From: Acidimicrobiia bacterium
GTDB taxonomy: Bacteria > Actinomycetota > Acidimicrobiia > IMCC26256 > JAMXLJ01
Assembly (NCBI GenBank): GCA_024281095.1
Contig: JAMXLJ010000103.1
Span: forward strand, 1-34,675
Reading direction: 5' to 3'
Length of the DNA stretch: 34,675 bases
In this document: one piece after another, positions 1 to 34,675 of the stretch
How the letters are laid out: the number at the start of each line of letters is the position of its first letter
Position numbering within the stretch: position 1 is the stretch's first letter
Translations under genes and position numbers: made by a program
Notes under the pieces: model-generated
What the model saw: the letters and a program-made list of their open reading frames with translations, nothing else
What the model was told of the DNA's origin: nothing
Database searches by the model: none

Positions 1-291
1 GAACGGCCCGACAACGTCTACGTCGACGATGCACTCGCGTGGTCGCTGTTGCGCAGCGGAGACGTTGCTTCCGCGCGGTCCGAGATCGCGCGCGCGGAGC
101 GGCTCGGCACCGCGGACCCGATGATCCACTACCACGCCGCGGCGATCGCAGAGGCGGCGGGCGACACGTCGGCTGCCCGCGCGTCGATCACGAAGGTCGT
201 CACGTCGAACCCGTGGTTCTCGTTCCGACTCCACTCCGACGTGCTCGCGCTCGCGTCACGTCTCGGCGTCGGCGTTCCATCGCCGCCCTAA
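1..291 (+). CDS. C-terminal end of a TPR-like protein (5' truncated)
   Basis: The reading frame is open from the first base of the window and ends at the TAA at 289-291, so only about 96 C-terminal residues are visible. The piece contains two helix-turn-helix-like units of TPR type: one around DDALAWSLLRSGD followed by an Ala/Arg-rich helix, and one around MIHYHAAAIAEAAGD followed by SAARASI. It ends with a Trp/Phe-rich stretch (NPWFSF), which is common at the close of TPR solenoids. An internal ATG at 49 exists, but the frame upstream of it (VYVDDALAWSLL) is clearly coding, so the true start lies before the window. TPR solenoids bind protein partners; no specific role can be given. It converges on the thiolase gene, whose stop lies 66 bases away. 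Confidence 0.7.
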   Translation, partial: ERPDNVYVDDALAWSLLRSGDVASARSEIARAERLGTADPMIHYHAAAIAEAAGDTSAARASITKVVTSNPWFSFRLHSDVLALASRLGVGVPSPP

Positions 292-356
292 CCTCGCTCA
301 GTTGGGACGCAAGTGGCGCTGTGGGCGCCGACCCAAGTGGGTGTGGGGTGGTTTGC

Positions 357-2823
<2,467 letters not shown>

Positions 2824-2833
2824 GGCCGGCGGC

Positions 2834-3706
2834 ATGCAGCGACCCGAGAGAGGCGTCGTCGACACGATGATGTCGATACCTCCCGAGCCCGGCGACATGA
2901 GCTGGCTCGAGGCACTGCGTCCGCTCCTACGCGACGAGGAATCGCTGTCGGCGTTCAAGTTTCCGGCCGAGTACATGTTCAAGAATCTGCCCGCGGCGCG
3001 CTTCGCAGACGACGCGCTCGTCGCGGTTCTGCACGAGATGGACCGCTTCGGCGTGGCGCGGGCGATGATCGGTGTCAGCTTCGGCAACGAACGCGCGCTC
3101 GCCGCGTTGCGCGATCATCCCGACCGCTTCTTCGGGAGCTTCGAGGTCGACCCGAATCAGGGTGAAGAGGGTGTGCGCGCGCTCAGACGGGCGGTCGAGG
3201 ACCTCGGGGTGCGGGCCGCGACCGCGTTCCCCGCCGGGACCTTCCCGCAGGTCCCCGTCGACGACGCGCGCTGGTACCCGCTCTACCAGGCCTGCGTCGA
3301 TCTCGACATCCCGATCTGCGTCTGCCTGGGTGTGCCGGGCCCGCGGGTACCGGCCGCGCCGCAGGACGTCATGGGCATCGACGAGGTGTGTTACCGCTTC
3401 CCCGAGTTGACGGTCGTCACCCGCCACGGCTGCGAGCCGTGGACCGCGCTCGCGGTGAAGCTGATGCTCAAATGGCCGAACCTCTACTACTCCACCAGCG
3501 CGTTCGCGCCGAAGCACTATCCCCGCGACGTCATCGAGTACGCGAACACGCGCGGTGCCGACAAGGTCATCTACGCGGGGTACTTCCCGATGGGACTGTC
3601 GCTCGAGACCATCTTCACGCAGCTGCCCGAGGTTCCGCTGCGCGACCACGTCTGGCCCAAGTTCCTCGGCGACAACGCGCGGCGAGTGTTCCGGCTGGAC
3701 GCGTAA
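2834..3706 (+). CDS. Amidohydrolase-2 family TIM-barrel protein lacking the metal motif
   Basis: The 290-residue protein resembles the amidohydrolase_2 (ACMSD-like) barrel in its second half: DLDIPICVCLGVPGP, VDEVCYRFPELTVVTRHG and KLMLKWPNLYYSTSAF, closing with DNARRVFRL. The usual N-terminal HxH zinc pair is absent; the corresponding stretch reads VVDTMMSIPP. The barrel-end GSDYP/GTDYP motif appears as YAGYFPMG, so the metal-binding Asp is also missing. His201 or so (TRHG) remains. It is therefore either a non-catalytic member or uses another chemistry. The ATG at 2834 lies 10 bases after the racemase stop; an alternative ATG is at 2867. Co-transcription with the racemase suggests a role in the same CoA-ester pathway. 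Confidence 0.75.
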   Translation: MQRPERGVVDTMMSIPPEPGDMSWLEALRPLLRDEESLSAFKFPAEYMFKNLPAARFADDALVAVLHEMDRFGVARAMIGVSFGNERALAALRDHPDRFFGSFEVDPNQGEEGVRALRRAVEDLGVRAATAFPAGTFPQVPVDDARWYPLYQACVDLDIPICVCLGVPGPRVPAAPQDVMGIDEVCYRFPELTVVTRHGCEPWTALAVKLMLKWPNLYYSTSAFAPKHYPRDVIEYANTRGADKVIYAGYFPMGLSLETIFTQLPEVPLRDHVWPKFLGDNARRVFRLDA

Positions 3707-3710
3707 CGAA

Positions 3711-4559
3711 TCACAGCGGGAAATCGTCGGGCCAGTCGCGCGTGGGGCTGAGCTGCCATACGGGATCGCGCTTCTCCACGAACGCCACCACACCTTCACG
3801 CGCGTCCTCACGTCCCATCACCACGCGGTGCAGCTCGGTCTCGACCCGCTCGACGTCGTCGGGCCCGAGCGCGGTGCCGCTCCACAGCAGTCGCTTGCTC
3901 AACGCGACCGACAGCGGCGCGGTGTTGCGGGCCACGTCGCGAGCCAACTCCAGTGCGGCGGGGAGCACCTCCGCGGCGGGCAGCGCCCGGCTCGCGAGGC
4001 CGAGCGCGACGGCCTCGCGGCCCGAGAACTCGCGCCCGGTGAGCAGCAGCTCGGCCGCGACTGCAAAGCCGGCCGCGCGCGGAACGGTCCAGTGCGAGTG
4101 GGCGTCGGGAATCACGCCCCGCCGCACGTGCACGAACCCGAGCCGAGCGTCCTCGGCGACCAACCGGATGTCGCACTGCATCGGGATCGTCAGGCCGATC
4201 CCGATGGCGTGGCCGTTGATCGCGGCGACGACGGGTTTGCGCACCTCCCACGCCCGCGGCCGCACCGGTGACGCGGTGAATTCGCGTACCGGGCCCGAAG
4301 GCGACGCGAACGTCTCGCTGCCGCGCTCGAAGTCCGCGCCGGCGCAAAACGCCCGGCCCGCGCCCGTCAGCACGACGGCGCGTACGGCATCGTCGGCGTC
4401 GCAACGGCCGTAGATTCGCCCGAGCTCGTCGCCCATGCGACCCGTGAACGCGTTGAGCCGGTCCGGTCGGTTCAACGTGACGAGCGCGACTCCGTCGTCG
4501 AGGCTGAACGTGACGTGCTCGAAGCTGTCGTGCTCGAAGCTGTTGTGCTGGTCGACCAC
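3711..4559 (-). CDS. Enoyl-CoA hydratase/isomerase (crotonase) family protein
   Basis: The 282-residue crotonase carries the CoA-binding NRPDRLNAF segment, the oxyanion-hole AFCAGADF motif, and INGHAIGIG followed by CDIRLVAEDARLGF. Both Glu residues of classical enoyl-CoA hydratase are absent: the first position falls in GIGLTIP and the second in LGFVHVRRG. Members with VRRGxxP then usually carry a Glu that here is Asp (VIPDAHSHW). A hydratase of classical mechanism is therefore doubtful; an isomerase or hydrolase of the crotonase fold is possible. The start is a GTG at 4559 behind a GGGGGA ribosome site. Residues 5-15 contain a short NSFEH/DSFEH repeat. It converges on the amidohydrolase-like gene, with only four bases between the stops, and is divergent from the LLM monooxygenase. 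Confidence 0.85.
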   Translation of the reverse strand: MVDQHNSFEHDSFEHVTFSLDDGVALVTLNRPDRLNAFTGRMGDELGRIYGRCDADDAVRAVVLTGAGRAFCAGADFERGSETFASPSGPVREFTASPVRPRAWEVRKPVVAAINGHAIGIGLTIPMQCDIRLVAEDARLGFVHVRRGVIPDAHSHWTVPRAAGFAVAAELLLTGREFSGREAVALGLASRALPAAEVLPAALELARDVARNTAPLSVALSKRLLWSGTALGPDDVERVETELHRVVMGREDAREGVVAFVEKRDPVWQLSPTRDWPDDFPL

Positions 4560-4597
4560 TCGTCCCCCTACAGCCTGCGCACGGCCGACTCTACGGT

Positions 4598-4607
4598 TGA
4601 GCGCTCA
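4598..4607. promoter_or_regulatory. Perfect 10-bp palindrome between crotonase and LLM genes
   Basis: TGAGCGCTCA is a perfect palindrome lying between two copies of CGACTCTACGGT (4586-4597 and 4642-4653). Read on the minus strand, the first copy offers a TAGAGT -10-like box for the crotonase gene. The location in a divergent promoter makes it a candidate operator, but ten bases can be chance. Confidence 0.3.
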
Positions 4608-4624
4608 GCGGTCCGTCCATCTGC

Positions 4625-4653
4625 TTGACCCTTCCGAAGGTCGACTCTACGGT
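4625..4653 (+). promoter_or_regulatory. Sigma-70 type promoter of the LLM gene, probably leaderless
   Basis: TTGACC (4625-4630) and TACGGT (4648-4653) are separated by exactly 17 bases, a good housekeeping promoter for a high-GC actinobacterium. The ATG at 4662 begins eight bases after the -10 box, and no ribosome site fits between them, so the transcript probably starts at or next to the ATG. CCTTCCGAAGG (4630-4640), an 11-base inverted repeat with a one-base centre, sits in the spacer and could be a repressor site. Confidence 0.6.
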
Positions 4654-4661
4654 CGGTCGTC

Positions 4662-5807
4662 ATGGAATTCGGGATCTTCATCCAGGGTCATCTGCCGCGC
4701 TCGCGCTGGAACGACGACCCGGACGCCGAGCACACCGCGCTGACGCGCGAGGTCGAGCTCGTCGAAGCCGCCGACCGCAACGGGTGGAAGTACGTCTGGG
4801 TCACGGAGCACCACTTCCTCAACGAGTACTCACATCTCTCGGCCAACGAGGTGTACCTCGGATACCTCGCGCACGCGACCGACCGGATCCATCTCGGCTC
4901 GGGAATCTTCAACATCAACCCGCAGGTGAACCACCCGGCCCGCGTCGCCGAGCGCGTCGCGATGCTCGACCACCTCAGCGACGGTCGCTTCGAGTTCGGC
5001 ACCGGTCGCGGCGCCGGCAGCCGTGAAGTCACCGGGTTCGGCCTGCCCGACACGAACGTCACCAAGGAGATCTACGACGAGGTCATCCCGGAGTTCGTGA
5101 AGATGTGGCGCGACGGCCCGTACGGCCACGACGGAAAGTGGTTCTCGATGCCGCCCCGCGAGATCCTCCCGAAGCCCTGGCGGAACTCGCACCCGCCGCT
5201 GTGGGTCGCAGCGGGCAACCCGCCCACGTACGAGAAGGCCGCCCGCCGCGGCATGGGTGTGCTCGGCTTCAACGTCGCGTCGATCGGCGAGATGGAGCCG
5301 ATGGTCCGCGCGTACAAGAGCGCGATCGGTTCCGCCGAGCCCGTCGGCGAGTACGTCAACGACAACGTGATGATCACCAACGGGCTCGTCTGCCTCGAAG
5401 ACGGTCGCAAGGCCCGCGACCTCGTCTGCCACATGGGAATCGGCTACCTGCAGAGCCTCGTGTTCCACTACCACGACACGTTCCCGCCGGCTGAGGGCCT
5501 CCCACGGTGGCCCGACCTCATACCCGAGCCCACACCCGAGGACGTCGAGTACCGCATCAACGAGGGATTCATCCTGTGTGGGGATCCCGACGAAGTCGTC
5601 GCCCAAGCGCGGCGCTACGAGAGCGTCGGGGCCGATCAACTCGTGTTCGGTCTCCCACTCGACATGGGGTTCGACGCCGCGCTCGAATCGATCGAGCTGT
5701 TCGGCCAACACGTCATCCCGAAGCTCGACCCCGACCCCGTGCACCGCACGACCAGGTTCCGCCAGGGCGCGCCTTCCACGTCTCGCACCCCGCCCACTGC
5801 CGCGTGA
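4662..5807 (+). CDS. LLM-class flavin-dependent monooxygenase (bacterial luciferase-like)
   Basis: The 381-residue protein begins with the class signature MEFGIFIQGH and continues with VTEHHFLNEYSHLS, a strand rich in HLGSGIF, and the DHLSDGRFEFGTGRG segment that helps hold the flavin and its phosphate. The family uses FMNH2 or F420 to oxidise alkanes, aldehydes, ketones or other small substrates; which cofactor is used here cannot be told. The ATG at 4662 gives the exact family N-terminus. It seems to be expressed from its own leaderless promoter, away from the divergent crotonase. The last 25 residues or so are Pro/Thr/Arg-rich and look like an unconserved tail. The desulforedoxin-like genes follow after 19 bases, possibly with a separate promoter. 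Confidence 0.88.
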   Translation: MEFGIFIQGHLPRSRWNDDPDAEHTALTREVELVEAADRNGWKYVWVTEHHFLNEYSHLSANEVYLGYLAHATDRIHLGSGIFNINPQVNHPARVAERVAMLDHLSDGRFEFGTGRGAGSREVTGFGLPDTNVTKEIYDEVIPEFVKMWRDGPYGHDGKWFSMPPREILPKPWRNSHPPLWVAAGNPPTYEKAARRGMGVLGFNVASIGEMEPMVRAYKSAIGSAEPVGEYVNDNVMITNGLVCLEDGRKARDLVCHMGIGYLQSLVFHYHDTFPPAEGLPRWPDLIPEPTPEDVEYRINEGFILCGDPDEVVAQARRYESVGADQLVFGLPLDMGFDAALESIELFGQHVIPKLDPDPVHRTTRFRQGAPSTSRTPPTAA

Positions 5808-5814
5808 CGGCAGG

Positions 5815-5820
5815 TACGCT
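5815..5820 (+). promoter_or_regulatory. Possible -10 box for leaderless expression of the mini-protein genes
   Basis: TACGCT ends six bases before the ATG at 5827, and no ribosome site is visible there. This matches the TANNNT spacing seen at several other starts in the window. No convincing -35 element is present, so co-transcription with the LLM gene remains possible. Confidence 0.3.
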
Positions 5821-5826
5821 GGCCCT

Positions 5827-5973
5827 ATGAGTGCACCGAAGGTCGGGGAACGCCTCCGCTGTTCGCAGTGCGGCACGGAGATCATCGTCGTGAAGGCGCC
5901 GACCGGCCCCGTGTCGTGCTGCGGCGCCGAGATGACCGCACGGGCGCAGCAAGGGAGCGAGAGTGCCCAATAA
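5827..5973 (+). CDS. Desulforedoxin-like mini-protein with a Cys4 metal site
   Basis: A 48-residue protein with Cys12-x2-Cys15 (RCSQCGTEI) and an adjacent pair Cys31-Cys32 (SCCGAEM). This CxxC plus CC arrangement, with a short hydrophobic strand (IIVVKAP) between, is that of desulforedoxin and of the N-terminal domain of desulfoferrodoxin, which bind one iron through four thiolates and transfer electrons. Zinc binding is the alternative. The ATG at 5827 is the only plausible start. The gene overlaps the next small gene by 11 bases, so the two are almost certainly translated together. Metal identity and partners are not visible; a redox role beside the flavin monooxygenase is inference. Confidence 0.7.
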   Translation: MSAPKVGERLRCSQCGTEIIVVKAPTGPVSCCGAEMTARAQQGSESAQ

Positions 5974-6106
5974 CTTGGGGAAGCGGTACACGTGCGCCGA
6001 ATGCGAGGCCACGGTGCTCGTCACCAAGGCGGGCGACGGCGCGCTGGAGTGCCACGGCAAGGCGATGGAGATCCTCCAGGCGAAGCCGCTGCCCTCGTCC
6101 GACTGA
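5963..6106 (+). CDS. Second desulforedoxin-like mini-protein (Cys3-His)
   Basis: A 47-residue frame opens with GTG at 5963, ten bases before the previous stop ends, and closes at the TGA 6104-6106. GGGAG at 5953-5957 serves as ribosome site. It parallels its neighbour: Cys11-x2-Cys14 (TCAECEATV), then a strand VLVTKAG, then Cys30-His31 (LECHGKAM) in place of the Cys-Cys pair. It is thus a diverged tandem copy in which the fourth thiolate is replaced by His, which would shift the potential of an iron centre or favour zinc. Its short length makes it easy to miss. The crotonase gene starts seven bases later, so the three genes form one unit. Confidence 0.65.
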   Translation: MPNNLGKRYTCAECEATVLVTKAGDGALECHGKAMEILQAKPLPSSD

Positions 6107-6113
6107 CACCTCC

Positions 6114-7151
6114 GTGCCCGTCGTCGTCGTCGACCCGCAGGTGTTCGACGGCCCCTCGGCTCCGGCGGTGCTCGCCGCCCTGGTCGACGAGCTCGGCGGC
6201 GACCCCACGCTGCTGTGCTTCGACGGCGACTGGCCCCCCGGCATCGAGGTCGATCCCTCGACGCGCACGAGCCTGCGGAGGCTCCCCGCGCTGTCCGTCG
6301 CCGTGGCGTGCCCGGACCCCGCGGTGGCCGCCGCGTTCGATCTCGCCGTCGTCGACGCGGACGCGCTCGCACCACTCCGGGTCGGGTTCGAACAGGCGCC
6401 GTATGCGTCGGTGTCCGCGGCGTTGCTGCTCCGTGACGCTCCGGACGACACCTGGGCCGGGCTCGTCGCCGAGTCGGGCACCTACTCGCTCTTGCAAGCA
6501 GGCCCCGAGTTCCGACGGTGGCTCGCATCACGGTGTGCGCCACGGCCCGCCCGCGAGGACGACGCCGAACGAGTGACGGTGGAGCGGCGCGGCGCGATCC
6601 ACGAGATCGTGCTCACACGCGGCGAACGCCACAACGCGTTCGACGCGCGGATGCGCGACCAGCTGCATGCCGTCTTGCGAGACCTCGCCGCGGTCGACGG
6701 CCCGATCGTCGTGCGCGGCGACGGCCCTTCGTTCTCGTCGGGTGGTGATCTCGCGGAGTTCGGGAGCTCGGCGGGGCCCGTGCAGTCCCACGTCCTGCGC
6801 GTGACCCGATCGGTCGCGATGCTGCTGAGCGATCTCGCGCCCCGGCTGGTCGTCGCCCTGCACGGTGCGTGCATCGGCGCGGGGATCGAGCTGCCGGCGT
6901 TCGCGTCGCGTGTGATCGCGGCCGACACTGCGCGCTTCGCACTCCCCGAGCTGAAGCTCGGCCTCGTCCCCGGAGCCGGCGGCACCGTGTCGATCCGGCG
7001 CCGGATTGGCCGGGCCTTCCTGCTCGAGCTGCTCCTGTCCGGCCGCACGATCGACACGGCGACCGCCCGGCGCTCCGGGTTGGTCGACGAGGTCGTGCCG
7101 CTCGCGCAGCTCCGCGACCGCGCGTACGCCATCGCCGAATCGATGACGTGA
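6114..7151 (+). CDS. Enoyl-CoA hydratase with an N-terminal extension
   Basis: The 345-residue protein has two parts. Residues 1 to about 150 form an Ala/Asp/Val-rich region that I do not recognise; it contains alternating strands (VVVVDPQVF, TLLCFDG, SVAVACP) that could be a small alpha/beta domain. Residues 153-345 form a crotonase domain with HNAF at 173-176, oxyanion-hole segments around SFSSGGDL and HGACIGAGIEL, and both classical catalytic glutamates: Glu259 (GAGIEL) and Glu279 (LPELKLGLVPGAGG). It should hydrate trans-2-enoyl-CoA. The GTG at 6114 is chosen because it follows the mini-protein stop by seven bases and starts the first hydrophobic strand; no strong ribosome site is seen, in keeping with translational coupling. 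It converges on the SDR pair. Confidence 0.8.
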   Translation: MPVVVVDPQVFDGPSAPAVLAALVDELGGDPTLLCFDGDWPPGIEVDPSTRTSLRRLPALSVAVACPDPAVAAAFDLAVVDADALAPLRVGFEQAPYASVSAALLLRDAPDDTWAGLVAESGTYSLLQAGPEFRRWLASRCAPRPAREDDAERVTVERRGAIHEIVLTRGERHNAFDARMRDQLHAVLRDLAAVDGPIVVRGDGPSFSSGGDLAEFGSSAGPVQSHVLRVTRSVAMLLSDLAPRLVVALHGACIGAGIELPAFASRVIAADTARFALPELKLGLVPGAGGTVSIRRRIGRAFLLELLLSGRTIDTATARRSGLVDEVVPLAQLRDRAYAIAESMT

Positions 7152-7160
7152 CCCGAGCTG

Positions 7161-7925
7161 TCAGAGGCCGGTGAAGCTGCCGCCGTCACACACGATGGTC
7201 TGGCCCGTGACGTAGCCCGCGTCATCGCTCGCGAGGAAGGCGGCCACCGAGCCGATGTCGCGTTCGGCGTCGCCGACGCGCCCGAGCGGAGTGCGGGCCT
7301 CCAGCCGCTCCTTGAGCGTCGGATTCGAAGCGAACGCGTGCGCCAGTGCGGGCGTCTCCGCGACCGGCGCGATGCAGTTGACAGTGATCCCGTGCGGGCC
7401 CCATTCGCGGGCCAGGCTCTTGGCGATCGCGCGTTGGGCCGCTTTCACCGGCGCGTACAACGGGATGTTGGCGCTGCCCTCCACACCGGCGGGCGAGGTC
7501 ACGAGGATCAGACGCCCACGCGCACCGGCATCGCGCAGGTGCGGGTAGGCGAGCTGCGCACAGAAGAACGAGCCCCATACCGCGGTGCGCGAGTTCTGCT
7601 CCCAAACGTCGGCGCCGGCATCCTCCAGGCGGTGCGCCACGCCGCCGCGGAACGCGTTGTGGATCATGACGTGCAATGCGCCGAAGCGCGCGACCGCCGC
7701 GTCGACACAGGCGGCGACGTCGTCACGGCGGGTCACGTCGGTCACGATGCAGACCGCCTCCCCACCGCGCGCGGAGATCTCGTCGACGACCGGATCACCG
7801 GTCTGCGCGCGCCGGGCCGCGATGACGACGCGCGCACCGCGCTCCGCCATCGCGAGCGCGATGCCGCGGCCCACACCCTGGCCCGCTCCGGTCACGATGG
7901 CGACGCGCCCGTCGAGCCCGGTCAC
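7161..7925 (-). CDS. Short-chain dehydrogenase/reductase (catalytically complete)
   Basis: A classical 254-residue SDR. The nucleotide site TGAGQGVGRG lies near residue 11, the active-site Ser is in LVTSPAG, the Tyr and Lys are in LYAPVKAA, and the C-terminus has the FabG-like YVTGQTIVCDGG. The NNAG motif is changed to HNAF. The GTG start at 7925 overlaps the stop of the preceding SDR gene by four bases (GTGA), so translation is coupled; a longer frame to 7955 would only add an Arg run. It probably acts as an NAD(P)-dependent 3-hydroxyacyl-CoA dehydrogenase or ketoreductase in the surrounding beta-oxidation genes. Its partner is a degenerate copy, so a mixed oligomer is likely (inference). 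Confidence 0.87.
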   Translation of the reverse strand: MTGLDGRVAIVTGAGQGVGRGIALAMAERGARVVIAARRAQTGDPVVDEISARGGEAVCIVTDVTRRDDVAACVDAAVARFGALHVMIHNAFRGGVAHRLEDAGADVWEQNSRTAVWGSFFCAQLAYPHLRDAGARGRLILVTSPAGVEGSANIPLYAPVKAAQRAIAKSLAREWGPHGITVNCIAPVAETPALAHAFASNPTLKERLEARTPLGRVGDAERDIGSVAAFLASDDAGYVTGQTIVCDGGSFTGL

Positions 7926-8668
7926 GGTGCCATCCACACGCCGCCGTCGACGCACAACGTCGCGCCGGTGACGAAATGGGCTGCCTCGGAGGCCAGGAAG
8001 GTGACGACGGGGCCGAGATCGGCGCGCGGGTCACCGGCGCGGCCGAGCGCCGGCGCGGCCAGCGACACCGACGCCGCGCTGACGCCCTCGAGCGCCAGCT
8101 CGGGCGCGGGTGCGATGCAGTTCACCGTGATGCCGTGCGCGCCCCATTGACGCGCGGCCGACTTCGCGAGCAGGCGTTGGCCCTCGACCGCGGCGGCCAG
8201 CGGCGCGAGCCCTGGCGCGCCGGACATCGACAGCGTCGGTGTGACCACGACGAAGCGGCCGAACCCGCCGTCGCGCATCGCGGGGAACGCGGCCTGGAAC
8301 AGGAACAGCGTGGAACGCATCGTGCGCTCCCAGGTCGCGTCCCACGCGGCGTCGGTCACGTCCGCGAACGAGCTGGGGGCCGCGGTCGCGTCGCCCATCG
8401 GATGCATCGCGTGCACGACGACGTCGACCGTAGTGCCGAGCGCGCCGCTCGCCCGTGCGATCACGTCGCCGGCGCCGTCGGGCGAACCGATGTCGCCTGC
8501 GACCGACATCACCCGTTCGTCGGCACACGGGCCGAGCGCGACAACCCGTGCGCCCGCGCCGGCGAGCGCGGCAGCGAGACCGCGACCGATGTCGAGGTCC
8601 GCGCCGGTCACGAGCGCGCCGCGTTGCGTGAGATCGGTCGCTGCGGGCACGGAGCCGGAAGCTAACAC
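7922..8668 (-). CDS. Degenerate SDR (probable pseudoenzyme partner of the next SDR)
   Basis: This 248-residue SDR is clearly paralogous to the gene after it: WGAHGITVNCIAP and FVTGATLCVDGG match WGPHGITVNCIAP and YVTGQTIVCDGG. The catalytic positions are lost, however. The Ser segment reads VVTPTLS, and Tyr-x3-Lys is replaced by PLAAAVEGQ. The glycine motif is TGADLDIGRG, with Asp in place of the middle Gly, and NNAG is HAMH. The fold and the C-terminal dimer interface look intact, so it is not a decaying gene; third-position GC is normal throughout. The start is a GTG at 8668, with a second GTG at 8650 as alternative. It probably forms a heteromer with the active SDR. Confidence 0.8.
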   Translation of the reverse strand: MLASGSVPAATDLTQRGALVTGADLDIGRGLAAALAGAGARVVALGPCADERVMSVAGDIGSPDGAGDVIARASGALGTTVDVVVHAMHPMGDATAAPSSFADVTDAAWDATWERTMRSTLFLFQAAFPAMRDGGFGRFVVVTPTLSMSGAPGLAPLAAAVEGQRLLAKSAARQWGAHGITVNCIAPAPELALEGVSAASVSLAAPALGRAGDPRADLGPVVTFLASEAAHFVTGATLCVDGGVWMAP

Positions 8669-8696
8669 CCGATCCCGTCGGTGCGGCCGGTGGCAT

Positions 8697-8709
8697 GCGA
8701 AGCTTTCGC
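8697..8709. promoter_or_regulatory. Small inverted repeat between divergent SDR and membrane-protein genes
   Basis: GCGAA and TTCGC are separated by GCT in the 55-base gap between the starts at 8668 and 8724. The position suits an operator, but the arms are only five bases long and no -10/-35 pair is convincing next to it. Confidence 0.2.
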
Positions 8710-8723
8710 GACCCGAGGACGCG

Positions 8724-10388
8724 ATGCAGTCTCACACCACGACCCGGCCCGCCGTCACACCCGACCCGGGCGACACGCGCCCTCGCGTGGGGCCCGATGG
8801 TCGCCGCCTGGTCCTCGTCGTCGTGGGGCTGGCCCTGCTCCCGCTCGTGGTGTCGGCGATTGCCATCGTGGTGCGTGGCGGGGCACTGCATCCCTGGGGT
8901 GACCAGGCCCTCCTCGAGCTCGACGTGCGCGACGTCACCCGTCACTTCGTGCTCACGGGGGCGTACTCACGTTTCGGCTGGCGCCATCCCGGGCCGCTCG
9001 AGCTCTACCTCGTCGCGCTGCCGTATCGCCTCGTCGCCGAGCACTCGGTGGGCATCTATCTCGGTGCACTGCTGCTGAACGGCGTCGCGATCGCCGGGAT
9101 CGCGCATCTTGCGCGGCGCCGCGCGGGAACACCACTGCTCGTCTGGTCGATGTTCGTCACGCTGCTGCTCGTGCGTACGTTCGGGCCCAACGCGGTGCGC
9201 AACCCCTGGACGCCCTACGTCACGGTCATCCCATGTCTGTTGATGATCCTGCTGGGGTGGTCGCTCGTCGAGGGCGACACGTGGGCCCTGCCCTTCGCGG
9301 TCGCGACCGGGTCCTTCCTGGTGCAGGCCCACGTCGAGTACACGGCCCTGGTCGTCGTGCTCGTGGGTGGTGGGCTCGTCGTGCTCGCGGTCCGCGCCCT
9401 TGCCGAGCCGGGCCGCCCCCATATCGCGCGTCTCGCGCGCATCACCGCGATCTCCGCCGTGGTGGGGGTGCTGCTGTGGATCCCGCCGGTCGTGCAACAG
9501 CTGACCCATCACCCCGGCAACCTCGGGTTGCTCGTGCGGTTCTTCCGCGCCGGCCATCCCGGCCATGGCCTGTCGACCGCGCTGCACGTCGTCGCCGGTG
9601 AGTGGTCGTGGCGGCCGAACTGGCTGGTGCACTGGGGATCGGTACGGGCCGCTTCGGGTGAGCTCAACACGTCGAGCTCGCCGGTGCCCGTCCTGCTCGT
9701 GCCCTATGTCGCCGCGCTCGCGCTGTCGTGGCGGCGGGCTCCCTCGGCTCGCAATCTGCTCCTCGTCGTCGCGGCCTCGTGGGCCGTCGCGATCGTGTCC
9801 GTCACCCACATCGTCGGCGGGCTGTACCCATATCTCCTCCGCTGGCTGGACGCGCTCGGCGCCGCGACCCTGCTGGCGATCGGCTTCGCACTCTGGACCC
9901 GCCTCGCCGACGCGCGACGGGGCGCCCGCCTCGCGGTGAGCGCGGCGACCGCGGTGACCGCGGTCGCCGTGGCCGGTCTCGTCGCCACGAGCGTTGTCGC
10001 GTGCGTCGCCTCCGGCCGTGCGCGGATCCCGTACGCGGCTGAGTCGCAGATGCTGGCCCGGCTCGAGAAGCCCGTCCTCACCGCGGCGCGGGACGCCCAC
10101 GGCCTCGTCGTGCTGCGCCGCGACGACACGGGCTATGCCGCAGCCACGCTCGCCGGCATCGCGCTCGAGTTGGAGCGCCACCATGTGCCCGTGCGGGTCG
10201 ACGCCCGGAAGGACCCGGCCCTCGGCGCGCTCTTCACGACGTCGCGCCTCTTCCATACGAGCATGGCCAACGCGACGGCAGTGTGGCTCACCGTCACGGC
10301 CGGCGGTCGAGTCCCGCCGGATGCCGGCAATCAGATCGCGTCCGCCGGTCCGGTCAGGGTGCTCCAGCTTCGGTTCCAAGGGCGTTGA
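8724..10388 (+). CDS. Polytopic membrane protein, GT-C glycosyltransferase-like
   Basis: The 554-residue protein has a first membrane segment at about residues 28-47 (LVLVVVGLALLPLVVSAIAI). A first external loop follows with acidic residues in WGDQALLELDVRD, then the motif SRFGWRHPGPLELYL, and about nine or ten further hydrophobic segments up to about residue 440. A soluble C-terminal domain closes the protein. An acidic first loop followed by many membrane spans is the plan of GT-C transferases, which use polyprenyl-linked sugars outside the membrane. A related actinobacterial membrane family with a GW-HPGP signature exists, but its donor and acceptor are unknown to me. The ATG at 8724 has a weak GAGG upstream. 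The last 35 bases overlap the end of the convergent AhpD/CMD gene. Confidence 0.65.
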   Translation: MQSHTTTRPAVTPDPGDTRPRVGPDGRRLVLVVVGLALLPLVVSAIAIVVRGGALHPWGDQALLELDVRDVTRHFVLTGAYSRFGWRHPGPLELYLVALPYRLVAEHSVGIYLGALLLNGVAIAGIAHLARRRAGTPLLVWSMFVTLLLVRTFGPNAVRNPWTPYVTVIPCLLMILLGWSLVEGDTWALPFAVATGSFLVQAHVEYTALVVVLVGGGLVVLAVRALAEPGRPHIARLARITAISAVVGVLLWIPPVVQQLTHHPGNLGLLVRFFRAGHPGHGLSTALHVVAGEWSWRPNWLVHWGSVRAASGELNTSSSPVPVLLVPYVAALALSWRRAPSARNLLLVVAASWAVAIVSVTHIVGGLYPYLLRWLDALGAATLLAIGFALWTRLADARRGARLAVSAATAVTAVAVAGLVATSVVACVASGRARIPYAAESQMLARLEKPVLTAARDAHGLVVLRRDDTGYAAATLAGIALELERHHVPVRVDARKDPALGALFTTSRLFHTSMANATAVWLTVTAGGRVPPDAGNQIASAGPVRVLQLRFQGR

Positions 10389-10869
10389 CCGGGTTGATGG
10401 AGCACTCCTGGTCGAGCTTGAGCACCTGGGTGAGTCGACCGAACGCCAGGTAGTCGGCCACGCAGATCGTCAGGTCGAGGATCTCGGCGTCCTCGAAGTG
10501 CTCGCGAAGACGGGAGAAGAACGCGTCGTCGATCCCGAGATGCTCGAGGGCGAACCGCTCGGCGTACTCGATCGCGAGCTTCTCACGCTCGGAGTAGTCG
10601 CCGTGCTCGCGATACTCGGCGACGTGGGCGTACATCTCCTCGGTGACGCCTTGTCGCGCCAACGGCGCGATCCGCCATCCCAGTCATATGGGGCAGTCGT
10701 TGATCTGTGCGATGCGCATGCGCACGCATTCGCGCTCGCGCGCGGGGAGCCGACTCTGGTTGTACACCGCGTCGCTGAGCGCCGTGACAGCCTTCGACAT
10801 CTCGGGCCGCAGGGACCAGACCCGATAGATCTCCGGCCCCTCACCCTCCGGTACGTCGATGCGTGCCAA
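10354..10869 (-). CDS. AhpD/carboxymuconolactone decarboxylase family protein, candidate selenoprotein (CxxU)
   Basis: Read through one in-frame TGA (10684-10686), this is a full-length 171-residue AhpD-like protein. The N-terminal part has RPEMSKAV and LPARERECVRMRIAQINDC; the C-terminal part continues in the same frame with GVTEEMYAHV, YSEREKLAIEYAERFAL and DAEILDLTICVADYLAFGRL. The TGA is codon 62 and falls exactly where the family has the second Cys of CxxC: Cys59-Pro-Ile-U62. Glu47 is 12 residues before Cys59, as in the AhpD Glu-x11-Cys-x2-Cys relay. A hairpin of SECIS type follows the TGA. The TTG start at 10869 has an excellent GAGGAGGAG ribosome site. The most likely role is thiol/selenol peroxidase or disulfide reductase. 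The alternative is a recent nonsense mutation or sequencing error; no frame decay is visible. Confidence 0.7.
10654..10670 (-). promoter_or_regulatory. SECIS-like hairpin following the in-frame TGA
   Basis: On the minus strand TCGCGCC, loop GTT, GGCGCGA forms a perfect seven-base-pair stem. Twenty bases separate the TGA (ending at 10684) from the loop (10663-10661), and the loop begins with G. Bacterial SECIS elements are described as small stem-loops inside the coding frame with the apical loop about 16-37 bases after UGA and a G at the start of the loop, so all three criteria are met. A weaker lower helix GATG/CGTC can extend it. Chance pairing in GC-rich coding DNA is possible. Confidence 0.55.
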
Positions 10870-10893
10870 CTGGCTCCTCCTCGTCGATGCGCA

Positions 10894-12315
10894 CTATTCC
10901 ACTCGTCCGAGACCCAGCTGCGCCAGCACCGTGCCGGTGTCGGCGCCGAGCCCGGGCCCGGCGCCCCGCCGCGTGCGAGCACGAGGTGGTGCTGCGACCA
11001 GTCCCGGCGGGGCCCGTCCGGCCCGCCGCGATCCGGTGCCGGCGAACACCGACGTGACCACACGACGCAGCGCGACGTCGACGAGCGCGCCGCGCCCACC
11101 GACGAGACACGCGAGCGCGGCCGCGGCCGCGTGCAGACCCGCGGCCGGATCGGCGAACGCGTCCGCGCAGATCATCGGCGGGCCGCACTCGTCGCCGATC
11201 AACGCGCACGCGCCACCCGCGGCCGCGGCATCGTCTCCGAACGCGACGCGGTCACACCAACTGCCGGTACGCCCGTAGCCCGTGATGCTGATCCACGTGA
11301 CACCACGGTCGCGCACCAACACCTCGGGATCGATGCCGAGATTCTCCATCACCCGCGGGCGCGCGCTCTCGACGACCACGTCGGCGCGTTCCAAGAGCGC
11401 GCCCAAGGTGGCGCTGCGGAAGTCGATGCACACGCTGCGCTTCCCTGCGTTGAGCAGATCGAAGAACGCCCGCGGGCCGCGGCGAGCACCGTCGGGACGC
11501 GCGGGCGACTCGACCTTCACGACGTCCGCTCCCGCCTCACCGAGGAGCGCGGCACACAGAGGCCCGGCCCACAACGCGCTCAGGTCGACGACGAGCGGCC
11601 GCGCGCGCGGGCGCCGCTGCGCGCCGGGTGTGACGACCCACGGGGCGCCCGATCGCTCCAAGCCGCGCGCTGCGCGATCCTCCGCCGCGGCCTCCTCCGG
11701 CGTGACGACGGCCGCAACGGGAAGGCCCAGCAACGCGGCGCGCTCGACGAGCTCGTCACGCGTCGCGCCGACGACCCATGCCGCAAGCGCGTCCCAGGGA
11801 TCGCCATGAACTTCGCGTTGCATCAACGCGGGCAGCATCAGGAAGTCGTCGCGGCGCGCGAGGTTCCACGCAAGCCAGCCGTCGCGCGCCGCCAACAGCC
11901 GGCAGCTGCCGCCCGGCGACACCGTGCCCTGGCGGGACAGCCCCGCGATCGCGGCTCGCTCGCCGAGGAGCGCCGGCCCGTCGAGGTCGACACGCGAGCC
12001 GAGCTGCTCCGACAACACCGCGACCACCAGCGCCGCGCCTCGAATGCGGGCGGTGACGTCGCCGGGCACAGGTCGGCCCGGCCCTTCCGGCTCGCCCGTG
12101 AGCGCCATCGCACCCGACCCGGCCCAGTCGTCCAACGGGTCGCGATCGCCGTCGTCGTCGAGAACGAGCCGTGTGGATCGCTTGGTCCCCGCGGACCCCT
12201 CGGACGCATCGCCTTCCGCGGCTGCGCCGAGTGAAGTGAGCAGCTCGCACGCGGCGCGCGTCACGCGCGTGGAACCGGTGTCGCGAACGGCGAAGCCCCG
12301 GAGCGGTGCGGTCAG
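10894..12315 (-). CDS. CaiB/BaiF-type CoA-transferase with rearranged modules
   Basis: The protein (473 residues from the start used here) has an unusual order. Residues 1-35 look like a reduced CaiB N-terminus (LRGFAV ... LLTSLGA). Residues 62-215 match the middle and C-terminal half of the family (DDWAGSGAMALTGEPEGPG, then a DGWLAW segment and LGLPVAAVVTPEEA). Residues 240-430 are a second, well-conserved N-terminal half (LVVDLSALWAGPLCAALLGEAGADVVKVE, NAGKRSVCIDF, TGYGRTG, and an Asp-rich DAFADPAAG). A normal C-terminal end, LGADTGTVLAQLGL, then follows. The start is uncertain: CTG at 12315 overlaps the TetR stop as CTGA; TTG at 12351 is an alternative. It lies in one operon with TetR upstream and the AhpD/CMD gene 24 bases downstream. 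The substrate is unknown. Confidence 0.7.
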   Translation of the reverse strand: MTAPLRGFAVRDTGSTRVTRAACELLTSLGAAAEGDASEGSAGTKRSTRLVLDDDGDRDPLDDWAGSGAMALTGEPEGPGRPVPGDVTARIRGAALVVAVLSEQLGSRVDLDGPALLGERAAIAGLSRQGTVSPGGSCRLLAARDGWLAWNLARRDDFLMLPALMQREVHGDPWDALAAWVVGATRDELVERAALLGLPVAAVVTPEEAAAEDRAARGLERSGAPWVVTPGAQRRPRARPLVVDLSALWAGPLCAALLGEAGADVVKVESPARPDGARRGPRAFFDLLNAGKRSVCIDFRSATLGALLERADVVVESARPRVMENLGIDPEVLVRDRGVTWISITGYGRTGSWCDRVAFGDDAAAAGGACALIGDECGPPMICADAFADPAAGLHAAAAALACLVGGRGALVDVALRRVVTSVFAGTGSRRAGRAPPGLVAAPPRARTRRGAGPGLGADTGTVLAQLGLGRVE

Positions 12316-12986
12316 CTCGGCTTCTTGATCTTGCGGCCGGTGACGTTCCAATACAGGATCCGCGACAACGTGTCGACCTGCGTCGCGGTGCGCACGCCCC
12401 AGAACTCGAAGCCGTAGCGGTGCGCGGCGCAGTGGGCGAGCATCGCGACCATGATGAACGCCGTCGCAGTCGGGTCGACGTCGCGGTCGAGGCGACCGTC
12501 GTGTTGAAAATCGCGGACCACGTCGCACAGCGCATCCGTCACCCCGCCCAACGCACGCGTGCGGAGCTGCTTGAAGCGAAGGTCGCCCTCCTCGGTTGCG
12601 AGATCGACCACCCGGAACACGGCGCGGTGGCGCTCGTAGTACTCGAGAAAGCTCTCGACGATCCGCCGCGCCGTCTGGGCGCCGCGATCACCGCGCCAGT
12701 CGCCGCGGACGATGTCGCCGAGATACGCGGCGTCGGTCGCGAGCTCCTCCGCGAGCACGAGCACCGCTTGTTCGACGTCGGGAAAGTACTGGTAGAAGGT
12801 GGCCGGCGACGTACCCGCTTCACGAGCGATGTCGATGACCTTGATATCGCGGTACGACGTCTTCGACAGCAGCTCCGCCGTGCAGTCGAGGAGGCGGCGC
12901 CGGGTCGCGATGCCCCGCCGGCCGGGTACACGCCCGTCGGTCGCGCGGACGTCGTCCTGAAGCTCGCTCGGCTCGCTGACCGCCAT
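12312..12986 (-). CDS. TetR-family transcriptional regulator
   Basis: The 224-residue protein has an N-terminal helix-turn-helix at about residues 46-67 (YRDIKVIDIAREAGTSPATFYQYFPD), preceded by RRRLLDCTAELL. The rest is a helical ligand-binding domain ending in a basic KIKKPS tail. The ATG at 12986 is used; TACCCT lies eight bases before it, so the message is probably leaderless. A 15-base palindrome (13010-13024) in its promoter is the likely operator, consistent with autoregulation and with control of the divergent FadD19-like gene. Regulators next to acyl-CoA ligases usually sense an acyl-CoA; the ligand here is unknown. Confidence 0.88.
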   Translation of the reverse strand: MAVSEPSELQDDVRATDGRVPGRRGIATRRRLLDCTAELLSKTSYRDIKVIDIAREAGTSPATFYQYFPDVEQAVLVLAEELATDAAYLGDIVRGDWRGDRGAQTARRIVESFLEYYERHRAVFRVVDLATEEGDLRFKQLRTRALGGVTDALCDVVRDFQHDGRLDRDVDPTATAFIMVAMLAHCAAHRYGFEFWGVRTATQVDTLSRILYWNVTGRKIKKPS

Positions 12987-13009
12987 TGAAGGCAAGGGTA
13001 TCCGGGGCT

Positions 13010-13024
13010 CTGACGACTCGTCAG
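13010..13024. promoter_or_regulatory. 15-bp palindrome, probable TetR operator
   Basis: CTGACGACTCGTCAG has perfect seven-base arms around a central C. It lies 24 bases before the TetR start at 12986 and covers the place of a -35 box (CTGACG on the minus strand, 18 bases before TACCCT). It is also 69 bases upstream of the divergent ligase start. This is the usual size and place for a TetR-family operator. Confidence 0.6.
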
Positions 13025-13066
13025 CCCTGAGAGGCAACCGGGCGTCGGTGCCTTGCCGCGTTCGAC

Positions 13067-13080
13067 GGGAACGTGTTCTA
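13067..13080. promoter_or_regulatory. Second KstR-like site, upstream of the FadD19-like gene
   Basis: GGGAACGTGTTCTA contains the full AACnnGTT core and the right-hand CTA of the KstR motif TnnAACnnGTTnnA; only the first T is missing. It ends 12 bases before the ligase start at 13093. The overlapping CGTTC/GAACG pair (13059-13073) forms a further inverted repeat. Mycobacterial fadD19 is a known KstR target, so site and gene agree. Confidence 0.5.
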
Positions 13081-13092
13081 CTTCGCTCCCGG

Positions 13093-14754
13093 ATGGCTTC
13101 CGTTCCCGCGTTCAATCTCGCCGACCTCTTCGAGCTCGTCGTCGACACGGTTCCCGACCGTCTCGCGTTGGTCGCGGGCGATCGTCGCCTCACCTACCGC
13201 GAGCTCGACGAGCGGGCCAACCGCCTCGCGCACCACCTCGCAGCCATCGGCATCGGGCCCGGCGACCCGGTCGCCATCTACTCGTGGAACCGGGCGGAAT
13301 GGGTCGAGGCGATGTTCGCGGCATGGAAGATCCGCGCCGTGCCGCTCAACGTCAATTACCGCTACGTCACGGAAGAAGCGCGCTACATCCTCGACAACGC
13401 CGACGCGGTGGCGGTCGTCCACGAGCGGTCGTTCGCTCCCCTCCTCGCCGTCATTCGCGACGACCTGCCGCGTATTCGCCACTACGTCGTGCTCGACGAC
13501 GGCAGCGACGCCGACGAGGCGCACGCGGCATGCGAGGCGCTCGAGGCGGTCGACTACGAAGCGGCACTTCGATCGCAGCCGCCCGGGCGCGGGTTCCCGC
13601 CGCGGTCTTCCGACGATCTCTACGTGCTCTACACCGGCGGCACCACGGGCATGCCCAAGGGCGTCGTGTGGCGCCACGAAGACATCTTCTTCGCCGCGAT
13701 GGGCGGCGGCGGCTTCGGCCAGCCGCCGATCACCACGCCCGAGGAGCTCACCGGTCGGGTTGCGGCCGAGGGGGCACAGCTCGTCGGGATCTGCAACGCG
13801 CCGATGATGCACGGCGGCGGCCAGTGGGTGACCTGCATTGCGTTCTTCGGCGGCAACACCGTCATCCTCAACACCGACCGGCACTTCGACCCCGACGCGG
13901 TGTGGCGCCTGGCGGAGCGCGAGCACGCGCGCACGATCATGGTCGTCGGCGATGCCATGGCCCGGCCGCTCGTCGACGCGCTCTCACGGCCAGGAGCTTC
14001 GTACGACACGAGCAACATCGTCGGCATCGGTTCGGGTGGCGCGCTCCTCTCGAGCGCGGTGAAGGACCAGTTGCGCGCCGCGCTGCCGAACGCGGTGGTC
14101 GTCGACAGCTTCGGCGCGTCGGAGACGGGCGCGGGCGGCAGTGTGATGGACCTCGACGGGCCCGCGGCGGGCCCCCGCTTCACCATGGGCGAATTCATGA
14201 CGGTGCTCGACGACGACCTGCGCCCCGTGCGGCCGGGTTCGGGTGAGGTCGGACGCCTCGCCCGCAGTGGTCACGTGCCGTTGCGCTACCACAAGGACGA
14301 CGAGAAGACCGCGGCGACGTTCCTCACGACCGCGGACGGCACGCGCTGGGTCGTGCCGGGCGATTACGCGCGCATCGAGTCGGACGGCACGATCACACTG
14401 CTCGGCCGCGGCTCGGTGTGCATCAACTCCGGCGGCGAGAAGATCTTCCCCGAAGAAGTGGAAGCCGCGCTGAAGTCGCATCCCGACGTGTTCGATGCGG
14501 TCGTCGTCGGCGTGGCCGACGACCGTTTCGTGGAGCGGGTGGCGGCAATCGTGCAACCCCGGCCGGCCGCGAGCGTCTCGCTCGAAGACCTGCAGGTGCA
14601 CTGCCGCACGAAGCTTGCCGGCTACAAGGTGCCGCGCCAGCTCGTCGTCGTCGACGAGCTGGTGCGCACGCCCGTCGGCAAGCCTGACTACAGATGGGCG
14701 AAGGTGACCGCAACCGGTTCGCCGGCGCCCGTCGCCACCGACGCGCGTTCGTAA
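13093..14754 (+). CDS. Acyl-CoA synthetase, FadD19-like (steroid side-chain type)
   Basis: A 553-residue AMP-forming ligase. It activates a carboxylic acid through an acyl-adenylate to the CoA thioester. The P-loop-like motif YTGGTTGMPKG is at 180-190, followed by VVWRHEDIFF. A GIGSGGALLS segment, DSFGASETG, PGDYARIESDGTI, LGRGSVCINSGGEKIFPEEVEAAL and the C-terminal PVGKPDYRWAK with the catalytic Lys follow. The YTGGTTG form, WRHEDI and GKPDYRWAK are those of mycobacterial FadD19, the 3-oxocholest-4-en-26-oate ligase of cholesterol side-chain breakdown. Substrate assignment is by resemblance remembered, not searched. The ATG at 13093 is chosen over an upstream GTG at 13048. A KstR-like site precedes it, and a second ligase follows after 12 bases. 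Confidence 0.85.
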   Translation: MASVPAFNLADLFELVVDTVPDRLALVAGDRRLTYRELDERANRLAHHLAAIGIGPGDPVAIYSWNRAEWVEAMFAAWKIRAVPLNVNYRYVTEEARYILDNADAVAVVHERSFAPLLAVIRDDLPRIRHYVVLDDGSDADEAHAACEALEAVDYEAALRSQPPGRGFPPRSSDDLYVLYTGGTTGMPKGVVWRHEDIFFAAMGGGGFGQPPITTPEELTGRVAAEGAQLVGICNAPMMHGGGQWVTCIAFFGGNTVILNTDRHFDPDAVWRLAEREHARTIMVVGDAMARPLVDALSRPGASYDTSNIVGIGSGGALLSSAVKDQLRAALPNAVVVDSFGASETGAGGSVMDLDGPAAGPRFTMGEFMTVLDDDLRPVRPGSGEVGRLARSGHVPLRYHKDDEKTAATFLTTADGTRWVVPGDYARIESDGTITLLGRGSVCINSGGEKIFPEEVEAALKSHPDVFDAVVVGVADDRFVERVAAIVQPRPAASVSLEDLQVHCRTKLAGYKVPRQLVVVDELVRTPVGKPDYRWAKVTATGSPAPVATDARS

Positions 14755-14766
14755 CGAAGGAGACCG

Positions 14767-16317
14767 ATGGCCGAACTGGGCTTCTGGAACATCGCCGGCG
14801 ACGACCCCGACCACCTTGCCGTGGTCGATCCGGCCGGACGCGAGGTCAGCGCGGGTGAGCTTCTCGCGTCGTGCAATCAGCTCGTGCACGGTTTGCGGGA
14901 GCTCGGCCTGCAGCCCGGCGACGCGATCGCGATGCTCCTCCCGAACTCGGTGGAGGTCTTCGAGCTCTACCTCGCCGTGCTGCAAGCCGGCTTCTACCTC
15001 GTGCCCATCAACTTCCACCTCGTGGGCCCGGAGATCGCGTACATCGTGCAGGACTGCGAAGCGAAGGTGTTCGTGTCGCACGAGCGCTTCGCCGCGGCCG
15101 CGACCGCGGCAGCCGACGAGATCGAGTTCGCGAAAGAGGGTCGCTTCGCAGTCGGCGACGTGCCGGGGTTCCGGCGCTACGACGAGCTGAAGGACGGCCA
15201 ACCGACGACGCTTCCGGCCGATCGCACGACCGGCGCGGTCATGAACTACACCTCCGGCACCACTGGCCGGCCCAAGGGCGTGAGGCGGAAGCTGCCCGGC
15301 GTTCCCCCCGACGAGATCGCGATCACGTTCGGCGGGATGCTGCTGCTCTTCGGGCTGCAGCCGGGCGACGACAACGTGCACATCTGCGGCTCACCGCTGT
15401 ACCACACCGCGGTGCTCGTGTTCGCGGGTGGCGCGCTCCACCTGGGCTTCACCGTTGTCCTCATGGACAAGTGGACACCCGAGTCGATGCTCGAGCTCAT
15501 CGAGCGGTACCGCGTCACGAACAGCCACATGGTGCCGACGCAGTTCCACCGCCTGCTCGCACTGCCCGACGACGTAAAGGCGAGATACGACGTGTCGTCG
15601 CTGCGTCACATGGTGCACGCGGCGGCACCGTGCCCGCCCGACGTGAAGCGCCGCATGATCGAGTGGTGGGGCCCGGTGATCGACGAGTACTACGCCGCAA
15701 GCGAGGGCGGCGGCACGCTCGTGCGTTCCGAGGAATGGCTCGACCACCCCGGCACGGTCGGACGCGCCTGGCCGAACGCGGAGATCGTCGTCCTCGACGA
15801 CGACGGAAACGAGCTCGGCCCGAACGAGGTCGGCACGGTGTACATGCACATGGCCACCGGGGACTTCGAATACTTCAAGGACAAGGACAAGACGCAGCGC
15901 AGCCGGGTCGGGAAGTTCTTCACGGTCGGCGACATCGGGTACCTGGACGACGACGGCTGGCTGTTCCTGCGCGACCGCAAGGCCGACATGATCATCTCCG
16001 GCGGCGCCAACATTTATCCGGCTGAGATCGAGAGCGTGCTGCTCACGCATCCGAAGGTCGGCGACGCGGCGGTGTTCGGTATCCCGCATGACGACTGGGG
16101 TGAAGAGGTAAAAGCGGTCGTGGAGCCGGCCCCGGGCGTCGCGGCGTCGCCGGAGCTGGCCGGCGAGATCCTGAGCTTCTGCGCCGACAAGCTCGCAAAG
16201 TTCAAGACCCCGAAATCGCTCGACTTCATCGAGGAGATGCCGCGCGACCCGAACGGCAAGCTGTACAAGCGGAAGCTGCGCGACCCGTACTGGGAAGGAC
16301 GGGAGCGCGCGATCTGA
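14767..16317 (+). CDS. AMP-forming acyl-CoA ligase (FadD family)
   Basis: The 516-residue ligase starts at an ATG with GAAGGAGA directly before it and follows the FadD19-like gene by 12 bases, so both belong to one transcript. The adenylate motif YTSGTTGRPKG is at 161-171. Further on are EYYAASEGGG, a GDIGYLDDDGWLFLRDR hinge region, ISGGANIYPAEIE and the Lys in PNGKLYKRKLRDPYW. It resembles mycobacterial FadD4-type enzymes rather than its neighbour, so the two ligases probably activate different acids, for instance a side-chain acid and a shorter intermediate. Length and motifs are complete. Confidence 0.88.
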   Translation: MAELGFWNIAGDDPDHLAVVDPAGREVSAGELLASCNQLVHGLRELGLQPGDAIAMLLPNSVEVFELYLAVLQAGFYLVPINFHLVGPEIAYIVQDCEAKVFVSHERFAAAATAAADEIEFAKEGRFAVGDVPGFRRYDELKDGQPTTLPADRTTGAVMNYTSGTTGRPKGVRRKLPGVPPDEIAITFGGMLLLFGLQPGDDNVHICGSPLYHTAVLVFAGGALHLGFTVVLMDKWTPESMLELIERYRVTNSHMVPTQFHRLLALPDDVKARYDVSSLRHMVHAAAPCPPDVKRRMIEWWGPVIDEYYAASEGGGTLVRSEEWLDHPGTVGRAWPNAEIVVLDDDGNELGPNEVGTVYMHMATGDFEYFKDKDKTQRSRVGKFFTVGDIGYLDDDGWLFLRDRKADMIISGGANIYPAEIESVLLTHPKVGDAAVFGIPHDDWGEEVKAVVEPAPGVAASPELAGEILSFCADKLAKFKTPKSLDFIEEMPRDPNGKLYKRKLRDPYWEGRERAI

Positions 16318-16330
16318 GCAGGCGGTCAAG

Positions 16331-16350
16331 CGCAGGCGCCGGCACCTGCG
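16331..16350. terminator. Hairpin between convergent ligase and ferredoxin genes
   Basis: CGCAGG and CCTGCG pair across an eight-base loop in the 48-base gap between two converging stops. There is no T-run on either side, so it would be a weak intrinsic terminator at most. Confidence 0.3.
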
Positions 16351-16365
16351 CGACCGCCGAGGCTC

Positions 16366-16560
16366 TCAGTCCTCTTCGATGCTGATGGCCTGCTTCGGGC
16401 ACTGCCGCACGGCCTCTTCGACCTTCGGCCGCATCGACTCGGGCGGGTGCTCGTCGAGGACGTACAGGAAGTCGTCGTCGCGGACCTCGAACACCTCGGG
16501 GGCGATGCCCATGCAGACTGCGTTGCTCTCGCACAGGTCGTAGTTGACGACGACCTTCAT
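16366..16560 (-). CDS. 3Fe-4S ferredoxin, FdxD-like
   Basis: A 64-residue ferredoxin with Cys10-x5-Cys16 (LCESNAVCMGIAPEVFEV) and Cys54-Pro (RQCPKQAIS). The position that holds a further Cys in 4Fe-4S ferredoxins is not Cys, which marks a single [3Fe-4S] cluster. Such ferredoxins pass electrons to cytochromes P450 or hydroxylases. The sequence resembles mycobacterial FdxD, a KstR-regulated member of the cholesterol side-chain cluster. The ATG at 16560 follows a GGGGAG ribosome site. No P450 is in the window. The DJ-1/PfpI gene lies 56 bases upstream on the same strand. Confidence 0.88.
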   Translation of the reverse strand: MKVVVNYDLCESNAVCMGIAPEVFEVRDDDFLYVLDEHPPESMRPKVEEAVRQCPKQAISIEED

Positions 16561-16616
16561 CGTGGCTCCCCTTCCGCGCTGACGTTCCGGCGCGGGCAGG
16601 ATAGCGAAGCGCCCGG

Positions 16617-17180
16617 TTACGCCGCGGCCGTGCTCTTCGCCTGCGAGAACAGCTCGACCATCGCCCGGCAGAACGCCGGAAGGTCGTCGGGTTTGCGGCT
16701 CGTGACGAGGTTGCCGTCCCGGCACACCTCCTCGTCGACCCACTCGCCGCCGGCATTGCGGATGTCGGTCTTCAGGCTCGGCCACGACGTCAGTGTGCGG
16801 CCCCGCACGACGTCGGCCTCGACGATGGTCCACGGCCCGTGACAGATCACCGCGACGGGCTTGCGAGCGTCGAAGAAGCCGCGCGCGAAGGCGACTGCCT
16901 TGTCGTCCATGCGCAGCTGGTCGGGGTTCGCGACACCACCGGGCAGCATCAGCCCGTCGTACTCCTCGACGCGTACCTCGCCCGTGGTGCGATCGACGCC
17001 GAACGTGTCCGCCTTGTCGAGGTGATTGAACGCCTGCACCCTCCCCGACTTCGGCGCGATCAACTCGGGGCGGCCGCCGGCCTGCTCGACCGCTTTCCAC
17101 GGTTCGGTCAGCTCGACCTGCTCGACTCCCTCGTTGGCCATCATGAAGGCAATTCGCTTGCCCTCGAGCTCGTTCGCCAT
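16617..17180 (-). CDS. DJ-1/PfpI family protein
   Basis: The 187-residue protein has the class I glutamine amidotransferase-like fold of PfpI. The nucleophile elbow is VICHGPW with Cys113 and His114. The LMLPGGVANPDQLR segment precedes it, and Glu17 or Glu20 (NEGVEQVEL) provides the acidic partner. Members include intracellular proteases, glyoxalases/deglycases and chaperones; general stress protein 18-like forms have the same length and a C-terminal NLVTSRKPDDLPAF segment as here. The ATG at 17180 has AGGAG nine bases before it; the frame stays open to 17306 without family resemblance. It is upstream of the ferredoxin and may share its message. Confidence 0.87.
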   Translation of the reverse strand: MANELEGKRIAFMMANEGVEQVELTEPWKAVEQAGGRPELIAPKSGRVQAFNHLDKADTFGVDRTTGEVRVEEYDGLMLPGGVANPDQLRMDDKAVAFARGFFDARKPVAVICHGPWTIVEADVVRGRTLTSWPSLKTDIRNAGGEWVDEEVCRDGNLVTSRKPDDLPAFCRAMVELFSQAKSTAAA

Positions 17181-17296
17181 GGGATCGTTCTCCTGGCTCG
17201 TGACGATCAGGTTCAGCCCCCGTCGATGCGCGTCTACCCAGACGGCTCCGGGAGTGAATCGCGGGGTCTTCGACGGACTTGGGTAAACCGGTATCG

Positions 17297-18445
17297 ATGG
17301 CCCCACGCTCGCGTTCCGTTCCTGCGTGGCTCGATCGCGCCGCGTCGCTGTCGTGGCGCGCGCTCGTCGTCGGCGCCGCGGTCTACGTGCTGGTGGTCGC
17401 GTTCGGGCGCTTGCGGGTGGTGGTCGTTCCGCTCATCGTGGCGCTGTTCCTGTCCACGGTGCTGGTGCCGCCGGCGCAGTGGCTGCGAAAGCGCGGGTGG
17501 CCCCCGCTTGCAGCCACCTGGGCCGTGTTCCTCGGCGGCCTGCTCGTCGTCGCCGCGGTGCTGGTGTACATCGTGCCGTCGGTTACCAACCACTTCTCCG
17601 ACCTGCAACATCAGGCGAATCGAGGCATCAACCGGATCCAGGACTGGCTCGTGCGCGGGCCCTTCCACATGTCGCGCAAGCAGGTGAAGAAGGACTTCCA
17701 CAATCTCGGCAAGCAGCTGAACAAGAACAAGGGCGCGCTGCTGCAGGGCGCGCTGCAACAGGCGACGATCTTGCTCGAGGTCGTCGTCGGCGGGCTCCTC
17801 AGCATCGTTTTCGCCTTCTTCTTCGTGAAGGACGGGCACACCTTCACCAGCTGGTTCCTCGGCCTGGTGTCGGAAGAGACGGCGGCCGACATGCGCGCGC
17901 TCGGCAACCGCCTCTGGCGCACGGTGAGCGGCTACATCCGCGGCACCGCCATCAACGGAGTGGTCAACGGCGCGCTCATGTTCGCCGCGCTGGTCGGCCT
18001 CGGCGTGCCGCTCGCGGGCCCGATCGCGGTGCTCACGTTCGCCGGCGCCTTCTTTCCCATCGTCGGCGCACTCCTGACCGGGGCGCTTGCGGCACTGATC
18101 GCGCTCGTAGCGAAGGGCCCCGTCGCGGCGATCATCGTCGTCGGCGTGACGATCGTGATCCACAACGTCGAGGGATATCTCGTCGGCCCGGTCGTCCTCG
18201 GACACGCGGTCCGGCTCCACGCCATCGTGGTGCTGATCGCGCTCAGCGCGGGCGGCGCGATAGGCGGCGTCCTCGGGGCGTTCCTCGCGGTGCCGACGAC
18301 GGCGGCGGTACTGAACGTCATCGACTACTACCGCGCGAAGGCAGCCGGTGCCCCACCCGACGACGACGACGCCGGTGTGGTCGGCGAGGTCGACCGTTCG
18401 CCACCCCTGGTGGTCCGACCGGCTGAGGCACCGGGGCGCCGGTAG
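17297..18445 (+). CDS. AI-2E family transporter (PerM/TqsA type)
   Basis: The 382-residue integral membrane protein shows the family plan: paired N-terminal spans (about residues 22-55), a third span at about 68-95, a long soluble stretch at about 100-155, and then four or five closely spaced hydrophobic segments to about residue 345. The family segments FAFFFVKDG, GYIRGTAINGVVNG, GAFFPIVGALLTG and HNVEGYLVGPVVLG are clear. The charged C-terminal tail contains an Asp run. Functions reported for the family range from autoinducer-2 export to sodium/proton antiport, so the substrate stays open. The ATG at 17297 is preferred; a TTG at 17279 would add six residues. The next gene starts 12 bases later. 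Confidence 0.85.
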   Translation: MAPRSRSVPAWLDRAASLSWRALVVGAAVYVLVVAFGRLRVVVVPLIVALFLSTVLVPPAQWLRKRGWPPLAATWAVFLGGLLVVAAVLVYIVPSVTNHFSDLQHQANRGINRIQDWLVRGPFHMSRKQVKKDFHNLGKQLNKNKGALLQGALQQATILLEVVVGGLLSIVFAFFFVKDGHTFTSWFLGLVSEETAADMRALGNRLWRTVSGYIRGTAINGVVNGALMFAALVGLGVPLAGPIAVLTFAGAFFPIVGALLTGALAALIALVAKGPVAAIIVVGVTIVIHNVEGYLVGPVVLGHAVRLHAIVVLIALSAGGAIGGVLGAFLAVPTTAAVLNVIDYYRAKAAGAPPDDDDAGVVGEVDRSPPLVVRPAEAPGRR

Positions 18446-18457
18446 GGTGACCGCCCG

Positions 18458-20089
18458 ATGGATCGCCGGGACGCGCTGCTCGCGCTCGCGGTCGTCATCG
18501 CGCTCCTGACGTGGGCGATGTGGCCGGCGCCGAGCCCGCGCGGTGCGACGGTCGCCGCCGCGACCCGCGCGTCCCGGCCCCGACCGCACCCACCGGCAAG
18601 CTCGACGACCACGGGCTCCACGCCGGTGAGCAGCCGGGTCCCGGTTGCGCAGTGGGTGATCGACGAGAACCGGCTGCCCGGGACCCAAGACTGGGCGCTC
18701 ACAACGAGCGGGAAGACCCACGACATCGAGGGCTACGCGGACCATGTGAGCGCGCAACGCGGCGACACCGTGCAGCTCATGGTGTCGACGACTGCACCCT
18801 CGTTTCACGTCGAGGCGTACCGGATGGGCTTCTACGGCGGCCTCGGCGGCCGCCTCGTGTGGCGTTCGGCCGACGTGCCCGGTGCCCGTCAGCCCGACCC
18901 GGTGGTGACGCCGGTCGTGAACATGGTCGAAGCCCGTTGGCCGCCGGCGCTGCGCGTCATGATCGACAACAGCTGGCCGCCGGGTGCGTACCTCCTCAAG
19001 CTGGTGGCGTCGACCGGTCCGCAGCGTTACGTCCCGCTGACCGTGCGCGACGACTCGAGCCACGCCGCGTACGTGCTGCAGAGCTCGGTCGCGACATGGC
19101 AGGCGTACAACCTCTGGGGAAACTTCAGCCTGTACCTCGGCGGCTCACCGGCCCACCCGAGCCTGGCCCAGCGGGCGCGAATCGTGTCGTTCGACCGTCC
19201 CTACGATCACAACGGCGCGACGGAGTTCATCGGCAACGAGCTGCCCCTCGTGTCGCTCGTCGAGTCGAAGGGCCTGGACGTCACCTACTGGACCGATGTC
19301 GACCTCCACCGCGCGCCCGAACTGCTCCTCAACCACCGCGCCCTCCTGACACTGGGCCACGACGAGTACTGGTCGACGGCGATGCGCACCGGTGCGCAGC
19401 GAGCGCGTGATCAAGGCGTGAACCTCGCGTTCCTGGGCGCGAACGCGATATTCCGCCACATCCGCTTCGAGCCGTCTGACCTCGGCCCTGACCGTCGTGT
19501 GATCGATTACAAGAGCGCGACCGAAGACCCGACCGCGGACGCGAACGAGAAGACCGTCGACTGGCGCGCGCCCCCGTTGAACGATCCGGAGAACTCGCTC
19601 ATCGGGCAGCAATACGAGTGCAATCCGGTCAGCGCCGACATGGTGGTGTTCGACCCGTCGTCGTGGCTGCTGAACGGCACGGGACTGCAGGCGGGATCAC
19701 GGCTGCCCCGGATGGTCGGCACCGAATACGACCGCTACGTCGTCTCGACGGCCGCGCCGGCGAACGTCACGGTGCTCGCGCACTCGCCCGTGCAGTGCCA
19801 CGGCAAGCCGAGCTACTCCGACGTGACGTACTACAGCGCGCCGAGCGGTGCCGGCGTGTTCGCGACAGGCACCGGCTGGTGGGTCAACAGCCTCAACGCC
19901 CCGTGCCCGGACGGGTCGTGCCGCCACAGCGACGCCGCCGTGACGATCACGTGGAACCTGCTCGAGGCCTTCGGCGCGGGACCGGCGGGGCTCGCGCACC
20001 CGTCGACGTCGAACATCGGCCGCCTGCCGAACCGCGGTCGCCCGCTCCCGGGCGAGGTGTCGTTCACCGTGGGAGCCGGTCGGGACTGA
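18458..20089 (+). CDS. Exported protein with N,N-dimethylformamidase large-subunit-like domain
   Basis: The 543-residue protein begins with a short basic start and one hydrophobic segment (residues 6-22), followed by a Pro/Ser/Thr-rich linker to about 65; it is thus exported or anchored outside. The remainder shows the dimethylformamidase beta-subunit C-terminal domain: FHVEAYRMGFYGGLGGRLVW, a beta-sandwich-like stretch, SFDRPYDHNG, LDVTYWTDVDLHRAPELL, LGHDEYWST and LAFLGANAIFRHI. In the known enzyme this subunit binds iron and hydrolyses amides. The secreted actinobacterial relatives have no known substrate. GHDEYWS and TYWTDVD are the best candidates for active-site residues. It follows the permease by 12 bases. 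Confidence 0.75.
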   Translation: MDRRDALLALAVVIALLTWAMWPAPSPRGATVAAATRASRPRPHPPASSTTTGSTPVSSRVPVAQWVIDENRLPGTQDWALTTSGKTHDIEGYADHVSAQRGDTVQLMVSTTAPSFHVEAYRMGFYGGLGGRLVWRSADVPGARQPDPVVTPVVNMVEARWPPALRVMIDNSWPPGAYLLKLVASTGPQRYVPLTVRDDSSHAAYVLQSSVATWQAYNLWGNFSLYLGGSPAHPSLAQRARIVSFDRPYDHNGATEFIGNELPLVSLVESKGLDVTYWTDVDLHRAPELLLNHRALLTLGHDEYWSTAMRTGAQRARDQGVNLAFLGANAIFRHIRFEPSDLGPDRRVIDYKSATEDPTADANEKTVDWRAPPLNDPENSLIGQQYECNPVSADMVVFDPSSWLLNGTGLQAGSRLPRMVGTEYDRYVVSTAAPANVTVLAHSPVQCHGKPSYSDVTYYSAPSGAGVFATGTGWWVNSLNAPCPDGSCRHSDAAVTITWNLLEAFGAGPAGLAHPSTSNIGRLPNRGRPLPGEVSFTVGAGRD

Positions 20090-20100
20090 GTTTGCTGGTC

Positions 20101-20164
20101 GCGCTGACCTGCGCTGACCTGCGGGGAGTTTTCCCTCGGTGCCAGTGTGGTTAGTGTTGTTTCT
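20101..20164 (+). promoter_or_regulatory. Promoter region of the NlpC/P60 gene with a 10-bp tandem repeat
   Basis: GCGCTGACCT occurs twice in tandem (20101-20110 and 20111-20120). TAGTGT (20152-20157) ends seven bases before the GTG at 20165 and has TTTTCC 17 bases upstream as a poor -35. This supports a leaderless message from that GTG. The stretch is too short for a c-di-AMP riboswitch, which sometimes precedes cell-wall hydrolase genes. Confidence 0.35.
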
Positions 20165-21262
20165 GTGGTTCGTGTGAAACTGGCCGGTCTCGCCGGGCTG
20201 ACGCTGGGTTGGATCACGATGGCGGTCGCGCCCGTGTCGGCCTCGCCGATCTCCGACAAGCAGGCCGAGGCCCGGCGGCTCGAGGCCCAGATCCAATCGA
20301 CGGGCGACCGCATCGCGGCACTGGGCGAGCGCTACGACGGCGCGGTCCTGGCGGTGGAGCAGGCCGATCGCGACATCGCCGACAGCGAGCGCCGGCTCGC
20401 CGTCGCCCAACAGCAATGGAATCTCGCCAAGGTCGTGCTCGGACGACGCGCCGCGGACCTGTACGTGTCCGCCGCGCAACAGAGCCCCATGGGCGAGGTC
20501 GACGTGGGCGACGTCACCGATCTCATGAGCCGCGCGCACTACGCGGCGTCGGTGCAAGACCGCGACCGTGCGTTGATGGGCACCATCAACGCGGCGAGGC
20601 AGGACCTCGAGACTCGCCGGCGCGACCTGCAGAGCGCGCGCGCGAAGGCGCAACACGACCGCGACGCCGTGTTGCAGACCCGCAAGCAGCTCGAGAGCGA
20701 GAACGCGCGTGAAGCCGGGCTGCTGAAGCAGGTCAAAGGCGACCTCGCGCGTCTCATCGCCGAGCAACGCGCTCGCGAAGAGGCGGCGGCGCGAGCGCGT
20801 GCCGCGGCGCTCGCCGCGCGCCTTGCTTCCGGGAACGGCCACGGACGGCCCGCGACGGGCCGAGCGACGTGGATCGGGCCCGACACGCCGATCCCCAATG
20901 TTCCCGCGCCCTCCAAGGGCGCGGCGATCGCAGTGGCGTACGCGCGGGCCCAGCTCGGCAAGCCCTACGTCTTCAACACCGCCGGCCCCGACACGTTCGA
21001 CTGCTCCGGGCTGTCGATGATGGCGTGGGCGGCGGCGGGCGTCTCGATGCCGCATTACTCGGGCGCGCAGTTCGAGATGTTCCCGCACGTGCCACTCGGT
21101 GCGCTCCAACCCGGCGACCTGGTCTTCAAGGGTCCGGGTGGAAGCGAGCACGTCGCGATCTACGTCGGCAACGGCATGCAGATCGCGGCGACGCACACCG
21201 GCAGCTACGTGTTGCTGCAGCCGGTCGACTATCCGGGCCTCACCGGAGCGGTTCGCCCCTGA
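20165..21262 (+). CDS. NlpC/P60 peptidoglycan endopeptidase (RipA-like)
   Basis: The 365-residue protein has a signal peptide (MVRVKLAG, hydrophobic core, likely cleavage after VSA near residue 26) and a long coiled coil at about residues 30-220, rich in Ala, Arg, Gln and Glu. A short linker leads to an NlpC/P60 domain at about 250-365. The catalytic Cys280 is in FDCSGL, His329 is in GSEHVAIYVG, and His344 is the third polar residue. Enzymes of this type cut the D-Glu to meso-DAP bond of peptidoglycan during cell separation; the coiled coil keeps them in check or docks them at the divisome. In-frame GTGs at 20147 and 20174 are alternative starts. Confidence 0.87.
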   Translation: MVRVKLAGLAGLTLGWITMAVAPVSASPISDKQAEARRLEAQIQSTGDRIAALGERYDGAVLAVEQADRDIADSERRLAVAQQQWNLAKVVLGRRAADLYVSAAQQSPMGEVDVGDVTDLMSRAHYAASVQDRDRALMGTINAARQDLETRRRDLQSARAKAQHDRDAVLQTRKQLESENAREAGLLKQVKGDLARLIAEQRAREEAAARARAAALAARLASGNGHGRPATGRATWIGPDTPIPNVPAPSKGAAIAVAYARAQLGKPYVFNTAGPDTFDCSGLSMMAWAAAGVSMPHYSGAQFEMFPHVPLGALQPGDLVFKGPGGSEHVAIYVGNGMQIAATHTGSYVLLQPVDYPGLTGAVRP

Positions 21263-21281
21263 CGTCTGCGTCGTGCACGGC

Positions 21282-21701
21282 TCACGCGTAGTGCAACGCG
21301 TCGCCCTCGTCGTCGTCGACGACGCGCTCACACGTCGGACAGAACCAGCGCGGCTCGAGTGACGTGCCGCACGCGGCGTGATGGGGCGCGTCACCGCCTT
21401 CGCCGTGCCGTGCGCCCCACTGCGTGAGGAGAACGAGCGCGCCCGCGAGCTCACGGCCCGTCTCGGTCAGCTCGTACGTGTAGCGCGGGGGCCGGCCCGA
21501 ATACGGCCGGGCCACGATCACGCCCGCGCGCTCGAGGTGCTTCAGCCGCTGTGAGAGGACATTGGTCGCGATCCCCTCGACGTCCTGCTGCAGCTCGTTG
21601 AAGCGTCGCGGGCCCGACAGCAGCGCATCGATCAGGCGCAGCGACCAGCGATCACCGACCTGCGCGAGCGCGGCGTCGAGGGAGTCGGGCATCCGGGCCA
21701 T
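21282..21701 (-). CDS. HxlR-family winged-helix regulator with a C-terminal Cys cluster
   Basis: The 139-residue protein has the HxlR core: ALAQVGDRWSLRLIDALL, RRFNELQQDVEGIATNVLSQRLKHLERAGVI and a wing PYSGRPPRYTYELTETG. A tail of about 40 residues carries His107-His108, Cys111, Cys121 and Cys124 (WFCPTCERV), probably a zinc knuckle. HxlR proteins act as dimers, and several respond to aldehydes, quinones or thiol stress. The ATG at 21701 has GGAGG eight bases upstream; an ATG at 21719 is possible. It is divergent from the two HtrA-like protease genes, with three half-sites ACTTG/CAAGT between, so it probably represses them and itself. Confidence 0.85.
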   Translation of the reverse strand: MARMPDSLDAALAQVGDRWSLRLIDALLSGPRRFNELQQDVEGIATNVLSQRLKHLERAGVIVARPYSGRPPRYTYELTETGRELAGALVLLTQWGARHGEGGDAPHHAACGTSLEPRWFCPTCERVVDDDEGDALHYA

Positions 21702-21799
21702 CGCCCCATCCTCCACCATCACTCGGGTGAAGGCCCCGGTGCGCGGCGCCCGGGCGCCTTGCGGCGAATTGCCATTGCAGCTCACCCTCCCGAGCAGTA

Positions 21800-21822
21800 A
21801 CTTGCAACGCACAAGTCACTTG
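21800..21822. promoter_or_regulatory. HxlR operator candidate: three ACTTG/CAAGT half-sites
   Basis: ACTTG (21800-21804), CAAGT (21812-21816) and ACTTG (21818-21822) form two overlapping inverted repeats, one with a seven-base centre and one with a single-base centre. They lie between the divergent HxlR gene and the protease gene starting at 21852. Half-sites of this kind are common for HxlR proteins. Confidence 0.55.
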
Positions 21823-21851
21823 CGTTCCGCAATCTACTCCCGGGAGGCGAC

Positions 21852-22766
21852 ATGGGGTACCTCGAAGAGCTGCAGCAGGCGGCCGGCGCGGCGGCCCGGA
21901 ACGCGGGCCCCTCCGTCGTGCGCATCGGACGGGGCCCGGGCCGGGGTGGCGGGGTCGTCGTCGCCCAGGGGCTCGTCGTCACGAACGCCCACAATCTCCG
22001 GGGCCCGGAGACCACGGTGACCTTCGCCGACGGCCGCAGCGAGACGGGGCGACCGGCGGGCGTCGACGTCGACGGCGATCTCGCCGTGCTCACCGTCGAC
22101 ACCGGCGACGTGCCCCCGATCCCGTGGGCCGACACCGACGCCGAGCCGGGCCTCGGCGCACCGGTGTTCGCGCTCGCGAACACTCCGGGGCACGGGCTGC
22201 GGGTCGGGTTCGGGCTCGTCTCGTCGCTCGGCCGAACCTTTCGCGGTCCGCGCGGCCGCCGCGTGACCGGGAGCCTGGAGCACACCGCGCCCCTCGGGCG
22301 CGGGTCGTCGGGCGGCCCGCTCGTCGATCGCGACGGCCGCCTGCTCGCGATCAACACCCATCGTCTCGGTGACGGCTTCTACCTCGCCTTGCCCGCCGAC
22401 TCCGCCCTTCGCTCCCGCATCGACAGCCTGTCGCGCGGCGAGACACCCACCCGCCGGCGTCTCGGCATCGGCATCGCGCCGCCGTTCGCGGCCCGCCGCC
22501 TGCGTCGTGCCGTCGGGCTCCCCGAACGCGACGGCCTGCTCGTGCGCGCGGTCGAGGAAGGAAGCCCTGCAGAGCGCGCCGGTCTTCGTCAAGGAGATCT
22601 CATCGTGGAGGCTGCGGGCCACGCGCTCACGTCGCCGGACGACCTGTTCGAGGCGCTGGACGCGCTCGCTCCTGACGCTTCGCTCGCGCTGCACGTCGTG
22701 CGCGGCGCCGACGAGCTCGAGGTGCGCGTGAGCTTCGACGACACCGCGCAGGAAGGATCCGCATGA
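21852..22766 (+). CDS. HtrA-like serine protease with PDZ domain, cytosolic
   Basis: The 304-residue protein has a trypsin-like domain with a complete triad: His47 (TNAHNL), Asp76 (DVDGDLAVL) and Ser153 (GRGSSGGPL). A PDZ domain spans about residues 205-300 (GLLVRAVEEGSPAERAGLRQGDLIVEAAG). No signal peptide or membrane segment precedes the domain, unlike typical DegP/HtrA, so it should act inside the cell. The ATG at 21852 has GGGAGG five bases upstream. The downstream gene overlaps by four bases (ATGA) and encodes a second protease of the same family, so the two may form a mixed complex. HxlR is the likely regulator. Confidence 0.85.
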   Translation: MGYLEELQQAAGAAARNAGPSVVRIGRGPGRGGGVVVAQGLVVTNAHNLRGPETTVTFADGRSETGRPAGVDVDGDLAVLTVDTGDVPPIPWADTDAEPGLGAPVFALANTPGHGLRVGFGLVSSLGRTFRGPRGRRVTGSLEHTAPLGRGSSGGPLVDRDGRLLAINTHRLGDGFYLALPADSALRSRIDSLSRGETPTRRRLGIGIAPPFAARRLRRAVGLPERDGLLVRAVEEGSPAERAGLRQGDLIVEAAGHALTSPDDLFEALDALAPDASLALHVVRGADELEVRVSFDDTAQEGSA

Positions 22767-23779
22767 CGAGTGCCGACCAGGCGACGCGTCCGCTCGATCC
22801 CGAGCCCGACACGTTCGACGACAGCGAGGCGCTCGACGCGTACTCGCGCGTCGTCACCACGGTTGCCCGCGTGCTCACGCCGTCGGTCGCGAGCCTGCGA
22901 GTACGCGATCGATCCGGTCAGGGGGTCACGGCCGGCGCCGGTTCGGGTGTCGTCATCACGGCCGACGGCTTCGTGCTGACGTCGGCTCACGTCGTCGCGG
23001 CCGCGGGGTCGGGTACGGCCTCGTTCGCCGATGGCCGCGAGCTCGAATTCGAGGTCGTCGGCGCCGACGCCTTGTCGGACCTTGCGGTCGTTCGGGTCAC
23101 GATTCCCGGTGGCGGAGCGTCGCTCACGCCGGCTCGTCTCGGCGACGCCACGCGACTCCAAGTCGGACAGCTCGTGGTTGCGGTCGGCAACCCGTTGGGC
23201 TTCGCCGGGTCGGTGAGCGCCGGTGTCGTGAGCGGCCTCGGCCGTTCCATGACCACCCGCGCCGGGCGCACCACGCGCCTCGTCGAGAACGTCATCCAGA
23301 CCGATGCCGCGCTGCACCCGGGAAACTCGGGCGGAGCGCTGGCGACGGCGCGAGCCGACGTCGTCGGCATCAACACCGCGGTCGTCGGGCCCGGCGTCGG
23401 GCAGGGCCTCGGGCTGGCAGTGCCGATCGACCACACGACGCGCGCCATCGTCAGCACGCTCATGCGCGACCGGCGTGTGCGACGCGCGTACCTCGGGCTC
23501 GCCGGGGGCACCCGCCCGCTCCCGCCCCGCGCCGCCAGCGCGACCGGACGCTCACACGGCCTCGAGGTGATCTCCGTCGTCGCGGGAAGCCCGGCGTCGC
23601 GCGCAGGTATCCGCCCGGAGGACATCGTGATCGACATCGACGGGGCGCACATCGCCACCGTCGGTGAGCTCCAACGCGTGATGACCGGCGACCGGGTAGG
23701 TCGTTCCACGACCGTGACGGTCTACCGCAACGGCGAGGTCCATGTGCTCGAGGTCACCCCGGGCGAGCTCGTCGACTGA
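22763..23779 (+). CDS. HtrA/DegP-like serine protease with PDZ domain, cytosolic
   Basis: The 338-residue protease has His76 (TSAHVV), Asp106 (ALSDLAVV) and Ser189 (HPGNSGGAL) in classical HtrA spacing and motif form. A PDZ domain covers about residues 255-335 (VISVVAGSPASRAGIRPEDIVIDIDG). The N-terminus is acidic and hydrophilic, with no export signal, which is uncommon for HtrA. The ATG overlaps the stop of the preceding protease gene. It is closer to standard DegP/HtrA than its upstream partner. Both probably degrade or hold damaged proteins under the stress sensed by HxlR; this link is inference. Confidence 0.88.
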   Translation: MTSADQATRPLDPEPDTFDDSEALDAYSRVVTTVARVLTPSVASLRVRDRSGQGVTAGAGSGVVITADGFVLTSAHVVAAAGSGTASFADGRELEFEVVGADALSDLAVVRVTIPGGGASLTPARLGDATRLQVGQLVVAVGNPLGFAGSVSAGVVSGLGRSMTTRAGRTTRLVENVIQTDAALHPGNSGGALATARADVVGINTAVVGPGVGQGLGLAVPIDHTTRAIVSTLMRDRRVRRAYLGLAGGTRPLPPRAASATGRSHGLEVISVVAGSPASRAGIRPEDIVIDIDGAHIATVGELQRVMTGDRVGRSTTVTVYRNGEVHVLEVTPGELVD

Positions 23780-23796
23780 GCTCGCGTGACGCGCGT

Positions 23797-24246
23797 CTAC
23801 ATCAGCAGTCGGAACAGCTGGAACGCGCGTTCCCAGTGCTCACTCGACGGGTTCTCGAGCTTGGTGTCGAGGAGCCGGAACGCCTGCGCGAGCGCGACGC
23901 TCACGCCGCCCGCGATTTCGGGCAGCCGGCCGGTGGCCTCCTCGCTGAGGGTTACGTCGAGCTGCGGCCGCGCCGCGAGCTCGTCGAGTATCGGCTGCAA
24001 CTCGACGTCCTGATCCATCCGGCGGAACCGGTGAACGCTCTCCTGCAGTCCCTTCGTGATCGGCAGGTCCCACCGCTCGAGAACATCACGGCCGTTCGCC
24101 CTGGCGGTTGCCTGCCCGACGAGGAGCAGGTCGTAGATCTCCTCGTTGACGAAGTCGCTGTAACGCTTGATGTCGCTCTTGTCGACGTCGAGGCTCGCGG
24201 CTTCCCGGAAGAAGCGTTCGAACTTCGGTACGGCCATCACGCTCAC
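23797..24246 (-). CDS. DUF1931 histone-fold protein
   Basis: The 149-residue protein matches the DUF1931 family: KFERFFREAASLDVDKSDIKRYSDFVNEEIYDLLLVGQATARANGRD at the start, then WDLPITKGLQES. Each half has the helix-strand-helix pattern of a histone fold, giving a doublet in one chain. Structures of family members show this fold; whether they bind DNA in actinobacteria is not established. The GTG at 24246 is used because AGGAGG lies six bases before it; the ATG at 24237 would be too far. It follows the DsbA-like gene by 36 bases on the same strand and is likely co-transcribed. It converges on the protease gene. Confidence 0.8.
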   Translation of the reverse strand: MSVMAVPKFERFFREAASLDVDKSDIKRYSDFVNEEIYDLLLVGQATARANGRDVLERWDLPITKGLQESVHRFRRMDQDVELQPILDELAARPQLDVTLSEEATGRLPEIAGGVSVALAQAFRLLDTKLENPSSEHWERAFQLFRLLM

Positions 24247-24282
24247 CGGCGACCTCCTCTTCCTCTTCGCTCTCTCCGCCCG

Positions 24283-24858
24283 TCAGGACGCGCGGCGAGC
24301 ACGGGCCGCGACGAGCGCCCGCTCGATCGCTGCGCCGAGCGATTCGGGAGCGAAGCTCCCGGTGTGGCGCCGGCCGTTGACGAAGAACGTCGGTGTACCG
24401 GGTACGCCGCTCGCCATGCCCGACTCGACGTCACGTTGGATCCGCCGGGCAACCGCCTCGGAGTTGGCGTCGGCGGCGAACTCGTCGAGGTCGAGATCGA
24501 GCGCCTCGGCGTAGAGCAGCAGGCTGCGCGGGTCCAGCGCGTCCTGATGCGTGAACAACGTGTCGTGCATCGGCCAGAACCGGCCCTGCATGCCGGCCGC
24601 CTCCGCCGCCGCGGCGGCCACGAGGGCGTGCGGGTGCGCCTCCACCAGCGGGAAGTTGCGGAACACGAAGCCCAGCTCGTCGCCGAACTGCCGCTGCATC
24701 GCCTTGACGATCGGAAAGGCCTGCCCGCAATACGGGCACTCGTAGTCGCCGTACTCGACGAGCACGACCGGCGCGTCCGGGTTGCCGGCGTAGTGGTCGT
24801 CTTCGTTCACCGGCAACACCAGATCGCTTCCCGACACCGGCCCGAAACCTTCAGCCAT
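24283..24858 (-). CDS. DsbA-family thioredoxin-fold oxidoreductase, cytosolic
   Basis: The 191-residue protein has a thioredoxin fold with an inserted helical domain. The redox motif is Cys41-Pro-Tyr-Cys44 (YECPYCGQAFP) and the cis-Pro loop reads GVPGTPTFFVNGRRH. The family includes DsbA/FrnE-like enzymes and the thioredoxin module found with NhaA antiporters. No signal peptide is present, so it acts in the cytosol and more likely as a disulfide reductase or isomerase of low-molecular-weight thiols. The ATG at 24858 follows GGGAG; a longer frame to 24945 has no support. It is divergent from the PAS-LuxR regulator and precedes DUF1931. Confidence 0.85.
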   Translation of the reverse strand: MAEGFGPVSGSDLVLPVNEDDHYAGNPDAPVVLVEYGDYECPYCGQAFPIVKAMQRQFGDELGFVFRNFPLVEAHPHALVAAAAAEAAGMQGRFWPMHDTLFTHQDALDPRSLLLYAEALDLDLDEFAADANSEAVARRIQRDVESGMASGVPGTPTFFVNGRRHTGSFAPESLGAAIERALVAARARRAS

Positions 24859-24942
24859 GACGACTCCCTCGTCTTCTCCGCGCCGCGCCGCCGCGCGGGC
24901 GTCCAGTCCAACCAGGCTCGCGCCTCGGCTCGTGCCGCACAT

Positions 24943-24956
24943 CACGCGATCGCGTG
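24943..24956. promoter_or_regulatory. 14-bp perfect palindrome upstream of the PAS-LuxR gene
   Basis: CACGCGATCGCGTG is a perfect palindrome in the gap between the DsbA-like gene (start 24858) and the regulator (start 25011). GC-rich sequence raises the chance of such palindromes, but the size and place fit an operator for one or both genes. Confidence 0.35.
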
Positions 24957-25010
24957 GTCGCTCGCATGGGTAGAGACACCGTTGGCCGTCAGGGCGGTCT
25001 GGAGGCGCGC

Positions 25011-26096
25011 ATGCACGCAGACAATCGGCCCGACGGTCCCGCCGCGCCGGAGCCCGCTACGGCCTGGCCTGCGCTTCGACGCGCCATCCGCGACAGCACG
25101 TTGAGCATCGGCCTGCTGCATCTCCCGACCATGCGCTTCGTCGAGATGAGTGCTCCGGCCACGGCTCTCCTCGGCCTGGAAGACGCCGACCTCGCGTCTG
25201 TCGACGCCGTGACGATGTCGGAGGAGCCCGAGAACACCCGCCGCGCGCTCGAGCTCGTTGCCGACGGCGTCATCGACGGCTATCAGACACGCCGGAAGCT
25301 CCGCGGCCCCGCCGACTCGTGCATCCAGGCGTACATCTCCGTACGCGTCATCGCGCGCGACGACGGGAGCGAACATGACCTCGCGGTCTTCGACGGCTTC
25401 GACCCCTCGACCGACGACGCGGGCATGTTCGACAGCGAAGCCGTGCTCGTGGTCGGGATCGTCGACGGCTCACAGCATGTCGAGAGCGTCAGCACGGACG
25501 TTGCTGCGGTGGCCGGACAATCGGCCGACGAGATCACGCTGCATCCCCTGCTCGACCTGGTTCATCCGGATGACATGGCACGAGCGCTCGCTGCGTTCGA
25601 GGCCGCGAACCAGCCCGACACGCAGACATCGGTCGTGGTACGTGCACGCGACGGTGCCGGGGGCTGGCGTCTCGTTCGGCTCGCGGTCGCCCGCTTCGGA
25701 GACGACACCGGCCGTTACGGATTCGCGCTCGGCCCGGAGGACACCGGCCCACCCGCGATCACGCCCGACCGTGTGACGGAGCTCGAGTACCGGCTCCGCC
25801 GCATCGCTCGGGAGATCGAGGCCGCCGGGATCATCGAAGCTTTCGACAAGTTCCCGGATCTGGAGAAGGTGCCCGGACTGCGAGACCTCACCGCACGGCA
25901 ATGGGAGATCATCAGCCGGCTCCTCCGCGGCGAGCGCGTCCCGACGATCGCCCGTCAGATGTATCTGAGCCAGAGCACGATCCGGAACCATCTCGCGTCC
26001 ATCTTCCGGAAGGTCGGCGTGCACTCACAGCCCGAGTTGCTGGAGCTGCTGCACGGGGGATCGACCCCGACGACGGGTAGCGCGAGCACCCACTAA
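25011..26096 (+). CDS. PAS-domain LuxR-type transcriptional regulator
   Basis: The 361-residue protein has two PAS-like sensor regions (about residues 25-130 and 140-240; the second contains LLDLVHPDDMARALAAFE) and a LuxR/NarL helix-turn-helix at about 290-348 (LTARQWEIISRLLRGERV, IARQMYLSQSTIRNHLASIFRKVGV). There is no receiver domain with a phospho-acceptor Asp, so it probably senses a ligand, redox state or light through PAS. The ATG at 25011 has GGAGG five bases before it; GTG 24954 and ATG 24966 are in frame upstream. Targets are unknown. The neighbouring DUF1214 gene starts 48 bases downstream and may be one. Confidence 0.85.
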   Translation: MHADNRPDGPAAPEPATAWPALRRAIRDSTLSIGLLHLPTMRFVEMSAPATALLGLEDADLASVDAVTMSEEPENTRRALELVADGVIDGYQTRRKLRGPADSCIQAYISVRVIARDDGSEHDLAVFDGFDPSTDDAGMFDSEAVLVVGIVDGSQHVESVSTDVAAVAGQSADEITLHPLLDLVHPDDMARALAAFEAANQPDTQTSVVVRARDGAGGWRLVRLAVARFGDDTGRYGFALGPEDTGPPAITPDRVTELEYRLRRIAREIEAAGIIEAFDKFPDLEKVPGLRDLTARQWEIISRLLRGERVPTIARQMYLSQSTIRNHLASIFRKVGVHSQPELLELLHGGSTPTTGSASTH

Positions 26097-26144
26097 CTGA
26101 GAACGTCCTGGTCGCGACGCGCGGCTGTGAGCCAGACTCGCGAG

Positions 26145-27254
26145 ATGAGCGAGAAGAGTCAGAGCCGGATCGCGTTCGACGAACTGCTGGACGTGCTGCG
26201 CGAGGCGGCCGACCGCTATGCCGGTGCCGAATGGGGCATCGTCACGCCGGACGACACCGCCGGCGCCCTTCGCGTGCTCGCGAACCTCCTCGAGGGTGGG
26301 CTCGTCGGGCACTTCGACGACGACCCGCGCCAGCCGGTGTTCCGTCAGATCGTCACGTCGACTCGCAAGAGCCTCGGCGACAACGCGGACGCGATCTACT
26401 TCGACGCGTCGGTTTCGCCCGACTACGCGTATCGGATCCGGGGCCGCACCGCGGGTGCGGTGTACGTGTCGTTCACCATCGAGGCCGGCGCGGCCGATGC
26501 CAGCTTCCCGCAGCACACGGCCGGCGTTCTCAACGACACGCAGTTCGACGTCGATGACGAGGGCCGGTTCGAGGTCTTCCTCGGCGGTCCGCCGCGCGAA
26601 CGCAACTGGCTTCCGCTCGCGCCCGACGCGTCCGCGGTGACGACCCGTCATTACTGGGAATCGAAACGGTCGCCCGCGATCCCGCCCATTCCCGACGTCG
26701 CGTTGGAAATCGAGGTGCTCGACGACCTTCCGCCGCTCCCGAGACCCTCCGACGAGTCCGTCGCGGCAGGGCTCCGTCGTGTCGCGCGTTACGTGCGTTC
26801 ACGCTCGCTGGAGCAGCAGAAGCCCGGCGAAGGAGAGCGCCCTCCGTTCGTGTCGCAGGAGCCGAACGTGTTCCCGAAGCCGAGCGAGCCCGGCACGCAT
26901 CCGCTCGCCGCGTTCGACGCGTCGTACAGCATGGCGCCGTACGTGCTCGGCCCCGACGAGGCACTCGTGATGACGGGCCGTTGGCCGACGTGCCGGTGCG
27001 CCAACGTCTCGTTGTGGAACCGCCATCTCCAGACCTACGACTTCGCACACCGGCAGGTCTCGCTGAACCGCGCGCAAACGACGCTCGACGCCGATGGCAC
27101 CTTCAGCATCGTCATCGCCCACGAGGATCCCGGGGTCCCCAACTGGCTCGACACCGAGGGTCGCCCGTTCGGCATGGTGTTCTGGCGGTTCTTCCTGCCC
27201 GAGGGCGAGGTCGACACACCGCAGGCCAAGGTGGTGAAGCTCGCGGATCTCTGA
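26145..27254 (+). CDS. DUF1214 domain-containing protein
   Basis: The 369-residue protein has an N-terminal helical part (AFDELLDVLREAADRYAG), a beta-rich centre with YAYRIRGRTAGAVYVSF, and a C-terminal DUF1214-like part (ALVMTGRWPTCRCANVSLWN, DGTFSIVIAHEDPGVPNWLDT, GMVFWRFFLPEG). Related proteins are frequent in actinobacteria near lipid, steroid and sulfotransferase genes, but their biochemical function is unknown to me. No signal peptide is seen. The ATG at 26145 is used; a GTG at 26127 is the alternative and neither has a strong ribosome site. It converges on the sulfotransferase gene with eight bases between the stops. Confidence 0.7.
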   Translation: MSEKSQSRIAFDELLDVLREAADRYAGAEWGIVTPDDTAGALRVLANLLEGGLVGHFDDDPRQPVFRQIVTSTRKSLGDNADAIYFDASVSPDYAYRIRGRTAGAVYVSFTIEAGAADASFPQHTAGVLNDTQFDVDDEGRFEVFLGGPPRERNWLPLAPDASAVTTRHYWESKRSPAIPPIPDVALEIEVLDDLPPLPRPSDESVAAGLRRVARYVRSRSLEQQKPGEGERPPFVSQEPNVFPKPSEPGTHPLAAFDASYSMAPYVLGPDEALVMTGRWPTCRCANVSLWNRHLQTYDFAHRQVSLNRAQTTLDADGTFSIVIAHEDPGVPNWLDTEGRPFGMVFWRFFLPEGEVDTPQAKVVKLADL

Positions 27255-27262
27255 TGGAGCCG

Positions 27263-28507
27263 CTACTCCTCGCGGATGCCGTAGTGCGCGACATAGTGCT
27301 TGAACGTCTCGCGTACCGACCCGTCGTCGAGGCCCACGTCCGTCAGTGAATACGCGTGCGTGCCGTGCTTGCCCTTCGGCTTGTCGCGCAGGTACCGCGT
27401 GATGACGCCGTCGTGACCCGCGGGCCACTCCAGGGTGAGCTGCTCGTAGGTGCGTCGGAGGCTCGCGACCGGATCGGCCATGAGCTCCACGAAGTGCAGA
27501 TCGACGATCCGATCGTCGGGCACGGCACCGTCGACGCGCTGAGCGATCGTGCCGTCCAGATACATCTGATACGTGAGCTCCATGACAGCAGCGAGCGCCG
27601 GCACGTCGACCGCGTCGCTGCGCATGAAGCGCACCGCGGACAGGATGCTCACGAGCGACGCCAGGAACTTGCGCGGGTCGCGATGGGTGTGGATCACGCG
27701 CGCGTCGGGATACTCCGTAAAGAGCGCGGGCAGGCTGGCCACGTGGAACGGCGACTTCAACAACCACCGGCGTGGTGCGGGATCCGGAGCCTCGTGCGCG
27801 AACGTCTGCAGCATCCGGCGGTGGAGCCGGTACACGCGTCCGAGCGACTCGAGATGCTCGAGCTGCCAGCCGGTGAACGCCGGCGTGTCGTAGATCATCC
27901 CCCAGTACGGGCCCGAGAAGTCGTACATGAGGAAGTGCACGCACTCGCACGGAAGATTGCTCGCGAGCTCGTGCATCGTGAGGAATTCGGGATGGATGTC
28001 GGCCCAGAACTCCTGCTCCGACTCCGACAATTCGAGCCGGCGGGCGACCGAGCCCATCGACGTGAGTGGATAGAGCGCCTCGTACGCGATCGGCGCCCGG
28101 AGCTGCGGGTCGAGGGCCAGCAGCTCCAGCAGGATCGTGGTACCGGTGCGGGGCGGGCCCACCACGAACAGCGGCTCGTCGACGGGGTTCGCGAGCAGCG
28201 CCGGCGTGGTGCTCCACCGCTGCTGCAGCTGCAGCCGGGTCTGCAGGACCCGCAGTACCTCGCTGCGGGTGACGACCCGGCCGAGGAGATGCAGCCGCGA
28301 CTCGGTGTCGATCGAGTGGAGCAGTCGCTGATACGTCTCGGTCCAGCCGGGCCAGTCGAGCTCACCGATGTCGTCGAGGCCCGTCGTTTCCCGCGCCAGC
28401 GCGAGGAGCTCATCGGCGTCGAGCCCCACAACACGGGACGCGTCGCCCACCGCGTCACCGAAGAGGTTCAGGCGCCGGACCCAGTCGGGATGCTGCAATT
28501 CCTTCAC
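27263..28507 (-). CDS. PAPS-dependent sulfotransferase family protein
   Basis: The 414-residue protein has the 5'-phosphosulfate-binding loop VVGPPRTGTT at residues 115-124 and the 3'-phosphate-binding segment VIHTHRDPRKFLASL. RRWLLKSPFHV, which holds a conserved Lys-Ser, lies between them. It would move sulfate from PAPS to a hydroxyl of a lipid, sterol or glycan; the Stf-like actinobacterial group is the closest match from memory. The start is a GTG at 28507; TAGGGT lies seven bases upstream, suggesting a leaderless message. It is divergent from the acyl-CoA dehydrogenase operon and convergent with DUF1214. Confidence 0.85.
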   Translation of the reverse strand: MKELQHPDWVRRLNLFGDAVGDASRVVGLDADELLALARETTGLDDIGELDWPGWTETYQRLLHSIDTESRLHLLGRVVTRSEVLRVLQTRLQLQQRWSTTPALLANPVDEPLFVVGPPRTGTTILLELLALDPQLRAPIAYEALYPLTSMGSVARRLELSESEQEFWADIHPEFLTMHELASNLPCECVHFLMYDFSGPYWGMIYDTPAFTGWQLEHLESLGRVYRLHRRMLQTFAHEAPDPAPRRWLLKSPFHVASLPALFTEYPDARVIHTHRDPRKFLASLVSILSAVRFMRSDAVDVPALAAVMELTYQMYLDGTIAQRVDGAVPDDRIVDLHFVELMADPVASLRRTYEQLTLEWPAGHDGVITRYLRDKPKGKHGTHAYSLTDVGLDDGSVRETFKHYVAHYGIREE

Positions 28508-28554
28508 GCCGGCAACCCTACGACCATGTGACAGCGCGCGCGTCGGGCGCGGCT

Positions 28555-28560
28555 TACGGT
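28555..28560 (+). promoter_or_regulatory. Possible -10 box of the acyl-CoA dehydrogenase operon
   Basis: TACGGT is identical to the -10 box proposed for the LLM gene and lies 35 bases before the ATG at 28596, which here has a strong GGAGGGGG ribosome site, so this message would have a leader. No -35 at 16-18 bases is recognisable. Confidence 0.3.
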
Positions 28561-28595
28561 GTGTGGTCCGGCGGCGTCGCGGCAGGAGGGGGACC

Positions 28596-29852
28596 ATGGA
28601 CTTCGCGATCCCGAAGGAGATCGAGGCGACGCTCGAATCGCTCGACGAGTTCATCGAGCGGGAGATCAAGCCGCTCGAGGCGATCGACGACAACATCCGT
28701 TTCTTCGACCACCGGCGCGAGTTCGCCCGCACCGACTTCGAAGCCGGCGGCACGCCGAGGCCCGAGTGGGAGGCGTTGCTCGCGGAGATGCGCCGCCGCG
28801 CCGACGCGGCCGGCTGGCTGCGGTGGGCGCTGCCGCTCGAGTACGGAGGTCACGACGCGAGCAATCTCGAGATGGCCATCATCCGTGAGCACCTGGCGAC
28901 GAAGGGCCTCGGCCTCCACAACGACCTCCAGAACGAGAGCTCCGTCGTCGGCAACTTCCCCACGGTCTTGATGATGCGCGACTTCGGCACCGACGAGCAG
29001 CGTGCCGAATGGATGCCCGGCTTCCTCGACGGCAGCCGCCGGCTGGCGTTCGGTCTCACCGAGCCGGGCCACGGGTCGGACGCGACATATCTCGAGACGA
29101 CCGCGGTGCGCGACGGTGACGAATGGGTCATCAACGGCACGAAGCGGTTCAACTCGGGTCTGCACCACGCGACACACGACATCGTGTTCGCGCGGTCGTC
29201 CGGTGAACCCGGCTCACCGGCCGGGATCACGGCGTTCCTCGTGCCGACCGACGCGCCCGGATTCACCGTCGAGTTCTTTTGGTGGACGTTCAACATGCCG
29301 ACCGATCATGCGGAGGTGAGCCTGCGCGACGTCCGCGTGCCCGAATCGGCGGTGTTCGGCCCGATCGGGCACGGCCTCGAGCTCGCGCAGCATTTCGTGC
29401 ACGAGAACCGCATCCGCCAGGCCGCCTCGTCGCTCGGCGCGGCGCAGTACTGCATCAACGAGGCGGTCGCGTACGCGAACCAGCGCGTCACTTGGGGCCG
29501 GCCGCTGTCGCGCAACCAGGCGATCCAGTTCCCGCTCGTCGAGTTGCACACCGAGGCCGCGATGCTGCGCCAGCTCATCCGCTCGACGGCGTGGGGGCTC
29601 GACCGGCAGCACCACATGGAGATGACCCACCTCGTGGCGATGTGCAACTACCGCGCGAACCGCCTCGTGTGCGACGCGGCCGACCGCGCCATGCAGACCT
29701 GCGGCGGCCTCGGCTACAGCAGGCACATGCCCTTCGAGCACATCTACCGGCACCACCGGCGATACCGGATCACGGAGGGGTCGGAAGAGATCCAGATGCG
29801 CAAGGTCGCGCAGGAGCTGTTCGGTCTGCGTCGAGCGACGGCAGGGAGTTGA
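28596..29852 (+). CDS. Acyl-CoA dehydrogenase
   Basis: The 418-residue flavoprotein has a helical N-terminal domain, the FAD-contact segment RLAFGLTEPGHGSDATYLETTAV in the middle beta domain, and a C-terminal helical domain. The latter carries RQAASSLGAAQYCINEAVAYANQR and the catalytic-base region YRITEGSEEIQMRKVAQELFG, in which the Glu of TEG is at the usual position. It would oxidise an acyl-CoA to the 2-enoyl-CoA and pass electrons to ETF. The ATG at 28596 follows GGAGGGGG. The ligase gene begins five bases after its stop, so acid activation and first oxidation are co-expressed. Substrate length is not readable. Confidence 0.9.
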   Translation: MDFAIPKEIEATLESLDEFIEREIKPLEAIDDNIRFFDHRREFARTDFEAGGTPRPEWEALLAEMRRRADAAGWLRWALPLEYGGHDASNLEMAIIREHLATKGLGLHNDLQNESSVVGNFPTVLMMRDFGTDEQRAEWMPGFLDGSRRLAFGLTEPGHGSDATYLETTAVRDGDEWVINGTKRFNSGLHHATHDIVFARSSGEPGSPAGITAFLVPTDAPGFTVEFFWWTFNMPTDHAEVSLRDVRVPESAVFGPIGHGLELAQHFVHENRIRQAASSLGAAQYCINEAVAYANQRVTWGRPLSRNQAIQFPLVELHTEAAMLRQLIRSTAWGLDRQHHMEMTHLVAMCNYRANRLVCDAADRAMQTCGGLGYSRHMPFEHIYRHHRRYRITEGSEEIQMRKVAQELFGLRRATAGS

Positions 29853-29857
29853 GTCGC

Positions 29858-31423
29858 ATGACGAGCGAGATCGGAACCATCGCCGACGTAATCCGCGTCC
29901 ACGCCGCCCGACACGCCGACGCGATCGCGCTCACCATGTACGGCCGCGACATGACGTTCGGCGAGCTCGACCGCCGCTCGAACCAGGTCGCCCAGGCGCT
30001 TCGCGCCGCGGGTGTGGCGCACGGCGACAGGGTCGCGTTCATCGACAAGAACGGCCTCGAGTGGTTCGAGGTCACCTTCGCGCTGGCCAAGCTCGGCGCC
30101 GTGAACGTGTCGGTCAACTGGCGCCTGGCACCCGTGGAGATGGCCCAGATCATCGACAACGCGCACGCCGAGGTCGTCATCGTCGGCCCCGACTTCGTCG
30201 AGCACATCGAGAAGGTGGAGAGCGATCTCGCGCGTGTCCACACGATCGTCGCGCTCGCGAGCCACGGTCGCTGGCCCGTGTACGACAGCTGGGTCGACGG
30301 CCACGCGCCGGACGATCCGGGCGTGAAGTCGTCGGGTGGCGACATCGCGTTCCAGCTCTACACGTCCGGGACGACGGGGCTGCCGAAGGGCGTGATGCTG
30401 ACGAACGACAACTTCTTCAAGGGCGTGATCGGCATCGTCGACCAGTGGCGGTTCACCGACGACTCGGTGAACCTCGCGATGATGCCGCTGTTCCACATCG
30501 CGGGCGCAGGTTGGTCGATGGTCGGCCTGCACCACGGCTCCCGCACGGTGATCCTGCGCGACGTCGACCCGTCGGAGATCCTGCAAGTCATTCCTCGGCA
30601 CGGCGTCACGAACGCGTTCATGGTGCCCGCCGTCATCCAGTTCCTCCTGATGACGCCCGGAGTCGAGTCCACCGACTTCCGAAGTCTGCGGGCACTCGTG
30701 TACGGCGCCTCGCCGATCACCGACACGGTGCTCGTGCGCGCGATGGAGACGTTCGGGTGCGAGTTCATCCAGGTGTACGGCCTCACCGAGACGACGGGCG
30801 CGATCACGCAGCTCGACGGGGTCGACCACGACCCCGTCGCGAAGCCGCAAATGCTCCGCTCGTGCGGCAAGCCGTATCCGTGGGTCGAGGTGCGCATCGT
30901 CGACGCCCAGACCGGCGACGACATGCCTGCCGGCGAGGTGGGCGAGCTGTGGACCCGATCTCACCAGAACATGGCCGGATACTGGAACGACCCGGCCGCG
31001 ACCGCCGCGGCCATCACCCCTGACGGATGGTTCCGAACCGGCGACGCGGGCTACACCGATGCCGACGGGTACCTGTTCCTCCACGACCGGGTGAAGGACA
31101 TGATCGTGTCGGGCGGCGAGAATGTGTATCCGGCCGAGGTCGAGAACGTGCTGATGATGCATCCCGGCGTCGGCGACGTCGCGGTCATCGGCGTGCCCGA
31201 CGAACGTTGGGGTGAGGCGGTGAAGGCGATCGTCGTGCCGAGCGGCGGCACCGCCGTGTCTGCGGAACTGCTCATCGCCTTCGCACGCGAACGGCTCGCG
31301 GGCTACAAGCTCCCGAAGTCGGTCGACTTCGCGGAGTCGTTGCCGAGGAACCCGTCGGGCAAACTGCTGAAGCGGCAGTTGCGCGAGCCCTACTGGGCCG
31401 GGATCGAGCGCCGGATCGGCTGA
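29858..31423 (+). CDS. AMP-forming acyl-CoA ligase (FadD family)
   Basis: The 521-residue ligase has the adenylate motif LYTSGTTGLPKG at about 167-178. It also has FIQVYGLTETTGAI, GWFRTGDAGYTDADGYLFLHDR, VSGGENVYPAEVENVL and the C-terminal Lys in NPSGKLLKRQLREPYW. It is complete and close to fatty-acid and FadD3/FadD13-type enzymes; the preferred acid cannot be told. The ATG at 29858 is five bases after the acyl-CoA dehydrogenase stop, with GGGAG about ten bases before it. A strong 12-base-pair hairpin closes the operon just after the stop. It is the third ligase in the window and not a near copy of the other two. Confidence 0.88.
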   Translation: MTSEIGTIADVIRVHAARHADAIALTMYGRDMTFGELDRRSNQVAQALRAAGVAHGDRVAFIDKNGLEWFEVTFALAKLGAVNVSVNWRLAPVEMAQIIDNAHAEVVIVGPDFVEHIEKVESDLARVHTIVALASHGRWPVYDSWVDGHAPDDPGVKSSGGDIAFQLYTSGTTGLPKGVMLTNDNFFKGVIGIVDQWRFTDDSVNLAMMPLFHIAGAGWSMVGLHHGSRTVILRDVDPSEILQVIPRHGVTNAFMVPAVIQFLLMTPGVESTDFRSLRALVYGASPITDTVLVRAMETFGCEFIQVYGLTETTGAITQLDGVDHDPVAKPQMLRSCGKPYPWVEVRIVDAQTGDDMPAGEVGELWTRSHQNMAGYWNDPAATAAAITPDGWFRTGDAGYTDADGYLFLHDRVKDMIVSGGENVYPAEVENVLMMHPGVGDVAVIGVPDERWGEAVKAIVVPSGGTAVSAELLIAFARERLAGYKLPKSVDFAESLPRNPSGKLLKRQLREPYWAGIERRIG

Positions 31424-31430
31424 CACGCGC

Positions 31431-31465
31431 AGCGAGCCACGGGAGGGCACTCACCGTGGCTCGCT
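31431..31465. terminator. Strong hairpin after the ligase gene
   Basis: AGCGAGCCACGG (31431-31442) pairs perfectly with CCGTGGCTCGCT (31454-31465) over an 11-base loop, starting eight bases after the ligase stop. There is no T-run, as is usual for GC-rich actinobacterial terminators, so efficiency is uncertain. Confidence 0.6.
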
Positions 31466-31554
31466 CGCATGGAAGATACCGTGACGGGCGCCGTTGACCG
31501 TCACACTCATCTGTCGGCAGGCGCGGTGACGGGTTGACCACTTTCTCGCGGAAA

Positions 31555-31570
31555 CCGGAGAATTCTCCGG
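31555..31570. repeat. 16-bp perfect palindrome
   Basis: CCGGAGAATTCTCCGG is fully self-complementary. It lies 20 bases after a TTGACC box and might be an operator or the end of an element. No second copy was noticed in the window. Confidence 0.45.
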
Positions 31571-31591
31571 CGCGGTGACGACCCGGCGCCC

Positions 31592-31619
31592 TGGACGCGT
31601 AGACGTGGACGCGTAGAGG
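31592..31619. repeat. Two tandem 14-bp units
   Basis: TGGACGCGTAGACG is followed directly by TGGACGCGTAGAGG, 13 of 14 bases identical, and the next bases TGGA begin a third partial unit that runs into the hairpin at 31618-31660. Confidence 0.5.
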
Positions 31620-31660
31620 TGGAGACAGCTGGGGGTTCTCTTGCCCCAGCTGTCTCCACC
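31618..31660. repeat. 17-bp perfect inverted repeat (long hairpin)
   Basis: GGTGGAGACAGCTGGGG (31618-31634) is exactly complementary to 31644-31660, with a nine-base loop GTTCTCTTG. It is far from the end of the ligase gene (195 bases) and is not followed by T-rich sequence, so a plain terminator is unlikely. It may be a dispersed repeat, the foot of a non-autonomous element, or the core of a structured RNA. Confidence 0.6.
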
Positions 31661-31822
31661 GTTGGCGCGGCGCAAACGCTCCCGGGGCAGGGTGGGAACG
31701 TCGCGCGGACCCCCAGTATCTCCGCGCTGCGCAATGCCCGCTAGAGGGAATCCTGCCCAGTGCGCCGGTCGCCAGCCCCGGGCTACGGCGCCGAGTGGCC
31801 GGCATGCGATGCTGGGACGCAC

Positions 31823-32635
31823 GTGGACTCAGCCTCTCGAAGTTCCGCGGCCGCGCGACTGCGGCGTGAGCCACCGCGGTTCCGGCGGGTGTCGGTCGGC
31901 CGCGTCGCGCGGCCGACCCCGCGCATGGTGCGCGTCACGCTGACGGGGCCCGAGCTCGAGGGCTTCACGGTCGAGCAGCCTGCAGCGAGCGTCCGGGTCC
32001 TACTGCCGGGGGACGGGGCGCACGAGCTCGTCATGCCTGTGTGGAACGGCAACGAGTTCCTGCTTCCCGACGGCCGGCGCCCGACGATCCGCACGTTCAC
32101 CCCCCGGCGGGTCGACGCCGAGACCGGTGAGCTCGACGTCGAGATCGTGCTGCACGACGACGGCGCCGCGTCGAGGTGGGCGCGAGCCGCGGCACCGGGC
32201 AGTGCCGCCGCGGTCTCCGGTCCCGGGCGGGGGTACGCGATCGATCGCAGCGCTCCCGCGTTCCTCCTCGCCGGTGACGAGACCGCAATCCCGGCGATCA
32301 GCCAGCTGTTGGAAGTGCTTCCCGAGGACCGCCCCGTGCACGTGTGCATCGAAGTCGCGCGGCCCGACGCGCGCTGCGCTCTGCCGGGTCACCCGCGCGC
32401 CAGGCTGGAGTGGCACGACCTCGCCGCCGGGCGCGCCGCCGGCGACGCGCTGTTCGCCGCCGTACGCGACGCCGACATTCCGGCCGGCTGCCGCATCTGG
32501 GTCGCCGGCGAAGCGGCCGCGGTCCAACGGATCCGCCGCCATCTCTTCGACGAGCGTGGCATCCCGCGCGCGCAGGCAACGGTGCGCGGGTACTGGAAGC
32601 ACGGCCGCGCCGGCGATGCCGGAGACGGCACGTGA
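31823..32635 (+). CDS. Siderophore-interacting protein (flavin ferric-siderophore reductase)
   Basis: The protein (270 residues from the start used) belongs to the SIP family. The FAD-binding barrel contains RTFTPRR, then a VLHDDG segment; the NAD(P)-binding half has FLLAGDETAIPAI and WVAGEAAAVQRIRRHL, and the C-terminus has the typical GYWKHGRAGD. It should reduce Fe(III) bound to an imported siderophore in the cytosol. The start is uncertain: GTG 31823 is chosen as the first candidate near the conserved FRRVSVGRV strand, without a good ribosome site; the frame is open to 31760. Next comes the RibD/DHFR-like gene after 75 bases. No siderophore importer is in the window. Confidence 0.82.
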   Translation: MDSASRSSAAARLRREPPRFRRVSVGRVARPTPRMVRVTLTGPELEGFTVEQPAASVRVLLPGDGAHELVMPVWNGNEFLLPDGRRPTIRTFTPRRVDAETGELDVEIVLHDDGAASRWARAAAPGSAAAVSGPGRGYAIDRSAPAFLLAGDETAIPAISQLLEVLPEDRPVHVCIEVARPDARCALPGHPRARLEWHDLAAGRAAGDALFAAVRDADIPAGCRIWVAGEAAAVQRIRRHLFDERGIPRAQATVRGYWKHGRAGDAGDGT

Positions 32636-32710
32636 GCGATGGTCCGATGAGATTCACATCTGCCCGCAGTCGGACATGCGCGGCCACGCCGCGGACACAT
32701 GGAGGACAGG

Positions 32711-33355
32711 ATGCCGAAGCTCCGGGTGCACAACTTCGCGGTGTCGGTCGACGGCTACGCCGCGGGCCCGCACCAGAGCATCGACAATCCGCTCGGTGAA
32801 AACGGCACGCGCCTGCACGAGTGGGTGTTCGAGACTCGCACCGGCCGGGAGATGATCGGCGCCGAGGGCGGTGACGAAGGCCTCGACGACCGCTTCGTCG
32901 CAGCAGGATTCGAGCGCATTGGCGCGACCATCATGGGCCGCAACATGTTCGGCCCCGTGCGCGGACCGTGGGGCGACACCGACTGGAGCGGCTGGTGGGG
33001 CGACAACCCGCCGTTCCATCATCCGGTGTTCGTGCTCACGCACCACCCGCGCCCGTCGCTCGCGATGAAGGGCGGCACCACGTTCCACTTCGTCGACGAT
33101 CCCATCGAGGCCGTGCTGGGGCAGGCGTTCGACGCCGCCCGCGGACAGGACGTGCGACTGGGTGGCGGCGTCGCGACCGTGCAGCAGTACCTGCGGGCCG
33201 GCCTCGTCGACGACCTGCATCTTGCGATCGTGCCCGTGCTGCTCGGCCGCGGTGAACGACTCTTCGAGCATCTCGACGGCGGCCCGTCGGGCTACGAACG
33301 CGTCGAGCTCGTGAGCTCGCCCCTGGTGGCGCACGTTCGTTTCGCTCCCGCCTGA
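32711..33355 (+). CDS. Dihydrofolate reductase-like / RibD C-terminal domain protein
   Basis: The 214-residue protein has the RibD_C fold, starting VHNFAVSVDGYAAGP. It has IMGRNMFGPVRGPWG, a strand with VFVLTHHPRP, and the NADPH-site segment DVRLGGGVATVQQYLRAGLVDDLHLAIVPVLLGRGERLF. Family members reduce pterin- or pyrimidine-like substrates; the free-standing actinobacterial forms are common but unassigned. The ATG at 32711 has GGAGG six bases before it and is preferred to the ATG at 32699. The next gene is on the same strand, with a possible promoter of its own. Confidence 0.85.
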   Translation: MPKLRVHNFAVSVDGYAAGPHQSIDNPLGENGTRLHEWVFETRTGREMIGAEGGDEGLDDRFVAAGFERIGATIMGRNMFGPVRGPWGDTDWSGWWGDNPPFHHPVFVLTHHPRPSLAMKGGTTFHFVDDPIEAVLGQAFDAARGQDVRLGGGVATVQQYLRAGLVDDLHLAIVPVLLGRGERLFEHLDGGPSGYERVELVSSPLVAHVRFAPA

Positions 33356-33430
33356 CATGCCGTCGGGCGGCATCGAACGACGCGCGCCCGGCGTGCAGGC
33401 CGGCAATTCGATCAGCTCGGCATCGCAACC

Positions 33431-33436
33431 TACGGT
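33431..33436 (+). promoter_or_regulatory. -10 box for a leaderless SDR message
   Basis: TACGGT ends seven bases before the GTG at 33444 and no ribosome site is present. TTCGAT lies 18 bases upstream as a weak -35. The spacing and the box are the same as proposed for the LLM gene. Confidence 0.45.
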
Positions 33437-33443
33437 CTGGCCC

Positions 33444-34253
33444 GTGGATCTCGAAGGCGCGGTCGTCGCAATCACGGGAGCATCACGAGGCATCGGCGCC
33501 GCCGTCGCCGAGGCAGTCGCGGCGCGGGGCGCGCACGTAGGCCTCGTCGCCCGCACGGCCGGCGACCTCGACGACGTGCTGCGCGGTGCCGGCGGCCGCG
33601 GGGTTGCCGTCACCGCCGACGTCGCCGATCGAACCGCCACGATCGACGCGCTCGCCAGCATCGAAGCGTCACTCGGCCCCGTCGACGTGCTCGTGGCCAA
33701 CGCCGGCATCGGCGCGTACGGCCCGCTCGTCGACATGTCGTACGAAGAGCTCGAGCGCGTGGTGCAGGTCAACGTGCTCGGCACCATGTACCCGATCCGC
33801 GCGGTGCTCCCCGGCATGGTCGATCGTGGCCGCGGCCACGTGGTCACGATCGGGTCGATCGCAGGCCGGATCGGCTCACCGTTCGAAGCGGTGTACTCGG
33901 CCACGAAGTTCGCCGGCGTCGGCCTCACCGAGGCGCTCGCCGTCGAGGTCGCGCCCTACGGTGTCGCGGTGTCACTCGTGAACCCGGGCGTCGTCGCGAC
34001 CGAGTTCGGCAACGCTCGCGGCCATCCGTACGACCGCCCGCGGCCGAAGCCGATCAGTGCGCAGTCGGTCGCGAACGCGGTCGTTGCCGCGATCGAGCGC
34101 GGCGAGAGCGAGACGTACGTACCCCGGTCGTTCCGCGGCGCGGTCGTCACCCGCCACCTCGTTCCGCCGCTGTTCCGCTGGGGCACCGCGCGCAGCTTCC
34201 GCGCCGAGCTCCGGGCCGACGCGGCGAAGCGATCCCGACGTGCCGGCAACTGA
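33444..34253 (+). CDS. Short-chain dehydrogenase/reductase
   Basis: A 269-residue SDR with all key residues: TGASRGIGAAVAEAV near the start, LVANAGIGAYGPL, Asn in VVQVNVLGTMYPI, Ser in TIGSIAGRIG, and Tyr-x3-Lys in VYSATKFAGVGLTEAL. After NPGVVATEF it continues with a basic C-terminal extension (FRWGTARSFRAELRADAAKRSRR) that could touch a membrane or lipid. The substrate is unknown. The GTG at 33444 gives the family start; the frame is open to 33357 but that part is not SDR-like. It ends 65 bases before the tRNA gene. Confidence 0.87.
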   Translation: MDLEGAVVAITGASRGIGAAVAEAVAARGAHVGLVARTAGDLDDVLRGAGGRGVAVTADVADRTATIDALASIEASLGPVDVLVANAGIGAYGPLVDMSYEELERVVQVNVLGTMYPIRAVLPGMVDRGRGHVVTIGSIAGRIGSPFEAVYSATKFAGVGLTEALAVEVAPYGVAVSLVNPGVVATEFGNARGHPYDRPRPKPISAQSVANAVVAAIERGESETYVPRSFRGAVVTRHLVPPLFRWGTARSFRAELRADAAKRSRRAGN

Positions 34254-34318
34254 GCGGCCGACCTCCGGAGCACAGCGCAGGTCGAAGACGATGCGGGCGT
34301 CCACCTCGGCCCGCTCAG

Positions 34319-34391
34319 CGCGCTCGGAGGGACTCGAACCCCCAACCTTCTGATCCGTAGTCAGATGCTCTATCCATTGAGCTACGAGCGC
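34319..34391 (-). tRNA. tRNA-Arg (anticodon ACG)
   Basis: The minus strand folds as a full cloverleaf of 73 bases: acceptor GCGCTCG/CGAGCGC, D stem GCTC/GAGC, anticodon stem TCTGA/TCAGA with loop CTACGGA (anticodon ACG, T33 before it), and T arm with loop TTCGAGT. The discriminator is G and CCA is not encoded. ACG is read as inosine-CG and decodes CGU, CGC and CGA. A tyrosine-recombinase gene begins 166 bases from its 5' end, and tRNA genes are the usual targets of such enzymes. Confidence 0.95.
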
Positions 34392-34556
34392 CAAATTTCT
34401 TGCCTGTGACCTGCGGAAACGTGCTCCTCAGGCCAGTCCCGTCGTGTCCCACAGAGACGGTTCAGCATCTGATAGTCTCCGGTGAACGGACAGGGCGGCG
34501 CCCCGGAACAGCCTCCGGGACGCCCGCGTGGAACCTTCCACAGAAAGGCACCACAC

Positions 34557-34675
34557 ATGGACACGGTATCCGCCACCCGCCCGGTGGGCGACCTCGCCAC
34601 GATGATTCCTCGCTGGCAACGGTCGCTCCGAGCGGAACGAAAGTCTCCTCGAACGCGCCAGAGCTACGAAGAGGC
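34557..34675 (+). CDS. Tyrosine recombinase/phage-type integrase, N-terminal fragment
   Basis: Only 39 codons fit before the window ends. They encode an N-terminal SAM-like (core-binding) domain start: LATMIPRWQRSLRAERKSPRT, then RQSYEE. The pattern Leu-x2-Trp-x3-Leu-x4-Lys-Ser-x-x-Thr-x3-Tyr is characteristic of XerC/phage integrases. The ATG at 34557 follows AAAGG by about eight bases. Its place beside tRNA-Arg suggests the edge of an integrated element lying to the right. The 165-base gap between tRNA and gene contains GC-rich short repeats (around 34490-34530) that might be arm-type sites. The catalytic domain is outside the window. Confidence 0.75.
   Translation, partial: MDTVSATRPVGDLATMIPRWQRSLRAERKSPRTRQSYEE

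Follow-up and report, generated by a model that had tools for sequence, protein, structure and literature searches.

A probable AhpD-like selenoprotein within a conserved acyl-CoA gene cluster of Actinomycetota

A gene on the minus strand of the window (the whole stretch of 34,675 nucleotides of Acidimicrobiia DNA that was analysed) very probably encodes a selenoprotein of the AhpD-like redox family within the CMD superfamily, in which an inner TGA would be read as selenocysteine (Sec) in a CxxU motif. Three observations lead to this reading: i) the alignment column of the inner TGA holds only TGA or Cys codons, ii) a positioned and covarying hairpin follows the TGA, and iii) the source genome possesses the complete Sec machinery. 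AhpD-like selenoproteins of this kind are known from marine metagenomes; the present gene belongs to a subfamily with an unusual active site, and its slot in the cluster is filled by a Sec form in some species and a Cys form in others.

An AhpD-like frame with one inner TGA

The minus-strand frame spanning positions 10869 to 10354 contains, upon translation, a single inner stop, the TGA at codon 62, which lies in the motif N-D-C59-P-I-U62. The TTG at 10869 is the sole possible start past the upstream in-frame stop, and is preceded by a ribosome-binding site. The features of the gene are as follows.

10357..10869, minus strand: predicted AhpD/CMD-family selenoprotein gene of 171 codons (19.5 kDa), with the TTG start at 10869 and the terminal TGA at 10354-10356; its key residues are Glu47, Cys59, Sec62 and Arg66
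10684..10686, minus strand: inner TGA, codon 62, predicted to be read as the selenocysteine of CxxU; a TGA or Cys codon occupies the column in 93/93 homologues
10875..10884 (approximate placement), minus strand: ribosome-binding site GAGGAGGAG, 5' of the TTG start, read directly from the sequence
10653..10671, minus strand: SECIS-like hairpin ATCGCGCC-GTT-GGCGCGAC, 12 nt past the TGA, with seven Watson-Crick pairs and a loop that starts with G

An earlier note on this DNA had described a complete AhpD-like frame interrupted once, at codon 62. That description is confirmed by the translation, by the Pfam model PF02627 (CMD), whose match runs through the TGA from residue 22 to residue 104 with 39.2 bits (cut-off 23) and places the protein in the CMD superfamily, and by the 93 homologues, all of which are intact. 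Shuffling the same GC-rich stretch gave a frame with no more than a single stop in 6.4% of cases; such a frame is thus not rare in GC-rich DNA, and the evidence for the gene is its homology rather than its openness. On the opposite strand, a long ORF without a Pfam match (8695-10388, plus strand), to all appearance encoding a membrane protein, separates the AhpD gene from two downstream dehydrogenase genes, and its 3' end runs convergently into that of the AhpD gene.

Exchange of selenocysteine and cysteine at codon 62

Homologues were sought in 58 genomes of the order, in 395 genomes of the class and in one scan of named genomes, and the loci were then read; the scan of named genomes, which relied on single-sequence peptide patterns, returned two relatives only. 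The resulting 93 homologues all belong to the same class of Actinomycetota, save for one Myxococcota record (L073). At the codon-62 column they carry TGA in 27 rows, TGC in 46 and TGT in 20, with no other codon present; the sequences are related, and these counts are not independent. Some TGA rows also duplicate one gene (L072, for instance, is a copy of L037), and the distinct TGA genes number 24. The column is accordingly Cys in homologues and TGA in close relatives, the pattern by which the earlier note had proposed to check its reading, and its placement of the TGA at the second Cys of CxxC is borne out. That note had further called the replaced residue the resolving Cys; the TGA does occupy the second Cys position, but sequence cannot tell which Cys resolves. 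Mapped onto a 90-row tree, the Sec/Cys state changes at least nine times, and three of these changes are forced by well-supported branches; Sec and Cys have replaced one another repeatedly here. A more distant relative (L140, genome G531) reads GSAYU, with Ser replacing the first Cys ahead of the TGA.

The source genome is a draft (4.39 Mb, 98% complete) and the window is one of its 177 contigs, a circumstance in which the TGA could be taken for a sequencing or assembly error, or for a nonsense mutation in a gene that is decaying. Several observations make this explanation extremely improbable. Genomes that were assembled separately, as well as two paralogues within the source genome, share the TGA at this column, which excludes a read error. 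Each of the 93 homologues is intact on both sides of codon 62 with no other inner stops, and for pairs of TGA-bearing genes dN is lower than dS before as well as after the TGA; there is purifying selection past the TGA, and the decay of the downstream half that the earlier note had thought of as a counter-sign is absent. The hairpin, described below, is moreover confined to the TGA genes of this column.

The hairpin and the selenocysteine machinery

Published bacterial SECIS elements possess a small apical loop with a G and are positioned just downstream of the TGA (PMC1088965), and the window hairpin agrees with them in both respects. A stem of eight pairs closed by a 3-nt loop starting with G, 12-30 nt past the TGA, is possible in most of the related TGA genes. 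TGA and Cys genes had similar folding energies over the 48 nt past the codon (Mann-Whitney p=0.23); since total folding energy does not separate the two groups in this GC-rich DNA, a positioned-pair test was needed, in which the pairs formed are compared with the expectation from synonymous codon shuffling. The 24 distinct TGA genes formed 6.8 of the eight pairs against 4.6 expected, with p<0.05 in 18/24 (p=0.025 for the window gene), while the 66 Cys genes formed 3.0 pairs against 3.2 expected, with p<0.05 in 0/66. TGA and Cys genes hence differ only in the positioned hairpin and not in overall folding energy.

Covariation was queried in 20 aligned TGA genes. Here 92% of cells were paired and both-side changes occurred in seven of the eight pairs, a result matched by 0/500 shuffles; sliding the partner by one base reduced pairing to 20-27%. 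Three TGA genes outside this alignment (L028, L031 and L048) have the hairpin in a shifted register with a 4-nt loop. A search of Rfam around the TGA returned no family above its gathering score.

The search for selA, selB, selC and selD that the earlier note had suggested found all four in the source genome: SelA with SelB directly downstream, SelD, and a tRNA-Sec scoring 69 bits with the anticodon TCA. The genome also carries two further AhpD-like CxxU genes, each with a hairpin, on contig 176 (NDCPIU) and on contig 19 (VDCGLU; L021:4716-5198), the latter adjoining a CMD copy without CxxC. The alpha subunit of formate dehydrogenase (FdhA; L135, contig 142) contains an in-frame TGA at the classical ENQARIUHS site, followed by a hairpin; this Sec formate dehydrogenase is an independent positive control for the use of Sec in the genome. 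Across genomes, SelA was found in 19/20 of those with a TGA form and in 26/54 of the Cys-only genomes (Fisher p=1.4e-4, a test that ignores relatedness). The sole TGA genome in which SelA was not found, G054 (79% complete), does have tRNA-Sec, and the Sec trait (SelA or tRNA-Sec) is present in 20/20 TGA-form genomes. A screen of the relatives' loci for more conserved TGA codons was overwhelmed by spurious alignments of GC-rich sequence, and only the family of the third paralogue, which was directly checked, was kept.

Inner TGA codons in three AhpD-like genes and one FdhA could also be accommodated if TGA had been reassigned to a sense codon throughout the genome, but the probability of this is practically nil: the same gene terminates with TGA at codon 172 and its relatives likewise end with TGA, so that TGA serves as a terminator and a general reassignment is refuted; the inner TGA codons found are, besides, located at known Sec positions. 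We also weighed whether the codon-62 TGA is a true stop, followed by a restart at the TTG at 10662, where an ORF does exist (10354-10662). The 102-residue product of such a restart would possess no redox motif, lacking Glu47, Cys59 and position 62, all of which are invariant; the upstream and downstream halves are under similar constraint; and the positioned, covarying hairpin and the complete Sec machinery would be left unexplained. We consider a restart very improbable.

Active site, gene neighbourhood and possible function

The predicted model of the protein is all-helical (pLDDT 89.4) and superposes on 2GMY and 2O4D with TM scores of 0.7-0.8, as for a PA0269-type fold, in which a hairpin of two helices bears the CxxC; by both fold and sequence profile, the nearest solved structures are Atu0492 (2GMY) and PA0269 (2O4D, 2IJC). 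These proteins possess a Glu and a CxxC at the same spacing as here. The AhpD proton relay comprises Glu118, Cys130, Cys133 and His137, and that of PA0269, which has weak peroxidase activity, comprises Glu36, Cys48, Tyr50, Cys51 and His55 (PMC3141380). In the window subfamily, Glu47 and Cys59 are invariant in 90/90 rows and column 62 is Cys or Sec; the part of the relay consisting of a Glu 12 residues before the first Cys, together with CxxC or CxxU, is therefore in place, and the distance of Glu47 stands as the earlier note had given it. The relay His four residues past the second Cys is not: Arg66 replaces it in 90/90 rows and aligns with the His of PA0269, in which CxxC is accompanied by His55 (PMC3141380) where the window protein has CxxU and Arg66. 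Mycobacterium tuberculosis AhpD (1GU9, 1KNC) shares the spacing, its Glu118-x11-Cys130-x2-Cys133 corresponding to Glu47-x11-Cys59-x2-Sec62, but differs in topology (Foldseek E about 0.5) and has His137 in the place of Arg66.

The earlier note, which mentioned AhpD-like selenoproteins from marine metagenomes, had thought that one in such an actinobacterial operon might be new, which was an overstatement. AhpD-like CxxU selenoproteins (COG2128/TIGR01926, PF02627) have been described since 2005, when 27 sequences were reported from the Sargasso Sea (PMC1088965); the GOS survey also reported them (299 + 70; PMC2398784), and a 2026 review includes them (PMC13188914). Within this class of Actinomycetota they are common. 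The window gene shares with them the CMD/AhpD-like family, the CxxU motif, Cys homologues at the same column and a SECIS downstream; they were first described from marine metagenomes, and the window subfamily differs from them in that an Arg invariably stands at +4 relative to the Sec. The window protein does not reach the cut-off of any of the related (seleno)protein families in NCBIfam, with 42 bits against 81.8 for the peroxidase-related enzyme TIGR01926 and 64 bits against 310 for NF053654 (GroundWater_YciW). The latter model, of a YciW-related (seleno)protein, is matched by 76/76 aligned members of the window subfamily, and its near-cut-off members in other Actinomycetota have a TGA at the same place; two of them (L137 and L138) differ in reading CxFU, in having Asn at +4 and in the absence of the Glu that otherwise precedes the Sec by 15 residues. 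No NCBIfam model names the window subfamily.

The genes that surround the AhpD gene in the window are listed below.

10894..12264, minus strand: short form of a class III (CaiB-like) CoA-transferase, immediately 5' of the AhpD gene, with three candidate starts (12264, 12135 or 12108)
12312..13193, minus strand: TetR-family regulator (TetR_N, TetR_C_38), to which the copy at the syntenic locus of G027 is 76% identical
7161-7955 and 7922-8668, minus strand: two short-chain dehydrogenase genes, which relatives also have downstream of their AhpD gene
360..7151: thiolase, CaiB CoA-transferase, amidohydrolase, enoyl-CoA hydratases and luciferase-like monooxygenase, the rest of the conserved acyl-CoA cluster
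13048..16317, plus strand: two AMP-binding (acyl-CoA ligase) genes, part of the conserved cluster

The TetR regulator and the CoA-transferase of the operon that had been proposed lie upstream on the same strand, but the setting is a wider conserved cluster for acyl-CoA catabolism, and much of this gene set recurs around the same AhpD gene in genome G027 and in family f16. There is no AhpC among the Pfam-scanned genes within the window. The AhpD slot holds Sec in G027, G041, G035, G033 and G031, and Cys in G036, G037 and G040. In family f16, a second AhpD-like gene, whose counterpart in the source genome is the one on contig 19, is located 3-4 kb off, in several genomes beside a copy without CxxC; it has Sec in G041, G033 and G037, and Cys in G035 and G036. 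Both slots thus hold Sec in G041 and G033, one does in G037 and G035, and neither in G036; these differing states indicate that the two slots switch independently. Read by locus, the second gene has Sec in L119, L121 and L127, and Cys in L120 and L128; the Cys copy of L128 retains the hairpin, perhaps as a relic.

Taken together, a model for the gene product can be proposed. As in established bacterial Sec insertion, SelB with Sec-tRNA would read the codon-62 UGA as Sec to furnish the all-helical protein of 19.5 kDa. The C59-x-x-U62 pair would then cycle between a selenenyl-sulfide and its reduced form, with the participation of Glu47 and with Arg66 standing in for the usual His. The correspondence of Glu47, Cys59 and Sec62 to PA0269, with Arg66 in the place of the His, points to a thiol/selenol redox function as the most likely one, with the protein reducing disulfides or acting like a peroxidase in the service of the acyl-CoA cluster. 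We somewhat favor a thiol/selenol reductase or weak peroxidase that would provide the neighbouring acyl-CoA catabolic enzymes with reducing power or with freedom from peroxide.

A selenoprotein whose Sec acts upon a pathway substrate instead of a peroxide or disulfide, for example by reductive removal of a substituent in the manner of the AhpD-like debrominase Bmp8, would fit the conserved placement of the gene within an acyl-CoA catabolism cluster as well as the Arg that replaces the relay His, and both the structural and the sequence searches list Bmp8 among their matches. However, Bmp8 is only 15% identical and the nearest structures are AhpD-like putative antioxidant proteins; we regard substrate chemistry as a serious though unlikely alternative. 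A bolder proposal, possible though rather doubtful, is that Sec-AhpD proteins are dedicated enzymes of an acyl-CoA catabolic pathway in this group of Actinomycetota, with two independently switching slots and with an Arg-for-His site performing chemistry other than that of the classical AhpD peroxidase.

These genes add a well-documented set of selenoproteins for Actinomycetota that are known mostly from draft genomes, and ordinary gene callers would cut such genes off at the TGA. The predicted Sec redox protein is tied to acyl-CoA catabolism and not to a known antioxidant operon. The variation of the slot between Sec and Cys within one order is a natural experiment: related species differ in which residue occupies the same slot of the cluster, and the hairpin accompanies Sec but not Cys, so that what Sec gains over Cys is directly testable.
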